From positions 3,100,001-3,164,000 of the forward strand of contig NZ_CP024621.1 of the NCBI RefSeq assembly GCF_009846525.1: a stretch of DNA of 64,000 nt, given 5' to 3'. Below the pieces are notes generated by a model. That model was given only the letters and a program-made list of their open reading frames with translations. It was not told the origin of the DNA and did not search any database. Positions 1-64,000 of the stretch are shown piece after piece. The stretch is from Halomonas meridiana (lineage in GTDB: Bacteria > Pseudomonadota > Gammaproteobacteria > Pseudomonadales > Halomonadaceae). Each line of letters begins with the position of its first letter. Position 1 is the first letter of the stretch. Position numbers and translations under genes: made by a program.

Positions 1-156
1 TTTGTGGAATCGGTTGAAGCCAGTGGCCCCGGCTACTTCGTGCGCATGGTGGGCGGCCTCTTCTGGGTAACCGGCATGCTCCTGATGGCCTTCAACGTGT
101 ACATGACCGTGAAGCGCCGCGAAGCCATTGGCCTCACTGCGCCGCAAGCCGCTTAA
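1..156 (+). CDS. ccoN: cbb3-type cytochrome c oxidase subunit I, C-terminal end (partial)
   Basis: This open frame enters from the left edge and stops with TAA at 154-156. The 51 visible residues contain a hydrophobic stretch ([20 protein letters not shown]) typical of the last transmembrane helix of CcoN, the heme b/heme b3/CuB catalytic subunit of the high-affinity cbb3 terminal oxidase. The identity rests mainly on position: ccoO starts 19 bases downstream, followed by ccoQ and ccoP, the invariant order of this operon. Heme ligands and the proton channel lie outside the window, so integrity of the gene cannot be judged. Confidence 0.9.
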
Positions 157-175
157 ACCGGGGAAGTTAAGACCA

Positions 176-784
176 ATGAAACACGAGATTGTCGAAAAGA
201 ACGTTGGCCTACTCGCCGTGTTGATCCTGGTTGTGATCAGCTTTGCCGGTTTGGCCGAAGTCGTTCCGCTGTTCTTTCAAAAGCAGACCACCGAGCCGGT
301 CGAAGGGCTTCGCCCCTTGACTGCGCTCGAACTGGAAGGCCGCGATATCTATCGCCGTGAAGGCTGCGTTGGCTGTCACTCGCAGATGGTGCGGCCCTTC
401 CGTGCAGAAACCGAGCGCTATGGCCACTACAACGTAGCGGGCGAACAGGTATACGAGCACAACTTCCTGTGGGGTTCCAAGCGTACCGGGCCTGACTTGG
501 CGCGTGTAGGCGGCCGCTACAGCGATGATTGGCACCGTGCCCACCTGTACAACCCGCGCGATGTCGTGCCGGAATCGATCATGCCAGCCTACCCCTGGCT
601 GTTTGAGCGTACCCTCGACGGCGAAGCCACACCGGATAAAATGCGCACCCTGCGTCAGCTCGGCGTGCCCTACACCGATGAGGACATCGCCAACGCGACC
701 GCTGACGTACGCGGCACCCAGGAAATCACTGCCCTGGTCGCCTACTTGCAACAGCTAGGAACCGTGCTCGAGGGCACACGTTAA
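176..784 (+). CDS. ccoO: cbb3-type cytochrome c oxidase subunit II (mono-heme cytochrome c)
   Basis: This 202-residue protein has an N-terminal membrane anchor (about residues 10-33) and a periplasmic cytochrome c domain. The heme-binding motif CVGCH has Cys64, Cys67 and His68, and SIMPAYPW supplies the likely axial Met. CcoO passes electrons from CcoP to CcoN. ATG at 176 was preferred over the upstream ATG at 128 because 128 lies inside ccoN, 176 follows a GGGGAAG ribosome-binding sequence, and MKHEIVEKN is the usual CcoO start. It sits in the ccoNOQP operon, with ccoQ beginning 3 bases after its stop. The length is normal for the family. Confidence 0.96.
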
Positions 785-787
785 GTT

Positions 788-1006
788 ATGGATACGGGAA
801 CTTTCCGCGGCCTGATCACGCTGATTTTGATCTTCGCTTTCATTGGCATCTTTTTCTGGGCCTACTCGAAGCGACGCAAACCAGATTTTGACGAAGCGGC
901 CAACCTGCCCTTCGCCGACGATGATGAGCAGCCGACCCGTGATAAGCATGCTTCGACCGAAGACGAAGCGGATTCCCGCCACGACAGGGGAGATAAGAAT
1001 AGATGA
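788..1006 (+). CDS. ccoQ: cbb3-type oxidase small subunit CcoQ
   Basis: This 72-residue protein has one N-terminal transmembrane helix (about residues 8-26) followed by a charged, acidic cytoplasmic tail. That is the architecture of CcoQ (FixQ), which stabilises the assembled cbb3 complex. It begins 3 bases after ccoO and its TGA overlaps the ATG of ccoP (ATGA), so translation is probably coupled. The tail is longer and more acidic than in many homologues, as expected in a halophile. The call rests on position, size and topology because the family is poorly conserved. Confidence 0.9.
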   Translation: MDTGTFRGLITLILIFAFIGIFFWAYSKRRKPDFDEAANLPFADDDEQPTRDKHASTEDEADSRHDRGDKNR

Positions 1007-1932
1007 ATAATTTATGGGGTGACTCCCTATCCAGCTTCTGGAGCGCCTGGATTATCGTCATCACACTGGGCACGATCGCGCTGAGCGTTTGGATTTTGTT
1101 AGCCAACCGCCGCACCGATAAAACGCCCGATGCCGATGGCAATGTCGAGACCACTGGCCACGCGGCGGATGGTATCGAAGAGTATGACAATCCGCTGCCG
1201 CAGTGGTGGTTCAAGCTCTTCATCCTTACCGTGGTGTTTGCCCTCGGCTACTTGGTGCTCTACCCAGGTCTGGGTAACTACGCCGGCATCCTGGGCTGGT
1301 CTCAGGAGAGCCAGTGGGAAGAGGAAGTGGCCGACGCGGAAGACCGCTTCACGCCGATCTTTGCCCAGTACCAGGAAGTGCCGATTCCAGACCTCGCGCA
1401 GGATGCCGAAGCCATGCAGGTGGCAGAGCGTATCTTCTTGAACAACTGCGCCGTATGTCATGGCTCGAATGCCCAGGGCGGCTACGGCTTCCCCAACCTG
1501 ACCGACGACGACTGGCTCTACGGGGGCGAACCCGAAAACATTCTGACCACGCTGAACAATGGCCGTAACGGCCTGATGCCGTCCTGGCAGCAGCTCGGTG
1601 AGAACAATATCGAAAACCTGACTCAGTACGTGCTGTCGCTCTCCGGCGAAGAGCATGACGCCGAGCGTGCTGCCAGCGGTGAAAGCACCTTCCTGGCTGC
1701 CTGTGCGGCGTGTCACACGCCCAGCGGCACGGGGAACACCGCTCTTGGTGCGCCGAACCTGACCGACGACGTGTGGCTCTATCTGGCACCCGGCCAGAGC
1801 GTGGACGACTCCATTCGCCAAACGCTGCGTAACGGTCGTAACGGCCACATGCCTGCCCAGGCTGCGTACATCGGTGAAGAGCGCGTTCACCTCGTGGCCG
1901 CTTACGTGTACAGCCTACGTTTCAACGACTAA
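1003..1932 (+). CDS. ccoP: cbb3-type cytochrome c oxidase subunit III (di-heme cytochrome c)
   Basis: This 309-residue protein has two N-terminal transmembrane segments (about 13-34 and 70-90) and two tandem periplasmic cytochrome c domains. Heme motifs are CAVCH (Cys149, Cys152, His153) and CAACH (Cys234, Cys237, His238), with likely Met ligands in GLMPSW and GHMPAQ. CcoP receives electrons from soluble or membrane cytochromes and passes them to CcoO. It overlaps ccoQ by 4 bases and is the last gene of the structural operon, followed by a terminator hairpin. The length matches the family. Confidence 0.97.
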   Translation: MNNLWGDSLSSFWSAWIIVITLGTIALSVWILLANRRTDKTPDADGNVETTGHAADGIEEYDNPLPQWWFKLFILTVVFALGYLVLYPGLGNYAGILGWSQESQWEEEVADAEDRFTPIFAQYQEVPIPDLAQDAEAMQVAERIFLNNCAVCHGSNAQGGYGFPNLTDDDWLYGGEPENILTTLNNGRNGLMPSWQQLGENNIENLTQYVLSLSGEEHDAERAASGESTFLAACAACHTPSGTGNTALGAPNLTDDVWLYLAPGQSVDDSIRQTLRNGRNGHMPAQAAYIGEERVHLVAAYVYSLRFND

Positions 1933-1969
1933 CCCCGTTGATAGGCGTTTAACGCCAGCGTGTACGAAG

Positions 1970-1997
1970 GGGTGCGGTTACATACCGCACCCTTTCT
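1970..1997 (+). terminator. Rho-independent terminator after ccoNOQP
   Basis: An 8-bp perfect stem (GGGTGCGG at 1970-1977 and CCGCACCC at 1985-1992) encloses a 7-base loop and is followed by TTTCT. It starts 38 bases after the ccoP stop and separates the structural oxidase operon from ccoG. Confidence 0.75.
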
Positions 1998-2156
1998 ACA
2001 TCCAGCATCCGCTCAGCCACCCGGCTATCCGTTACACTATTGTTTAGCAATGTGTGTATAGCGATTCGACATACAGCGACGCGATCTCCTTCACCAATGA
2101 AGGTTGCGTGAGCCAGGCTATCGTCCACTCCTGCCTATTGAGCTGCGATCACCGCC

Positions 2157-3593
2157 ATGGAAAAAATACCTAGCCACGATATTACGCCGCCAACCGTTGG
2201 GCACCACACGCCGGGAGACACCACCACGCAAGAGATGTACGCCAAGCGGCGGCATATCTACGTGCGGGAGATCAAAGGGCTGTTTCAAAAGGTACGACGC
2301 AGCGCGAACTGGGCGCTAATGATGGGCTTCTTTTTGCTCCCCTGGCTGAACTGGGGTGACCGCCCTGCCGTGTGGTTTGATCTACCGGGCCGTGAATTCC
2401 ACATTTTTTCGGCCACGTTCTACCCGCAGGAGTTCATCCTTCTCTCGTGGCTGCTGATCATTTGCGCCTTTGGACTGTTTTTCATCACCGTGTTTGCGGG
2501 GCGTGTCTGGTGTGGCTACACCTGCCCGCAGAGCGTTTGGACATTTTTATTCATTTGGCTTGAGCACCGCATCGAAGGCTCGCGCAATCAGCGCATAAAG
2601 CTGGATAACCAGCCGATGACTGCCAACAAAGCCTGGCGCAAGGGGGCAAAACACGCTGCTTGGCTGCTGATTGCCCTGGCCACCGGCGTGACGTTCGTCG
2701 GCTACTTTACGCCGATTCGTGACCTCGTCCAGGAGCTTCCCACGCTAGAAGCCCACGGCTGGTCTTATTTTTGGGTAGGTTTCTTTTTAATTTTTACCTA
2801 CCTCAACGCCGGCTGGCTGCGTGAGCAGGTGTGCATCTACATGTGCCCCTATGCCCGTTTCCAGTCGGTGATGTTCGATCGCGATACGCTGATCGTTTCT
2901 TACGACGACGCCCGCGGCGAACCCCGCGGCCACCGCAAGAAATCGCTCAGCCATGCCGAGGTCCGAGAAGCGGGCCTGGGTGACTGTATCGACTGCGAGC
3001 TGTGTGTCCAGGTCTGCCCGACCGGCATCGATATCCGCGACGGGCTGCAGTACGAATGCATTACCTGCGCCGCCTGTATCGATGCCTGCGATAGCGTAAT
3101 GGATAAAATGGGCTATCCCAGAGGGCTGATTCGCTACACCACCGAGAACGCCCTGGAAGGTAAAAAGAGCCACATTCTGCGCCCACGCTTGATCGGCTAT
3201 TTCGTGGCACTGGTGGTGATGGTGGCGACCTTTGCCTGGGCCGTGAACGACCGCACACCGCTGACCTTCGATGCCGAACGCGAGCGTACCCAGCTCTATC
3301 AAGTCACTCGCGATGGCCAGATAAGCAACGTCTACAGCCTCACCGTGCGCAACCTGGACACGCAGGACCATACCTATGCGATTAGCGCAGCCGGGCTGCC
3401 CAACCTGCAGTTGGATAACACCTCGCTACGCGTTCCCGCCGGTGAGTCGCGCATTCAGGTGATCACCGTGCTGGCGGACCCTGAGACCTTGAGCGAACCC
3501 AGCCACGCCATCACCTTCACGCTGCAGGCGCAGCAAGACGAGCAGATTCGTCAGACCCGCGAAGCGCGGTTCTTGAGTGATATTAGGAGATAA
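2157..3593 (+). CDS. ccoG: Cytochrome c oxidase accessory protein CcoG (FixG/RdxA)
   Basis: This 478-residue membrane iron-sulfur protein is required for maturation of cbb3 oxidase, where the family is reported to act in cupric ion reduction during CuB assembly. Visible features are an N-terminal cytosolic segment, several transmembrane helices between about residues 55 and 230, a CxxxCP site in CGYTCPQSVW, a ferredoxin-like pair of 4Fe-4S motifs (CIDCELCVQVCP and CITCAACIDAC), another helix near residue 345, and a C-terminal Ig-like FixG_C domain. The ATG at 2157 lacks a clear ribosome-binding site, so an internal start near 2235 is possible. It heads the assembly gene cluster ccoG-H-I-S. 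Confidence 0.95.
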   Translation: MEKIPSHDITPPTVGHHTPGDTTTQEMYAKRRHIYVREIKGLFQKVRRSANWALMMGFFLLPWLNWGDRPAVWFDLPGREFHIFSATFYPQEFILLSWLLIICAFGLFFITVFAGRVWCGYTCPQSVWTFLFIWLEHRIEGSRNQRIKLDNQPMTANKAWRKGAKHAAWLLIALATGVTFVGYFTPIRDLVQELPTLEAHGWSYFWVGFFLIFTYLNAGWLREQVCIYMCPYARFQSVMFDRDTLIVSYDDARGEPRGHRKKSLSHAEVREAGLGDCIDCELCVQVCPTGIDIRDGLQYECITCAACIDACDSVMDKMGYPRGLIRYTTENALEGKKSHILRPRLIGYFVALVVMVATFAWAVNDRTPLTFDAERERTQLYQVTRDGQISNVYSLTVRNLDTQDHTYAISAAGLPNLQLDNTSLRVPAGESRIQVITVLADPETLSEPSHAITFTLQAQQDEQIRQTREARFLSDIRR

Positions 3594-3600
3594 ACGCGTC

Positions 3601-4125
3601 ATGTCCGACACCCCGATTCCGCCTTGGTACAAACAGTTCTGGCCGTGGTTCCTGCTCGGGCTACTGTTTTCGTCCATTCTGTTCAGCATTGGCTTTGCGG
3701 TCATGTCGATCAAAAGCTACGACGGCATGGTGGTTCAAGAGGATTACTACGAGCACGGCAAAGCCATCAACATGGTGCTGGCGAAGCAGGAGCGCGCGCG
3801 TGAACTCAATTTGAGCGCCGACCTTCGCATCGACCCGCTGACGAGCGATATCGTCATCGACCTTGCAGGCGATGTTCGCCCGGACAAACTCTATCTGGAC
3901 CTCATCTTCCCCACCGAAGATGACCGAGACCAATCCTTCGTACTGGAGCACGTCCGGGAAGGCCGCTACATCACCCAAGGGCCGGATAATCTGCGCTACC
4001 GCTGGTACCTTCAAATTCAGCCCGAGCAAGGTGATGACGCCGATTGGCGGCTGATCGGCGAAGCCCGCTTCCCGAATGAAGAGAGCGTTGCTCTACTGCC
4101 CGGAGGGCGCTCAGAAAGCGAATGA
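3601..4125 (+). CDS. ccoH: Cytochrome oxidase assembly protein CcoH (FixH family)
   Basis: This 174-residue protein has a single N-terminal transmembrane helix (about residues 12-34) and a periplasmic FixH domain, with the family-typical DGMVVQEDYYEHGKAIN stretch after the helix. FixH/CcoH associates with the cbb3 complex and is needed for its assembly. ATG at 3601 is chosen because AGGAGA lies at 3585-3590; the GTG at 3577 has no such signal and overlaps ccoG. The stop overlaps the ccoI start (ATGA), consistent with coupled translation in one operon. Confidence 0.93.
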   Translation: MSDTPIPPWYKQFWPWFLLGLLFSSILFSIGFAVMSIKSYDGMVVQEDYYEHGKAINMVLAKQERARELNLSADLRIDPLTSDIVIDLAGDVRPDKLYLDLIFPTEDDRDQSFVLEHVREGRYITQGPDNLRYRWYLQIQPEQGDDADWRLIGEARFPNEESVALLPGGRSESE

Positions 4126-6572
4126 GCACGAACGCGCTAAGCTGCTACCACTGCGGCAGCCCGGTGCCCGACGGCGCACCGTGGCAAATCGTGGTGGACG
4201 ACACGCCCCACTCATTGTGTTGCCCCGGCTGTGAAGCCGTGGCACACGCCATCGTCGACGGCGGGTTAGAGAGCTACTACCGCTATCGCACCGAACTGCC
4301 CGAGCGCCCCGACGAACGTCAAGCCGCCAAAGCGGAGACCTGGTCGGTGTTCGACGATCCAGGGCTGCAGGCGCAGTTCGTTCACCCAGACGGCGATGAG
4401 GGCCACGTCAGGGCAACGCTGGCCGTAGAAGGGATTACCTGTGCCGCCTGCGCGTGGCTCATCGAGCACCGCTTGAACGCGCTTGAAGGCGTTGTCTCCA
4501 GCGCAGTCAACCTGACCCATCACCGCCTTCGCGTCGCTTGGGACCCTAACGTCATCAAGCTCTCCCAGCTCTACGCCGAGCTGGCCGCCATTGGCTACGA
4601 TGCGCAGCCCTACGAGCCGGACCATGCCCAAATGCGCTTGCAGCATGAAGAGCGCATGAACGTACGCCGCTTGATCGTGGCGGCGGTGGGGATGATGCAG
4701 GTCATGATGTTCTCCATCCCCATTTACGTCTCGGGGCCTGGGGAACTCAGTGAGGACTTCTTTGCGCTGTTTCATTGGCTCTCGTTCGCGCTGGCCACGC
4801 CGGTGGTGTTCTTTTCGGCGCTGCCCTTCTTCCGTAACGCCCTGCGCGATCTCAAAACCGGCGTACTAGGGATGGATGTGCCTGTTTCACTCGCCATTGG
4901 TGGCGCGTATTTCGCCAGCAGCTACGCAGTGCTGTTTAACGTGGGTGAGGTCTATTTTGACTCGGTCGCCATGTTCACCTTCTTTTTGCTGTTTGGCCGC
5001 TACGTGGAAGGGCGCGCCAGACGACGCAGCGGTCATAGCGGTAATGCCTTAAGTGGCGTGCTGCCGGTCTCTGCTACACGGTTGGAAGCCGACGGCAGTG
5101 AACGCATTCTGCCCGCTAGCGAGCTAGCCCCCGGCGACCGCGTGCTCATCAAGCCCGGCCACGGCGTCCCCGCCGACGGTATTATCGAAGATGGCGAGTC
5201 TAGCCTGGACGAGTCGATGCTGACCGGCGAGTACCTGCCCGTCACCCGCCGAGTGGGCGAACAGGTGGTAGGCGGCAGCCAAAACATGGAGAATCCGCTC
5301 ACGGTGCGGGTGACTCATGCAGGCCACCATGCACGCGTGGCGGGCATCGTCGATTTGACCGACCGCGCCTTTGCCAGCCGCCCGCGCTTGGCGCAAATGG
5401 CGGCGCGCATGGCGCACCTGTTCGTACTGCGCCTGCTGGTGGTCACCGCCTGTGTCACCGTGGCGTGGTGGTTTATCGACCCTTCCCGCATGCTCTGGGT
5501 GCTACTCTCCGTCCTAGTAGTCACCTGCCCATGCGCGCTGGCACTCGCCACTCCCACGGCACTCACGGCAGGGCATGGGCAACTGCGCCAGCGCGGGGTG
5601 TTGATTACCCGTGCCGACGCCATCGAGTCGCTCTCTAACGTCACGCGAGTGATTTTTGACAAAACCGGCACGCTCACCCGGGGCGAGATGCAGCTCACCC
5701 AAACCTGCCCGTTAACAGCCCAGAGTAGTGAACAGCTGCGCGCTATTGCCGCCGCGCTGGAAGCCCACTCCGAGCACCCCATTGCCCGCGCGTTTCGGCC
5801 GTTTCGGGACGCCACGCTCCAGGCGCGCCAAGTCAAAAGCGTGACGGGAAGCGGACTAGAAGGCGTGCTGAACGGGGCCACATGGCGCTTGGGCAAGCCC
5901 GATTTTGCAACGACGGAACCACTCACGCCGCCCGGCAGCGGCCAATGGCTGCTGCTCAGCGAAAATGACGCGCCGCGGGCGTGGTTCAAACTGCACGACG
6001 GGATTCGAGACGATGCTGCCCACACCGTGGCCGCCCTGCAGGCACGAGGGCTCACCGTGGAGCTACTGTCTGGAGATACCCAGGAAGCGGTGGAGAGCTT
6101 GGCAGAGCAGCTCAATATTGCCACGTGGCACGCAGGCAAGTCACCGGAAGGCAAGCTCGAACGGCTGCGTGAGCTGCAGGCGCAGGGCGAACGTGTGGTC
6201 ATGATTGGCGATGGTATCAACGATGTGCCGGTGCTCGCCGGTGCCGATGTGGCCATTGCCATGAACGGAGCCACCGACTTGGCACGCACTCGGGCCGACG
6301 CGGTCTTGCTCAGCCCACGCTTAATGCGTATTTTCGAGGCCATTGAAATCGCCAGCGCCACGCGACGCATCATGCGCCAGAACATGATCTGGTCAGTGTG
6401 CTACAACTTCTCCGCGCTACCCCTGGCTGCGATGGGGCTGGTTCCGCCGTGGTTGGCGGCGATTGGCATGTCGCTAAGTTCGCTGGTCGTGGTGGGCAAT
6501 GCGTTACGCCTCACGCGCTGGCGTACCTCACCCGCTCCCCAGCTAGCCCCAGCCACACCGGTGACCGTATGA
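4122..6572 (+). CDS. ccoI: Copper-translocating P1B-type ATPase for cbb3 assembly (CcoI/FixI)
   Basis: This 816-residue P-type ATPase supplies copper for the CuB centre of cbb3 oxidase. Domains in order are an N-terminal Cys-rich metal-binding region (CYHCG and CCPGC), a heavy-metal-associated domain with GITCAACAW, an eight-helix membrane region with the ion-binding CPC motif (Cys469-Pro-Cys471), an actuator loop with TGEYLPVTR, a phosphorylation site DKTGT (Asp513) and the hinge GDGIND. The extended Cys-rich N-terminus distinguishes the FixI type from detoxifying CopA. It overlaps both ccoH and ccoS by 4 bases, so stoichiometric co-translation is likely. Confidence 0.96.
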   Translation: MSTNALSCYHCGSPVPDGAPWQIVVDDTPHSLCCPGCEAVAHAIVDGGLESYYRYRTELPERPDERQAAKAETWSVFDDPGLQAQFVHPDGDEGHVRATLAVEGITCAACAWLIEHRLNALEGVVSSAVNLTHHRLRVAWDPNVIKLSQLYAELAAIGYDAQPYEPDHAQMRLQHEERMNVRRLIVAAVGMMQVMMFSIPIYVSGPGELSEDFFALFHWLSFALATPVVFFSALPFFRNALRDLKTGVLGMDVPVSLAIGGAYFASSYAVLFNVGEVYFDSVAMFTFFLLFGRYVEGRARRRSGHSGNALSGVLPVSATRLEADGSERILPASELAPGDRVLIKPGHGVPADGIIEDGESSLDESMLTGEYLPVTRRVGEQVVGGSQNMENPLTVRVTHAGHHARVAGIVDLTDRAFASRPRLAQMAARMAHLFVLRLLVVTACVTVAWWFIDPSRMLWVLLSVLVVTCPCALALATPTALTAGHGQLRQRGVLITRADAIESLSNVTRVIFDKTGTLTRGEMQLTQTCPLTAQSSEQLRAIAAALEAHSEHPIARAFRPFRDATLQARQVKSVTGSGLEGVLNGATWRLGKPDFATTEPLTPPGSGQWLLLSENDAPRAWFKLHDGIRDDAAHTVAALQARGLTVELLSGDTQEAVESLAEQLNIATWHAGKSPEGKLERLRELQAQGERVVMIGDGINDVPVLAGADVAIAMNGATDLARTRADAVLLSPRLMRIFEAIEIASATRRIMRQNMIWSVCYNFSALPLAAMGLVPPWLAAIGMSLSSLVVVGNALRLTRWRTSPAPQLAPATPVTV

Positions 6573-6787
6573 CGATTCTCTATCTGCTGATTCCGCTATC
6601 GCTGATTCTGTTAGGGCTGGCGGTGTGGGCGTTCTTCTGGGCCGTGAAGAATGACCAGTTCGACGACCTAGAAGGCCCCGCCCACCGCATCCTGTTCGAT
6701 GACGATGAGAACGACTTCACCCCCGAGCAGCGCGCCGAACGCAAACAAGCCGCCAAGCCACCCCGCGATCGCGAGCCACCGCCATGA
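6569..6787 (+). CDS. ccoS: cbb3-type oxidase assembly protein CcoS
   Basis: This 72-residue protein has one N-terminal transmembrane helix and the conserved short motif WAVKNDQFDDLEGPAHRIL that defines CcoS (FixS). CcoS is needed for insertion of redox cofactors into CcoN. The start at 6569 is set by the ATGA overlap with the ccoI stop; a longer frame opening at 6398 runs inside ccoI and is not used. The C-terminal tail is Lys/Arg/Pro-rich. Its own stop overlaps the ATG of the next gene, so ccoH, ccoI, ccoS and the TauE-like gene form an unbroken chain of 4-base overlaps. Confidence 0.95.
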   Translation: MTILYLLIPLSLILLGLAVWAFFWAVKNDQFDDLEGPAHRILFDDDENDFTPEQRAERKQAAKPPRDREPPP

Positions 6788-7479
6788 ACCCCACGGGACT
6801 GGATCTGCCGCCGCTCATGGCGGCGTTCGTGTTTGGCCTGATGGGCGGGGCTCACTGCATTGGCATGTGCGGCGGCATCATGAGCGCCCTCACCTTCGCC
6901 GTGCCGCCCAGCATGCGCCACCCGGCTCGCATGGGCGGACTGCTGCTCAGTTATAACGTGGGCCGCATTTTGAGCTACATGACGGCAGGGGCCTTGGCAG
7001 CCACGCTCGGCACCCTGGTCTCGCTCTCGCCGCAGGCGCGTATCGCGCTGCAGATCGTCGCGGCGGTGATGCTGATCCTAATGGCGCTGTACATCGCCAA
7101 CTGGTGGAAAGGGCTATTGAAAGTCGAAGCCGTGGGGCGCAGGCTATGGCGCTTCATCGAACCCGTCGGGCGGCGTTTGATGCCCGTGGTTCACCTGCCG
7201 CAAGCCTTTGCACTCGGCGCCCTGTGGGGCTGGCTGCCTTGCGGGCTGGTGTACTCGATGCTCGCCTGGAGCTTGGCCATTGCCGACCCGCTACAAGGGG
7301 CGTTATTGATGGGTGCCTTTGGCTTGGGCACCCTGCCCGCACTGCTGGCCACGGGCCTTGCGGCGCGCCAGCTAAGTCAGCTCATCCGCCATTCCGCCAC
7401 GCGTAGCCTCGCCGCACTGACCATTATCGGCTTTGCCCTGTGGCAGCTCTGGGCACTTCTCCTTCCCACCGGGCATTGA
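6784..7479 (+). CDS. Sulfite exporter TauE/SafE-family membrane protein of the cbb3 assembly cluster
   Basis: This 231-residue protein is predicted to have six transmembrane helices, with repeated Gly-rich motifs including GGAHCIGMCGGIMSAL near the N-terminus and WGWLPCGLVYSML in the second half. These Cys-containing paired motifs are typical of the COG2836 / UreH-like branch of TauE/SafE, found immediately downstream of ccoS in pseudomonads and relatives. A role in copper or sulfur-compound handling during oxidase assembly is inferred from context only. It overlaps ccoS by 4 bases and is separated from hemN by a 116-bp gap holding an ANR-like site. Confidence 0.85.
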   Translation: MNPTGLDLPPLMAAFVFGLMGGAHCIGMCGGIMSALTFAVPPSMRHPARMGGLLLSYNVGRILSYMTAGALAATLGTLVSLSPQARIALQIVAAVMLILMALYIANWWKGLLKVEAVGRRLWRFIEPVGRRLMPVVHLPQAFALGALWGWLPCGLVYSMLAWSLAIADPLQGALLMGAFGLGTLPALLATGLAARQLSQLIRHSATRSLAALTIIGFALWQLWALLLPTGH

Positions 7480-7506
7480 ACACAACGACGGCTATTGCGC
7501 CGTTGC

Positions 7507-7520
7507 TTGATATAGCTCAA
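7507..7520 (+). promoter_or_regulatory. Putative FNR/ANR box upstream of hemN
   Basis: TTGATATAGCTCAA matches the FNR/ANR consensus TTGAT-N4-ATCAA at 9 of 10 defined positions. It is 76 bases before the hemN ATG, and the fnr/anr-type gene lies just downstream. hemN is a known ANR target in pseudomonads. The site is read from sequence; binding is inferred. Confidence 0.65.
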
Positions 7521-7595
7521 CCCTTTGCGTGTGGGACCGGCGTAACATTGGCGCATCCGCTTTTCTGCTTGCCCTGTTACGTCGGAGCGCTCCCT

Positions 7596-9023
7596 ATGCC
7601 CGTTAACGCCACTGCTGCCCTCGCTCACCCCTCTTCCGCAGCGGCGGAGACCACTGCCTGGGACGACGCACTGCTACGCCGTTACGACACCAGCGGCCCG
7701 CGCTATACCTCGTACCCGACGGCGCTCTCTTTTCATGACCAATTCACTGCTGACGATATGAGCCAGGCGCTTGCGCGCAGCAACGCCAGCCGAAAACCGC
7801 TCTCACTGTACGTGCACGTCCCGTTTTGTCGGAAAATTTGCTTTTACTGCGCGTGCAACAAAATCGCTACAAAAAATACCGCTCTGGCCGAACCCTACTT
7901 ATCACGGTTGGATCGCGAGATGGTGCTCACTGCGCGCCATTTGGATACAGAGCGTCCGGTGCAGCAGCTGCACTGGGGCGGCGGCACTCCAACGTTTCTC
8001 ACCCTGGCTCAGATGAGCGATTTGGTCGACCGCTTAGACGCACGCTTTGGCCTCTCCAATGCGCCGGACCGTGATTACGCCATCGAAATCGACCCACGTG
8101 AGGCGGATGTCTTTACCCTGCGCCATTTGCAGTCGCTGGGCTTCAACCGCTTGAGCTTGGGCGTACAAGACCTCGATCCACAGGTACAAACGGCGATCAA
8201 TCGCGTTCAGCCCCGGGTGCTCACCGAAACGCTAATGGATGAAGCCCATCGGCTCGGCTTTCGCTCGCTCAACCTCGATTTGATTTATGGCCTGCCCTTA
8301 CAAACCGAGAAGAGTTTCGCGGACACGCTGCGCCAAGTGATCGAGCTAGGTCCCGCACGGCTGTCGGTGTTTAACTATGCGCATCTGCCGACCCGCTTTG
8401 CGCCCCAACGACGCATCAAGGACGCCGACCTGCCCAGCGCCGATGAGAAGCTGGCCATGCTGCATACCACCATTGCGATGCTGACCCAGGCGGGCTATGT
8501 GCATATCGGCATGGACCATTTCGCGCGCCCCGACGACAGCTTGGCCAAGGCGCAGCGCAACGGCACCCTGCAGCGCAACTTTCAAGGCTACTCCAGCCAC
8601 GCCGAGTGCGACTTGATTGGTTTGGGGGTATCGGCCATTTCTCGGATCAACGATAGCTACGCGCAAAACCCTACCCGGCTCGCTGACTATGAAGCGGCCT
8701 TAGATGAAGGTAGGCTGGCGACCGTGAAAGGGTTACGTTTAAATAAGGATGACCTAATACGAAGAGAGGTCATCGAGCGGCTCATGTGCGATATGGCCAT
8801 TGACCTCGACACTGTCGGCCAGCGCTGGCAGGTCGATGCCGCAGACTACTTTGCCAGCGCCCTTGAGCGGTTGGAAATCGCCGAACGGGATGGCCTGTTA
8901 ACGCGTCAGGGGCTTCGGCTCACCGCCACCCCGGTGGGTCGGCTACTCATTCGACACCTGGCCATGGCCTTCGACACCCACTTACAACGCCAGGATGGCC
9001 AGCGCTACTCGAAGATCGTGTGA
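7596..9023 (+). CDS. hemN: Oxygen-independent coproporphyrinogen III dehydrogenase
   Basis: This 475-residue radical SAM enzyme oxidatively decarboxylates coproporphyrinogen III to protoporphyrinogen IX without oxygen, serving heme synthesis under low oxygen. The motif PFCRKICFYCACNK carries the CxxxCxxC 4Fe-4S/SAM ligands plus the fourth Cys typical of HemN. WGGGTPTFL and GVQDLDPQVQ are further family signatures, and a HemN C-terminal domain follows. The frame is open upstream, but ATG at 7596 gives the usual length and PRYTSYPTA N-terminal region. Placement between cbb3 assembly genes and fnr, behind an ANR-like box, fits microaerobic induction. Confidence 0.96.
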   Translation: MPVNATAALAHPSSAAAETTAWDDALLRRYDTSGPRYTSYPTALSFHDQFTADDMSQALARSNASRKPLSLYVHVPFCRKICFYCACNKIATKNTALAEPYLSRLDREMVLTARHLDTERPVQQLHWGGGTPTFLTLAQMSDLVDRLDARFGLSNAPDRDYAIEIDPREADVFTLRHLQSLGFNRLSLGVQDLDPQVQTAINRVQPRVLTETLMDEAHRLGFRSLNLDLIYGLPLQTEKSFADTLRQVIELGPARLSVFNYAHLPTRFAPQRRIKDADLPSADEKLAMLHTTIAMLTQAGYVHIGMDHFARPDDSLAKAQRNGTLQRNFQGYSSHAECDLIGLGVSAISRINDSYAQNPTRLADYEAALDEGRLATVKGLRLNKDDLIRREVIERLMCDMAIDLDTVGQRWQVDAADYFASALERLEIAERDGLLTRQGLRLTATPVGRLLIRHLAMAFDTHLQRQDGQRYSKIV

Positions 9024-9080
9024 GCGCCTTGAGCCACCTGCCCCCTGTACCCATGATGGCGAATAAGAAGGGAGACCCCC

Positions 9081-9830
9081 ATGTCATATCCTGCCAGCCA
9101 ACGACGTTCACTGCTGCAAGAAGCGCGCTGCCAAACCTGTAGTTTAAGCTCGCTGTGCTTACCGCTTGCCCTGGAGCTTGAGGATATGAGCCAGTTCGAT
9201 GCCATCATTCGCCGTCGCTCGCCGCTGAAGAAGGGCGAACCGCTGTTTCGTCAGGGCGACGCGTTCACCAGCGTTTATGCCGTGCGCTCTGGCAGTTTGA
9301 AACAGGTGACCAGCGAAGGGAACGGTAACGATCAGCTCACCAACTTCTTTCTGCCCAGCGAGCTGGTCGGCTTGGATGGTATCGACGAAGAGTACTACCC
9401 CGGTACCGTGATTGCCCTGGAGACGACCACGGTATGCGAAATTCCGTTCGACCGCTTGGAGTCGCTCTCCCAAGAACTGCCCGAGCTGCGTGGTCAGCTT
9501 TACCGCAGCATGAGTAAAGAGCTGCGCGATGACCGTAAGATGATGCGCTTGCTGTCACGCAAAACCGCCGACCAGCGGCTCGCCAGCTTTTTGATTACGC
9601 TCTCTGACCGCTTCCGTCGCCGGGGTTACTCCCCCTACAGCTTTCGGCTGTCGATGTCGCGGGCCGATATGGGCAACTACCTGGGTCTGGCGGTGGAAAC
9701 GGTCAGCCGTATTCTCAGCCGCTTTCAGCAGCAGGAGGTGGTGGCCGTTTCGGGTCGCGAGGTGAATATTTTGGACATGCAGCGCCTCATCACCCTGGCA
9801 GAAGAGGAGGCGCAGACGATTACACGTTAA
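9081..9830 (+). CDS. fnr: Fnr/Anr-type oxygen-sensing transcriptional regulator
   Basis: This 249-residue CRP/FNR-family regulator has an N-terminal cluster [10 protein letters not shown] (Cys17, Cys20, Cys26) with the same spacing as the 4Fe-4S ligands of FNR, and a fourth Cys in TTTVCEIPF. The cNMP-like beta-roll is followed by a dimerisation helix and a C-terminal HTH ([20 protein letters not shown]), whose E-SR recognition residues fit TTGAT-N4-ATCAA sites. It is the likely regulator of hemN and the cco genes here. In Pseudomonas the equivalent gene in the same neighbourhood is anr. Its last 11 bases overlap the 3' end of ttcA on the opposite strand. Confidence 0.95.
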
Positions 9831-10728
9831 ACGCCTGAATGCGGCTCTCCATCAGCGCCGCCTGCTTCGCTTCCAGACCGGCAAAGTCGAATAGCTCGCG
9901 GTCGGCAAGCTGGGAAGGGGCGACGTTGGTGACGGCTTTGAACATGCTCTCCAAACGGCCAGGGTGCTTCTTGTCCCACTCTGCCAACATCTCTTTGACG
10001 ATCTGGCGCTGCATGTTGGGCTGTGAACCGCACAGGTTGCAGGGAATGATCGGAAACGCCATCAGCCGTGAAAACTCTGCAATGTCCGCCTCTTTGCAGT
10101 ACGCCAGCGGGCGAATCACGATATTTTTCCCGTCATCAGAGAGCAGTTTCGGCGGCATGGCCTTCAGCGTACCGCCGAAGAACATATTCAAGAACAGCGT
10201 TTCCAGAATGTCTTCCCGGTGGTGGCCCAGGGCAATCTTGTTGGCGCCAATCTCGTCGGCAAACCCATACAACGAGCCACGGCGCAGACGTGAACAGAGC
10301 GCGCAGGTGGTCTTTCCTTCCGGCGTTTTCTCCTTCACGACCGAATAGGTATCACGTTCGAGAATGTGATACTCCACCCCCAGCTTGTCTAAGTACTGGG
10401 GCAACACGTGCTCCGGGAAACCAGGCTGCTTTTGGTCCATATTGACCGCCACGAGCGAGAAATTGACCGGCGCGTTGCGCTGAAGATTGCGCAAGATCTC
10501 CAGCATCGTGTAGCTGTCTTTGCCACCGGAGAGACACACCATGACCCGGTCGCCCTCTTCGATCATGTTGTAATCGATGATGGCATTTCCCACTTCGCGC
10601 CGCAGGCGTTTTTGCAACTTGTTGAATTCACGCTTCTGCTTGGCATCCTGCAGCTCATGCTGCTGGGCAAGGGACTCGTCAGACGCGCTGTCTGACGCAG
10701 TAGGGTCAAAGTAGTCAGGTTGTAACAT
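9820..10728 (-). CDS. ttcA: tRNA 2-thiocytidine(32) synthetase TtcA
   Basis: This 302-residue PP-loop ATPase installs the 2-thio group on cytidine 32 of certain tRNAs. Signatures are the P-loop [13 protein letters not shown] and two CxxC pairs (CALC and CNLC) that bind the 4Fe-4S cluster. ATG at 10728 is chosen (MLQPDYFDP); the frame is open 24 codons further upstream but without typical family sequence. Its stop lies inside the end of fnr, giving a convergent 11-bp overlap with no room for a terminator between the two genes. Length and motifs are normal. Confidence 0.95.
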
Positions 10729-10803
10729 GATCGTCGCACTGCCGATGGGTGAAGGAGCAGCGCGTATTCTAACAACACTCCGAAGCTCTACCCAATACAA
10801 ACC

Positions 10804-11463
10804 CTAGGCCGTCAGGGCGATCTCACGCTGTAAACGCAGGTAGAGGAGCGCGCTGGCGGTGGCTTCACTGACCACGCTGGGCCAGATCAATGGCGGTAGC
10901 TGCCAGCGAGCCAACGCTACGCCAAGCGGGTCGAGGGTATCGATGTGTGGATGCAGCCGCCGCAGCTGTCGCCCGTGCAACTTGGCAACGTCCACCTGGG
11001 CGTTGGGGAGACCAAACCCCAATACGCTTTTGAACAGCCCGTTCAAAGGTTCGAGGGTGTGCTCCAACTGCCAGCCGACCAGCGGCCGGTTGCCGATGAA
11101 GTCGGCCAACTCCGTCAGGCACTCGGCATCTGGCGTGCGCGGCGCGTCGGTGGCGTGCAGCTGGTGATGGCGTCGCAGGGTAGCAGGGACTAGCGCGGGC
11201 GAAACCGACAACGTGGCCCACCACATACGACTGGTGTGCACACGGCGCGGGGTCAGTACCACCGCCGCTACGCTGATCACCGCTGGCTGACCCTCGCTCA
11301 CCTGGCAGGCCATGGCCACGGACTCTTCCCCCATGTAGGGCTGAAATAGCCAGGCATACGGCGAATCGGCCCAGCGGCGACGGTCGCTTTCTCGCTGAAG
11401 CAGCGTTCTCAGCGAGCCGCTGAGCAGCGTCATGTGTCGGTCTAACAGGCGCATTCCGCTCAC
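10804..11463 (-). CDS. DnaQ-like 3'-5' exonuclease-family protein, apparently degenerate
   Basis: This 219-residue protein is encoded directly after the CBS/nucleotidyltransferase gene, where other gammaproteobacteria carry a DNA polymerase III epsilon-like exonuclease. The second half (NRPLVGWQLEHTLEPLNGLF, then AQVDVAKLHGRQ, then LDPLGVALARW) has the spacing of Exo II and following motifs. The expected first-motif DxE and the usual Exo II Asp are not visible, so it may be catalytically inactive. A GTG start at 11463 overlaps the upstream TGA (GTGA); ATG at 11454 is the alternative. Family assignment is by weak motif similarity and context. Confidence 0.6.
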   Translation of the reverse strand: MSGMRLLDRHMTLLSGSLRTLLQRESDRRRWADSPYAWLFQPYMGEESVAMACQVSEGQPAVISVAAVVLTPRRVHTSRMWWATLSVSPALVPATLRRHHQLHATDAPRTPDAECLTELADFIGNRPLVGWQLEHTLEPLNGLFKSVLGFGLPNAQVDVAKLHGRQLRRLHPHIDTLDPLGVALARWQLPPLIWPSVVSEATASALLYLRLQREIALTA

Positions 11464-13277
11464 GAGTACTCCAAATGGTAGCGGTGGGAAAGACGCTGCT
11501 TGAAGTCTTTCACGATGTGCAGGGCTTCGCGCAACAGGTCTCGTTCCAGTGAAGAAAGCTCTTGTACCACGACCCGATTGGTACGCTTGGCGTGGGTGCC
11601 CTCCATGTCCTGGAGCTGCTGGCGAAGACGCAACTCGGTGAATAGCGCCAGGGCTTCGCCGAGATCATCGGCAAACCGGCGATCCAACCGCCCATCGATG
11701 GCCAGCGCCTCCAGGCGATCCAGGGTCGACGTGGCCTTGATGCGCCGCTCAAGCGCCATGGTGCGCACGCCGTGCACGATAGGGAAGATGCCGCCTTTTT
11801 TGATATCGATACCGTGTTGGGGCTTCTTCAGCGAGCCAAATAGCGTCAGCGGCGTCGAGAAGCGCAGCGCTGCCCGAGCAAAGTAAGAGAGCAGCAGCTC
11901 ATCGTGGGAGCAGCGCTCGAACAGCGCCTCACGTATTTGATCCAGTAGCGCGGGGTTACCTGCCACGCCGTGGGAGTCGAGCAGAATCGCCAGTTTCATC
12001 AAGCTGTCACCGTCCCGGGCGCTCACCCATTTGGCGATACGGCTCTTCCACTGCGAGACGGTGCCCACCCACTCGGGATTGGACACCATGATGTTCCCAG
12101 GACACGGCGGGTAACCCAACTGGATCAGCGTGTCGGTGAGCCCGCTCATCGCCTCGTGCACCTCGGGCCACTGGCAGTCGTCGGCCAGGATCAGGCCATT
12201 GTCCTGATCGGTTTTTAGAATCTGTTCGCCGCGCCCTTCGCTGCCCATCACCATCAGGCAGCTATGGCGGTGGTACTGCTCGGGCACCGTAAATCCCCAC
12301 GCTTTGCTCATGATGCGACCATTGAGCGCCGCCAGTAACTCCATGGCAAAGCGCAGCTTCACGCCCTGGGCCATCAGCGCGTTGACCAACTCCGGCGTAC
12401 GCTGGCTGGCGGCCGCCAAGGCTTCCAGGCTATTGGCTTGCTCGACCTGCAAGCTCACTACGTAGCTGCGGCTGGAGAAGAAGCTCAGCACGTCCATCAG
12501 CTCTACGACGCCCCGAACGCGCTCGTCCTCCATCACCACGACCCGGGCGACCTTATGGCGAGTCATCAGTATCAGTGCTTCAAACAGGTACTGCTCGGGG
12601 GTCACGGTGACCAGCGCCTGGTTTGCCAACGCCTCTACCGGGGTATGCTGGGTGCTGTCCCCCAGCACTAAGCCATTGAGCAGATCGGTTTTGGTGACCA
12701 TGCCCAGCGCGCCTTGCGTCCCTACCAGCAGGCTATCGGCGTGACTCTCGTTTAACTGACGCACGGCATCGCGAATACTTTTCGATGCGTCGATCAACAG
12801 CGGCTCACGCATGCACTCGTGCACCTTGGCTAGCATGAAGCCTGCCATCGTCACGCCCCCCTCGGCGCGCTTTTCGGTGAGCAGGCGCGCCTTATGGGAG
12901 AGCGACTGTTTGAAGAACTGCTCGAAAGGAGGATAGTGTCGGCAGAGCTGCACGAACAGCGCTTTAGGCATCACATAGCACAAGCACTCTTGTTCGGCCT
13001 GGAAACGGTAGCGGCTTTTACCGTTGAGAATGCTGATCGCCCCAAACAGGTCCCCGGCCGTGTAGTGGCCAATCCGCGCGCTGGCGGCGGGTAGCGTGGG
13101 GTCCAGCTCGGCGACCTCTCCCTTGTGAATGAGAAATACCGACTCGCCTGCCTGGCCCATCTCAAGAATGATTTCATCCCGGTCGAAGTAGGCAAGGTCC
13201 ATACCGCGACGAACGTGATCGCGCCCCGCATCATCCATCAGCGAAAACGGCAGTTGGGAGAGATCCACGTCTACCAT
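11460..13277 (-). CDS. cNMP-binding / CBS / DUF294 nucleotidyltransferase-like protein
   Basis: This 605-residue cytoplasmic protein has an N-terminal cyclic-nucleotide-binding-like domain (about residues 15-140), two CBS repeats (about 155-280), a GlnD-like nucleotidyltransferase domain with MGSEGRGEQILKTDQDNGLIL (about 345-375), and a C-terminal DUF294 domain. Such proteins accompany acetate/solute symporter and acs genes in Vibrio, Shewanella and Pseudomonas and are thought to be signalling proteins; the substrate is unknown. ATG at 13277 follows GAGG at good spacing; the GTG at 13289 does not. The stop overlaps the start of the exonuclease-like gene. Confidence 0.88.
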   Translation of the reverse strand: MVDVDLSQLPFSLMDDAGRDHVRRGMDLAYFDRDEIILEMGQAGESVFLIHKGEVAELDPTLPAASARIGHYTAGDLFGAISILNGKSRYRFQAEQECLCYVMPKALFVQLCRHYPPFEQFFKQSLSHKARLLTEKRAEGGVTMAGFMLAKVHECMREPLLIDASKSIRDAVRQLNESHADSLLVGTQGALGMVTKTDLLNGLVLGDSTQHTPVEALANQALVTVTPEQYLFEALILMTRHKVARVVVMEDERVRGVVELMDVLSFFSSRSYVVSLQVEQANSLEALAAASQRTPELVNALMAQGVKLRFAMELLAALNGRIMSKAWGFTVPEQYHRHSCLMVMGSEGRGEQILKTDQDNGLILADDCQWPEVHEAMSGLTDTLIQLGYPPCPGNIMVSNPEWVGTVSQWKSRIAKWVSARDGDSLMKLAILLDSHGVAGNPALLDQIREALFERCSHDELLLSYFARAALRFSTPLTLFGSLKKPQHGIDIKKGGIFPIVHGVRTMALERRIKATSTLDRLEALAIDGRLDRRFADDLGEALALFTELRLRQQLQDMEGTHAKRTNRVVVQELSSLERDLLREALHIVKDFKQRLSHRYHLEYS

Positions 13278-13884
13278 GGGCGACCTCACTTAAGGGCAGT
13301 GACTAAAGAGAACTAGAAACGGTTTGAAGACCTGTAGACACATTGACTCATTATACTTTCCGCTATAGCGCTAACGTCTTAACGACGTTTGTTTAGCGAC
13401 GAAAGTAGTGGCTTTTTTACTCACTTTTAAATCGACTAAACACCACTTGTTAAGGTAGCAAACATTGCTTTTAACCGAGCCATAGACCATTGTCCTATCA
13501 CCGCCAGGAAGGCGTTTAAAGAACGCTGAAAGCTCATGAAAAATAATGCTTTATATTCATACAACTCCTGTTTGCCACGTGACTAAAAGCGCCTGATACC
13601 AAAGTCTGGGATTTATTTTCGGCGATTATTGCCCAGTATTATCAGCGAGTCATACAGGGTAATCGCACACCACCTGTCTAACGCACTTCAAGCCGCTGAC
13701 GATAACTTGCCGATCACCCCTTAACGACACAAAACGGCTTAACAATAAGAAGGTGACGTGCTTGGCAACGCTGACTTACCGCTCACTCACCAGCGCGGTG
13801 TTCCATGCGGGGTTGCCCTGATGAACCACACGCTATCTTGAGTTCACTTTCCAACCCTAAAAATCACAACTGGAGAGCAACACA
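13278..13884. promoter_or_regulatory. 607-bp AT-richer divergent control region of the symporter cluster
   Basis: No gene is seen here. The region separates the DUF294 gene (minus) from the DUF4212 gene (plus). A perfect minus-strand TATAAT lies at 13350-13355, about 72 bases before the DUF294 ATG, without an obvious -35 match. CGCTATAGCG at 13361-13370 is a 10-bp palindrome, and AACGTC (13373-13378) / GACGTT (13384-13389) form an inverted repeat. GGAGAG at 13872-13877 is the ribosome-binding site of the DUF4212 gene. An AT-rich region of this length suggests regulator binding, possibly by the CrbR-like protein encoded nearby, but no known site was recognised. Confidence 0.4.
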
Positions 13885-14145
13885 ATGGCAGACGATAAAT
13901 CCAATGCTGCTGAATACTGGAAGGCCAACGTCCGGCTAATCTTCGGATGCCTGGTGGTTTGGGCATTTGTCTCCTACGGATGTGCCATCCTGTTCCGTCC
14001 GCTGCTCGCGGGCATTCCCGTTGGCGGTACGGACCTGGGCTTCTGGTTTGCTCAGCAAGGCTCCATTCTTACCTTCATCGTGCTGATCTTCTTCTACGCC
14101 TGGAGAATGAACACGCTCGACAAAAAATACGGCCTGGGGGAGTAA
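13885..14145 (+). CDS. DUF4212 small subunit of sodium:solute symporter
   Basis: This 86-residue protein has two transmembrane helices and matches the DUF4212 pattern: YWKANVRLI near the N-terminus, LGFWFAQQGSI in the loop, and YAWRMNTLDKKYG at the end. These small subunits are always paired with a large sodium:solute symporter of the VC_2705 subfamily, encoded 6 bases downstream here. This differs from the DUF485 protein that precedes actP in enteric bacteria. A GGAGAG ribosome-binding site lies upstream. A role in acetate or other short-chain carboxylate uptake is inferred from the acs/CrbSR context. Confidence 0.9.
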   Translation: MADDKSNAAEYWKANVRLIFGCLVVWAFVSYGCAILFRPLLAGIPVGGTDLGFWFAQQGSILTFIVLIFFYAWRMNTLDKKYGLGE

Positions 14146-14151
14146 GCCAGC

Positions 14152-15933
14152 ATGAGCCAGTTTGCAATCAACTTACTGTTCGTTGGCGCCTCGTTCGCGC
14201 TCTATATCGGGATTGCGATATGGGCGCGAGCGGGCTCCACCAAAGACTTCTATGTCGCCGGCGGCGGCGTACACCCCATTACCAACGGTATGGCCACGGC
14301 AGCCGACTGGATGTCGGCGGCATCGTTCATCTCCATGGCGGGTCTGCTCGCGTCTGGCGGCTACGCGAACTCTACGTTCCTGATGGGCTGGACCGGTGGC
14401 TACGTCATCCTGGCGATGCTACTGGCCCCGTACCTGCGTAAGTTCGGTAAGTTCACCGTGCCTGACTTCATCGGCGATCGCTTCTACAGCAACACCGCGC
14501 GTTTAGTGGCGATTGTGTGCTTGATCATTGCGTCGGTGACCTACGTCATCGGCCAAATGACCGGCGCAGGCGTGGCGTTCTCCCGCTTCCTGGAAGTGAG
14601 CAACACCTGGGGTATCTGGATTGCCGCAGCGATCGTCTTCATGTACGCCGTGTTCGGCGGTATGAAAGGCATCACCTACACCCAGGTAGCGCAGTACGTG
14701 GTACTGATCATTGCCTACACTATTCCGGCGGTGTTCATCGCCATGCAGCTCACCGGCAACCCGCTGCCGATGTTCGGTATGTTCAGCACGCACACCGAAT
14801 CCGGCGTTCCACTGCTGCAAAAGCTGGATGACGTGGTGTCGGCACTTGGTTTCCGCGACTACACCGCTGACGTGGACAACAAGCTGAATATGGTGCTGTT
14901 CACTCTGTCACTGATGGTCGGTACTGCGGGTCTGCCCCACGTGATCATCCGCTTCTTCACCGTACCGAAGGTCGCCGATGCGCGCTGGTCAGCGGGCTGG
15001 GCACTGGTGTTCATCGCCCTGCTCTACCTGACGGCTCCCGCAGTGGGCTCCATGGCACGCCTGAACCTGATGACCACCGTCTATCCGGAAATGGCAGGTC
15101 AAACCGAGAACTACGAAGAGGCCGCGCGTAACCCGATCCTCTATGCCGATCGTCCTGAGTGGTTCCGCACCTGGGAAGAGACCGGCCTGATCACTCACAA
15201 CGACTTGAACGAAGATGGCCGGATTCAGTTCTACAACGGCGCTGCTGACTACGCAGACCGCGGCTGGGAAGGCAACGAGCTGGAGGTGAACAACGACATC
15301 CTGGTACTGGCGAACCCTGAAATTGCCAACCTGCCCGGCTGGGTAGTGGGTCTGATCGCAGCGGGCGGTATCGCGGCGGCGCTCTCCACCGCAGCGGGTC
15401 TGCTCTTGGCAATCTCGTCAGCGATCAGTCACGACTTGATCAAGACCATGATCAACCCGAAAATTTCTGAAAAAGGCGAAATGTTGGCAGCCCGTATCTC
15501 CATGGGTGGTGCGATCCTGCTGGCGACCTATTTAGGGCTCAACCCGCCCGGGTTTGCCGCTCAAACGGTCGCGCTTGCCTTCGGTATTGCCGGTGCCTCG
15601 CTGTTCCCTGCGCTGATGATGGGTATCTTCTCCAAGCGTATGAACAACAAAGGTGCGGTGGCCGGTATGCTGGCAGGCCTGATCTGTACCCTGCTCTACA
15701 TCTTCACCTACCTGGGCTGGTTCTTTATTCCGGGCACCAACATGCTGGCCAACACGCCAGACAACTGGATGCTGGGTATTTCACCGCTCTCGTTTGGTGC
15801 CGTAGGTGCCGTGATCAACTTTGCCGTGGCCTTCGTTGTCTCCAACGCCACCGACGCGCCGCCGCAAGAAATTCAGGACCTGGTGGAAAGCGTACGCTAT
15901 CCGAAAGGTGCTGGTGCTGCGGTTGATCACTAA
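14152..15933 (+). CDS. Sodium:solute symporter large subunit, VC_2705 subfamily (probable acetate/monocarboxylate uptake)
   Basis: This 593-residue polytopic protein of the SSS (SLC5) family has about 13-14 transmembrane helices. Visible signatures are FYVAGGGVHPITNGMATAADWMSAASF near the N-terminus, GGMKGITYTQVAQY, MVGTAGLPHVIIRFFTVP, and AALSTAAGLLLAISSAISHD. A polar insert between about residues 310 and 385 is typical of this subfamily. It is co-transcribed with the DUF4212 gene and followed by a strong terminator. Neighbouring acs and the CrbS/CrbR-like pair make acetate the likely substrate; other short carboxylates cannot be excluded. Confidence 0.9.
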   Translation: MSQFAINLLFVGASFALYIGIAIWARAGSTKDFYVAGGGVHPITNGMATAADWMSAASFISMAGLLASGGYANSTFLMGWTGGYVILAMLLAPYLRKFGKFTVPDFIGDRFYSNTARLVAIVCLIIASVTYVIGQMTGAGVAFSRFLEVSNTWGIWIAAAIVFMYAVFGGMKGITYTQVAQYVVLIIAYTIPAVFIAMQLTGNPLPMFGMFSTHTESGVPLLQKLDDVVSALGFRDYTADVDNKLNMVLFTLSLMVGTAGLPHVIIRFFTVPKVADARWSAGWALVFIALLYLTAPAVGSMARLNLMTTVYPEMAGQTENYEEAARNPILYADRPEWFRTWEETGLITHNDLNEDGRIQFYNGAADYADRGWEGNELEVNNDILVLANPEIANLPGWVVGLIAAGGIAAALSTAAGLLLAISSAISHDLIKTMINPKISEKGEMLAARISMGGAILLATYLGLNPPGFAAQTVALAFGIAGASLFPALMMGIFSKRMNNKGAVAGMLAGLICTLLYIFTYLGWFFIPGTNMLANTPDNWMLGISPLSFGAVGAVINFAVAFVVSNATDAPPQEIQDLVESVRYPKGAGAAVDH

Positions 15934-15988
15934 GTCATAATCGTTCCACCCTATTGCGCCGTCGGCCAATAGCGAACGGAACCATCTT

Positions 15989-16023
15989 CCATCGGGCTTC
16001 CTTAGGGGAGCCCGATGGCTTTT
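15989..16023 (+). terminator. Rho-independent terminator after the symporter genes
   Basis: A perfect 10-bp stem (CCATCGGGCT at 15989-15998 with AGCCCGATGG at 16009-16018) has a 10-base loop and is followed by CTTTTC. It isolates the two-gene symporter operon from the downstream membrane protein. Confidence 0.85.
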
Positions 16024-16037
16024 CAGAAGGAAAACGT

Positions 16038-16568
16038 ATGATTTGGCACTTAGTGGCCGCCGTGTTTGCAGGCCTTGCCGCGGCCGGGATTGGCCTACTG
16101 CTTCGCACCTTGAGCCGTAAACGACTTCCCAAGTGGATCGTGCCGGTGTTTGGCGGCTTGGGGATGCTGGGCTACCAAGTTCAGTTCGAGTACAGCTGGT
16201 ATGAACACAAGCAGCAACAGCTGCCGGACACGGCCAAAGTGATCTCCAGCGACACCTCTAGCCAGATCTGGCGGCCGTGGACCCTGCTATTTCCCATGAC
16301 CACGACCTTCAGCGTGGTGGATAGCGAAAACGTCCGTTCGCAAACCGTCGAGGGCGACGTGGTGGCCGAGTTCATTCTGTATCAGTTCGAGCGTCGCCAT
16401 ACGGACCTGATCACTACACAGCCCTACATCCTTAACTGCTCAAGCCGAGAGCTGGTTCCGCTAAACCCCGAGAGCGGCGAAGCGGATCTCGACGCGCTTC
16501 GATCTCTGCGGGAAACGTCACCGCTGCTAACTACCGTTTGCCAACTGGCCAACGAACGGCAGACGTAG
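16038..16568 (+). CDS. Uncharacterised membrane-anchored protein
   Basis: I do not recognise this 176-residue protein. It has two hydrophobic N-terminal segments (about residues 4-24 and 34-47) and a soluble remainder with a short Cys pair region (LNCSSREL) and no catalytic motif I can name. ATG at 16038 follows AGAAGG. It lies between the symporter terminator and the transporter-sensor kinase gene, 88 bases upstream of the latter, so it could be part of the acetate-sensing locus or an unrelated envelope protein. No frameshift is evident. Confidence 0.75.
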   Translation: MIWHLVAAVFAGLAAAGIGLLLRTLSRKRLPKWIVPVFGGLGMLGYQVQFEYSWYEHKQQQLPDTAKVISSDTSSQIWRPWTLLFPMTTTFSVVDSENVRSQTVEGDVVAEFILYQFERRHTDLITTQPYILNCSSRELVPLNPESGEADLDALRSLRETSPLLTTVCQLANERQT

Positions 16569-16656
16569 CGCCCTCCCTTCGCCTAGAATGGGGCCCTTTG
16601 CTAGGCGACGTACGGCTTAGACGTATCGTCACAGGTACGATTGGTGAGGAGACACT

Positions 16657-19600
16657 ATGTTTCATGGCGGGCTGCTGGTCGCGGTGTCACTGCTCTATAT
16701 CGCAGTGCTGTTTGGTATTGCCTGGTTTGGCGACCGCCGTGCTCGTACCCACGGCGCCAGCCGCCGCCGACCCATTATTTATAGCTTGGCACTCGCCATC
16801 TACTGCACGTCATGGACGTTTTACGGCGCGGTGGGCCAAGCAGCCACCGCAGGCTGGTCGTTTGCCAGTATCTTCGTGGGGCCTATTCTGACGTTTTTGC
16901 TCTTCTGGCCCGTCCTGGCGAAGATGATCCGCGTTGCCAAGCACCAAAACGTCACCTCCATTGCCGACTTCATCGCCTCGCGCTACGGTAAGACCCAGTC
17001 TCTCGCCGCCTTTGCCAGCTTGGTCGCCCTGATTGGCACCCTGCCCTATATCGCGCTACAGCTAAAAGCCGTCTCGACGACCTTCAGCGTCTTGACCGAC
17101 GCCCAAGACATGACACACGCCCCGCTGTTTGGCGATACGGCCTTCTACGTGGCGGTGGTCATGGCGATATTCGCCATTCTGTTTGGCACCCGGCACACCG
17201 ATGCCACCGAACACCACGAAGGCTTGATTCATGCGGTCGCCTTTGAGTCGCTGGTCAAACTGGTGGCGTTTTTAGTGCTGGGCGCCTTCGTCACCTGGGG
17301 CATGTTTGACGGCTTAGGCGAGCTGATGGGTCACGCCGAAAGCCAGCTAGAGCTGCAGCGCCAGCTCGCTAACCAAGACTTCGGTCAAAGCTTCTGGGCG
17401 CAAACGCTACTCGCCATGCTCGCCATTCTGTGCCTACCGCGCCAGTTTCACGTGGCCGTGGTGGAGAATATTCATCCGGACGATGCCACCAAAGCGCGCT
17501 GGCTGTTCCCACTCTATTTGCTGGCGATTGCCTTTTTCGTGGTTCCTCTAGCGGCCGCTGGCCTGCTGCTGTTCTCTGAAAGCGGCGTAGAGCCGGATAC
17601 CTATGTGCTTGCCCTCTCCATGGCGTCCGGCGAACAGTGGCTAACGCTGCTTACCTTCATCGGCGGTTTTTCTGCTGCCACCGGCATGGTCATTGTGGCG
17701 GCGGTGGCGGTGTCCATCATGATCTCGAACGAGATCGTCATTCCCGCGCTCTTCAGGCTGCGCTGGTTCGATACCAAAGCCCGAGACTATGGCCGTTTGG
17801 TGCTGCGCGCCCGCCGCCTCACCATCGTGGCCGTGCTGGCCATGGCGTACGGCTTTTATCAGCTGATTGGCGAGTTCACCTCGCTGGCCTCCATCGGCAT
17901 GCTTTCGTTTGCAGCAGCGGCCCAGTTTGCTCCGGCGCTGATTGGCGGGCTGTACTGGAAGCGCGGCAACCGCTTGGGCGTGATCGTGGGCATGAACGTG
18001 GGCTTTGCCATTTGGGCGTATAGCCTGCTGATGCCCGCCATGATTAACGCTGGCGTGCTGCCTCAAGCGTGGCTTACCGGTGGCCCGCTGGGACTTAATT
18101 GGCTGTCACCCACGGCGCTGTTTGGATTGAACCTGGGAGATACGTTTACCCACGGGGTCATGCTGTCGCTGGGTATTAACCTGTTCTGCTATATCTTTGT
18201 CTCGCAGGTCACCTCGCAGCGAGTCGTGGAGCGCATTCAGGCCTCGCTGTTTGTGGATAGCGTCGAAACCCGGCAAACCTCCGTAAATCGCCCCTGGACG
18301 GGGGCCACGACGGTGGGCGATTTGAAAGTACTGTGTGAGCGATTCCTGGGGGCGGGCCAAGTCGATCGCGCCTTCGATGATTACGCACGCCGAGCGGGCA
18401 AGCCGCTGGATGACGGTACCCGTGCCTCCATCGACGTGATCCAATTTACCGAGCGGTTTCTCGCCTCTGTCTTGGGGGCATCGTCGGCGCGGATCGTAGT
18501 GAACTCTGCTCTTCAAGGGCGAGGCATCGGCATTTCCGATGTCATTTCGATTGTGGATGAAGCGTCTCAGGTGTTGGAGTTCAACCGCGCCCTGCTGCAG
18601 GCCACCATCGAGAACATCAATCAAGGCATTAGCGTGGTCGATCAGAACCTGCGCCTGGTGGTGTGGAATCAGCGCTATTTAGAGCTGTTCCGCTTCCCCG
18701 ACCACATCATTCGCGTCGGCGCACCGATGGACCGTATCTTCCGCTATAACGCCCACAACGGTGAGTACGGCCCCGGCGACCCGGAAGAGCACGTGCAGCT
18801 ACTGCTGGATAACATTCGCGATGGCCAACCCCACCGCTACGTACGCTACCGCCAGGACGGCAGCGTGCTGGAAGTACAGGGCAACCCGATGCCCGGCGGC
18901 GGCTTTGTCTATACCTACCAAGACATTACCCAACAGAAGCGCATCGAAGAGGCGCTGATCCGCTCGGAAAACAACATCCGTATCTATACCGATAACGTCC
19001 CGGCGCTCATTGCCTACTTCGATAAAGAGAGCCGCTACCTGTTTACTAACCGCGCCTACGAGCAGGCGTTCAACATCGATCGCAACGCGGTGATCGGGCG
19101 GCGCTACGAAGACGTGCTGCCGGTAAAACAGGCTGAAGAGCGAGTGCCCTGGGTACAGCGCACCCTGGCCGGTGAACGGGTGAGTTTCGAAGTCTCCATG
19201 CGGGTCAACGATGCCATGCGCTATATGCTGGTGACCTACACCCCGCACTTTGGCGATAGTCAGTCGATTCTGGGCTTCTTTGCGCTGTATCAAGACATTA
19301 CCGAGCGCCGCCAGGCGGAAATTGCTCTGAAAGAGACCAATGAAACCCTGGAAGAGCGGGTGCGCGAGCGCACCCAGGCGCTGTCAGAAGCCAACGCGGC
19401 CCTGCGCCAGGAGAACCGCGTACGCGCCGAAGCGGAGCAGGCACTGCGCCAAGCGAAACAGCTCGCGGAAGACGCCAACGCCTCGAAAACCCGTTTCCTG
19501 GCTGCCGCCAGCCACGACCTACTGCAACCTCTGAATGCCGCGCGCCTGTTTACCTCGGCGCTGATGCAGAACGTCACCGCCAGCGACACTCAGCGCACCA

Positions 19601-20598
19601 TTGGCCATATCGATAACTCGTTGCAAGCCGCCGAGGAGCTGCTGGGCACGCTGCTGGACATCTCCAAGCTGGATGCGGGGGCGCTGACGCCACGGCGTAG
19701 CCACTTCGCCCTGGCCGACATTTTCCGCCCGCTACGTGCCGAATTCGACGTGATGGCAGATGATCGTGGGCTCGATTTGGTCGTGGTGCCCACCCAGCAG
19801 TGGGTGGACTCCGATCCCCAGATGCTGCGCCGGATCGTGCAGAACTTTCTCTCCAACGCGATTCGCTACACCCAAGAGGGGCGTGTACTGCTCGGCTGTC
19901 GCCGTCAGGGGGGAAGGCTGCTGATCGAGGTGTGGGACAGCGGTCCAGGCATTCCTGAATCCAAGCTAACGGAGATCTTCCAGGAGTTCCGTCGACTCGA
20001 CCAGGTGTCCCGCCATAAAGAGAGCGAAAAAGGCCTGGGGCTGGGCCTCTCCATTGCCGACCGTATGAGTCGCGTGCTGGATCACCCCATCAAAGTGCGC
20101 TCCTGGGAAGGGGTGGGCACGGTGTTTTCGGTCAGCGTGCCTATCGTGGCGGCCCGGGAGGCAACCGTCGCCGAACAGGAGCCCAGCGGCCGTCGTAGCG
20201 GTAATAAGCTGGCGGGCACACGGATTGTGTGTATCGACAACGAAACGCTGATTCTGGAAGGCATGACCGCGATGCTCAGCGGCTGGGGCTGCGAGGTATT
20301 CACCGCCACCAGCATTGGCGGGGCGAAATCGATTCTACGCAATATGGACGGTGATCCTGACGCCATCCTGGCGGATTATCACCTGGATAACGAGGTCACC
20401 GGCCTGATGGCGCTAGAAGCACTGAGCGAGCGCTTCACCGGCGCCGTTCCCGGCATTGTGATTACCGCCGACCGTACCGAGGCCGTTGCCGAAGAGGTCA
20501 AGCGCGCAGGCTATCAGCTGTTATTGAAGCCGGTGAAGCCCGCCGCCCTCCGTGCGCTACTAACCCGCACGCTGCAGGCCAGCCGCGCCAATCCCTAA
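16657..20598 (+). CDS. crbS: Transporter-like hybrid sensor histidine kinase (CrbS/MxtR type)
   Basis: This 1313-residue protein fuses a sodium:solute symporter-like membrane domain (about residues 1-525, 12-13 helices) to a STAC-like linker (about 540-640), two PAS domains (about 645-770 and 770-890), a coiled coil, a HisKA domain with the phospho-acceptor His953 in AAASHDLLQPLN, a HATPase (GLGLGLSIADRM), and a C-terminal receiver (about 1189-1305) with Asp1240. This is the architecture of CrbS (Vibrio) and MxtR (Pseudomonas), which control acs and acetate use. The LuxR-type partner and acs lie just downstream on the opposite strand. A GGTGAGGAG site precedes the ATG. Confidence 0.88.
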   Translation: MFHGGLLVAVSLLYIAVLFGIAWFGDRRARTHGASRRRPIIYSLALAIYCTSWTFYGAVGQAATAGWSFASIFVGPILTFLLFWPVLAKMIRVAKHQNVTSIADFIASRYGKTQSLAAFASLVALIGTLPYIALQLKAVSTTFSVLTDAQDMTHAPLFGDTAFYVAVVMAIFAILFGTRHTDATEHHEGLIHAVAFESLVKLVAFLVLGAFVTWGMFDGLGELMGHAESQLELQRQLANQDFGQSFWAQTLLAMLAILCLPRQFHVAVVENIHPDDATKARWLFPLYLLAIAFFVVPLAAAGLLLFSESGVEPDTYVLALSMASGEQWLTLLTFIGGFSAATGMVIVAAVAVSIMISNEIVIPALFRLRWFDTKARDYGRLVLRARRLTIVAVLAMAYGFYQLIGEFTSLASIGMLSFAAAAQFAPALIGGLYWKRGNRLGVIVGMNVGFAIWAYSLLMPAMINAGVLPQAWLTGGPLGLNWLSPTALFGLNLGDTFTHGVMLSLGINLFCYIFVSQVTSQRVVERIQASLFVDSVETRQTSVNRPWTGATTVGDLKVLCERFLGAGQVDRAFDDYARRAGKPLDDGTRASIDVIQFTERFLASVLGASSARIVVNSALQGRGIGISDVISIVDEASQVLEFNRALLQATIENINQGISVVDQNLRLVVWNQRYLELFRFPDHIIRVGAPMDRIFRYNAHNGEYGPGDPEEHVQLLLDNIRDGQPHRYVRYRQDGSVLEVQGNPMPGGGFVYTYQDITQQKRIEEALIRSENNIRIYTDNVPALIAYFDKESRYLFTNRAYEQAFNIDRNAVIGRRYEDVLPVKQAEERVPWVQRTLAGERVSFEVSMRVNDAMRYMLVTYTPHFGDSQSILGFFALYQDITERRQAEIALKETNETLEERVRERTQALSEANAALRQENRVRAEAEQALRQAKQLAEDANASKTRFLAAASHDLLQPLNAARLFTSALMQNVTASDTQRTIGHIDNSLQAAEELLGTLLDISKLDAGALTPRRSHFALADIFRPLRAEFDVMADDRGLDLVVVPTQQWVDSDPQMLRRIVQNFLSNAIRYTQEGRVLLGCRRQGGRLLIEVWDSGPGIPESKLTEIFQEFRRLDQVSRHKESEKGLGLGLSIADRMSRVLDHPIKVRSWEGVGTVFSVSVPIVAAREATVAEQEPSGRRSGNKLAGTRIVCIDNETLILEGMTAMLSGWGCEVFTATSIGGAKSILRNMDGDPDAILADYHLDNEVTGLMALEALSERFTGAVPGIVITADRTEAVAEEVKRAGYQLLLKPVKPAALRALLTRTLQASRANP

Positions 20599-20610
20599 TC
20601 GCCAGCCCGA

Positions 20611-20655
20611 AAACAGCAGCGCCGCGCTTAGAAACATCTAAGCGCGGCGCTGTTC
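20611..20655. terminator. Bidirectional terminator between crbS-like and crbR-like genes
   Basis: A perfect 14-bp stem (20617-20630 with 20639-20652) encloses an 8-base loop. The minus strand carries CTGTTTTC after the stem, so it most clearly ends the response regulator transcript. The plus-strand tail is weaker (TGTTCACC). Confidence 0.75.
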
Positions 20656-20670
20656 ACCGGTCGTTAGCCG

Positions 20671-21333
20671 TTACGACTCGACTTTTGGCGGCTCCACTTC
20701 CAGCTTCTGCGCGGCAATGACGGCCTGGGTGCGCGAGTGCACGCCCAGCTTACGCAGAATGGCCGTTACGTGGGCTTTGATGGTTGCTTCCGAGACGTTC
20801 AGCTCATAGGCGATCTGCTTGTTCAGCAGACCTTCGGTGAGCATGTTCAGTACGCGAAACTGCTGGGGCGTGAGCGAGGCGATCGCCTCGGCAAAGCGCG
20901 ATTCCTCTTCGCTGGTCTCTTCGAGGACGTTGGCCAGCGCTTCCGGTAACCACACCTCACCCTGCAGAATCTCACCCACCGCCTCGGCGATCAGCTGTAG
21001 CGATGACGACTTGGGAATAAAACCCGAGGCACCGTAGTCGATGGCACGGCGCACGACGTAGGGCTCATCGCTGCCGGATACCACGGCAACCGGAATATCC
21101 GGCATCTGACCGCGCAACTGGATGAGGCCCGAAAAGCCGTGGGCACCGGGCATGTGGAGATCCAGCAAAATCAAATCTGCATCGGGGTGTCGATTCACGA
21201 CCTCAGTGGTGGCTTCCATGGTGTCGGCTTCGACAATCTCAGCCTGGGGGGCCAACTGGCGCAACGCCTGGGTGAGCGCTGCACGAAACAGCGGATGGTC
21301 GTCAGCGACGATAAACTTATGGGCTACTGCCAT
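20671..21333 (-). CDS. crbR: LuxR-family response regulator (CrbR/ErdR type)
   Basis: This 220-residue NarL/LuxR-type response regulator has an N-terminal receiver (ADDHPLF acidic pocket, phospho-acceptor Asp in DLILLDLHMPG, and switch Lys in GFIPKS) and a C-terminal HTH (LTPQQFRVLNMLTEGLLNKQ, then ATIKAHVTAILRKL). ATG at 21333 is chosen because GGAGGAATA precedes it. It converges with the CrbS/MxtR-like kinase gene and lies downstream of acs, matching the CrbR/ErdR acetate-switch locus. Activation of acs and the symporter genes is inferred from that family. A hairpin upstream suggests its own promoter rather than read-through from acs. Confidence 0.88.
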   Translation of the reverse strand: MAVAHKFIVADDHPLFRAALTQALRQLAPQAEIVEADTMEATTEVVNRHPDADLILLDLHMPGAHGFSGLIQLRGQMPDIPVAVVSGSDEPYVVRRAIDYGASGFIPKSSSLQLIAEAVGEILQGEVWLPEALANVLEETSEEESRFAEAIASLTPQQFRVLNMLTEGLLNKQIAYELNVSEATIKAHVTAILRKLGVHSRTQAVIAAQKLEVEPPKVES

Positions 21334-21474
21334 GGATATTCCTCCGGTTCCTCGAGCAGCGGGGTTGCCTGCCGCCGCGACGCTAGGCTCATACGGTTGA
21401 AGCATGGTACCCCATGGGCTTCATCATGCCCAAGCATCACATGCACAATTTGTCATTGAGACGTCATCCGAACG

Positions 21475-21508
21475 AAAACAGCAGTGCCGGCCCTATGGCC
21501 GGCACTGC
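21475..21508 (-). terminator. Terminator downstream of acs
   Basis: A perfect 12-bp stem (21481-21492 with 21497-21508, loop CTAT) is followed on the minus strand by TGTTTTCG. It lies about 100 bases beyond the acs stop and 140 bases before the response-regulator start. Confidence 0.75.
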
Positions 21509-21570
21509 ATCGGATAAGCGCAGTTTGCCTGATCGTTAGACGCAAATGCTTGACGCCCGTCATTGAACGC

Positions 21571-21599
21571 CGCCCTCACTGCCGATGGCAGTGAGGGCG
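21571..21599 (-). terminator. 13-bp hairpin immediately after acs
   Basis: A perfect 13-bp stem (21571-21583 with 21587-21599, loop GAT) starts 7 bases after the acs stop on the minus strand. It lacks a T tract, so it is more likely a 3' stabilising or pausing hairpin acting with the terminator at 21475-21508. Confidence 0.5.
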
Positions 21600-21605
21600 A
21601 GACGG

Positions 21606-23555
<1,950 letters not shown>

Positions 23556-23725
23556 GAAGTTGCCTCTGTCCGTGAAGTTGCACTCTCTGGTAAGTGATGT
23601 CGGTTTTATTATTGGCTGCACCGACGCGCGTAATATTTACCTAGCATAAACCTGTCCCGAACGGCTTCCCTTTAGACATTGGTAGTAGCAATTTTTATTT
23701 AAAAAACAGCTACTTAAAATAATAA

Positions 23726-24274
23726 TCACAGGCGTTCGAAAGCACGATAGACCAAGGTCTCATCACAATGACGGCAGCGGTAGCGTCGCCCCTTGACGAC
23801 CAGGGCATGGCGGCGCGGTGTAAAACGGTGGGTCTGACAGCGACACTCATAGCGATAGGGGCGCGGCTGGGAGCGCTGAATATCGAAGCGGTGGGTCACC
23901 CGTGGCACGAGCCCGAACAGATCCCGCATGACCGTCTGCCACTCGCGGCCATGGGGCTTCAAGCGCGCGCCGTTGGCGAGATGAAACACCAGCCAGTGGG
24001 CCATTTCATGAGGAATCACTTCGTCGAAGAAGGCCTCGCGATTGTCTGCCAGCAGCACCGGGTTGAAACGCAGCCCGCCCCGCCCAAGATGCGCTTGCCC
24101 CGCCGATGCGCCCTTGAGGTCAAACCACACCTTGGGAGCAGGCAGCGCTGGATGCACCTCTCGGCAGCGTGCCAAAGCCTGTACGACCCGCTCTTGGGCG
24201 GCCCGAAGAAGCGCCTCCTGGGAGCGCGCCATCAAATCATCGTGCGGCCAAGGGGGCAGTGGTGACGTCTTCAT
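23726..24274 (-). CDS. sprT: SprT-like zinc metalloprotease-fold protein
   Basis: This 182-residue protein carries the HExxH motif HEMAH in EVIPHEMAHWLVFHL and a C-terminal zinc-ribbon with YECRCQTH and YRCRHCDETLV, both typical of SprT (COG3091). The function is poorly defined; the fold is shared with the DNA-protein crosslink protease SPRTN, but bacterial SprT activity is not established. ATG at 24274 (MKTSPLPP) is chosen; ATG at 24292 is the alternative and neither has a strong ribosome-binding site. It is divergent from the YecA-like gene. Confidence 0.88.
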   Translation of the reverse strand: MKTSPLPPWPHDDLMARSQEALLRAAQERVVQALARCREVHPALPAPKVWFDLKGASAGQAHLGRGGLRFNPVLLADNREAFFDEVIPHEMAHWLVFHLANGARLKPHGREWQTVMRDLFGLVPRVTHRFDIQRSQPRPYRYECRCQTHRFTPRRHALVVKGRRYRCRHCDETLVYRAFERL

Positions 24275-24361
24275 TAGTGATAAACTAGCCATTAGTGACG
24301 TTGCTCGATTGTGACGGATCGACAGCGGTTTTCAATGATGACGTTGACCACGAGGCTCCCT

Positions 24362-25042
24362 ATGGCAGAGCGCAACACCGTGACCGAAGCTAACTCGCCC
24401 GACAGCACTCCGCCTCAGCCGCTGCTTGATGATGAACAGCTGGACAGGCTGGACGATTTTCTCGACTCCGACCGGGTGGGCGAAGATGCCCTCGACCTGA
24501 TTTCAGCCCACGGCTTTCTCGTCGCCCTGGCGGTTGCCCCTAGCGAACAGCCCACCGAACAGTGGCTGGAGGAGCTGTTCCAAGGCGAACCCAACTACCG
24601 CGATGCCGACGAGCGCGACGAGATCGTCCAGCTGCTGACGCTGCTGCGCGACAACGCCATGGCGGTACTGGAGCAAGGTGGCCTACCGGAACTACCCTTC
24701 GAGCTAACGCTGGATGGACTGCCCGCCGAGGAGACGCCGATTGGTGACTGGTGTGCAGGCTTTATGGAAGCGGTGTTCAGCGACGAAAGCGCCTGGTTCC
24801 AGGATGACGAAGAGGCTGCCGCCACGCTGCTGCTGCCGTTCATGTCGCTATCGGGGCTCTTCGACGACGAACCCGACATGGCCGAGATGGCCAAGGATCA
24901 AGCCAGCCAAGAGACCTTCGTTGCTCAACTGCCCGAGCTGGTGCTTGACCTTTACCTGCACTACCGCGTGCCGCCGGAAACCCCCAAGCCCAAACCGCGT
25001 AAAAAAACGCCCGCCAAGGCTAAAGGCAAAAAGCGCAAATAA
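24362..25042 (+). CDS. YecA/UPF0149-family protein
   Basis: This 226-residue acidic protein has the UPF0149 signature: an N-terminal DFLDS/AHGFLVAL region, a central GDWCAGFMEAV motif, and a C-terminal LPELVLDLYLHYR segment. The last 18 residues are a Lys/Pro-rich basic tail (no Cys-rich SEC-C domain), which contrasts with the acidic body. ATG at 24362 follows GAGG with 6-base spacing; the open frame begins at a GTG at 24311. The biochemical role of the family is unknown. It is divergent from sprT and convergent with the phospholipase D-like gene 5 bases away. Confidence 0.85.
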   Translation: MAERNTVTEANSPDSTPPQPLLDDEQLDRLDDFLDSDRVGEDALDLISAHGFLVALAVAPSEQPTEQWLEELFQGEPNYRDADERDEIVQLLTLLRDNAMAVLEQGGLPELPFELTLDGLPAEETPIGDWCAGFMEAVFSDESAWFQDDEEAAATLLLPFMSLSGLFDDEPDMAEMAKDQASQETFVAQLPELVLDLYLHYRVPPETPKPKPRKKTPAKAKGKKRK

Positions 25043-25047
25043 CCGCG

Positions 25048-26169
25048 CTATTTTAGACGCATCACAAGGCCATCCACGACGCCATACACCCACTCCTTGG
25101 CCCGCTGCCCCCAGGGGCGCGCGGCCCAGGCGGCGGCATCTACCTCTTGGCTGGCGGCAAAGTTACGCTCGAAAAGCGCCTGCACGTCGCTGGCGAATCC
25201 TGGATCGTCTATCTCCTGGTTGGCCTCTAAGTTCCAGTGCAGGTTCCAGTGATCGAAGTTGCAGGAGCCGAGACTAACCCACTCATCGGCCAGAACGAAT
25301 TTGGCATGTATGAAGGTCGGCTGGAATTCGAAAATGCGTACGCCCGCTTTCAGCAACCCCTGATAAAAGCGCTGGCCCGCATAGCGCACGCCGGGATGGT
25401 CGTGCTTGGCACCGGGCAGTAGCAGGCGCACATCCACGCCTTGCCGAGCAGCGCGGATCAACCGGCGGCGCAGCGCAAACGTAGGCACGAAGTAGGGCGT
25501 ACACAGCCACAGCCGCTGTTGGGCGCTACTCACCCGGGCATACAGCGAGTGGCGAATTGCTTGGTAACGATAGCCTCTTGCCGACATCACTCGCCCCCGC
25601 ACGCCATCGGCATGGGAGGTCGCGCTGCGCTGTGGCGGGAGCGGAAGGGGCGCTGGGTCACCCGACGCTTGGCGAGTCAGCCGGGAACGCCACAGACGGC
25701 GAAACAGCACTTCCCAGTCCGCAACGGCCGGGCCGTCGATACGTAGCGCGATTTCATACCATGCCTGCAGGAACTCATCCACTGCGCCAAAACCGCCGGT
25801 AAAGGCAATCTCACCGTCCACCACCACGATCTTACGGTGGTCGCGGCTGAGATTACGGGCCAGGGAGTGAAAGCCAATCGGGTTGAACAGCTGCAACGCC
25901 ACGCCAGCGGCCTCCAGGCGCTCACGGTCGCGTCGCTCCAATCCCATCGCGCCGTATCCGTCCAGCAGTAGGTAGGTGCTGACGCCTCGTTGCGAGGCCG
26001 ACGCCAGCGCGTCGATGACTTGGTTGGCAAGCTCCCCCGATTCCATCAAGTAGAGCTCCACCAGCACGTAATGCTGTGCCTGACTGACCGCTTCGAACAT
26101 CGCCGGTAAAAAGCGCGACGCTTCCGGCAGCAGAATCACACGGTTTCCTTCTCGCCACTCGTGCTGCAT
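25048..26169 (-). CDS. clsB: Cardiolipin synthase-like phospholipase D-family protein (ClsB type)
   Basis: This 373-residue protein has two HKD motifs of the phospholipase D superfamily: the first with His111, Lys113 and Asp118 (DHRKIVVVDG), the second HAKFVLAD near residue 290 followed by GSCNFDHWN. It lacks the two N-terminal transmembrane helices of ClsA, so it resembles the soluble/peripheral ClsB (YbhO) branch that makes cardiolipin from phosphatidylglycerol and other donors. It lies upstream of no obvious operon partner; rsmJ ends 37 bases before its start on the same strand. The exact acyl substrate is not deducible. Confidence 0.85.
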   Translation of the reverse strand: MQHEWREGNRVILLPEASRFLPAMFEAVSQAQHYVLVELYLMESGELANQVIDALASASQRGVSTYLLLDGYGAMGLERRDRERLEAAGVALQLFNPIGFHSLARNLSRDHRKIVVVDGEIAFTGGFGAVDEFLQAWYEIALRIDGPAVADWEVLFRRLWRSRLTRQASGDPAPLPLPPQRSATSHADGVRGRVMSARGYRYQAIRHSLYARVSSAQQRLWLCTPYFVPTFALRRRLIRAARQGVDVRLLLPGAKHDHPGVRYAGQRFYQGLLKAGVRIFEFQPTFIHAKFVLADEWVSLGSCNFDHWNLHWNLEANQEIDDPGFASDVQALFERNFAASQEVDAAAWAARPWGQRAKEWVYGVVDGLVMRLK

Positions 26170-26206
26170 AGAGACTCCTTCTCTGGCTACGCTGCTTCAT
26201 CCACGC

Positions 26207-26917
26207 TCAGCGGCTGAGTGAACGATGAACGTACAGGTCGTAGCGGCTCGTTTTGCCTTCCAGCGTGTGCTGCGGCGCGGGCCCCGCAATAGGCGGTGCT
26301 TTACGGGGGCGTTTCACCACCACCCGGTGAGACGCCACGTCGAGCGCGGCTTCCAACAGCCGTGGGGCATCGTCGTCGTCCCCGGCCAGCTCGCGAAACA
26401 CGCGCATCTCTTTTTTCACCAGCGCAGACTTCTCCCGATGGGGGAACATAGGGTCCAGATGAATGACCTGAGGGGCGAACTCGGCGTCTGCCACCAGCAT
26501 CGCCAACTGTTCGGCGGCATCGCCATGACGCAGGCACATTCGCGCGGCAATCGCGGCGGTGTCCTCTGCGGCCGCCGCACGCGCGAGGCCATCGCTGAGC
26601 AAGGCGGCGATGGCCGCGACCCGCTCGATCATCAGCACCGGCGCTCCAAGGCTTGCCAAAACGAAGGCGTCGCGCCCCAGCCCCGCCGTAGCATCGACCA
26701 CGCTCGGCGTCACGCCTTTGGCCAGCCCGCAGGCCTTCGCCACCAGCTGCCCACGGCCGCCGCCGAACTGACGGCGATGCGCGGCCTTTCCCGAGACAAA
26801 ATCAACGCTGAGCGGCTTGCCGTACTCCCGCTCCTCCCCGATCAGGGCAAGCTGGCCCTCCACATAGCCCAAGGTTAGCCCCGTCGGCAGGAGAACCTCC
26901 GGTATTGGCTGGCTCAT
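26207..26917 (-). CDS. rsmJ: 16S rRNA (guanine(1516)-N(2))-methyltransferase RsmJ
   Basis: This 236-residue SAM-dependent methyltransferase has [20 protein letters not shown] (SAM-binding loop) and [21 protein letters not shown], the NPPF-like catalytic motif variant typical of RsmJ (YhiQ). It methylates G1516 of 16S rRNA in the decoding region. The start at 26917 overlaps the tsaB stop (ATGA), so it is probably translated from the tsaB transcript; an upstream in-frame start at 26932 would lie inside tsaB. Length is normal. Confidence 0.93.
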
Positions 26918-27615
26918 GCCGGTTTTTTCCACGCCACGTTATTACGCAGATACACCGGCTGTGCCGCGTGGGCCGCTTGGCCCAAGCCTGCGTCCAGGTC
27001 GCGCGCGGCCAGCCACGCCATCTCCTCTGCGCGCGGTTCTAAGTCCGTGAGATGTTGCGACATGCTGGCCTGCACGCCGACAGCAAACTCATCCCACAGG
27101 CTAAAGCCCGAGCCTACGCCTACCCAATCGGTTTCGTCGGCCGGCAAGCGGAATGCACCGGGCGCGATGACGACCTCGTCACTTTGTAAGCTTAGGGTAT
27201 CGTTCAAGCAGTGCCAGGTGGCCGCATACACTTCGCCCATGCGCGCATCCAACGCGGTGACCACATGGCGAAAGTGATAACGCCGATGCGCTTGTAGCGC
27301 GAGCGCCTCCAAGGTCGAAATGCCGAGCAGCGGGCAGTCCAAGCCAAACGCCAGCCCTTGGGCAGCACCGGCCGCAATGCGCAGGCCGGTAAACGAACCG
27401 GGACCACGCCCGAACGCAATGGCGTTCAGCGCTTGAGGGGCAATGCCCGCATCAGCGAGCAGCTCATCCACCATCGGCATCAAGCGCTTGGTGTGCGCGC
27501 GTGGCGTCATTTCATAGCGCGCCAAACAGTCACGCTGACCGCCTGCTTGGCGGAGCAAAGCCGCAGAACAGGCGCTGGAGGAGGCATCCAGTGCCAGAAG
27601 GTATAACGACGACAT
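26914..27615 (-). CDS. tsaB: tRNA threonylcarbamoyladenosine biosynthesis protein TsaB
   Basis: This 233-residue ASKHA-fold protein forms the TsaBDE complex that makes t6A37 in ANN-decoding tRNAs. The N-terminus [16 protein letters not shown], the [13 protein letters not shown] stretch, and [21 protein letters not shown] are diagnostic. It lacks the metal-binding His pair of TsaD, as expected of the scaffold paralogue. Its stop overlaps the rsmJ start. Immediately downstream on the chromosome is the adk terminator, so tsaB has its own promoter in the 58-bp gap. Confidence 0.94.
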
Positions 27616-27673
27616 AGCGGTGTTGCACTCCGTAAAAATAGGCCTCTAGTATACCGTCACACGCCTGAAACGA

Positions 27674-27704
27674 CGATGGCCCGCAGGAAGCCTGCGGGCC
27701 ATCG
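27674..27704 (-). terminator. Hairpin terminator after adk
   Basis: A perfect 14-bp stem (27674-27687 with 27691-27704, loop AAG) lies 23 bases after the adk stop on the minus strand. The tail CGTCGTTTC is only weakly T-rich. Confidence 0.6.
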
Positions 27705-27727
27705 TGGCACGTGACGCTGCGGCGCGC

Positions 27728-28492
<765 letters not shown>

Positions 28493-28592
28493 TTATTTTG
28501 TGTTTTTTGAGCAAAAACAGCAAAGTGGCCAACGTTAGTACTTTGGTCACCCTGTTTGCTTCAAACTGCCGTTTAAGTGGGCTTGCTATAAA

Positions 28593-28624
28593 CACAAGCG
28601 GCGCCCATCAGGGCGCCGCTTGTG
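28593..28624 (-). terminator. Terminator after aceF
   Basis: A perfect 14-bp GC-rich stem (28593-28606 with 28611-28624, loop ATCA) begins 19 bases after the aceF stop on the minus strand and is followed by TTTATAGC. Confidence 0.75.
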
Positions 28625-28642
28625 GCTTGCTCGAATGATCGC

Positions 28643-30655
28643 TTACAGCAGCAAGCGACGGATATCGGTGAGCACGTCCGCCAGGAAGGCGGTGAAGCGC
28701 GCTGCATCCGCACCGTTGATCGCGCGGTGATCGTAGGAGAGCGACAGCGGCATCATCAAGCGCGGCTGGAAAGCACTGCCATCCCATACCGGCTTCATCT
28801 GCGCTTTCGACACACCCAAGATCGCGACCTCAGGGGCGTTGACGATCGGCGTGAAGGCCGTGCCACCAATCGAGCCCAGGCTCGAAATGGTGAAGCAGCC
28901 ACCGGTCATCTCTTCCCGCTTGAGCTTCTTGGTTTGCGCTTTCTTGCCTAGCTCCGCCATCTCCTTGGCAATCTCGATCAAGGATTTCTTATCGGCGTCG
29001 CGCAGCACGGGCACCATCAGACCGTCCGGCGTATCCACCGCGATACCGATATGGATGTACTTCTTCCATACCAGAGTATCGCCGTCGCCTTTCAAGCTGA
29101 CGTTGAACTGCGGGAACTTGCGCAGGGCAAAGGCACACGCCTTGACCAGGAACGGCAGCGGCGTGAGCTTGGCCCCTTGGGCTTCGGCTTCGGCCTTCAT
29201 GGCCTTACGGAAGTTTTCAAGCTCGGTGATGTCGGCTTCGTCGAACTGGGTCACGTGGGGCACGTTGAGCCAGCTACGATGCAGGTTCGTCGCGCCCATC
29301 TTGAGCAGGCGACCCATCGGCTTCTCTTCCACTTCACCGAACTGGCTGAAGTCGACTTCCGGCACGGCGGGGATGCCTGCACCACCGCTGGCCGCAGGAG
29401 CGGCAGCCTGGGCTTTACCCTGGTTGGCAATCGCCTGTTTGACGTAGGCCTGCACGTCCTCTTTCAGCACGCGATCTTTCGGGCCGCTGGGCTTCACGAG
29501 GCCCAGATCGACGCCTAGCTCACGGGCCAGCATACGCACGGCGGGGCCCGCGTGTACCAGCTTGCCGTCGCGAGGCTTGTGAGACGCCATTTGCGCTTCG
29601 GGACTGGGGGAACCCGCCGGGGACGCCTGCTTGGCGCTGGGCGCGCTCTGCGGCTTGCTATCCGCTTTTTCAGGGGCCGCTTTTTTGGGTGCGGCTTTCT
29701 TGGCACCCGCGACTTCCATATAGCCGATCACGTCGCCTTCAGAAACGGTGTCACCCTCTTTGACGGTGAGCTCCAGAATCTTGCCCTTGAAGGGGCTCGG
29801 CACGTCCATGGAGGCTTTATCGGACTCCAGGGTGATCAGCGGATCTTCGACGTCGACCTCGTCACCGGCGGCAACGCCAATTTCGATAATCGGTACGTCA
29901 GAGGAGCCTGACAGATCCGGCACGCGAATCTCTTTACGCTCTGGCTCGCCGCTGCCGCCTTCGTCGTCAGCCGTATCGTCTTTAGCTTCAGCAGAGTCGT
30001 TAGTGGAGGCAGACTCGTCGGCTTGGGCAGGCGCGTCCGCATCACTGTCATCATCGCCTTCACCCGCGATTTCCATCTGGCCAATCACGTCGCCTTCGGA
30101 CACGGTGTCGCCCTCTTTCACCGTCAGCGCGACGATCTTACCGCTGTGCGGGCTGGGCACGTCCATAGAGGCTTTGTCAGACTCCAGGGTGATCAGCGTG
30201 TCTTCGGCGTTGACTTCATCGCCTGCGCCGACGGCGACGTCGATGATCTCGACGTTGTCAGAGCCACCGAGATCGGGGACTTTGATGTCCACGGTTTGCT
30301 TGCCGCCGCTGGCTTTCTTTGGCGCAGGGGCCGCTTCTTGCTGCTTGGCGGGCGCTTCGTCTGGCTCAGACGCTTGGGAGTCGGCTTCCGGCTCGGCATC
30401 ATCACTCTCACCGCCACCTTCCACTTCCAGCTCGACGATATCATCGCCTTCCGAGACTTTATCGCCCTCTTTGACCAACACTTTGATCACCTTGCCGCCT
30501 TTCGGGGCCGGTACATCCATGCTGGCTTTGTCGGATTCCAGAGTGATCAGGGTGTCTTCCGCTTCAATGACGTCGCCTTCTGACACCGCAATCTCGATGA
30601 TTTCGACATCGGTATCCCCACCGATGTCGGGAACTTTGATGATTTCGCTACTCAA
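28643..30655 (-). CDS. aceF: Pyruvate dehydrogenase complex E2 (dihydrolipoyl acetyltransferase) with three lipoyl domains
   Basis: This 670-residue core subunit transfers acetyl groups to CoA. It has three lipoyl domains (about residues 2-75, 115-190 and 230-305), each with the modified Lys in ESDKASMDVP. They are joined by Ala/Pro/acid-rich linkers and followed by an E1/E3-binding domain (GPAVRMLARELGVDL) and the catalytic domain with SYDHRAINGADAA. The start is taken as TTG at 30655: GGAAGGAG precedes it by 7 bases and it yields MSSEIIKVPDIGG. The longer open frame has no signal. It lies 58 bases after aceE with a hairpin in the gap. Confidence 0.95.
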   Translation of the reverse strand: MSSEIIKVPDIGGDTDVEIIEIAVSEGDVIEAEDTLITLESDKASMDVPAPKGGKVIKVLVKEGDKVSEGDDIVELEVEGGGESDDAEPEADSQASEPDEAPAKQQEAAPAPKKASGGKQTVDIKVPDLGGSDNVEIIDVAVGAGDEVNAEDTLITLESDKASMDVPSPHSGKIVALTVKEGDTVSEGDVIGQMEIAGEGDDDSDADAPAQADESASTNDSAEAKDDTADDEGGSGEPERKEIRVPDLSGSSDVPIIEIGVAAGDEVDVEDPLITLESDKASMDVPSPFKGKILELTVKEGDTVSEGDVIGYMEVAGAKKAAPKKAAPEKADSKPQSAPSAKQASPAGSPSPEAQMASHKPRDGKLVHAGPAVRMLARELGVDLGLVKPSGPKDRVLKEDVQAYVKQAIANQGKAQAAAPAASGGAGIPAVPEVDFSQFGEVEEKPMGRLLKMGATNLHRSWLNVPHVTQFDEADITELENFRKAMKAEAEAQGAKLTPLPFLVKACAFALRKFPQFNVSLKGDGDTLVWKKYIHIGIAVDTPDGLMVPVLRDADKKSLIEIAKEMAELGKKAQTKKLKREEMTGGCFTISSLGSIGGTAFTPIVNAPEVAILGVSKAQMKPVWDGSAFQPRLMMPLSLSYDHRAINGADAARFTAFLADVLTDIRRLLL

Positions 30656-30683
30656 GGTCGCGCTCCTTCCAAATCGGATCGAG

Positions 30684-30705
30684 CCGGCGGGCATCTGCCC
30701 GCCGG
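30684..30705 (-). other. Intercistronic hairpin between aceE and aceF
   Basis: A perfect 10-bp stem (CCGGCGGGCA at 30684-30693 with TGCCCGCCGG at 30696-30705) lies between the aceE stop and the aceF ribosome-binding site. There is no T tract, so it is more likely a partial attenuator or RNA-processing/stability element that sets the E1:E2 ratio than a full terminator. Confidence 0.5.
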
Positions 30706-30713
30706 GCAGCGGT

Positions 30714-33386
30714 TTAGCTGGTCAGCGGGTTCGGCTTGTTGGCATCGATGCCATACTTTTTCAGCGCGTCGCCGACATGCTTGCGATCAATCTCACCACG
30801 GTCGGCCAGGGCACGCAGCGCGGCGACGGTGACGAAGTAGCGGTCTACTTCGAAGAAGTAGCGCAGCTTCTCGCGGGTATCGGAACGGCCAAAGCCGTCG
30901 GTACCCAGCACGGTGTAGTCGTTCGGTACCCAGGCACGCACCTGGTCCGCGTACAGCTTCATGTAGTCGGTCGACGCAATGACCGGACCGTCACGGCCTT
31001 CCAGGCACTTGGTCACGTGGGGCTTGTTGGCCTCGGCATCCGGGTTCAGGAACGCTTCACGCTCCAGCAGCAGCGCTTCACGACGCAGCTCGTTGAAGCT
31101 GGTCACGCTCCAGATGTCCGCACCGATGCCCCAGTCGTTGGCCAGCAGCTCGGCAGCGGCTTCCACTTCGCGAAGAATGGTGCCCGAGCCCATCAGCTGA
31201 ACACGACCTTTGTCACCCTTCGTCTCTTTGAGCAGGTACATGCCCTTGACGATATCGTCGGCCGGTACGTTCTCAAGCTCGGGATGCTCGTAGTTCTCGT
31301 TCATCACGGTCAGATAGTAGAAGCAGTTCTCTTGATCCGTGAACATGCGCTTCAGACCGTCTTGCACGATGACCGCCACTTCGTGTGCATAGGTGGGGTC
31401 GTAGCTGCGGCAGTTGGGGATGGTGGACGCCTGAATCAGGCTGTGACCATCCTGGTGCTGCAGACCTTCACCGTTGAGCGTGGTACGCCCGGCGGTGCCG
31501 CCGACCATGAAGCCACGTGCCTGCAGGTCGCCTGCGGCCCATGCCAAGTCGCCGATACGCTGGAAGCCGAACATCGAGTAGTAGATGTAGAACGGCAGCA
31601 GCGTGACGTTGTTATTGCTGTAGGAGGTCGCGGCGGCAATCCACGCCGACATCGCACCTGCTTCAGAAATACCCTCTTCGAGAACCTGACCTTTCTGGTC
31701 CTCGCGGTAGTACATGATCTGGCCTTTATCGACCGGCTCGTACTTCTGACCTTCAGAGGTGTAGATACCGAGCTGACGGAACATACCTTCCATACCGAAC
31801 GTACGTGCTTCGTCCGGAATGATCGGCACGACCTGCTTGCCCAGTTTCTTGTCTTTCACTAGGCCGTTCAAGATACGCACGAACGCCATGGTGGTAGAGA
31901 CTTCACGCCCTTTGGAGCCGCCCATTTGCGAAGCAAAGGTCTTGTCTTCCAGGGTCGGTATTTCCAGCGGCTCAAACGAGCTGCGACGGCTCGGCAGGTA
32001 ACCGTTGAGACGCTCGCGCTGCAGGTGCATGTACTTGAGCTCGGGAGAGTCCTCTTCCGGCTTGTAATACGGCACGTCCTTGAGCTGCTCGTCGGTGAGC
32101 GGAATACCGAAGCGGTCGCGGAATTTCTTCAGCGCTTCGTACTCCATGCTCTTGACCTGGTGCGCTTCGTTGGCCGCTTCGCCATCGCCGCTGCCCATGC
32201 CATACCCTTTGATGGTGTGCGCCAGGATGACGGTGGGCTTGCCATTGGAGGTATTGACCGCTTCGTGGTACGCCGCGTAGACCTTGAACGGGTCGTGACC
32301 GCCACGGTTGAGCTTCCAGATATCTTCGTCGGAGAGGTCTTTGACCATTTCTTCGGTTTCAGGATACTTACCGAAGAAGTGCTCACGGGTGTAAGCACCG
32401 CCGTTCGCCTTGTAGTTCTGGTACTCGCCGTCGACCGCCTCGTCCATGCGTTTTTGAAGGATGCCTTTCTTATCCTTCTCGAACAGCGGATCCCAGTGAC
32501 GACCCCAAACGACCTTGATCACGTTCCAACCGGCACCGCGGAAGACGCCTTCGAACTCGTCCATGACGCGGGAGTTACCGCGTACCGGACCGTCCAAGCG
32601 CTGCAGGTTACAGTTGATGACGAAGATCAGGTTATCGAGGTTCTCACGGCCCGCCAGCGAGATCGCGCCCAGGGATTCCGGCTCGTCACACTCGCCGTCG
32701 CCCATGAAGCACCAGATCTTGCGGTCGTGCATATCTTTCAGCTCACGGTGATGCAGGTACTTCATCACGTGGGCTTGATAGATGGCCTGAATCGGGCCAA
32801 GACCCATGGACACCGTGGGGAACTGCCAGTAGTCCGGCATCAGCCACGGGTGCGGATAAGAAGAGAGGCCATCGCCGTCGACTTCGCGACGGAACTTGTC
32901 CATTTGCTCTTCGCTCAGACGGCCTTCCAGGAACGAACGCGCGTAGATACCCGGCGCCACGTGCCCCTGAATGTAGATCAAGTCGCCTTCGAAATCGCCT
33001 TTGGGAGCGCGGAAGAAGTGGTTGAAACCCACATCGTACAGCGTCGCGGACGACATGAAGCTTGCAATGTGACCACCCAGGCCCGGGTTGGCCCGGTTGT
33101 TACGAATGACCTGCGCAATGGCGTTGTAACGGATCAGGGAGCGGATACGACGCTCCATGAACAGATCGCCAGGCATGGGCGCTTCGCGGTGAACCGGGAT
33201 CGTATTACGGTGGGGGGTTGTCACCGAGAAGGGCACCTTCATCCCGTCCCGGCGCAGGCGATCCGCCAGGCGGGTCATCAGGTAGCGGGCACGATCCTCG
33301 CCCTCACGATCCAGTACCGATTCCAGGGATTCCAGCCACTCCGTGGTTTCGACCGGATCGAGATCTTCTCTTGTCTCCAGACTCAT
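30714..33386 (-). CDS. aceE: Pyruvate dehydrogenase E1 component (homodimeric)
   Basis: This 890-residue thiamine diphosphate enzyme decarboxylates pyruvate and reductively acetylates E2. The ThDP-binding motif GDGECDEPESLGAISLAGRENLDNLIFVIN is visible near residue 230, along with the N-terminal ETTEWLESLESVL start, the HxxxPG-rich central part (HVAPGIYARSFLEGRL), and the C-terminal VLGTDGFGRSDTRE typical of AceE. Size matches the gammaproteobacterial homodimeric type. GGAGAGA precedes the ATG. It is transcribed with aceF; a 400-bp upstream region carries candidate operators. The E3 gene is not in the window. Confidence 0.97.
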   Translation of the reverse strand: MSLETREDLDPVETTEWLESLESVLDREGEDRARYLMTRLADRLRRDGMKVPFSVTTPHRNTIPVHREAPMPGDLFMERRIRSLIRYNAIAQVIRNNRANPGLGGHIASFMSSATLYDVGFNHFFRAPKGDFEGDLIYIQGHVAPGIYARSFLEGRLSEEQMDKFRREVDGDGLSSYPHPWLMPDYWQFPTVSMGLGPIQAIYQAHVMKYLHHRELKDMHDRKIWCFMGDGECDEPESLGAISLAGRENLDNLIFVINCNLQRLDGPVRGNSRVMDEFEGVFRGAGWNVIKVVWGRHWDPLFEKDKKGILQKRMDEAVDGEYQNYKANGGAYTREHFFGKYPETEEMVKDLSDEDIWKLNRGGHDPFKVYAAYHEAVNTSNGKPTVILAHTIKGYGMGSGDGEAANEAHQVKSMEYEALKKFRDRFGIPLTDEQLKDVPYYKPEEDSPELKYMHLQRERLNGYLPSRRSSFEPLEIPTLEDKTFASQMGGSKGREVSTTMAFVRILNGLVKDKKLGKQVVPIIPDEARTFGMEGMFRQLGIYTSEGQKYEPVDKGQIMYYREDQKGQVLEEGISEAGAMSAWIAAATSYSNNNVTLLPFYIYYSMFGFQRIGDLAWAAGDLQARGFMVGGTAGRTTLNGEGLQHQDGHSLIQASTIPNCRSYDPTYAHEVAVIVQDGLKRMFTDQENCFYYLTVMNENYEHPELENVPADDIVKGMYLLKETKGDKGRVQLMGSGTILREVEAAAELLANDWGIGADIWSVTSFNELRREALLLEREAFLNPDAEANKPHVTKCLEGRDGPVIASTDYMKLYADQVRAWVPNDYTVLGTDGFGRSDTREKLRYFFEVDRYFVTVAALRALADRGEIDRKHVGDALKKYGIDANKPNPLTS

Positions 33387-33546
33387 AGAGGTCTCTCCGA
33401 ATGACGATAAATGACAATGAGCCCCGCCAACCCTTCGGGCCTGGGGCGGCTGCGGTGTTTAGCCACCACAGGCCATACAATGGCACGACGCGTTTGCACC
33501 GTACGGGGGTTTTCGTTCTACATTCAACAAGCTACGCTCGTCTTGA

Positions 33547-33561
33547 TGTAGTAAAGCTACA
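33547..33561. promoter_or_regulatory. Operator-like palindrome 1 upstream of aceE
   Basis: TGTAGTAAAGCTACA is a near-perfect inverted repeat (TGTAG-N5-CTACA) about 160 bases before aceE. It resembles the TGTARTWWWAYTACA pattern I associate with HexR of the RpiR family, at 14 of 15 positions. The regulator assignment is inference. Confidence 0.5.
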
Positions 33562-33720
33562 CATAGAGAGTGAAAGTTAGCCTTTTGTATATGCGAAGAT
33601 ACCGCAAAGTCGCCACGCTGCCAATTCCAGTGAGCCGTAAAAGGCTATCCAAAACAAACTATTGCACTGCAACATAAGCACCTTTTAAGACCTTCGTCGC
33701 TGCGACGAACACCTTCAAAA

Positions 33721-33735
33721 TGTAGTGAAACTACC
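33721..33735. promoter_or_regulatory. Operator-like palindrome 2 upstream of aceE
   Basis: TGTAGTGAAACTACC repeats the pattern of the 33547-33561 site (12 of 15 identical bases) 174 bases further upstream. Two copies in one control region strengthen the case for a real operator, although one lies far from the gene. Confidence 0.4.
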
Positions 33736-33787
33736 GTTTTATTACCTGCCTCAAGAACTACTTAACGCTACTTTTTAACCCACGCTT

Positions 33788-34369
33788 TTATTGTTTAAAG
33801 GCCACCTGTGACAATCGCTGGCGGAAATACGCCCAATCGAAGGCGGGCCCTGGATCGGTTTTGCGCAGCGGCGCTACTTTGGCATGGCTGGTGATTCGCT
33901 GAGGCGTCAAAGCCGGGTAGCGAGCCATAAGCCACCCCACCGCGTCGACGAGGGCGGTGTACTGCGCTTGGGTAAAGGGAGTGTCATCATCGCCCTCGAG
34001 CTCGATGCCTACGGAAAAATCGTTGAGCCTGGATCGCCATGCGCCCAGCGCAGGGTCCCACCAGCAGGAGCGACCGGCATGCCAGGCACGCTGGTCGGTA
34101 TCGACGAACTGAACGCACTCGCCGTCGCGACGGATCAACAGGTGGGCCGATACCCGCAGGTGGGCGATCTCGGCAAAGAAAGGGTGTCCGTCCGGGGGCA
34201 GTCGATTGGTGAATAGCGCCTCGATGGCATCGCCCGAGAACTGCCCTGGCGGCAGGCTAATGGCGTGCAAGAGCAGCAGTGAGACCTCCTGCTGGGGGCG
34301 TGCATCCTGGTTCGGTGATGGCACCTGCCGCGCCCTGGACCACGCTCCCGCCCTGTTTTCTTGGTTCAT
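33788..34369 (-). CDS. ampD: 1,6-anhydro-N-acetylmuramyl-L-alanine amidase AmpD
   Basis: This 193-residue cytoplasmic zinc amidase (Amidase_2) cleaves the stem peptide from anhydro-muropeptides in cell-wall recycling, indirectly controlling AmpC-type beta-lactamase induction where present. Zinc ligands are visible as His in [13 protein letters not shown], His in [19 protein letters not shown], and the Asp of the same KTDPGP motif. No signal peptide is present, which fits AmpD rather than AmiD. ATG at 34369 is preferred to a GTG at 34381 whose GAGGAG would be too close. It is divergent from nadC. Confidence 0.93.
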
Positions 34370-34450
34370 GCGCGCACGCACTCCTCTACGTTAGCCGTCT
34401 GTTTCACTATAATGCCCGTCATCGAAGACGACGCCCAGAGACCTCCCCCT

Positions 34451-35305
34451 ATGGATTACCAAACTGCTCTTGCTGAAGAGATTCGCGCTTGTGCCGCCCG
34501 TCTGCTGGCGGAAGACGTGGGTGCAGGCGATATCACGGCTCAGCTGATTCCTGAGAGCCAATGGGCAACCGCCAAGGTGATTACCCGTGAAGCCGCAGTA
34601 CTCTGCGGTGTTGCCTGGGTCGATGAGATCTTTCGCCGCCTGGATGGCCGCGTGACGCTGCGCTGGCAAGCTGCAGATGGCGACCTTTTGGCACCCGACC
34701 AGTGCTTTCTCGAGCTCGAAGGTCCGGCCCGCAGCCTGCTCACCGGCGAACGGGCCGCCCTCAACATGCTGCAAACACTGTCGGCTACGGCCACTGCCAC
34801 GCGTCGCTACGTGGACTTGATCGAAGGCACCGGCGTGCGCTTGCTGGATACTCGTAAAACGCTTCCCGGGATGCGACTGGCCCAAAAATACGCGGTCACC
34901 TGTGGGGGCGGACATAATCACCGCATCGGCCTGTGGGATGCGTTCTTGATCAAAGAGAACCACATCGCCGCCTGCGGCGGCATTCAAGCCGCCGTGGCTC
35001 AAGCCCGCAAACTGGCCAGCGAGCTGCCGGTGGAAGTGGAAGTCGAAACCTTCGAGGAGCTGGATCAAGCCCTAGCCGCCGGTGCCGACATCGTCATGCT
35101 GGATAACTTCGCCATTGAAGACCTCCACGTAGCGGTGGAAATCAACGGCGGCCGCGCCACGCTGGAAGCCTCCGGCAACGTGGACGACTCTACGCTAAGA
35201 GCGATTGCCGACACGGGGGTCGACTGCATCTCCAGCGGCGCGCTGACGAAGGACGTCAAATCCATCGACCTGTCGATGCGGATCACCCAAACCTTCAACG
35301 TGTAG
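34451..35305 (+). CDS. nadC: Nicotinate-nucleotide pyrophosphorylase (carboxylating)
   Basis: This 284-residue quinolinate phosphoribosyltransferase converts quinolinate and PRPP to nicotinate mononucleotide in de novo NAD synthesis. Family motifs are [14 protein letters not shown] near the N-terminus, [43 protein letters not shown] and the C-terminal [21 protein letters not shown] at 34451 gives the standard length; an in-frame ATG at 34412 is possible. Divergent ampD-nadC pairs are common in gammaproteobacteria. nadA of the same pathway lies at 43290-44318. Confidence 0.95.
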
Positions 35306-35308
35306 GCG

Positions 35309-35839
35309 TTAGGTTTCTACGGCGCTGAGCTGCTTCACCAGCCGATAGCGGCGCAGCATTTCACCGCTGCGTTCCACCCACTGCTCGCCGAGGTTATCGA
35401 AGCCTCGGCGCAGCAGGCGCTCATAGAGCACCAAGCTCGCCTCGATCTCTACGCTCGAAACGCCGTGCTCGAGTAGAATGCGTTCGGCGTGGATCAGTAG
35501 CGTGGTGCCAATACCACGCCCCGCCAGCGACGGCCAGACGTAGAGCGTTTCAATGCGGCCTGCGCTGATATTCAGCTCTAGAAACCCGACACAGCGGCCA
35601 TCGCAAGCCGCCACCAGTGTGGTGTAGAGCGCCTGGCGCGCTGCCCAAGCGCTCGCCTCACGAGGCAGCGCATTCGCCCAGGCACGGCGTTCATCCAACC
35701 TATAGTGTGTGGCCGCGCCCTGCATGACCGCATGGTAAAAGACTTCCGCCTGATCGGCGGCATCTTTGGCCAGCGCCGCGCGATAGGTCACACGGGCAGT
35801 CGGCGCAGCAGAGGGTGCGCGTTCGTTCGTTTTCAACAT
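35309..35839 (-). CDS. GNAT-family N-acetyltransferase
   Basis: This 176-residue protein has the GNAT acetyl-CoA-binding motif in LYVWPSLAGRGIGTTLLIHAE (motif A, RGIG) and the C-terminal LYERLLRRGFDNLGE segment. The substrate cannot be inferred. ATG at 35839 follows a TGAGGCG sequence; an in-frame ATG-less extension reaches 35851. It converges with nadC, its stop lying only 3 bases from the nadC stop, and is divergent from trmO. Confidence 0.85.
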   Translation of the reverse strand: MLKTNERAPSAAPTARVTYRAALAKDAADQAEVFYHAVMQGAATHYRLDERRAWANALPREASAWAARQALYTTLVAACDGRCVGFLELNISAGRIETLYVWPSLAGRGIGTTLLIHAERILLEHGVSSVEIEASLVLYERLLRRGFDNLGEQWVERSGEMLRRYRLVKQLSAVET

Positions 35840-35978
35840 GCTTCGCCTCAATGCGATTTAGCGGCTGGCAACGACAGCGGACTGTCTGTCACCCGCGGGC
35901 TATTTTATACTCGTCGCCACGTTCCGAAAGCCCCACTTCATCGACCCCGTCGGTGTCGGTCAACCACAAGGCAGTGCC

Positions 35979-36749
35979 ATGCATGATCGATCAGACAGCG
36001 CGTCATTTGCGCTGACGCCCATTGGCCATATCGTCAGCGACTACCCGGACAAGTTCGGCGTTCCCCGCCAGCCGGGACTTGCGCCAGCGGCCAGCGCAAG
36101 CTTGGTACTTACCGCACCGTTCGATGATCCTCTCACCGTACGGGGCTTGGAAGAGTTTAGCCACCTATGGGTGACGTTTATCTTTCATCACAGCCCGACC
36201 CGCTGGACGCCCTTGGTACGCCCACCGAGGCTGGGCGGTAACCGCAAAGTCGGCGTCTTTGCCAGCCGCAGCACCCACCGCCCCAATCGGCTTGGGCTGT
36301 CGTTGATCGAGCTGTCTCACATCGACACCCGGCAAGGGGTGAGTCTGCATCTCGTCGGGTGTGACTTGATCAGCGGGACGCCAGTGGTCGATATCAAGCC
36401 TTACCTGCCCTGGGCCGAAGCCAAGCCCGATGCTCGGGCAGGCTTTGCACCCAGCGCGCCCTCACGGCTACCCGTACATTTTAGCCAGGCCGCCCAAGCA
36501 AGCCTTGCCGCCCGTGCCGATGGAGCGTCGCTCCATGCGCTGATCGAACAGGTATTGAGCCAAGACCCACGCCCTGCCTACCAGAAAGCCACGCAGAGTG
36601 ACCGCCTTTATGGGGTGCGGCTGCGCGACGTAGACGTCAAGTTCCAGGCGATCGATGCCGCCTCTGAAAACGACGCCACCACCTTGACGGTGGTGGCAAT
36701 CGATACACTGACTGACGAAACGCTCTTAGGCGGGAAAGGTAATCCCTAA
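35979..36749 (+). CDS. trmO: tRNA (adenine(37)-N6)-methyltransferase TrmO (TsaA/YaeB family)
   Basis: This 256-residue protein starts with the family signature [21 protein letters not shown] and continues with [34 protein letters not shown] and [18 protein letters not shown]. TrmO is a beta-barrel SAM enzyme that methylates t6A37 to m6t6A37 in tRNA-Thr, so it acts downstream of the TsaB-dependent pathway encoded at 26914-27615. The last 24 bases of the gene overlap the 3' end of purC on the opposite strand. Length is standard for the long form. Confidence 0.93.
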
Positions 36750-37442
36750 GCGACGGCCGACTTCTTCATAAGCCTCAATGACGCCACCCAAGCCCTGGCG
36801 GAAGCGGTCTTTGTCCAGCTTCTCGCGGGTGTTGGCATCCCACAAGCGGCAGCCATCGGGTGAAAACTCATCCCCCAGGACGACCTCGCCGTTGAACACA
36901 CCGAACTCTAGCTTGTAATCCACCAGCAGCATGTCACCCTCGGCAAACAGCTGCTTGAGGATGTGGTTCACCTTGAACGTCAGGGTCTTCATTTTGGCCA
37001 GTTGCTCGGGGGTTGCCCAGCCAAAGGTTTCTGCCAGCGACTCGTTGATCATCGGGTCGCCCTTCTCGTCGTTCTTCAAGAACAGCTCGAAGGTCGGCGG
37101 GTTTAGGGCAATGCCCTCTTCCACCCCCAAGCGCTTCACCAAACCGCCCGCCGCAATGTTGCGCACCACGCACTCGACCGGAATCATCTGCATTTTCTTG
37201 ACCAGACTTTCATTGTTGGAAAGCTGCTTTTCGAAATGCGTGGGGATACCGCCCTCTTCCAAGCGCTCCATGATGAAGGCGTTGAAGATGTTGTTCACCA
37301 TTCCCTTACGGGCAAGCGCCTCTTTTTTCTTGCCATCGAAAGCGCTGGTGTCATCACGAAAGTGCAGTACCAGAAGGTCAGGATCGTCAGTGGTATAGAC
37401 GGATTTTGCCTTGCCGGCATAGAGTTCTTGGCGCTTTTCCAT
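36726..37442 (-). CDS. purC: Phosphoribosylaminoimidazole-succinocarboxamide synthase
   Basis: This 238-residue SAICAR synthetase joins CAIR and aspartate in purine synthesis. The N-terminus [20 protein letters not shown], the SAFDGKKKE segment, [19 protein letters not shown] and DYKLEFG, and the [18 protein letters not shown] region are diagnostic. It lies 32 bases after bamC in the classic dapA-bamC-purC order. Its 3' end overlaps trmO by 24 bp. With purL frameshifted elsewhere in this window, the purine pathway status deserves attention. Confidence 0.97.
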
Positions 37443-37474
37443 GGGGGCTCCGTGAGAAAGTGAGAAGCAAAGGG

Positions 37475-38455
37475 TTAACGTAAGTAGCCGGAGACGCGCT
37501 CAAGCAACTCGCGCTGATCATCCGCACTGAAATTACGCTCGCTGGCGTTGATGGCACGCAGTACGGTTTGGTCGCCGTTGGGCTCGAGCGCCAAACGAAT
37601 CTGCTGTGACATCCGGCGTACGTCTGGACTAAAGACGATCTGCAGCGGGTTACGTCCACGCTCGGTTTCGGTCATGTACTCCACCAAGAACTCGTAGTCA
37701 TCAGCGGAGGTCGCGAGCAGGTCACGCTGCCCTTCTTGAGTGAAATCAAGCGATAGGTAGTGGTTCAACTCGGCCCAGACGCGGTCGATGGGCTGCGGAA
37801 TGACCACTTCCCACTCGTCGCCCTGCTGACGCAGCTGAAGGGTCTGCTCGCTGGCCAGACGCTGGGCGGTCCACGAGGAGGAGCTGGCAGTGGCGCTGCG
37901 AGCACCCAAGTACTGCTCCAAGGCCGCGAGACAGCTCTCGACGCTTTGACCGCTCTGATCACAGCGCACTTCGCTACTACCGGCGCGCAGGGCGCTCTGT
38001 AGGCGTAGCGTCGCCTGCGGGGTTACGATGACGCCTTGATTGGCACTGCTCTCTTGAACGGGGAGTTGGCGGCTACGCACGAAGGCTTCCAATTGCGGCC
38101 AAACGGTACCAGGGTCCGCAGCGACGACTAACCAGCTTTGGTCACCGACTTGGCGACGTTCGACGTAATCAGGCTCCAGACCGCTGCCAATGGCCAGCGA
38201 CTGAGGCGGTTCGACCTCGGCTGGCTCATCGAGCTGTGTGCCCTGCATGGCGACCTGGGGAACGGGCATCGCATCGCGGTAACGCTGGGTATTGCGGGAC
38301 TCGGGCAACACCAAAGGCGGCGCCGGGGCTGCTTCGATGTAGTCCAGGTTGCGGTCGTGGTAGTACCCATCGCGTGCGCAACCTGCCAGTGTGACAGCGG
38401 CTGCGAGTGCCAGCGGTATCCATTTAAGCGCACGTTGTTCAAGCACAGAGCTCAT
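37475..38455 (-). CDS. bamC: Outer membrane assembly lipoprotein BamC
   Basis: This 326-residue lipoprotein of the BAM complex has a signal peptide ending in the lipobox LAGC (Cys near residue 26), a disordered proline-rich N-terminal stretch, and two helix-grip domains (about residues 100-200 and 210-325). Position between dapA and purC is the classic context. ATG at 38455 is chosen over the TTG at 38458. BamC binds BamD at the periplasmic face of the outer membrane; sequence conservation is low, so synteny and the lipobox carry most of the weight. Confidence 0.9.
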
Positions 38456-38536
38456 CAAGCCACCTTAACAGTCAACAGATCAGTTACCCGGCAGGCGATG
38501 CCTTCACCGGGTAGCAAAAGGGTTTCGAGCGCCGGG

Positions 38537-39421
38537 TTACTCCTCTACGACACCCGCCAGCTGCAGCGCTTCACTGACCGTGCCGTGGTACTTCTCCGAC
38601 AGCCACGTCAGCGGCAAGCGAATACCGGCGTCCATGTAGCCCATGCGGTGCAGCGCCCACTTCACGGGAATGGGGTTGGATTCGATGCCCAGGTTCGTGT
38701 GCAACGGCATCAGGCGCGTATTGATTTGGTGCGCCTTGTCGGCGTCGCCCGCCACGGCAGCCGCGCACAGATCATGCATGGCTTTGGGGGCAACGTTGGC
38801 GGTGACGGAGATGTCACCATGGCCACCCATCAGCATGAAGTCACAGGCCGTCGCGTCGTCGCCGGAGTAGAGCATGAAGTCGCTGCCTTTCAGGCGTGAG
38901 ATTAGATCCTCAGCGCGCTCAAGGTTCCCGGTCGCGTCTTTCAGGCCGATGATATTGTTAACTTCCGCCAAACGTACCACGGTCTCGTTGTAAAGATCGG
39001 AGCAGGTACGGCCCGGCACGTTATACAGAATGACCGGCAGTTTGCTGCCTTCTGCCACCGCTTTGAAGTGCTGATAGAGACCTTCCTGGGTGGGCTTGTT
39101 GTAGTAAGGACAAACCGACAGGCAGTAATCCGCGCCCACTTCGCTGGCGTAGCGTGCCAGCTCGACCGCTTCCGAGGTCGCGTTCGCTCCGGTACCGGCG
39201 ATGACCGGAATACGGCCGTTGACCTCTTCCACCACGCTGCGAATCACGTCGAAGTGCTCGGCAAAAGACATGGTGGTGGGCTCACCCGTGGTGCCCGCAG
39301 CGACGATGGCATCGGTGCCATTATCGAGGTGGAAGTTCACCAGACGACGAAGCGCCTCCCAGTCGATGTCGCCATTGACCTTCATCGGCGTCGCCAGGGC
39401 GACAATGCTGCCTGTGATCAT
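38537..39421 (-). CDS. dapA: 4-hydroxy-tetrahydrodipicolinate synthase
   Basis: This 294-residue TIM-barrel aldolase condenses pyruvate with aspartate semialdehyde in lysine and meso-DAP synthesis. The N-terminus [41 protein letters not shown], the catalytic Tyr in YNVPGRT, and the Schiff-base Lys in GLKDATG are all visible. ATG at 39421 follows TGAGGA. It is the first gene of the dapA-bamC-purC unit and is divergent from bcp across a 247-bp gap. Confidence 0.97.
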
Positions 39422-39606
39422 CCGTATTTTCCTCACCTGCAAAAAGTTGAAATCAAGCTGCCACGTGGGATGCAATGGCGTACATTACGTCAAGACGCGG
39501 CGTTGATGCCTTAAAGGAGCGCGATCACCCCTGCCCACAAACAGCAAATGGTACTCAGGCGATTCGAGCCTGTACAGCGTAAAGCACTGCGAGTTTATCG
39601 AACGCT

Positions 39607-39635
39607 TTGACAGCAGCGCAGCGCTTGCGTGTAAT
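39607..39635 (+). promoter_or_regulatory. Sigma-70-type promoter for bcp
   Basis: A perfect -35 TTGACA (39607-39612), a 17-bp spacer and a -10 TGTAAT (39630-39635, five of six to consensus) lie about 33 bases before the bcp ATG, which also has GGAG at 39660-39663. Confidence 0.7.
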
Positions 39636-39668
39636 TCCCTATGAAAGTCACCCCGATAAGGAGCCTTT

Positions 39669-40142
39669 ATGGCGATCGAACTTGGCCAGCCCGTCCCTGA
39701 TTTTTCCGCCCCCGCCACGGGCGACACCACCGTCACGCTGTCGGCACTGCGCGGCAAGCAGGTCGTCATCTACTTCTACCCGAAAGCCAGTACGCCCGGC
39801 TGCACCACCGAAGGCGGCGATTTTCGGGATCGCAAAGCCGCCTTCGATGCGGCCAACACCGTGATCATCGGTGTCTCCCGGGATGGCCTGCGCGCCCAGG
39901 AGAACTTCAAAGCCAAACAGGATTTCAATTTCGCGCTGATTTCCGACAAAGACGAAACCGTTTGTCAGCTTTTCGACGTCATCAAACTCAAAAAGATGTA
40001 CGGCAAAGAGCACCTAGGCATCGAGCGCAGTACCTTCTTGATCGACCAGGACGGCAAGCTTGCCCAAGAGTGGCGCGGCGTCAAAGTACCCGGCCATGCA
40101 GAAGAAGTGCTGAGCGCGGCGCAGGCACTTCACCGCCAGTAA
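39669..40142 (+). CDS. bcp: Thioredoxin-dependent peroxiredoxin, Bcp/PrxQ family
   Basis: This 157-residue peroxiredoxin reduces hydrogen and organic peroxides. The peroxidatic Cys45 lies in KASTPGCTTEGGDFRD. The usual Bcp resolving Cys five residues later is replaced by Gly50, leaving Cys99 (ETVCQLF) as the only other Cys. That is consistent with the PrxQ subgroup that uses a more distant resolving Cys, or with a 1-Cys mechanism. A strong promoter precedes the gene, which is divergent from dapA and convergent with the perM-like gene. Confidence 0.95.
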   Translation: MAIELGQPVPDFSAPATGDTTVTLSALRGKQVVIYFYPKASTPGCTTEGGDFRDRKAAFDAANTVIIGVSRDGLRAQENFKAKQDFNFALISDKDETVCQLFDVIKLKKMYGKEHLGIERSTFLIDQDGKLAQEWRGVKVPGHAEEVLSAAQALHRQ

Positions 40143-40157
40143 CAGCGGCGCACAGCG

Positions 40158-40182
40158 CGGTGCCCCTCGGATCGGGGCACCG
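40158..40182. terminator. Hairpin between convergent bcp and perM-like genes
   Basis: A 9-bp stem (CGGTGCCCC at 40158-40166 with GGGGCACCG at 40174-40182, 7-base loop) lies between the two stop codons. T tracts are weak on both sides (CGCCTTT on plus). Confidence 0.5.
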
Positions 40183-40188
40183 TCGCCT

Positions 40189-41292
40189 TTAGGGTGAATC
40201 CTGTCCCAAGCGAGGCGGTTGCGCTGCCTGTCGACTTTCGAGCCCTCTGGGCCAGGCGTACACCAACGCCTTGAGCAGCGTGGCCAGCGGGATGGCGAAG
40301 AATACTCCCCAAAACCCCCAAATACCGCCAAAAAACAGCACCGCGACGATAATCGATACCGGGTGGATATTGTTGGTTTCCGAGAACAGCACGGGAGCCA
40401 GCACGTTGCCATCCAGCGCCTGAAGCACGCCGTAGGCCACCAGCACGTACACGAACTGCTCGCTGATGCCAAAGTGGAACCCGGCCACCGCCGCCACGGG
40501 AAGCGTTGCGACCGCCGCGCCAATGTACGGCACCAAGACGGAAAATCCGACCAGCACCGCCAGCAGCGCCGTGTAAGGCAGTCCAAAAAAGGCGAACGTG
40601 ATGTATGCCACCGTGCCCACGATCACGATTTCGATGGATTTGCCGCGAATGTAGTTGGCGATCTGGCGGTCCATCTCGTGCCAGATACGGGTGAGCAGCG
40701 TCCGCTTCTGCGGCAGCAACGAAAGCGTAAAACCCACCAGCGCCTCACGGTCTTTCAGCATGAAAAAGACCAGAATCGGCACTAGGACCAGATAGATGAT
40801 CAGCGACATGATATTGCCCAACGAGGTCAGCGAGAGCGTCAACGCGCGCTGGCCAAGCTGGCTGATTTCCCGTCCGGCAACGCCAATCCAGCTCTGCATT
40901 TGATCGGGCGTCACGATATTGGGAAAACGCTGCTGTAACTGATCCAGCCACCCTTGGCCGCTGGCAAACATGCGCGGGGTCTCTTGAACGAGCCCCACCA
41001 GCTGATTCCAGATTAGCGGCATCAAAATGAACGCCAGCGTCAGCAGCACGCTGACAAACGCCAAGAACACCAAAATGACGGCCAACAGGTGCGGTACACG
41101 TCGCCGCGTCAGTGCGCTGACCACCCCTTGCAGTAAAAACGCCAGCACCAGCGCGGTAAAAAAAGGCGCGAGCATACGACCAAACCAGATGATCGCGGCG
41201 AACCCCGCCACCAGCACGAACAGAAGAATCAGCGCCTCCTCGTCCGAAAAGTAGCGTTCGACCCAACCTCTCAGGATGCTGCGCATGGTCAT
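40189..41292 (-). CDS. AI-2E transporter/PerM-family membrane protein
   Basis: This 367-residue protein has about eight transmembrane helices in the AI-2E/UPF0118 pattern, including LAPFFTALVLAFLLQGVV at the N-terminal part and GFSVLVPYIGAAVATLPVAAVAGF in the C-terminal half, then ALDGNVLAPVLFSETNNIHPV, which is the family's most conserved motif. Transport substrates are uncertain; members range from putative AI-2 exporters to Na+(Li+)/H+ antiporters in halophiles. The start at 41292 overlaps the tusA stop (ATGA), with a second in-frame ATG at 41286. Confidence 0.88.
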   Translation of the reverse strand: MTMRSILRGWVERYFSDEEALILLFVLVAGFAAIIWFGRMLAPFFTALVLAFLLQGVVSALTRRRVPHLLAVILVFLAFVSVLLTLAFILMPLIWNQLVGLVQETPRMFASGQGWLDQLQQRFPNIVTPDQMQSWIGVAGREISQLGQRALTLSLTSLGNIMSLIIYLVLVPILVFFMLKDREALVGFTLSLLPQKRTLLTRIWHEMDRQIANYIRGKSIEIVIVGTVAYITFAFFGLPYTALLAVLVGFSVLVPYIGAAVATLPVAAVAGFHFGISEQFVYVLVAYGVLQALDGNVLAPVLFSETNNIHPVSIIVAVLFFGGIWGFWGVFFAIPLATLLKALVYAWPRGLESRQAAQPPRLGQDSP

Positions 41293-41567
41293 GAGTGGGT
41301 ATTCCCTGCTTTACGGATCCAAAACACATATATATCGCCGCGCTGCACCCGCGCTTCCATGACATGGTCACTCAGCTCGGTAAATGCCGCCATATCCCGC
41401 CACGACCCAGCATCGGTGGCGCTGACTTCCAACAGTTGACCGGGGGCTAGACCGGCCAGTGCCTGCTTGGCTTTCAGCAGCGGTAGCGGACAGTGCAATC
41501 CGGTGGCGTCCACTACCCGATCGGGCTGAACCCCCTCGGCCAACCCAGACGCTGTTTGCTCAGACAT
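41289..41567 (-). CDS. tusA: TusA/SirA-family sulfurtransferase-like protein
   Basis: This 92-residue protein has the CPxP motif (HCPLPLLKAKQAL) that carries the sulfur-accepting Cys in TusA-family sulfur-relay proteins. It begins at ATG 41567, behind GGGGGAGAG. It overlaps the perM-like gene, a pairing seen in other gammaproteobacteria. Whether it serves tRNA 2-thiouridine synthesis or another sulfur relay is not decidable here; TtcA in this window uses a different pathway. Confidence 0.88.
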   Translation of the reverse strand: MSEQTASGLAEGVQPDRVVDATGLHCPLPLLKAKQALAGLAPGQLLEVSATDAGSWRDMAAFTELSDHVMEARVQRGDIYVFWIRKAGNTHS

Positions 41568-41749
41568 ACTCTCCCCCAAAGGCAGCTTCTATGGTGCTCA
41601 ATCGTTCGTTGGCTACATAAGCGTCGCATTGTTGCATAAACTGTTTTTTTGCGATGCCCGCCGTGGCTCTGATTTAACGGCACTTCCCTGCCTGAATCAA
41701 TGTCACACCGTTGTTCGCCGCGCCTATAACCTGAACGAATGGGGATGCC

Positions 41750-43210
41750 ATGCTGCTTTTTAGACCCACCAACGCCCGCTGGGCCTGTGCGCTAGCGCTA
41801 TCGCTCGGCACCCTGTGCGTTAGTTTGCCCAGTCACAGCTATGAGGATTACCAACTACCCACGCTAGGCGGCGCATCGTCATCCGTGAGCAACGAAGAGT
41901 TTCGTCTGGGTCGCGCGTGGCTGCGCCAGTTTCGCGCCCAGGCACCGCAGTGGCAGGACCCCATCGTGAGCGACTACCTAGAAAGCCTGGTCGCGCGCCT
42001 GGCGCCCTACAGCCAGCTCGGCAGCCTGCAGACGACGACAGTGATGGTGGATAACCGCTCGCTCAACGCCTTTGCGGTGCCCGGCGGCGTGGTGGGCATC
42101 AATTCGGGGCTATTTGCCTTTGCCGAGGATGAAGGGGCGTTTGTCTCGGTGATTGCCCACGAGCTTGGCCACCTCTCCCAGCGCCACTACGCTCGCGGCA
42201 GCGCCCGCGCGGAGCAAACCCAGCTGCCCGCCATGGCCGCCATGCTCGCGGGGATGCTGATTGCTGCCAGCGGCGGCGGCGATGCGGGCATTGCCACCGC
42301 CATGGGCTCTCAGGCGGCGCTGATTCAAGATCAGCTCGCCTACTCCAGGCGCTTCGAGCAGGAGGCCGACCGCATCGGCCTACAGGCCATGGCAGACGCC
42401 GGTTACGACCCCGAAGCCATGGTGCGCATGTTCGATACCATGCAGCGCCTTTCGCGCCTTCAGGGCGGCACACCGCCGGAATTCCTGCTCACCCACCCGG
42501 TCTCGGACAGCCGCCTGAGCGACGCCCAGGCGCGGGTGTCTCAGCTCAGCGTGGCCAGCCGCTACACCAGCGATACGTTGTACGACATGATGCGTGCCCG
42601 GGCGCTGCTAAGCATCTACCGCAACACGCCCCAGCAGGCGGCGGCGCGACTGGCGCAAGAGGATGCCGAGGAGCCTGCGCTACGCTACATCGACGCGCTG
42701 ATCACGGCACAAAACGGGCAGACCGACCGTGCCCTCCAAACCCTCGACCAGCTAGCCAGCGAGCTTCCCGATTACGGCATGCTGCCCGCCACGGCGGCGC
42801 ACGTGGCGTTGACCGCGCAGCGCTACGATGACGCCATCCACCGCAGCCAGCGGCTGCTGCGGCTAATGCCCAACTACCTGCCGGCGCAGCTCACGCTAGC
42901 GGAAGCGCAGCTACAGCGTCATCCTGAAGCCGCCTATGACCTGCTTCGGGACATTACCGCGCAACACCCGGAAAACCCGCAGGGATTCAACCTGCTGGCC
43001 GAGGCGGCCGGGCGCAGCGGCTTCAACGGCTGGGGGCATCTGGCCCGTGCCGAACACCTCCAGCTCACCGGCCGCATAGACCGCGCCATTCGCCAGCTGA
43101 GTATTGCCAAAGACGCTGCCCAACAGGAGAACGACGCTCAAGCGCTCGCGCGTATCGAGCAGCGCCGAGAAGCGTTTCTTGAGTACCGAGAGACGCTGGA
43201 GACATTTTAG
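41750..43210 (+). CDS. bepA: Periplasmic M48 metalloprotease/chaperone BepA-like with TPR domain
   Basis: This 486-residue secreted protein has an N-terminal signal peptide, an M48 zinc protease domain with HELGH (His137, Glu138, His141) and the third ligand region RRFEQEADRIGL, and a C-terminal TPR domain (about residues 280-475). BepA (YfgC) degrades or helps assemble stalled outer-membrane proteins such as LptD and works with the BAM complex, whose BamC is encoded nearby. It is a single-gene unit ending at a shared bidirectional terminator. Confidence 0.92.
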   Translation: MLLFRPTNARWACALALSLGTLCVSLPSHSYEDYQLPTLGGASSSVSNEEFRLGRAWLRQFRAQAPQWQDPIVSDYLESLVARLAPYSQLGSLQTTTVMVDNRSLNAFAVPGGVVGINSGLFAFAEDEGAFVSVIAHELGHLSQRHYARGSARAEQTQLPAMAAMLAGMLIAASGGGDAGIATAMGSQAALIQDQLAYSRRFEQEADRIGLQAMADAGYDPEAMVRMFDTMQRLSRLQGGTPPEFLLTHPVSDSRLSDAQARVSQLSVASRYTSDTLYDMMRARALLSIYRNTPQQAAARLAQEDAEEPALRYIDALITAQNGQTDRALQTLDQLASELPDYGMLPATAAHVALTAQRYDDAIHRSQRLLRLMPNYLPAQLTLAEAQLQRHPEAAYDLLRDITAQHPENPQGFNLLAEAAGRSGFNGWGHLARAEHLQLTGRIDRAIRQLSIAKDAAQQENDAQALARIEQRREAFLEYRETLETF

Positions 43211-43230
43211 CGCCCATGCAACCTAGGCAA

Positions 43231-43260
43231 AAAAGCCCGACGCATTGCGTTCGGGCTTTT
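43231..43260. terminator. Bidirectional terminator between bepA and nadA
   Basis: AAAAGCCCGA (43231-43240) pairs with TCGGGCTTTT (43251-43260) around a CGCATTGCGT loop. A/T tracts on both sides suit termination of bepA (plus) and nadA (minus). Confidence 0.85.
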
Positions 43261-43289
43261 GGCTAACATCAGAGACGTTGTGCTGATGT

Positions 43290-44318
43290 CTAAGCGTTAA
43301 AGTTCAGCATGCGTTCGAGGGGTTTGAGCGCCTGCTGACGCAGCGCGTCGTCGACGAAAATTTCGCCGCTGCCTTCACGCAGCGCGCCTGCCAAATTATC
43401 CAGCGCGTTCATCGCCATCCACGGGCAGTGGGCACAGCTACGGCACGTCGCACCGTTACCGGCGGTGGGCGCTTCAAAGAGCGTTTTCTCAGGCACCGCT
43501 TGCTGCATCTTGAAAAAGATCCCACGATCAGTCGCCACGATCAGCTTGTCGTTGGGTAGCGTTTTCGCCGCTTTGATGAGTTGCGAGGTGGAGCCCGCCA
43601 CATCGGCCAGCGTCACGACGGCTTCCGGCGACTCCGGGTGAACAAGCACGGCGGCATCCGGATATAGACGCTTCAAGTCTTGAATGCCTTTCGCCTTGAA
43701 CTCCTCGTGCACGATGCAGGCACCGTCCCACATCAGCATATCGGCCCCGGTTTTCTTCTGGATATAGCCACCCAGGTGTTTGTCCGGCGCCCAGAGGATT
43801 TTTTCGCCCTTCGCCTGCAGATGCTCGATGACCTCCACGGCGATCGAAGAGGTCACGACCCAATCGGCACGCGCCTTCACCGCCGCCGAGGTATTGGCAT
43901 ACACCACCACTGTACGATCAGGATGGGCATCGCAGAACGCGCTGAACTCATCGATAGGGCAACCGACATCCAAGGAGCAGGTCGCTTCGAGCGTTGGCAT
44001 CAACACGCGCTTTTCGGGGGAGAGGATCTTGGCCGTTTCGCCCATGAAACGCACGCCAGCAACCACCAGCGTAGTGGCCTCATGGCGAGCGCCAAAGCGG
44101 GCCATTTCCAGGGAGTCAGCCACACAGCCGCCAGTCTCTTCGGCTAGCTGCTGAATGGCATCGTCGGTGTAGTAATGCGCTACCAAAACGGCGTTGTTCG
44201 CCTTGAGCAGCTGCTTGATCTCAGCCACTCGCGCTTCGTCTTCCGCCGGGATGCGGGTAGGGCAGTACGGGCTTGGCAGCGGAGCGTCTAACTCCACTTG
44301 AGAAGTCATCATAGTCAT
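43290..44318 (-). CDS. nadA: Quinolinate synthase NadA
   Basis: This enzyme of about 342 residues condenses iminoaspartate with dihydroxyacetone phosphate to quinolinate using a 4Fe-4S cluster. Visible motifs are [64 protein letters not shown] and the C-terminal [16 protein letters not shown] at 44318 is chosen from several close starts (44312 and 44309 also in frame); none has a strong ribosome-binding site. It supplies NadC, encoded at 34451-35305. A hairpin (44461-44467 with 44476-44482) lies upstream. Confidence 0.96.
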
Positions 44319-44616
44319 CGTGTCTACCACTGTGACGAACAGGGAATCCCCCTGTTAAACACCAGTCACGGCGTATGCGCTCCGCATGCGCCGCACTCGG
44401 GGCAACGGCCGCTGCGTCTTTCGCGGTGGCGCGTCACCAATCTGACTCTTGGGAGCCAGGGCTGCCGTGACAGCTCGGCAGCTATACGATCAATCGATTA
44501 GACGTTCATTCATCCTGTTTCACGATGCCATCACGTCGTTGTCATGGCATTGTGGTGGACAATGATTGTTCGCTGCAAGCGCAAAGTCACGCTGCGGCGC
44601 GTCAAAACGCCCATAG
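44319..44616. other. Intergenic region between nadA and the tRNA-Lys terminator
   Basis: No gene seen. It contains one perfect 7-bp hairpin (GCTGCCG at 44461-44467, CGGCAGC at 44476-44482) that would fall in or before the nadA leader. An A/T-rich stretch around 44480-44530 is the likely nadA promoter area, but no convincing -35/-10 pair was found. Confidence 0.4.
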
Positions 44617-44650
44617 CAAAACGCCCCTGGCAGCAAGCTACCAAGGGCGT
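44617..44650 (-). terminator. Terminator of the tRNA-Lys transcript
   Basis: ACGCCCCTGG (44621-44630) pairs with CCAAGGGCGT (44641-44650) apart from one C-A mismatch, with a 10-base loop, and is followed on the minus strand by TTTTGC. It begins 8 bases after the tRNA 3' end. Confidence 0.75.
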
Positions 44651-44657
44651 CGAAATT

Positions 44658-44733
44658 TGGTGGGTCGTGTAGGATTCGAACCTACGACCAATTGATTAAA
44701 AGTCAACTGCTCTACCAACTGAGCTAACGACCC
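44658..44733 (-). tRNA. tRNA-Lys (anticodon TTT), distal copy
   Basis: This 76-nt cloverleaf has acceptor GGGTCGT/ACGACCC, D-loop region AGCTCAGTTGGTAGAGC, anticodon loop CTTTTAA (anticodon TTT), T-arm GTAGGTTCGAATCCTAC, discriminator A and encoded CCA. It is identical to the second copy 110 bases upstream and is probably processed from the same transcript. Confidence 0.97.
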
Positions 44734-44843
44734 AAATTTTGCTGCGTCACTACGGATGGCGCCAACATTCACGAATCCCGCAATGGCTGGCATCAAAACA
44801 AGGCATTAAGAAGATAACGGCTTGATGCATTGTTTGGTTCGGA

Positions 44844-44919
44844 TGGTGGGTCGTGTAGGATTCGAACCTACGACCAATTGATTAAAAGTCAACTGCTCTA
44901 CCAACTGAGCTAACGACCC
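44844..44919 (-). tRNA. tRNA-Lys (anticodon TTT), promoter-proximal copy
   Basis: Identical in sequence to the copy at 44658-44733, including the encoded CCA. It is the first gene of the two-tRNA unit; its own promoter lies at 44936-44964, directly next to the insertion element. Confidence 0.97.
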
Positions 44920-44935
44920 GTCCGAACGGATGCAT

Positions 44936-44964
44936 ATAGTACGGATACGGCTTGTGAATAGCAA
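44936..44964 (-). promoter_or_regulatory. Promoter of the tRNA-Lys pair
   Basis: On the minus strand TTGCTA (44959-44964), a 17-bp spacer and TACTAT (44936-44941) form a good sigma-70 promoter ending about 17 bases before the tRNA 5' end. An A-rich UP-element-like stretch (AGATAAAAAAGGG) precedes the -35. The insertion element is inserted within that stretch, 7 bp from the -35, and its target duplication restores most of it. Confidence 0.65.
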
Positions 44965-44970
44965 GCCCTT

Positions 44971-44978
44971 TTTTATCT
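44971..44978. repeat. 8-bp target-site duplication, left copy
   Basis: TTTTATCT directly before the left inverted repeat, identical to 48351-48358 after the right one. Confidence 0.93.
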
Positions 44979-45002
44979 GGGTAAGCGGATTAAATGGTTG
45001 AT
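44979..45002 (+). repeat. Left 24-bp terminal inverted repeat of the ISL3 element
   Basis: It begins GGGTAAGCGGATT and ends GGTTGAT. It matches the reverse complement of 48327-48350 at all but three positions (6, 7 and 14). Confidence 0.93.
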
Positions 45003-45065
45003 CTTACCTTTGCATGAGAGTGAGACAGACCGGCATCTCATCGGATTATCTGGTTGATGCTTCAC

Positions 45066-45473
45066 CTACTGCTGGTGCATGTTTCCTTCGCTAATTCCAG
45101 CAAGAACCCCACACGCCTCAACTTCCCGGTCATCGTTGCAACTCGCTCTCAGTGAAACGAGTTGTTTCTCAAGCGCTTGCAGAGCGGTTATCTGCGACCG
45201 CACATGAGAGATGTGATCATCGAGCAAGGCGTTGACGGCGGTACAAGGCTGATGAGGGTCGTCCTGATAGCTCTGTAGTTCGTGAATCTCAGCCAGTGAC
45301 AGGCCCAGGATTCTGCAGCGACGGATGAAGGCCAGCCCCTCACCATGCTTCTCGGTATAGACACGGTAACCGTTGTCCTGCCGATCAGGCGGCGGCAACA
45401 AGCCCTGCTGTTCATAGAAGCGGATCGTCTGTGTTTCGACCCCTACCAACTGCGCCAACTGACCAATGCGCAT
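45066..45473 (-). CDS. cadR: MerR-family Cd(II)/Pb(II)-responsive regulator (CadR/PbrR type) on the insertion element
   Basis: This 135-residue regulator has the MerR N-terminal HTH (MRIGQLAQLVGVETQTIRFYEQQGLLPPP) and the CadR/PbrR metal-binding Cys set: Cys in HQPCTAVNALLDDHI, in LRASCND and in EACGVL. ATG at 45473 follows GGAGGAGG. It is divergent from the cation transporter gene across a MerR-type promoter with a 19-bp spacer, so it most likely represses that promoter and activates it on metal binding. It is carried entirely within the ISL3 element. Confidence 0.92.
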   Translation of the reverse strand: MRIGQLAQLVGVETQTIRFYEQQGLLPPPDRQDNGYRVYTEKHGEGLAFIRRCRILGLSLAEIHELQSYQDDPHQPCTAVNALLDDHISHVRSQITALQALEKQLVSLRASCNDDREVEACGVLAGISEGNMHQQ

Positions 45474-45504
45474 CAGCCTCCTCCCCAACGGATTCTTTAC
45501 TCTA

Positions 45505-45535
45505 TTGACCTTATAGTAGCTTTATAGTTTTAAAT
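45505..45535 (+). promoter_or_regulatory. MerR-type promoter/operator of the element's transporter-lspA genes
   Basis: TTGACC (45505-45510) and TTAAAT (45530-45535) are separated by 19 bp, the over-long spacing characteristic of MerR-regulated promoters. An imperfect dyad centred near 45518 lies in the spacer. It sits between the divergent cadR and transporter genes. Confidence 0.8.
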
Positions 45536-45568
45536 GGTACCACAACATTGTTCAAGTGGAGTCGTATC

Positions 45569-46465
45569 ATGAGCAAATCCTGTGGTGGCGCCTGTGGCGG
45601 TGATGCAACGTCCGCAGCGGATACCGATATACAGGCCTCCTCCGAGGCGCCAGGGAGATGGGTCAGTGTTTATGCCGTGCCGAAGATGGACTGTCCATCA
45701 GAAGAACGAATGATTCGCCTAGCCCTGAACGGCTTTGAGGAGATTCGGGCGCTGTCCTTCGACTTGTCGAACCGCCGGCTGAAGGTCGTGCATGACGGCG
45801 AGGTCGAGCCCGTCACCTCGAAACTGAAGACCTTGGGGCTAGGCGCCTCGCTTCAGGAAACCGTCGCTGCAAATCCGGAGACCATCAAGGCCGCCGAGTT
45901 TTCGGCAGCTTCTGCTAAGCAAGAATCCGGGACCCTGCGCTGGTTGCTCGGCATCAATGCACTTCTGTTCGTGGTGGAAATGACTGCCGGTCTGATCGCC
46001 CAGTCCACCGGCCTGATTGGAGAATCCCTGGACAATTTTGCCGATGCGGCGGTGTACGGGCTTGCCCTTTATGCGGTTGGACATAGCGTGAAAATGCAGG
46101 TACGTGCCGCGCATCTTGCTGGTGTACTGCAACTGATCTTGGCTGTGGGCGTGCTCGTAGAGGTGGTGAGACGCTTTGTATTCGGTAGTGAGCCTGAATC
46201 GCTGGTGATGATGGCTATCGCATTCGTCGCATTGATTGCCAATACCAGTTGTCTGCTGCTCATATCCAAACATCGGGAAGGCGGGGCGCACATGAAGGCA
46301 AGCTGGATATTCTCGGCCAACGACGTGGTGATCAACCTGGGGGTCATCACCGCCGGCGCCCTGGTCGCGTGGACCGGTTCCAATTATCCGGATCTGATTA
46401 TCGGCACCATCGCGGGGGGCATTGTACTTAACGGTGCCAGACGCATTTTGGCGTTGAAGGGTTAA
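45569..46465 (+). CDS. Cation diffusion facilitator-family transporter with N-terminal metal-binding region
   Basis: This 298-residue protein starts with a Cys-rich segment SKSCGGACGGD, followed by an HMA-like region around MDCPSEERMIRLAL, then a CDF membrane domain of about six helices (LLGINALLFVVEMTAGLIA, GESLDNFADAAVYGLAL, MKASWIFSANDVVINLGVI). The Asp pairs in the second and fifth helices are typical zinc/cadmium transport residues. It is the likely effector of the cadR-controlled promoter, exporting divalent metal. ATG at 45569 follows GTGGAG. Stop to lspA start is 3 bases. Confidence 0.88.
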   Translation: MSKSCGGACGGDATSAADTDIQASSEAPGRWVSVYAVPKMDCPSEERMIRLALNGFEEIRALSFDLSNRRLKVVHDGEVEPVTSKLKTLGLGASLQETVAANPETIKAAEFSAASAKQESGTLRWLLGINALLFVVEMTAGLIAQSTGLIGESLDNFADAAVYGLALYAVGHSVKMQVRAAHLAGVLQLILAVGVLVEVVRRFVFGSEPESLVMMAIAFVALIANTSCLLLISKHREGGAHMKASWIFSANDVVINLGVITAGALVAWTGSNYPDLIIGTIAGGIVLNGARRILALKG

Positions 46466-46468
46466 ATA

Positions 46469-46981
46469 ATGCTCATTATTGGCAAAAAGCTCTCGCCGTA
46501 TGCCCTATTGTCCATATCGGGCCTGCTGGCAGCGTCTGATCAGGCTGTAAAGTGGCTGGTGCAGCAATCAATGGCCTATGGCGAGTATGTTTCGGTGACC
46601 CCGTTCTTTAACTGGGTGCACCTATGGAACACCGGTGCCGCATTCAGTCTTTTTGCGAATGGTGGAGGCTGGCAGCGCTACTTTTTTATCGGAATCGCGG
46701 TAGTGGTCTCGATTTTTCTGATCAAGCTGATCCTTGAAAATCGTCATAAAGGAGAAGCCATCGCTTACAGTCTTATCCTCGGTGGCGCCATGGGCAACCT
46801 GATTGACCGGGTCTTTCGCGGCTATGTTGTGGATTCCTTTGATTTCTATTGGCGAGACTGGCATTGGCCGGCCTTCAACCTGGCTGATATTGCAATTGTC
46901 CTCGGTGCCTTACTTTTCGTTTCCAGCAGCTTGTTGGGTAAAAAAGCAAACACCAATGCCGAGCCGGATGGATCTGACTGA
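46469..46981 (+). CDS. lspA: Signal peptidase II (prolipoprotein signal peptidase), element-borne copy
   Basis: This 170-residue inner-membrane aspartyl protease removes signal peptides from prolipoproteins. Four helices and both catalytic Asp motifs are present: GNLIDRVFRGYVVDSFDFY and FNLADIAI; NTGAAFSLF is the third conserved block. It is the third gene of the insertion element, 3 bases after the transporter, so it is probably induced with it by metal. The host chromosomal lspA (usually next to ileS) is not in the window. Why the element carries lspA is not established. Confidence 0.94.
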   Translation: MLIIGKKLSPYALLSISGLLAASDQAVKWLVQQSMAYGEYVSVTPFFNWVHLWNTGAAFSLFANGGGWQRYFFIGIAVVVSIFLIKLILENRHKGEAIAYSLILGGAMGNLIDRVFRGYVVDSFDFYWRDWHWPAFNLADIAIVLGALLFVSSSLLGKKANTNAEPDGSD

Positions 46982-47002
46982 CACCTACGCCTATACAACA
47001 CC

Positions 47003-48292
47003 ATGACCGAACTTCCCGACAACATCCTTCACCTGCCGCAATACCAAGTACTGGGCTGCAAATCAACCGACGACGAAATGCACTTCCAGGTGGACGTGCC
47101 CGATCCCATCGCCTGCGAGGAATGCGGCGTGCAGGGTGAGTTCGTACGGTTCGGCAAGCGTGACGTTCCCTATCGTGATCTGCCCATCCACGGCAAGCGG
47201 GTCACTCTCTGGGTGGTCCGCCGCCGATACACCTGCCGGGCCTGCAAGACAACATTCAGGCCCCAGCTACCGGAGATGGTGGACGGATTCCGTATGACAC
47301 TGCGGCTGCATGAGTACGTGGAGAAGGAATCCTTCAACCACCCCTACACCTTTGTGGCGGCACAGACCGGCCTGGACGAGAAGACGGTGCGCGACATCTT
47401 CAACGCCCGCGCCGAGTTCCTGGGGCGCTGGCACCGCTTCGAGACGCCCCGCATCCTGGGCATTGACGAGCTATACCTGAACAAGCGCTACCGCTGCATT
47501 CTGACCAACATTGAGGAGCGAACCCTGCTCGACCTGCTGGCCACCCGCCGCCAGGACGTGGTGACCAACTACCTGATGAAGCTGAAAGACCGGCAGAAGG
47601 TCGAGATCGTCAGCATGGACATGTGGAACCCCTACCGGGCAGCGGTCAAGGCTGTGCTGCCCCAGGCCCGTATCGTGGTCGATAAGTTCCATGTGGTGCG
47701 CATGGCCAACGATGCCCTAGAGAGAGTGCGCAAGGGCCTCAGAAAGGAGCTGAAACCGTCCCAGAGCCGGACTCTCAAGGGAGACCGGAAAATCCTGCTG
47801 AAACGCGCTCACGAAGTCTCAGACCGGGAGCGCCTCATCATGGAGACCTGGACAGGCGCGTTCCCGCAACTGCTGGCCGCCTACGAGCACAAGGAGCGCT
47901 TCTACGGCATCTGGGACGCCACCACACGGCTCCAGGCAGAAGCCGCCCTGGACGAGTGGATAGCCACCATCCCGAAGGGCCAAAAGGAAGTCTGGAGCGA
48001 TCTGGTCAGGGCAGTGGGAAACTGGCGCGAAGAGACCATGACCTACTTCGAGACGGACATGCCCGTCACCAACGCTTACACGGAGTCCATCAACCGACTT
48101 GCCAAGGACAAGAACCGTGAAGGGCGCGGTTACTCCTTCGAGGTGATGCGGGCACGAATGCTCTACACCACGAAGCACAAGAAGAAGGCACCGACTGCGA
48201 AGGTCTCTCCTTTCTACAAGAAAACCATCGGTTACGGACTGCCGGACTTCGCAGAGGAACTCAACTACGGAGTCGACCTATCAACCATCTGA
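47003..48292 (+). CDS. tnpA: ISL3-family transposase
   Basis: This 429-residue transposase has an N-terminal zinc-binding region (CEECG and CRACKTTFRP), an HTH (HPYTFVAAQTGLDEKTVRDIFN), and the DDE catalytic domain with Asp in GIDELYLNKRYRC, Asp in VSMDMWNPYRAAV and Glu in NAYTESINRLAKDKNREG. It is full length with no frameshift, so the element may still be able to move. The right terminal repeat lies 35 bases beyond its stop. The reading frame starts 21 bases after lspA. Confidence 0.95.
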   Translation: MTELPDNILHLPQYQVLGCKSTDDEMHFQVDVPDPIACEECGVQGEFVRFGKRDVPYRDLPIHGKRVTLWVVRRRYTCRACKTTFRPQLPEMVDGFRMTLRLHEYVEKESFNHPYTFVAAQTGLDEKTVRDIFNARAEFLGRWHRFETPRILGIDELYLNKRYRCILTNIEERTLLDLLATRRQDVVTNYLMKLKDRQKVEIVSMDMWNPYRAAVKAVLPQARIVVDKFHVVRMANDALERVRKGLRKELKPSQSRTLKGDRKILLKRAHEVSDRERLIMETWTGAFPQLLAAYEHKERFYGIWDATTRLQAEAALDEWIATIPKGQKEVWSDLVRAVGNWREETMTYFETDMPVTNAYTESINRLAKDKNREGRGYSFEVMRARMLYTTKHKKKAPTAKVSPFYKKTIGYGLPDFAEELNYGVDLSTI

Positions 48293-48326
48293 GGGTGGTA
48301 TCAGATTGATGGGGTGAAGGTGCCCC

Positions 48327-48350
48327 ATCAACCATTAAATCCGTATACCC
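48327..48350 (-). repeat. Right 24-bp terminal inverted repeat of the ISL3 element
   Basis: On the minus strand it begins GGGTATACGGATT and ends GGTTGAT, pairing with 44979-45002. It lies 35 bases after the transposase stop. Confidence 0.93.
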
Positions 48351-48358
48351 TTTTATCT
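48351..48358. repeat. 8-bp target-site duplication, right copy
   Basis: TTTTATCT directly after the right inverted repeat, identical to 44971-44978. Confidence 0.93.
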
Positions 48359-48374
48359 TTCGTCTATATTCCGT

Positions 48375-48409
48375 CCTCTGCGGCGTCGACAACGCCTACA
48401 CCGCAGAGG
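48375..48409 (-). other. Hairpin downstream of rluB
   Basis: CCTCTGCGG (48375-48383) pairs with CCGCAGAGG (48401-48409), with a nested GGCGT/ACGCC stem in the loop. No T tract follows on the minus strand, so termination is uncertain. It is the first structured sequence to the right of the insertion element. Confidence 0.5.
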
Positions 48410-48417
48410 TCACTTGC

Positions 48418-49293
48418 TTAGCCGCGCTTGGGTTTCGGCTTACGCATCGCCTGCACCGGACGGCGCTTGTGCTTGTCACGGCTCCAGCGGTTCTTCTCGT
48501 CTGGCGTCAGCTCAGGCACTTTCCGGGTTTCAAGATTGGCCAGCGTCGCCAAGTCATCCACCTCATCCTGAGAGAGTTCGACCCACTCACCGGCTTTCGC
48601 GCGCTTGTCGAGGAAGATGTTGCCGTAGCGAACGCGCTTCAGGCGGCTAACGGTAAGCCCCTGGGATTCCCACAGGCGGCGAACCTCACGGTTGCGGCCC
48701 TCCAGAATCACCACGTGGAACCAGGTATTGATGCCTTCGCCACCAAACTCCTGCACGTCGGTGAAGCGCGCCGGGCCATCTTCCAGCATCACACCGTCGA
48801 CCATAGCGACGATATGCTCACGCTTGACGTCGCCCATGACCCGCACCGCGTACTCACGCTCTACTTGAGTCGAGGGGTGCATCAAGCGGTTGGCCAGTTC
48901 ACCGTCGGTGGTGAACAGCAGCAAACCGCTGGTGTTGATGTCCAAGCGGCCAATCGCAATCCAGCGCTCGCCTTTCAGGCGCGGTAGGCGCTCAAAGACC
49001 GTGCGACGGCCTTCCGGATCTTTGCGGGTGCACAGCTCGCCTTCCGGCTTGTTGTACATAATGACCCGGCGCGGCACTTCCTCTTCCGGTCGCAGCGTCA
49101 CCGGGCGGTCATCAAAGCTGACCTTATCCCGCGCTTCCACCCGATCGCCCAGTTTAGCGACCTGGCTATTCACCTTCACCCGGCCATCGGCAATGGCGGT
49201 TTCCATTTCACGGCGGGAGCCAAGGCCCGCACGGGCGAGGACTTTCTGCAGCTTTTCGCTGGTGGGCGGCGTGGTGTTATTACTCTGACTCAT
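48418..49293 (-). CDS. rluB: 23S rRNA pseudouridine(2605) synthase RluB
   Basis: This 291-residue protein has an S4 RNA-binding domain ([22 protein letters not shown]) and a RsuA/RluB catalytic domain with the Asp in [20 protein letters not shown]. The basic C-terminal tail ([18 protein letters not shown]) is typical of the RluB branch. It overlaps scpB by 14 bases, the standard scpA-scpB-rluB arrangement. The insertion element lies beyond its 3' end and does not touch the coding sequence. Confidence 0.94.
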
Positions 49294-50080
49294 GGTCGTC
49301 TGACCTCACATCGTTGGTCTGTGTGCCAGCGTCCTCATGTTGACGCTTCGCACGTGCCGCTAGCCGTGCCTCTAAATCGGCAAAACTGAGCGGCTGGGTT
49401 AACGCCGTCTCGGCGTGGTGATCGGCACTCTCTGCCGACGTATTCTCATCTTGCTGGGGTGGCGCATCCTGCACGCTTTGCACCGTTTCGTCCAGTGCTG
49501 GCGGCGGGTTTTGTTCGGATGATGTCTCCTCAAGGGAAAGCTCTTCGCTATCATCGCCGTTGACCAGGGTATGCATAGGCGGCAGCGCATCCAGGGTTTT
49601 CAGGCCGAAGTCATCCAGAAAACTGCGCGTGGTGGCATACACCGCAGGGCGGCCCGGCACGTCACGATGCCCCACCACGCGTATCCAGCCGCGTTCCATC
49701 AGTGTTCGAATGATCGAACTGCTAACGCTCACGCCGCGCACATCTTCGATATCACCCCGAGTCACCGGTTGACGGTAGGCAATGAGCGCCAGCGTTTCCA
49801 AAAGTGCTCGAGAGTAGCGCTGTGGCCGTTCGTCCCACAGCCGCGAGACCCAGTGGGCCAAACGCGGGCGAATGCGTAGCTGAAAGCCCGAGGCGGTCTC
49901 GACCAGTTCGAGCGCGCCATGTTCATGACGCAGCGCCAGCCGCGACAACGCCTCCCTCAGCGCTTTGCGGGTAGGGCACTCCTCTTCTAAAAAGAGCGTT
50001 TCCAGGCGCTCGACCGGCAGCGGCTCCCCCGCCGCTAGCAGCGCCGCTTCAATAATATCGTCTAACGTGGTGTCTCTCAC
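49280..50080 (-). CDS. scpB: Segregation and condensation protein B
   Basis: This 266-residue protein has the two winged-helix domains of ScpB ([18 protein letters not shown] near the N-terminus and [20 protein letters not shown] in the second wing, then [34 protein letters not shown]). It forms the kleisin-associated part of the SMC-ScpAB condensin. A Glu/Gln/Asp-rich tail of about 90 residues follows the conserved core and is longer than in Bacillus. It overlaps scpA by 4 bases and rluB by 14, so the three are one transcript. Confidence 0.93.
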
Positions 50081-51054
50081 CGCGACTCCTCGTCAGGTTC
50101 AAACGCAGGCTCTTCAAATGCCGAGGCGGCATCGCCCTGCTCCTCTCCCAAACGCTCGAAAGCGCCCTCTTCCCCATCGGCCAGCGCCGCTTGGCGGGCG
50201 CGCACGTGAATGGGCGACAGCGGTGCGTTTTGAACGATCTCGATCATGGCCTCTTTGGCCAGCTCTAAAATAGCCATAAAGGTTACCACCACCCCGGCAC
50301 GCCCCTCTTCAAGGGTAAACAGCGCTTCAAAGGGCGTATAACGGCCGCTCTCGCCATCCTGGCTGAGCTGCTCCATGATCTTCAGCATTCGCTCGCGGGT
50401 GGAGAGCACTTCCCGGCTGATCTGGTGGGCCTGGGCCAGCTCGGCGCGCTTGAGAATATCGGACAGCGCTCCCAGCAGCTCATCAAGCTCTACATCGGGA
50501 TGGATCACCCGCGTCTCCAACGGCGGTAAGCCCGCCTGTACGCTGAACCAGTCCCGACCGACGCGGGGCAGCGTATCCAGCGCCTCGGCGGCCTCTTTTA
50601 GGCGCTCGTACTCCTGCAGACGTCGAATCAGCTCGGCGCGGGGATCCTCTTCCTCCTCCCCCTCCGCTTTCGGCGGGCGCGGCAACAGCGTCCGGGATTT
50701 AATCTCCGCCAGCATGGCAGCCATCAGCAGGTACTCGCCCGCCAGCTCGATCTCCATGGCTTTCATCAGCTCCACGTACTCAATGTACTGGTGGGTGATG
50801 GTGGCCACGTTGATGGTCAGGATATCCAGGTTCTGGCGACGAATTAAATAGAGCAGCAGATCCAACGGCCCTTCGAAGGCTTCCAGAAAGACCCGCAGCG
50901 CCTCGGGTGGAATATAGAGATCTTCCGGCAGCTGCGTGATGGGCTCATCAAACAGACGCCCAAGCGCCTCCACCACCGGCTCGGCAGTAGATTCCGCCAC
51001 GTCTTGGTCTTGGTCTTGGTCTTGGTCTGGCGCTGCGCTTGGCGTCTCGCTCAC
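50077..51054 (-). CDS. scpA: Segregation and condensation protein A (kleisin)
   Basis: This 325-residue kleisin bridges SMC heads with ScpB. The conserved core starts with LEAFEGPLDLLLYLIRRQNLDILTINVATIT and includes EYLLMAAMLAEIKSRTLLP, ending with the winged-helix VTFMAILELAKEAMIEIVQ. An N-terminal extension of about 45 residues contains four Asp-Gln pairs encoded by a perfect hexamer repeat (51001-51030). It starts at 51054, 66 bases after radD, and overlaps scpB at its end. Confidence 0.92.
   Translation of the reverse strand: MSETPSAAPDQDQDQDQDVAESTAEPVVEALGRLFDEPITQLPEDLYIPPEALRVFLEAFEGPLDLLLYLIRRQNLDILTINVATITHQYIEYVELMKAMEIELAGEYLLMAAMLAEIKSRTLLPRPPKAEGEEEEDPRAELIRRLQEYERLKEAAEALDTLPRVGRDWFSVQAGLPPLETRVIHPDVELDELLGALSDILKRAELAQAHQISREVLSTRERMLKIMEQLSQDGESGRYTPFEALFTLEEGRAGVVVTFMAILELAKEAMIEIVQNAPLSPIHVRARQAALADGEEGAFERLGEEQGDAASAFEEPAFEPDEESR
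51001..51030. repeat. In-frame hexanucleotide tandem repeat in scpA
   Basis: Four perfect copies of GTCTTG (51001-51024) plus one degenerate copy encode a short Asp-Gln run in the non-conserved N-terminal extension of ScpA. Copy-number change would stay in frame. Confidence 0.85.
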
Positions 51055-51120
51055 GCGGGTCGAATCCTTCGTTGATGAGTGGGAAAACAGCAGTGTAACA
51101 GCGCGCTGTCAGCGCGGCAT

Positions 51121-52929
51121 CTAGCCAGCATCGGCGGCTTTCCGATAGCGCCCTTGATAATCGAACAGCTTATCGCGGATTTGAAAGTGTCGGCCTACCT
51201 TTCGCCCCACCACAAAATCCGGGTGGCGCAATCGACGCTGCTCGTTGACAACCTCATCAGGCGTCGTCGGTTGCCATTGACCGCCTGGCGCACGCAGATG
51301 GGTACGCAAAAATACGGCATAAAACGCGCGGCGCTGGGCCGGGGTTTCTAAAGCAAACCATTCGCTCAGGCTGTCGCCATCTTCATCGTGGTAGGTGGCT
51401 TTTAGGCGCGGCAGACCACGGCCATTGGTAGTCGCCTCTAACTGCATGCCGCTGACGCGCAGCACCTTGGCATCTTTTAGCTTCAGCGCATCCTTGAGCT
51501 TGTCGTCAGCGTCCACCAGCAGCTTCTCACAGCCATGACAGCGGCGGGCGGCAATATCGTTCTCAGCGCCGCACTCGTCGCATACTTTGAAGCGAAAGCG
51601 AAACTCGCACTGGCGGCGGCGCCCTGCGTCATCCTCAATCAGCCCCTGGCAGCGGCGGCCGAAGTGTTCGATCACCAGCTCGCCGTCGCGCTTGCCCCAA
51701 AACAGGTTCGCGTGACCGCAGTCCGGGCAGGGCACCTGCACCGGTTCGCTATCGCTATCCGGCTTGGGTTCGCCTACTTCCGGAGCGTAGAGATCCCACG
51801 GGTTGCCCGCATAGTCGAGAATCAAACACTCCTCTTTACCCGGCGAGAGGCGCAGCCCGCGACCAACGATCTGCTGATACAGGCTGACCGACTCGGTGGG
51901 CCGCAGAATCGCGATCAGATCGACGTGGGGGGCATCGAAGCCGGTGGTCAACACCGCCACGTTGACCAAATACTTTAACTGGCGCGCTTTAAACGCATCG
52001 ATCAGCTCGGTGCGCTCGGCCGAGGCGGTCGCACCGGTAATCAGCGCGGCCTGCTCGGCGGGCAAGTAGCCCATGATCTCTTCGGCGTGAGCCACTGTGG
52101 CGGCGAAAATCATCACCCCCTGGTGGTCAGCGGCGTACTCCACCACCTGGGCAATGATGCCCGGCGTGGCGCGGTTGCCTGCTACCACGCGGTTAAGCTC
52201 CTCCTCCCGAAACAGCCCGCTGGACGAGGGCGCAAGCGCCGAGAAGTCGTACCCCTCGATGGCCATATCCAGCCGTTTGGGCGCAGCCAAAAAGCCCTGC
52301 TTGACCATCAGACGCAGCGGCTGCTCAAACACACAGTCGGCAAAAAAGCTCTCCTCTGAACCGCGCACCATGCCGTGGTGGTGGCGGTGGTAGATAAAGC
52401 CCTGCCCCAAACGAAACGGGGTGGCGGTTAGGCCGAGGATTTTTAGCTGCGGGTTCTGGCTCCGCAGGTGCTCGATCACCTGCCGATAGCTGGAGTCCTC
52501 CTCCAGCGATACCCGATGGCACTCGTCGATTACCAGCAGAGTAAAGCTGGCGTCGTTGAATTGCTCCAGGTTGCGCACCACCGACTGCACCGAGCCAAAC
52601 ACCACTTGGCGACTGGCCTCTTTGCGCTTTAACCCAGCGCTGAAGATATCCGCCTCCAAGCCGTACGCTTGGTACTTGGCGTGGTTCTGCTCCACCAGCT
52701 CGCGCACGTGGGCCAACACCAGCACCCGCCCACGGGCGAGTCTCGCCAGTTCAGCGATCACCAGCGACTTGCCGCTGCCCGTCGGCAGCACCACCACGGC
52801 GGGGGCGCTGGTGGCGCGAAAGTGGCTGACTACCCGCTTCACCGCCTCGGTTTGGTAGGGACGCAGCGAAGGCGCTGCCGTGTTAGCCAAGAAAGGCGGC
52901 CCGGAGGCCGCCTTTTCAGGATGTGTCAT
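51121..52929 (-). CDS. radD: DEAD/DEAH-box helicase-like protein RadD (YejH)
   Basis: This 602-residue SF2 protein matches the E. coli RadD pattern: [16 protein letters not shown], Walker [15 protein letters not shown] Walker [13 protein letters not shown], and the [34 protein letters not shown] block, then a C-terminal zinc-ribbon with [13 protein letters not shown] and CHGCE. RadD aids recombination intermediate processing with RecA/SSB. ATG at 52929 follows AAGGTG. A terminator-like hairpin lies inside the first 12 codons, and E. coli RadD begins about 18 residues later, so a downstream start is possible. Confidence 0.9.
52898..52925 (-). terminator. Terminator-like hairpin overlapping the start of radD
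   Basis: A perfect 10-bp stem (52902-52911 with 52916-52925, loop CGGA) is followed on the minus strand by TTTCTTGG. It is placed to end the purL transcript but lies inside the annotated radD coding start (codons 2-10). Confidence 0.55.
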
Positions 52930-52958
52930 CCATCACCTTTCGGGTTGGTCACATGATG

Positions 52959-55900
52959 TTAGCCCAGCCATACCCGCGCATTGCGGAACAGGCGCAGCCA
53001 CGCACCATCTTCGGTCCACTCCGCCGGACGCCAAGAGTTAGTGACCGCGCGGGTCACCCGCTCAGGGTGCGGCATCATGATCGTCACGCGGCCATCCGGC
53101 GTGGTCAGGCCGGTAATGCCCGACGGCGAGCCGTTGGGGTTGGCCGGGTAGCGCGTAGTGACTTGGCCGTAGTTATCGATATAGCGCAGGGCAATTTGGC
53201 TGCTCGACTGCATGCTGCGCAGGTGCGCCGTATCGCGGAACTCGGCGCGACCCTCCCCGTGAGCAACGGCGATAGGCAGCTTGGAGCCTTCCATGCCCGC
53301 CAGCAGAATCGAAGGGCTCTTCTCTACCCGCACCATCGACACCCGGGCTTCGAACTGTTCGGACTCATTGCGCACGAAAGCCGGCCAGTTTTCCGCACCG
53401 GGAATCAGCGTTTTGAGCTGCGAGAGCATCTGGCAGCCGTTACACACGCCCAACGAGAAGCTGTCGTCGCGGTTGAAGAAGGCTTCAAACTGCTCACGGG
53501 CGCGCTCGTTGAATAGCACAGACTTCGCCCAGCCGCCGCCTGCACCCAACACGTCGCCGTAGGAGAAACCGCCACAGGCCACCAAGCCTTTGAACTCCTC
53601 CAGGGAGACACGGCCTTCGAGGATGTCGCTCATATGCACATCCACCGCATCGAAACCCGCTTTGTGAAAGGCCCAGGCCATCTCTACCTGACCATTGACG
53701 CCCTGTTCACGCAGCACGGCCACCGCGGGCTTGGCGGTGTTGAGATACGGCGCGCTGATATCGTCGTTAATATCGAAGGTCGGCGCGGCGCTGAGGCCCG
53801 GGTCGCGAACGTCGAGCAGGTTGTCGAACTCGTTCTTCGCACATTCCGGGTTATCCCGCAGCGCCTGCATGCGGTAGCTGGTTTCGGCCCAGGTGCGCTG
53901 GGTTAGCTGGCGGGTGGTCTCCAGCAGCGGCTCTTCGAACAGCGTGACACGCACTTGGTCGTCGTAACGCGGGCGGGCAATCACGCCACAGGTTTCGATA
54001 CCCGCCATGGCGAACTGGGTCAGCACCTCTTCGGTGTGCTGGCGATTGACCTGAATCACCGCGCCCAGCTCTTCGGAGAACAGCGCGTTGAAGGCTTCTA
54101 CCGGCTCATCGATCAGCCAGTCGAGCTTGATCTCAAGCCCAGCGTGCCCTGCAAACGCCATTTCCAGTAGGGTGACCAGCAGGCCGCCGTCGCTGCGGTC
54201 GTGATAAGCCAGCAGCTTGCCGTCGCGGTTCAGACCTTGGATCACTTCGAAAAACGCTTTCAGATCTTCCGGGTCGTCCACATCCGGGCACGCGTCGCCC
54301 ACCTGGCCATACACCTGCGCCAGCGCCGAGCCGCCAAGACGGTTCTGGCCGTTCCCCAGGTCGATCAAGATCAGATCAGACTCATCCTGCTCCAGGTTGA
54401 TCTGCGGCGTCAGCGTCGCCAGCGCGTCGGTCACCGGTGCAAAGCCGGTCACCACCAGCGACAGCGGCGAGGTAATGCTCTTCTCTTCGGCGTCATCGCC
54501 CTCTTTCCACGCGGTGCGCATGGACATGGAGTCCTTGCCCACCGGCACGGCGATGCCGAGTGCCGGGCATAGCTCCATGCCCACGGCATGAACGGCGTCA
54601 TACAGCGCCTGGTTTTCACCGGGGTGATCAGCAGCGCTCATCCAGTTGGCGGAGAGCTTGATATCCGACAGCTTGGCAATCGGCGCAGCCGCGAGATTGG
54701 TAATGGCTTCTGCCACCGCTAAGCGCGCGCTGGCCGCAGGATTAATCAGCGCCACCGGCGGGCGCTCGCCCATGGCCATGGCTTCACCGGCGTGGGTGTC
54801 GAAGCTCGCGGTGGTCACCGCGACGTCGGCCACCGGCACTTGCCAGGGGCCTACCATCTGATCACGGGCGACTTGGCCGGTGATGGAACGGTCGCCGATG
54901 GTGATCAGGAAGCTTTTCGAGGCCACCGTGGGCAGGCGCAGCACCCGGTCCATCGCTTCGCGCAGGTCCAGGTTATCCAGCATGACGCCCGAGAGTTCAG
55001 GGGTTTGGCGCTCAAACGAACGGGTCATCTTGGGCGGTTTGCCAAACAGCACGCTCATGGGCAGATCGACGGGCTTGGTTTCGAAATGGCCGTCGCGCAC
55101 TTCCAGGTGGTGCTCCGCCTGGGCTTCGCCCACTACCGCGTAGGGGCAGCGCTCGCGCTTGCACAGCGCGTCGAAGGTATCCAAGTCTTCAGGGGCCACT
55201 GCCAGTACGTAGCGCTCCTGGGCTTCGTTACACCAGATTTCCAGCGGGCTCATGCCCGGCTCGGCGTTGGGCACCGCGCGCAGGTCAAACAGACCGCCAC
55301 GGTTGCCGTCTTTAACCAGCTCCGGCAAGGCGTTAGACAGCCCGCCCGCACCGACATCGTGGATAAAGCGAATCGGGTTGTTGTCGCCCAGCGCCCAGCA
55401 GCGGTCGATGACTTCTTGGGCACGACGCTCGATTTCCGGGTTTTCCCGCTGCACAGAGGCGAAATCCAAATCCGCGCTGGACTCACCGGACGCCATACTG
55501 GACGCCGCACCGCCGCCCAGGCCGATCAGCATCGCCGGGCCACCCATGACGATCAGCTTACCGCCAACCGGGATCTCGCCTTTTTGCACGTGCTGAGCGC
55601 GAATGTTGCCGTAACCGCCGGCAATCATGATCGGCTTGTGGTAGCCGCGACGCTCGATGCCGCCTTCGCTGAGCGCATCCTGCTCATAGGTGCGGAAGTA
55701 GCCGGTCAGGTTGGGGCGGCCAAACTCGTTGTTGAACGCGGCACCGCCAATCGGGCCGTCCAGCATGATATTGAGCGCGGACTGCATGCGCTCGGGCTTG
55801 CCGTAGTCGAAGGCCTCCCAGGGCTGAACGAATTCAGGAATGCGCAGGTTAGAAACGGTAAAACCGGACAAGCCTGCTTTTGGCTTACCGCCGATGCCGG

Positions 55901-56884
55901 TCGCGCCTTCGTCTCGAATCTCACCGCCGGAGCCGGTGGCCGCACCGGGAAATGGCGCAATGGCCGTGGGGTGGTTGTGGGTCTCCACCTTCATCAGAAT
56001 GTGGATCGGCTCTTGGTGGGCATCGTAGCGGGCGCGCTCGCCCTCGGCACCGGTGAGCGGCGTGGGGAAGAAGCGTCCGCCGTGGCTGCCTTTGATCACC
56101 GCCGCGTTATCGCTGTACGCAGAGAGCACGTTATCCGGTGACGTGGCGAAGGTGTTCTTGATCATCTTAAACAGCGAGTGGCTCTGGGCCTCGCCGTCGA
56201 TGACCCAATCTGCATTGAAGATTTTGTGGCGACAGTGCTCAGAGTTCGCCTGGGCGAACATCATCAGCTCCACATCGCTGGGGTTGCGGCCTAGCTCGAT
56301 AAAGGCCTCGACGAGGTAGTCGACTTCATCATCCGCCAGCGCAAGGCCCAGCTCACGGTTCGCCGTCATCAGCGCGTCGCGGCCGCCTTCCAGAATGTCG
56401 ACGCTGCCAAGGGGGCAGGCGAGTGGTGGGCGAATAGCTTGCTCGCCTCGGCTACGTCGTCCAGTACGTTTTCGGTCATGCGGTCATGCAGCAGCGCGCT
56501 GATCGTTTCTAGCTGCTCAGCGCTGGGGGCGCCACGTAGGCCTACGCGGTAATCGATACCCCGCTCGATGCGACTAATCTGGCTGAGCCCGCAGTTGTGG
56601 GCAATGTCGGTTGCTTTAGAGGACCACGGTGACTGGGTGCCCAGACGCGGCACGACCAGAAAGCGCTGCGCGTTATCGGGGGTTTCCTGGTGTTCGTGGC
56701 TGCCGTACGCCAGCAGTTGCGCCAACCGCGCCTGGGCGGCCTGATCGAGCTCTTCGTGGTGGTCGATGAAGTGGACGTAATGGGCAGACAGCGCCTCCAC
56801 CTCCGGAACACGGTCACGCAACACCATTAACAGCCGTTCATGACGGAAGGCGGAAAGGGCGGGTGCGCCTCGCAGTTCGAGCAT
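52959..56884 (-). pseudogene. purL: Phosphoribosylformylglycinamidine synthase, disrupted by one frameshift
   Basis: The large PurL (FGAM synthase) is split between two frames: residues 1-171 (56369-56884, MLELRGAPALSAF to [10 protein letters not shown]) and the remaining 1136 residues (52959-56369, from [17 protein letters not shown]). The break is at a run of five G on the plus strand (56411-56415); a sixth would fuse HHSPAPL to [13 protein letters not shown] in exact register with the E. coli enzyme. The C-terminal glutaminase domain ([12 protein letters not shown] catalytic Cys, HGEGRAEF) and the ATP-binding core are intact. It may be a real lesion, a sequencing error, or a slippage site. 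The disrupted gene is otherwise full length (about 1308 residues when fused). Confidence 0.85.
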
Positions 56885-57049
56885 ATCTGAGAGCCTCTAA
56901 AGCAGGGAGAGTTCGAGCAGGAAATCACCGGGCCGCTACGCGGCAATCCCACTATGATACTGGAAAGCGGCGTCCACACGAAATCAACAAGGTGACAGCG
57001 CCTGGCAGGCTGGGTATCGTGGCAGACTGTTCCATGTTGACCAGCCCTC

Positions 57050-58516
57050 ATGCCGACATCGATTGCCCAACATTTTATCGCTCATTACCGGGCGTATTTC
57101 GCGATGATCGCGACACTTCTTCTGATTTTAGTGCCGCGCAGTGCGTCCATGACGAGCGGTGAACACCTTGCGCAAATTCAAGCGAAAGAGTTCATCACGA
57201 TTCATACTCGCAACACCCCCACCACCTATTACGAAGGCCGCCAAGGGCCGACCGGCTTCGAGTATGAGCTGATGCACCGCTTTGCGGACTATCTAGGGGT
57301 CAGCCTCAACCTGAACGCGAGCCACCACCCGGAGAGCGTGCTTCCCGCCGTGCGCGAGCAGGGCGACTTAGGCGCTGCCGCCCTCCCCCTACTGGCAGAC
57401 TCACCGGGCATTCACTACACCCGCTCCATCATTCAGATGCAGCCGCTGGTGGTGTATCGCCGCGGGCTCAACGGCATCGATGAACCGGCAGATCTCGTGG
57501 GCCTGGAGCTGGGCACGCTGAGCGAGGCGGGCACCAGCCAAGCGCTGCGCGCCCTTCAACGTGACTACCCCAACCTTAGCTGGAAAGAGTCTCACGAGCT
57601 TGAAGTGGCCGAACTATTGGCGCGAGTAGAAAACGGTATTTTGGATGCGGCGATCATTTTTGATCACCAGTTTCGTTTGAACCGGCTGTTTTTCCCAAAC
57701 GTCGAACGCGGTTTTTTTCTAGGCGAGCCGCTCTCTCTGGCATGGGCCGTGCCTAGCGGCCGCGGGCTTGGATTATTAGAAGCCGCCAATCAATTTCTCC
57801 AGGAGCTACAAGAGAACGGCACCCTGCAACAGCTGGTGAGCCGCTACTTCGGCCATGACGACTATCTGGAGTACGTGGGCACCCGCACGTTCCTCGCCCA
57901 TCTCGATGAGCGCCTGCCCAACTACACCGAGCTATTCAAGCAAGCGGCCCGCGATACCGGCTTTGATTGGAAGCTACTGGCCGCCGTCGGGTATCAAGAG
58001 TCGCACTGGGACCCGACCGCCGTCTCCCCCACCGGGGTTCGCGGCCTGATGATGCTGACCAACCCCACCGCCAGCGAAATGGGCGTGGCCGACCGCACCG
58101 ACGCCGCACAGAGTATCGATGGCGGCGCGCGCTACCTGCGCAGCATTAAAGACCGACTTCCAGACAGCATTACCGGGGATGACCGACTCTACATGGCCAT
58201 GGCGGCTTACAATGTCGGTCTTGGCCACCTTTACGATGCCCGTAAGATTGCCGAGATGCGTGGCGGCGATCCGGATCGCTGGCAGGACGTTCGCGCAGCG
58301 CTCCCGCTCTTACAGGAGCGTGAGTGGCATAGCCAAACCCGCCATGGCTATGCCCGTGGCGGCGAGCCGGTCATCTACGTGCGCAACATCCGGCGCTACT
58401 ACGAGATGATCGAGTACGTGGAGCGCAGCCGACAGCAATTCTTTCAGCTAGAGCAGGCGCCCACCAGCGAAGAGCCGCTGCTGCTATTCGATATCGTGCC
58501 CCCTATCGAGCCGTAA
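57050..58516 (+). CDS. mltF: Membrane-bound lytic murein transglycosylase F
   Basis: This 488-residue protein has an N-terminal hydrophobic signal/anchor (about residues 10-30), a periplasmic solute-binding (SBP_bac_3) domain (about 45-270) and a C-terminal SLT lysozyme-like domain (about 290-430) with catalytic Glu317 in GYQESHWDPTAVSPTGVRGLMML and AAYNVGLGHLYDA. MltF cleaves peptidoglycan glycan strands with anhydro-product formation, feeding the recycling pathway in which AmpD (33788-34369) acts. It is divergent from purL, as in E. coli, and convergent with tadA. Confidence 0.94.
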   Translation: MPTSIAQHFIAHYRAYFAMIATLLLILVPRSASMTSGEHLAQIQAKEFITIHTRNTPTTYYEGRQGPTGFEYELMHRFADYLGVSLNLNASHHPESVLPAVREQGDLGAAALPLLADSPGIHYTRSIIQMQPLVVYRRGLNGIDEPADLVGLELGTLSEAGTSQALRALQRDYPNLSWKESHELEVAELLARVENGILDAAIIFDHQFRLNRLFFPNVERGFFLGEPLSLAWAVPSGRGLGLLEAANQFLQELQENGTLQQLVSRYFGHDDYLEYVGTRTFLAHLDERLPNYTELFKQAARDTGFDWKLLAAVGYQESHWDPTAVSPTGVRGLMMLTNPTASEMGVADRTDAAQSIDGGARYLRSIKDRLPDSITGDDRLYMAMAAYNVGLGHLYDARKIAEMRGGDPDRWQDVRAALPLLQEREWHSQTRHGYARGGEPVIYVRNIRRYYEMIEYVERSRQQFFQLEQAPTSEEPLLLFDIVPPIEP

Positions 58517-58521
58517 TCTGG

Positions 58522-58977
58522 CTAGCGCTTCTCGGCAAAGAACTGCTTGAGCAACCGCTTGGCGGGCGTCGCCAGCACGCCGCCCGTCACTGCGATCTGA
58601 TGGTTGAACCAGGGCTGGGCAAGCAGATTGGCCTTTGACTCCACCATGCCAGTGCGTGGCTCGGGCGCGCCGTATACCAAACGGGCAATGCGCGCATGCA
58701 CCATGGTGCCTGCGCACATCATGCAGGGCTCTAGCGTCACAAACAGCGTGCAGCCCTCTAAACGGTAGTTGCCCAGCCGCTGCCCCGCCTCGCGTAGCGC
58801 GCGCACCTCGGCGTGGCCGCTGGGGTCGCAGCTTGCCAGCGGTGCATTGTGGCCAGCGCCGATGATCTCCCCCTGGGCATCCACCACCACCGCGCCCACC
58901 GGCACTTCCCCGGCGGCAAACGCTAGGTGCGCTTGGTCCATGGCGCGGTGCATGTAAAATTCATCGCTGCGTATCAA
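58522..58977 (-). CDS. tadA: tRNA adenosine(34) deaminase TadA
   Basis: This 151-residue zinc deaminase makes inosine 34 in tRNA-Arg(ACG). Catalytic motifs are HAEVRALREAG (zinc His and Glu) and PCMMCAGTM (zinc Cys pair). The preferred start is TTG at 58977 because GGAG lies 6 bases upstream and homologues extend to this point; the nearest ATG (58953) is 8 residues further in. Its stop is 5 bases from the mltF stop. Confidence 0.93.
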   Translation of the reverse strand: MIRSDEFYMHRAMDQAHLAFAAGEVPVGAVVVDAQGEIIGAGHNAPLASCDPSGHAEVRALREAGQRLGNYRLEGCTLFVTLEPCMMCAGTMVHARIARLVYGAPEPRTGMVESKANLLAQPWFNHQIAVTGGVLATPAKRLLKQFFAEKR

Positions 58978-59085
58978 GGCAAACTCCGCTAAGGTAGCAA
59001 AACGATCGTTTTAATAGCGTGATGGCCGCACTGGGTGCGCTTTCAATCATCGGCAGGAAAACGGATAGCACCAAGGATACAGAGA

Positions 59086-59907
59086 ATGAACGATGCGCTG
59101 AAGTCACTGGTCAGCTTGTTAGAGCTTGAAACCCTTGAAGAGACGCTCTTTCGCGGCCAGAGCCAAGATTTGGGCTTTCCTCAACTGTATGGCGGCCAAG
59201 TATTGGGCCAAGCGCTGGCCGCAGCGGCGCGCACGGTGCCGGATGAGCGCCGCCCGCACTCCCAGCACGGTTATTTTTTGCGCCCAGGCGACCCGCACCG
59301 CCCGGTGGTGTATCAGGTCGATACCATCCGCGATGGCGGCAGTTTTACCACCCGGCGGGTGACCGCTATTCAGAAAGGGCGACCGATTTTCTTCTGCAGC
59401 GCCTCTTTCCAAAGTGCTGAAGAGAGCATCAATCATCAGCGGGCCATGCCACAAGTGCCCACGCCGGAAGCGCTTATAGAGAGCGGCGATGCCAAACACG
59501 CGCGCTTCCCCGGCCACCCTATCGAGTTTTTGCACTTGAAGGATAACCCGGACAGCGCGTCACCGGCGGGGCAGTGTCTGTGGTTCCGCTTTGCTGGTGG
59601 GCCGCTACCGGACGACCCGGCGCTGCATCGTCACCTGCTCTCGTATGCATCGGATTTCAACCTGCTGACCACCGGCCTGATTCCTCACGGCATCAAGTAC
59701 ACCGACCCGAAACTGCGCATCGCCAGTCTCGACCATGCCATTTGGCTGCACGAAGATACGCGGCTAGACGAGTGGCTGCTCTACGCCATCGACTCCCCCT
59801 GGACCGGCGGCGCACGGGGCTTGGCGAGGGGTCACATCTATCGCCGCGATGGGCGTTTGGTGGCCTCGACGGCGCAGGAGGGATTGGTACGCTATCCGCA
59901 GTCTTGA
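59086..59907 (+). CDS. tesB: Acyl-CoA thioesterase II
   Basis: This 273-residue double hot-dog thioesterase hydrolyses medium/long-chain acyl-CoA. Conserved blocks are ETLFRGQSQDLGFPQLYGGQVLGQALAAA, FLRPGDPHRPVVYQVD, ASLDHAIWLHEDTRLDEWLLY and RGLARGHIYRRDGRLVAST. ATG at 59086 follows AAGGA; the frame is open for 17 more codons upstream without homology. It is a single-gene unit between tadA (minus) and the palindromic element. Confidence 0.93.
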   Translation: MNDALKSLVSLLELETLEETLFRGQSQDLGFPQLYGGQVLGQALAAAARTVPDERRPHSQHGYFLRPGDPHRPVVYQVDTIRDGGSFTTRRVTAIQKGRPIFFCSASFQSAEESINHQRAMPQVPTPEALIESGDAKHARFPGHPIEFLHLKDNPDSASPAGQCLWFRFAGGPLPDDPALHRHLLSYASDFNLLTTGLIPHGIKYTDPKLRIASLDHAIWLHEDTRLDEWLLYAIDSPWTGGARGLARGHIYRRDGRLVASTAQEGLVRYPQS

Positions 59908-59936
59908 ACCTCTGCTTTGAACACCCCTAAAAACAG

Positions 59937-59961
59937 CAACGCCCGCAGTAAGCGGGCGTTG
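59937..59961. terminator. Hairpin after tesB
   Basis: A perfect 10-bp stem (CAACGCCCGC at 59937-59946, GCGGGCGTTG at 59952-59961, loop AGTAA) lies 30 bases after tesB. The T tract is on the minus-strand side (GCTGTTTTTAGG), so as a terminator it fits minus-strand transcription better, possibly read-through from maeB. Confidence 0.55.
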
Positions 59962-59987
59962 TAAAATACCGGTCAGCACAACCCTAG

Positions 59988-60101
59988 ACGGGGGCGCTGT
60001 AAACCCGTCCTTGGGCGCTACTTTCGCCATCTGACCGCCATGGATGGTGGAAATGCCGAAATTGCAGGGAGCATTTTTCGGCCATGGCGAAAGACCCCCG
60101 T
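59988..60101. repeat. Long imperfect palindromic intergenic element (REP/MITE-like)
   Basis: Three nested features fold together: ACGGGGG (59988-59994) with CCCCCGT (60095-60101), and CTTTCGCCAT (60021-60030) with ATGGCGAAAG (60084-60093), around an inner AT-rich arm. No ORF fits. It lies between tesB and maeB. I have an impression that similar elements recur in Halomonas intergenic spaces, but no second copy was seen in this window. Confidence 0.55.
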
Positions 60102-60134
60102 TACGGGCTGTCCTGACCTAAGTGGCCTTGTTAA

Positions 60135-61406
60135 TTACCCACCATACACGTCATTAATGGTTTTCAGCGGGTAGTGAGCCGGATACGGCTTGCGGGCCAC
60201 GCCAGAGTCGACCGCCGCTTGGGCCACTGCTGATGACACACGCGCCAGCAGGCGGATATCCACCGGGGTGGGAATGATGTAATCACGCCCAAAGCTCATC
60301 TCGGTACGCTCGTAGGCGTTCAGCACTTCCTGAGGCACCGGCTCGCGGGCCAGGTCTTTCAGCGCGTGAACGGCGGCCAACTTCATAGCTTCGTTAATGC
60401 GCGTGGCGCGTACATCCAGCGCGCCGCGGAAGATGAACGGGAAGCCCAGCACGTTGTTCACCTGGTTCGGGAAGTCCGAACGGCCAGTAGCCATGATCAC
60501 ATCTGGGCGCGCTTCGCGGGCTACGTCCGGGTGAATTTCCGGGTCGGGGTTGGTGCAGGCGAAAATCACCGGGTCAGCGGCCATTTTCTTCACCTGCTCC
60601 GCAGAGAGCAGGCCCGGGCCAGAAAGGCCGATAAACACGTCTGCCCCGTCGATGGCATCGTCCAACGTGCGCATGTCGGTATCGCGGGCAAACTCCGCCT
60701 TGTACTCGTTGATACCGTCACGGTCAGTGTGAATCACGCCGCGACGATCCAGCATGACCAGGTTCTCTTTCTTGGCACCGCAGGAGATCAGCAGACGCAT
60801 GCAGGCAATCGCCGCCGCGCCTGCGCCCATGCAGACGATTTTCACGTCTTCAATCCGCTTGCCCGCGATATCCAGCGCGTTGAGCATGCCCGCAGCGGTC
60901 ACAATTGCCGTGCCGTGCTGGTCATCGTGGAATACTGGGATGTTGCAGCGTTCAACTAGCGCCTTTTCGATCTCAAAGCACTCAGGCGCTTTGATATCTT
61001 CCAGGTTAATACCACCCCAGGTATCGGCAATGCGGGCAACGGTGTCAATAAACGCTTGCGGGCTTTCGGCGTCTACTTCGATATCAACGGAGTTAATGCC
61101 CGCAAAACACTTGAACAGCACGCCTTTGCCTTCCATGACCGGCTTGCTGGCCAGCGGGCCAAGATTGCCCAAGCCCAGAATCGCACTGCCGTCCGAAATA
61201 ACCGCGACCAGATTACCTTTGCCGGTATAACGGTACGCATTTTCCGCTTCGCGAGCGATTTCGCGAACCGGCTCGGCAACGCCTGGGCTATACGCCAGTG
61301 CCAAGTCCCGAGCGGTAGCAGTGGGCTTGGTCAACTCCACGGAAAGCTTACCGGGGATCGGTTTAGCGTGATAATCCAAAGCTGCCTGCTTGTTTGCATC
61401 CGTCAT
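60135..61406 (-). CDS. maeB: Malic enzyme, short form without phosphotransacetylase domain
   Basis: This 423-residue enzyme decarboxylates malate to pyruvate. Visible signatures are SPGVAEPVREIA, the metal/malate-binding FHDDQHGTAIVTAAGMLNAL, the nucleotide-binding VCMGAGAAAIACMRLL and IFACTNPDPEIHPDVA. It lacks the C-terminal PTA-like domain of the E. coli MaeB (about 330 extra residues). ATG at 61406 is chosen over TTG at 61412. An operator-like site at 61478-61492 resembles the aceE sites. Cofactor preference (NAD or NADP) is not decidable from sequence reading. Confidence 0.94.
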   Translation of the reverse strand: MTDANKQAALDYHAKPIPGKLSVELTKPTATARDLALAYSPGVAEPVREIAREAENAYRYTGKGNLVAVISDGSAILGLGNLGPLASKPVMEGKGVLFKCFAGINSVDIEVDAESPQAFIDTVARIADTWGGINLEDIKAPECFEIEKALVERCNIPVFHDDQHGTAIVTAAGMLNALDIAGKRIEDVKIVCMGAGAAAIACMRLLISCGAKKENLVMLDRRGVIHTDRDGINEYKAEFARDTDMRTLDDAIDGADVFIGLSGPGLLSAEQVKKMAADPVIFACTNPDPEIHPDVAREARPDVIMATGRSDFPNQVNNVLGFPFIFRGALDVRATRINEAMKLAAVHALKDLAREPVPQEVLNAYERTEMSFGRDYIIPTPVDIRLLARVSSAVAQAAVDSGVARKPYPAHYPLKTINDVYGG

Positions 61407-61477
61407 GGTCAAGGTCTCATCAGCCTAAAGTAGAAAAGTCGTATCAGAATATAGAAAAACCCTAGGCGCCTCAAGCA

Positions 61478-61492
61478 CGTAGTAAACTTACC
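61478..61492. promoter_or_regulatory. Operator-like site upstream of maeB
   Basis: CGTAGTAAACTTACC shares 11 of 15 bases with the palindrome TGTAGTAAAGCTACA upstream of aceE, and CGTAG (61478-61482) also pairs with CTACG (61492-61496) to give a longer dyad. It lies about 75 bases before the maeB start. Confidence 0.4.
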
Positions 61493-61599
61493 TACGAAAC
61501 GACCGTTTTAGCCACTTTCCCCTCCATTTCGAAACTTTTCTACGTTATTTACTGCAACTTATGCTTCACGCTATCAGCTATAAAGGTTTCCTTATTGAT

Positions 61600-61795
61600 G
61601 CAGTGCAGTATTTTTGGAAATAAATTCCAATAGAACAACAAGAGAGTTATCCACACCCACTGGGCGCAATCGCCCTGTGGAAAAGCTAACAAGAAACAAA
61701 GAGAGATTGCTTGGTCAGCGAGGAGAGATCGATGCGTCCGCTATTGGCAGCGGGAGAGAGCGGCCGACGAGGCTAACCAAAAGCGTAGCCTTTTA
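61600..61795 (+). ncRNA. Candidate structured small RNA (unrecognised) with DnaA-box-like arms
   Basis: No good gene fits here. The plus strand offers a chain of hairpins: TTGGAA/TTCCAA (61614-61630), a compound stem formed by CCACA and GGGCG pairing with CGCCC and TGTGG (61651-61680), CCGCT/AGCGG (61738-61753), and a terminator-like AGGCTA/TAGCCT stem followed by TTT (61770-61794). The compound stem contains TTATCCACA (61647-61655) and TGTGGAAAA (61676-61684), both DnaA-box matches. Several GGA motifs occur. A 60-codon frame (61614-61796) lacks a ribosome-binding site. The RNA reading is inference. Confidence 0.3.
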
Positions 61796-61800
61796 GGGAC

Positions 61801-61829
61801 AAAAAGCCCACGCCGTGGCGTGGGCTTTT
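61801..61829. terminator. Bidirectional terminator downstream of rpmE
   Basis: A 13-bp perfect stem (61802-61814 with 61817-61829) has A4 and T4 arms, giving U tracts on both strands. On the minus strand it is the rpmE terminator, 45 bases after the stop. Confidence 0.8.
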
Positions 61830-61874
61830 GCACAGAGCACGAGACGTGCCTGCGATAGGCTGAATCCGTTAGGA

Positions 61875-62090
61875 TTAGCCGCGCTTGATAGCAGCGCCGA
61901 AACGCTTGTTGAAGCGCTCTACGCGGCCACCAGTGGTCGCTTGCTTCTGCTTACCGGTGTAGAACGGGTGGCAGTTGGAGCACACGTCCAGAGAGAAGTC
62001 CTGACCAGAAGTAGAACCGACCTGGAAGCTTGCACCGCAAGAACAGTTGGCGGTGACCGTGTTGTAATTCGGGTGGATACCTTGTTTCAT
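61875..62090 (-). CDS. rpmE: 50S ribosomal protein L31 (zinc-binding form)
   Basis: This 71-residue ribosomal protein has MKQGIHPNY at its start, the four-Cys zinc set in NCSCGASF and [13 protein letters not shown], and the basic C-terminus [11 protein letters not shown]. The Cys set marks the zinc-containing paralogue (not YkgM). ATG at 62090 follows GAGG. It is divergent from priA, the usual arrangement in gammaproteobacteria. Confidence 0.96.
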
Positions 62091-62235
62091 CTTGAGCCTC
62101 ATGAGCTATATGCCGCCACCTGATCCATTGCCAGGCACCGCATACGGGTTTGAAAAAACTGCTAACCGGTTAACCGCTCCATCCGATAGATTCAGAGCGG
62201 CCGCGCATTCTAGCAAACTAATCGCCGGAGGCCAA

Positions 62236-64000
62236 TTGTCCGATCCTGTTTCTTCAACGCCCCCTACCCAGGGGCAGCCTCAAGGCGCTTTTCAGGTAGT
62301 GAAAGTGGCGCTGCCATCGCCGCTGCGCCGCCTGTTTGACTATCTACCGGCCCCGCGCGCGCCCGCCTGTGGCTGGCAGCCGGGGCTCCGGGTGCGTGTT
62401 CCGTTTGGCCGCCGAGAGGTGGTGGGCGTGGTGGTCTCCCTCGCCACCGGCAGCGAGCTCCCCCGCGCGCAGCTACGCGCTATTAGCGAGGCGTTGGATG
62501 ACGCCCCCCTGCCCAGCGACTGGCAGTGGCTGTGCCACTTTGCGGCGCGTTACTACCAGCACAGCCTGGGCGATACCCTGCAGCACGCCATGCCCGCCAG
62601 GCTGCGTCAGGGTCACCCGATGGCAGGGCGCACCCAAACCCTGTGGCTTTCTCTCCCCAACGATGAAACGGCCCTGGCGCGCGCGCCTAAACAGGCAGCG
62701 CTTTATGCGCTTCTTCGCCAGCACCCCCACGGACTTCCAGGCCGCGCCGTGAGCGCCCATGGCTTCACTCGGGACCAGCTATTAGCGCTGCAAAAGAAGG
62801 GCTTTACCGAGCCTCAAGAGATCACCCTGACTGCCGCTCAACCCACCGGCGGAAGCTTACTCGCCTCGCCGTCGCTGCCGCTCAACCGTGAACAGGCCGC
62901 TGCGCTCGCCGTGCTGCATGAAAAACTCGACGGCTACCACCCCTGTTTATTGGAAGGCGTGACCGGCAGCGGTAAGACCGAGATTTACTTACAGCTCATC
63001 GAAGCGCTCGCTGCCAAAGGAAAGCAGTCCCTGGTGCTCGTGCCCGAAATTGGCCTCACGCCACAAACGCTCGCGCGGTTCAAAAGCCGCTTTCGCGTAC
63101 CGGTGGTGGCGCTGCACTCCGGGCTTACCGACCCAGAGCGCTTGGATGTCTGGGAAGCCGCCGCCAACGGCCGTGCGCTGGTGATCATCGGCACCCGCTC
63201 GGCTATTTTCACCCCGCTGGCGAACCCTGGGGCAATCATCGTCGACGAGGAGCACGACGGCTCGTACAAACAGCACGACGGGCTGCGCTACCACGCGCGG
63301 GACCTTGCCGTTGCCAGAGCGCACTATCACGGCATTCCCCTGCTGCTGGGCAGCGCGACGCCTTCGTTTGAAAGCCTGCAGCAGGCGCTTACGGGCGCTT
63401 ACCGCCACCTGCGGCTGACCCAGCGCCCTAGCCGTCACCCGCCCGCCAAGTTAGAGCTGATCGACCTGCGTCATCAGCGCCGCCAGGGCGGGCTGCTGCC
63501 GGGGGCCATCAAAGCCATCAAAAGCACGCTTGCGGCGGGCAAGCAGGCGCTGGTATTCATCAACCGGCGCGGCTTTGCGCCGAGCCTGGCTTGTCATAGC
63601 TGCGGCTGGATGGCCGAGTGCGGCCAGTGCGATGCGCGTATGACGCTACACCGCCAGCCGCCGCTGCTGGCCTGCCACCACTGCGATAGCCGCCGAGCGC
63701 TGCCCGATGCCTGCCCAGAGTGCGGCAGCGGCGATTTGCGTGCGCTGGGTAGCGGCACGGAGCGCACCGAGGAGACGCTACAAGGGCTGTTCCCTGACAC
63801 CACCGTTCACCGTATCGACCGCGACAGCACGCGCAAAAAAGAGAGCTTCGAGCAGGTGCTCAAAGAGATTCATCGCGGCGAACCCTGCCTGCTGGTGGGC
63901 ACTCAAATGCTCGCCAAAGGCCACCACCTGCCCCACGTCACCTTGGTGGTGGTGGTCAACGCCGATGGCGGCCTCTACGCGGCGGACTTCCGCGCCCTAG
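62236..64000 (+). CDS. priA: Primosomal protein N' (replication restart helicase PriA), 5' part
   Basis: 588 codons are visible and the gene runs off the right edge. The start is a TTG at 62236, with CGGAGG 5 bases upstream; no in-frame ATG fits as well. Domains seen are the 3' DNA-binding domain (KVALPSPLRRLFDYLPAP), Walker A GVTGSGKTEIYL, DEEHDGSYKQHD (Walker B), GSATPSFES, and the zinc-binding insert CHSCGWMAECGQC and CHHCD then CPECGS. PriA reloads the replisome at stalled forks. It is divergent from rpmE. Confidence 0.95.
   Translation, partial: MSDPVSSTPPTQGQPQGAFQVVKVALPSPLRRLFDYLPAPRAPACGWQPGLRVRVPFGRREVVGVVVSLATGSELPRAQLRAISEALDDAPLPSDWQWLCHFAARYYQHSLGDTLQHAMPARLRQGHPMAGRTQTLWLSLPNDETALARAPKQAALYALLRQHPHGLPGRAVSAHGFTRDQLLALQKKGFTEPQEITLTAAQPTGGSLLASPSLPLNREQAAALAVLHEKLDGYHPCLLEGVTGSGKTEIYLQLIEALAAKGKQSLVLVPEIGLTPQTLARFKSRFRVPVVALHSGLTDPERLDVWEAAANGRALVIIGTRSAIFTPLANPGAIIVDEEHDGSYKQHDGLRYHARDLAVARAHYHGIPLLLGSATPSFESLQQALTGAYRHLRLTQRPSRHPPAKLELIDLRHQRRQGGLLPGAIKAIKSTLAAGKQALVFINRRGFAPSLACHSCGWMAECGQCDARMTLHRQPPLLACHHCDSRRALPDACPECGSGDLRALGSGTERTEETLQGLFPDTTVHRIDRDSTRKKESFEQVLKEIHRGEPCLLVGTQMLAKGHHLPHVTLVVVVNADGGLYAADFRAL

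Follow-up and report, generated by a model that had tools for sequence, protein, structure and literature searches.

DnaA is the protein that starts chromosome copying. Two kinds of site, datA and DARS, have been defined in enteric bacteria, and a DARS is recognised by its promotion of ADP release from DnaA. Within the parts of the cited papers used here, the minimal datA comprises boxes 2, 3 and 7 together with one IHF site, and DARS1 and DARS2 possess a three-box core in which box I is opposite to boxes II and III, with the same spacing (PMC5742627). The DARS2 core is described, in the excerpt cited, as conserved among gamma-proteobacteria related to E. coli (PMC4245941). In E. coli, boxes are also enriched near oriC, and non-coding box loci are tied to titration by the authors of that study in the portion cited (PMC12371093).

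The site described here lies within a 64,000-nucleotide stretch of DNA, analysed as a whole and referred to below as the window. A preliminary description, made from the letters alone, placed it in the gap between maeB and rpmE, as the coordinates of both genes bear out (Table 1). The same description identified two DnaA-box-like sequences in opposite orientation, and these prove to be exact boxes that face each other across a 20-bp spacer, 29 bp from start to start. Both match the high-affinity consensus TTWTNCACA exactly and would be predicted to be occupied by DnaA. They are also the only occurrences of TTWTCCACA in the window, for which dinucleotide shuffles give an expectation of 0.39. 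The gap is long, at 465 bp versus a median of 338 bp, because it contains ∼160 extra bases between a conserved block upstream of maeB and the rpmE terminator. That block (61560-61631) separates maeB from the pair, and includes a 17-bp dyad, TTGGAAATAAATTCCAA (61614-61630), a similar form of which recurs in many species, whether or not they carry the insert; the dyad is perhaps a maeB operator. The nearness to priA that was originally pointed out looks incidental, and we reject a link to that gene: the boxes occupy the rpmE-maeB gap rather than the region before priA.

Table 1. Positions of the features of the maeB-rpmE gap in the window
Feature	Position	Strand	Remarks
maeB	60135-61412	-	Pfam malic enzyme domains
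Lineage-specific addition carrying the boxes	61632-61795		Poorly conserved outside the boxes; absent from most aligned relatives, which have a shorter gap
DnaA box 1, TTATCCACA	61647-61655	+	Exact consensus; unchanged across the window and its four nearest relatives
Box spacer	61656-61675		20 bp; variable sequence, with some self-complementarity in the window; 8 of its 20 columns unchanged across five species
DnaA box 2, TTTTCCACA	61676-61684	-	Faces box 1; unchanged in the same five sequences as box 1
rpmE terminator hairpin	61801-61829	-	Symmetric; 91 of 102 gaps have such a hairpin oriented for rpmE
Third TTWTNCACA match, TTTTGCACA	61826-61834	+	Overlaps the terminator end; role uncertain
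rpmE	61875-62102	-	Ribosomal protein L31

The closest geometry is found at the origin of the same genus. The dnaA-side oriC pairs likewise consist of two facing boxes, 31-33 bp from start to start in L209 and in L201, L203, L205, L206, L208 and L211 (in which the dnaA side was recognised by eye from L209), compared with 28-31 bp in the gap. Most of these stretches carry further boxes and all of them precede dnaA, whereas the window has a pair that is far from oriC. Like the window site, DARS1 and DARS2 are non-coding sites outside oriC with a facing pair. Two E. coli stretches, which we take from their locations to be DARS1 and DARS2, contain the facing pairs TTATCCACT-ATTCC-TGTGGATAA and TTATCCCAG-CTTTC-TGTGGATAA, in both cases with a 5-bp spacer. 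In contrast, the window spacer is 20 bp and no third consensus box adjoins the pair, and on both counts we do not assign the site to DARS. datA resembles it as an intergenic DnaA-box site outside oriC, and the proposed effect, removal of DnaA, is alike; compared on boxes alone, datA has three boxes, plus IHF, whereas the insert has two consensus boxes, with a third match at the terminator. The scattered titrating boxes of E. coli are, in the part of the account cited, similarly high-affinity, outside oriC and enriched towards it, but the two window boxes form a face-to-face pair that has been kept together (PMC12371093). The window site therefore looks, by its sequence, like a DnaA-binding control site, one that we place outside DARS and regard as no more than a possible datA. 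Among open-licence papers, our literature search returned none joining DnaA, Halomonas and DARS.

We compared the gap across 102 loci, comprising 78 species of the window's genus, whose named records include Vreelandella stevensii, V. songnenensis and V. aquamarina, and 24 other Halomonadaceae loci. Five loci (L128, L129, L191, L195 and L048) were lost from this set, with maeB not found in the stretch; 13 named loci (L027-L035, L037, L038, L043 and L047) were left out as repeats of genus genomes, and loci of other families (L065-L106) lie outside it. Defined as facing boxes with at most one mismatch per arm, the pair is present in 12 of the 102 gaps, every one of them in the window's genus, at 28-31 bp from start to start. 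Box 1 reads TTATCCACA or TTTTCCACA in 11 of these gaps and carries one mismatch in the other (L131), while box 2 reads TTTTCCACA in 10 and TTGTCCACA in 2. A further pair, in L154, has boxes 39 bp apart with two mismatches; it was ascribed to chance and excluded from the count. The sole further consensus match near the window pair, TTTTGCACA, lies 142 bp past box 2, and a third match of this type occurs in 7 of the 12 pair-bearing gaps versus 2 of the 90 pair-less gaps.

Drift has altered the surrounding DNA but spared the boxes. Between the window and its four nearest relatives none of the 18 box positions varies, whereas 32 of the 146 other insert positions are invariant (hypergeometric P 4e-11); these 32 comprise 4 of 15 columns in the leader, those of the spacer (Table 1) and 20 of 111 in the 3′ part (61685-61795). 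Across eleven species no column of the 3′ part is invariant (0/111), and 12 of the 18 box positions are. Box 1 contributes only 4 of its 9 positions to that figure, probably because the automatic alignment slips; in another alignment the boxes are in register. This pattern looks more like the footprint of a DNA-binding site than that of an RNA. The DnaA-binding idea in the preliminary description thus gains comparative support, from boxes kept amid drift and from the recurrence of facing pairs (see below), with binding itself predicted from the consensus match.

On a tree of maeB (5′ part, all 102 rows), the pair undergoes seven changes of state; one group table set the pair rows only against 12 other long gaps. 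The 12 pair rows sit in one part of the genus, where their neighbours have either long gaps with decayed boxes or short gaps, and the window clusters with three other pair-bearing species with support of 100/98. An early gain followed by several losses would fit this distribution, which does not prove it. The pair is patchy within its part of the genus and some neighbours have decayed boxes; it is therefore dispensable.

The dnaA frame is at 180-1646 of the contig and carries three Pfam DnaA domains, so oriC was taken to lie at the contig junction. In front of dnaA is a facing pair, TTGTCCACA/TTATCCACA, with boxes 32 bp apart (L209, Pfam-checked). The window site is 698 kb from oriC, 36 percent of the way down one arm. 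The genome contains 30 perfect TTATCCACA boxes, compared with about 8 in a reversed control, and these lie closer to oriC than a uniform distribution would place them (mean 500 kb versus 965 kb). The bias holds for the 27 boxes outside 5 kb (P 3e-5) and for the 23 beyond 30 kb (P 0.0016). On the far side from oriC, a 1.31-Mb stretch (about 1.85-3.16 Mb) is devoid of TTATCCACA (P 0.00025).

Facing pairs recur across the genus. Scanning 82 genus genomes for TTWTCCACA pairs with a spacer of 3-30, alongside reversed-pattern controls, we find 145 facing pairs (control 0), no diverging pairs (control 1) and 12 same-direction pairs in 11 genomes (control 1), although shared ancestry means that counts from these genomes are not independent. 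Eighty of the 145 facing pairs have a spacer of 3-6, 5 bp among the matches listed, and occur once per genome in 80 of the 82 genomes. They look like one ancestral site, of which only the copy in L108 was located. That copy (L108:1501-1523, genome 1104152-1104174) reads TTATCCACA-GATAG-TGTGGAAAA, with a 5-bp spacer, and lies between tRNA-Glu and a hydroxyisobutyrate-dehydrogenase-like gene. Because its geometry equals that of the facing pair in E. coli DARS, this type of pair may, by analogy, be the DARS of the genus.

At a spacer of 7-36, 49 of the 82 genomes together contain 66 facing pairs; 64 of these pairs have a spacer of 18-24 and none has one below 18. Intergenic examples lie beside a META-domain gene (L198 and L202), beside a UvrD-like helicase gene (L200) and, in L204, between mnmC-like and YciI-like genes, the latter assignment being Pfam-checked in L204 only. 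Pairs beside mnmC-like/YciI-like genes are seen in three species (L107:1501-1523, genome 801110-801132; L204; L207), with differing spacers. By eye, 14 of the 66 pairs are alike (the G032b type) and look like one site. In L199 (2001-2037) a facing pair lies inside a rubredoxin-reductase-like coding sequence, with similar pairs, again by eye, in 14 genomes; L199 was the one read of the G032b-like set of 14 sequences, and because its pair is coding the set was given no weight as supporting loci. In a sample of 145 genomes from the order, 13 have a pair with a spacer of 7-36, among them the window's genome, a second member of the genus and two of the three genomes from other genera of the family.

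Some of the spacers are self-complementary. Of the 66 pairs, 55 entered this analysis, with near repeats and the two longest left out. The 36-38-bp pairs (38 sequences) have 117 of 303 possible spacer pairs in register, compared with 77.5 expected in shuffles, and 69 of 191, compared with about 48, once the 14 G032b-like sequences are removed. The 40-42-bp pairs show no excess (40/159 versus 37.1). The window spacer itself has none of 8 in-register pairs, and its whole hairpin is stabler than hairpins with shuffled spacers (P 0.025).

We favor, as fairly probable on sequence grounds, a DNA-level DnaA-binding site whose likeliest role is titration. Box 1 and box 2 would each hold one DnaA, and the site would soak up DnaA once replicated, acting as one of several titration sites biased towards oriC; DnaA at the pair would perhaps also affect maeB. 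DnaA binding, titration and the absence of a functional transcript are what we infer here, and two boxes may make too weak a site for titration to be affected.

The alternative that survives best, although we consider it doubtful, is that DnaA acts at the pair as a transcription factor and controls transcription of maeB, or read-through from rpmE. The pair lies 235-272 bp upstream of the maeB start codon, past the conserved block and the 17-bp dyad. Its distance to maeB hardly varies among pair-bearing species, the intervening block is conserved, and a similar pair stands in front of dnaA, a gene at which DnaA autoregulation is known in other bacteria. However, the block is conserved also in pair-less species, so maeB does not need the pair, and facing pairs of other lineages adjoin unrelated genes, namely the META-domain, UvrD-like helicase and mnmC-like genes described above.

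The preliminary description had read the stretch as a possible new structured RNA; it is probably a pair of facing DnaA sites instead. We grade a structured RNA in the gap as unlikely, and no more firmly than that because the minus-strand z and the inner-hairpin counts favor structure. A small structured RNA on either strand, built around a hairpin of box with box, is quite improbable. The hairpin series proposed for 61600-61795 is not supported on the plus strand, where the minimum free energy of -49.2 is close to the shuffle mean of -48.0 (z -0.30) and 71 of 200 dinucleotide shuffles fold as well. The minus strand of the same interval does beat its shuffles (z -3.05, 0/200; -3.45 in a second run). 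When 14 gaps are folded, that of the window plus those of 13 relatives, z reaches -2 or below in only 3 cases on the plus strand and in 4 on the minus strand; low values occur in L150 (-4.88 and -3.43), L138 (-4.44, minus), L133 (-2.76 and -2.96) and L134 (-2.47, plus). As for the compound stem said to be built from the two boxes, such a hairpin can fold, but the hairpin predicted for the plus strand of the window joins CCAC to GTGG and GGGCG to CGCCC instead of one box to the other.

Along the 12-row core alignment no compensatory change is seen between the box arms, and their third pair is mismatched in 7 of the 12 species; constraint of each arm by the DnaA consensus would produce this picture. 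The inner hairpin has 67.0 percent standard pairs compared with 55.3 percent in shuffles (0/500), outscores all slid versions of itself and includes 12 doubly changed cells, but its structure was drawn from the window row alone, which favors that structure. Titration needs none of these signals, neither the minus-strand z, nor the inner-hairpin counts, nor the self-complementarity of the 36-38-bp spacers.

The terminator-like stem with a T tract noted near 61795 turns out to be a weak stem with four T, and inspection of the alignments by eye shows no conservation of it. What is conserved is the rpmE terminator, just beyond the interval: 70 of the 78 gaps within the genus have a hairpin with a T tract when read towards the end of an rpmE transcript. 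Being symmetric, and following on the plus side, this hairpin could also stop plus-strand transcripts, a point in favor of an RNA. A simple terminator scan carries little weight here because it missed this conserved terminator. No known RNA family matches the gap at gathering score: an Rfam covariance-model search of the whole window yields only two tRNAs at that level. The two tRNA genes (44661-44733 and 44847-44919, minus strand) score equally and are 113 bases apart. At relaxed E-values, all matches in the gap fall below gathering scores and cover the rpmE terminator; one of them, to Leu_leader (61766-61831), also spans the T-tract stem near 61795. Before rpmE, at 62096-62144 (minus strand), there is a match to the L31-Gammaproteobacteria leader at 20 bits, compared with a gathering score of 33.2. 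No sigma-70-like promoter was found in 61300-62100, weak evidence against an RNA because shuffles expect only 0.4. With the plus strand folding like its shuffles, no gathering-score match in the gap and the 111 bases of the 3′ part devoid of an invariant column in eleven species, the small structured RNA of the preliminary description is not supported. Open-licence papers yielded none linking a Halomonas small RNA to rpmE.

Nor is the stretch explained by a peptide. A conserved peptide encoded at 61614-61796 (plus strand), named at the outset as grounds for abandoning the RNA reading, was not found by tblastn in the 101 other gaps. Matches occur in 4 of the 11 other pair species and cover 19 to 37 of 60 residues; the best, in L118, spans 31 residues at 58 percent identity, and that in L116 holds an internal stop. 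The sole other match is of 11 residues (L186), and the peptide has no Pfam family. We also rejected a 47-residue frame at 61549-61692 (minus strand), which stays open throughout in L116, L118 and L125 (60-79 percent identity) but is interrupted by stops in L122 and many other gaps, and has no Pfam family; it mostly covers the conserved maeB upstream block and is therefore probably not a gene.

A palindromic DNA element able to form a hairpin or cruciform, either mobile or repeat-like and with ends that resemble boxes by chance, would account for the excess self-complementarity of the 36-38-bp pairs and for the appearance of comparably sized facing pairs at loci that vary between lineages. We regard it as very unlikely. 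No second copy of the insert is found in the genome at E 0.01 (10 of 19 candidates scored in one search), and the only second match of the insert query is the terminator's own inverse. The spacer sequences differ from locus to locus, and the conserved letters are exactly the DnaA consensus. Neither the window spacer nor the 40-42-bp pairs share the excess, and 14 of the 38 spacer sequences look like copies of one coding site. That the insert is leftover DNA with two box-like words is hardly credible, since, although at least two TTWTCCACA occur anywhere in the window in 10 of 100 shuffles and the pair is patchy in the genus, both boxes are conserved against drift and, in 12 species, face each other within a narrow range of distances.

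Sites with DnaA boxes away from oriC are already familiar, and the window site is a new, lineage-specific one. If the pair binds DnaA as predicted, the non-coding sites that control replication gain an example from beyond the enteric bacteria, and such sites would be seen to come and go within one genus. The pattern across the 82 genomes, in which pairs are mostly facing, none diverges at a spacer of 3-30 and distances are narrow, provides a simple finder of candidate DnaA-control sites; judging from a few searches of open-licence papers, it may be new. More tentatively, and at odds we put well short of even, Halomonadaceae such as this genus would use facing pairs with an 18-24-bp, often self-complementary spacer, at sites that vary between lineages, as DnaA-control loci unlike datA and DARS, perhaps working via a symmetric DnaA complex or a cruciform.
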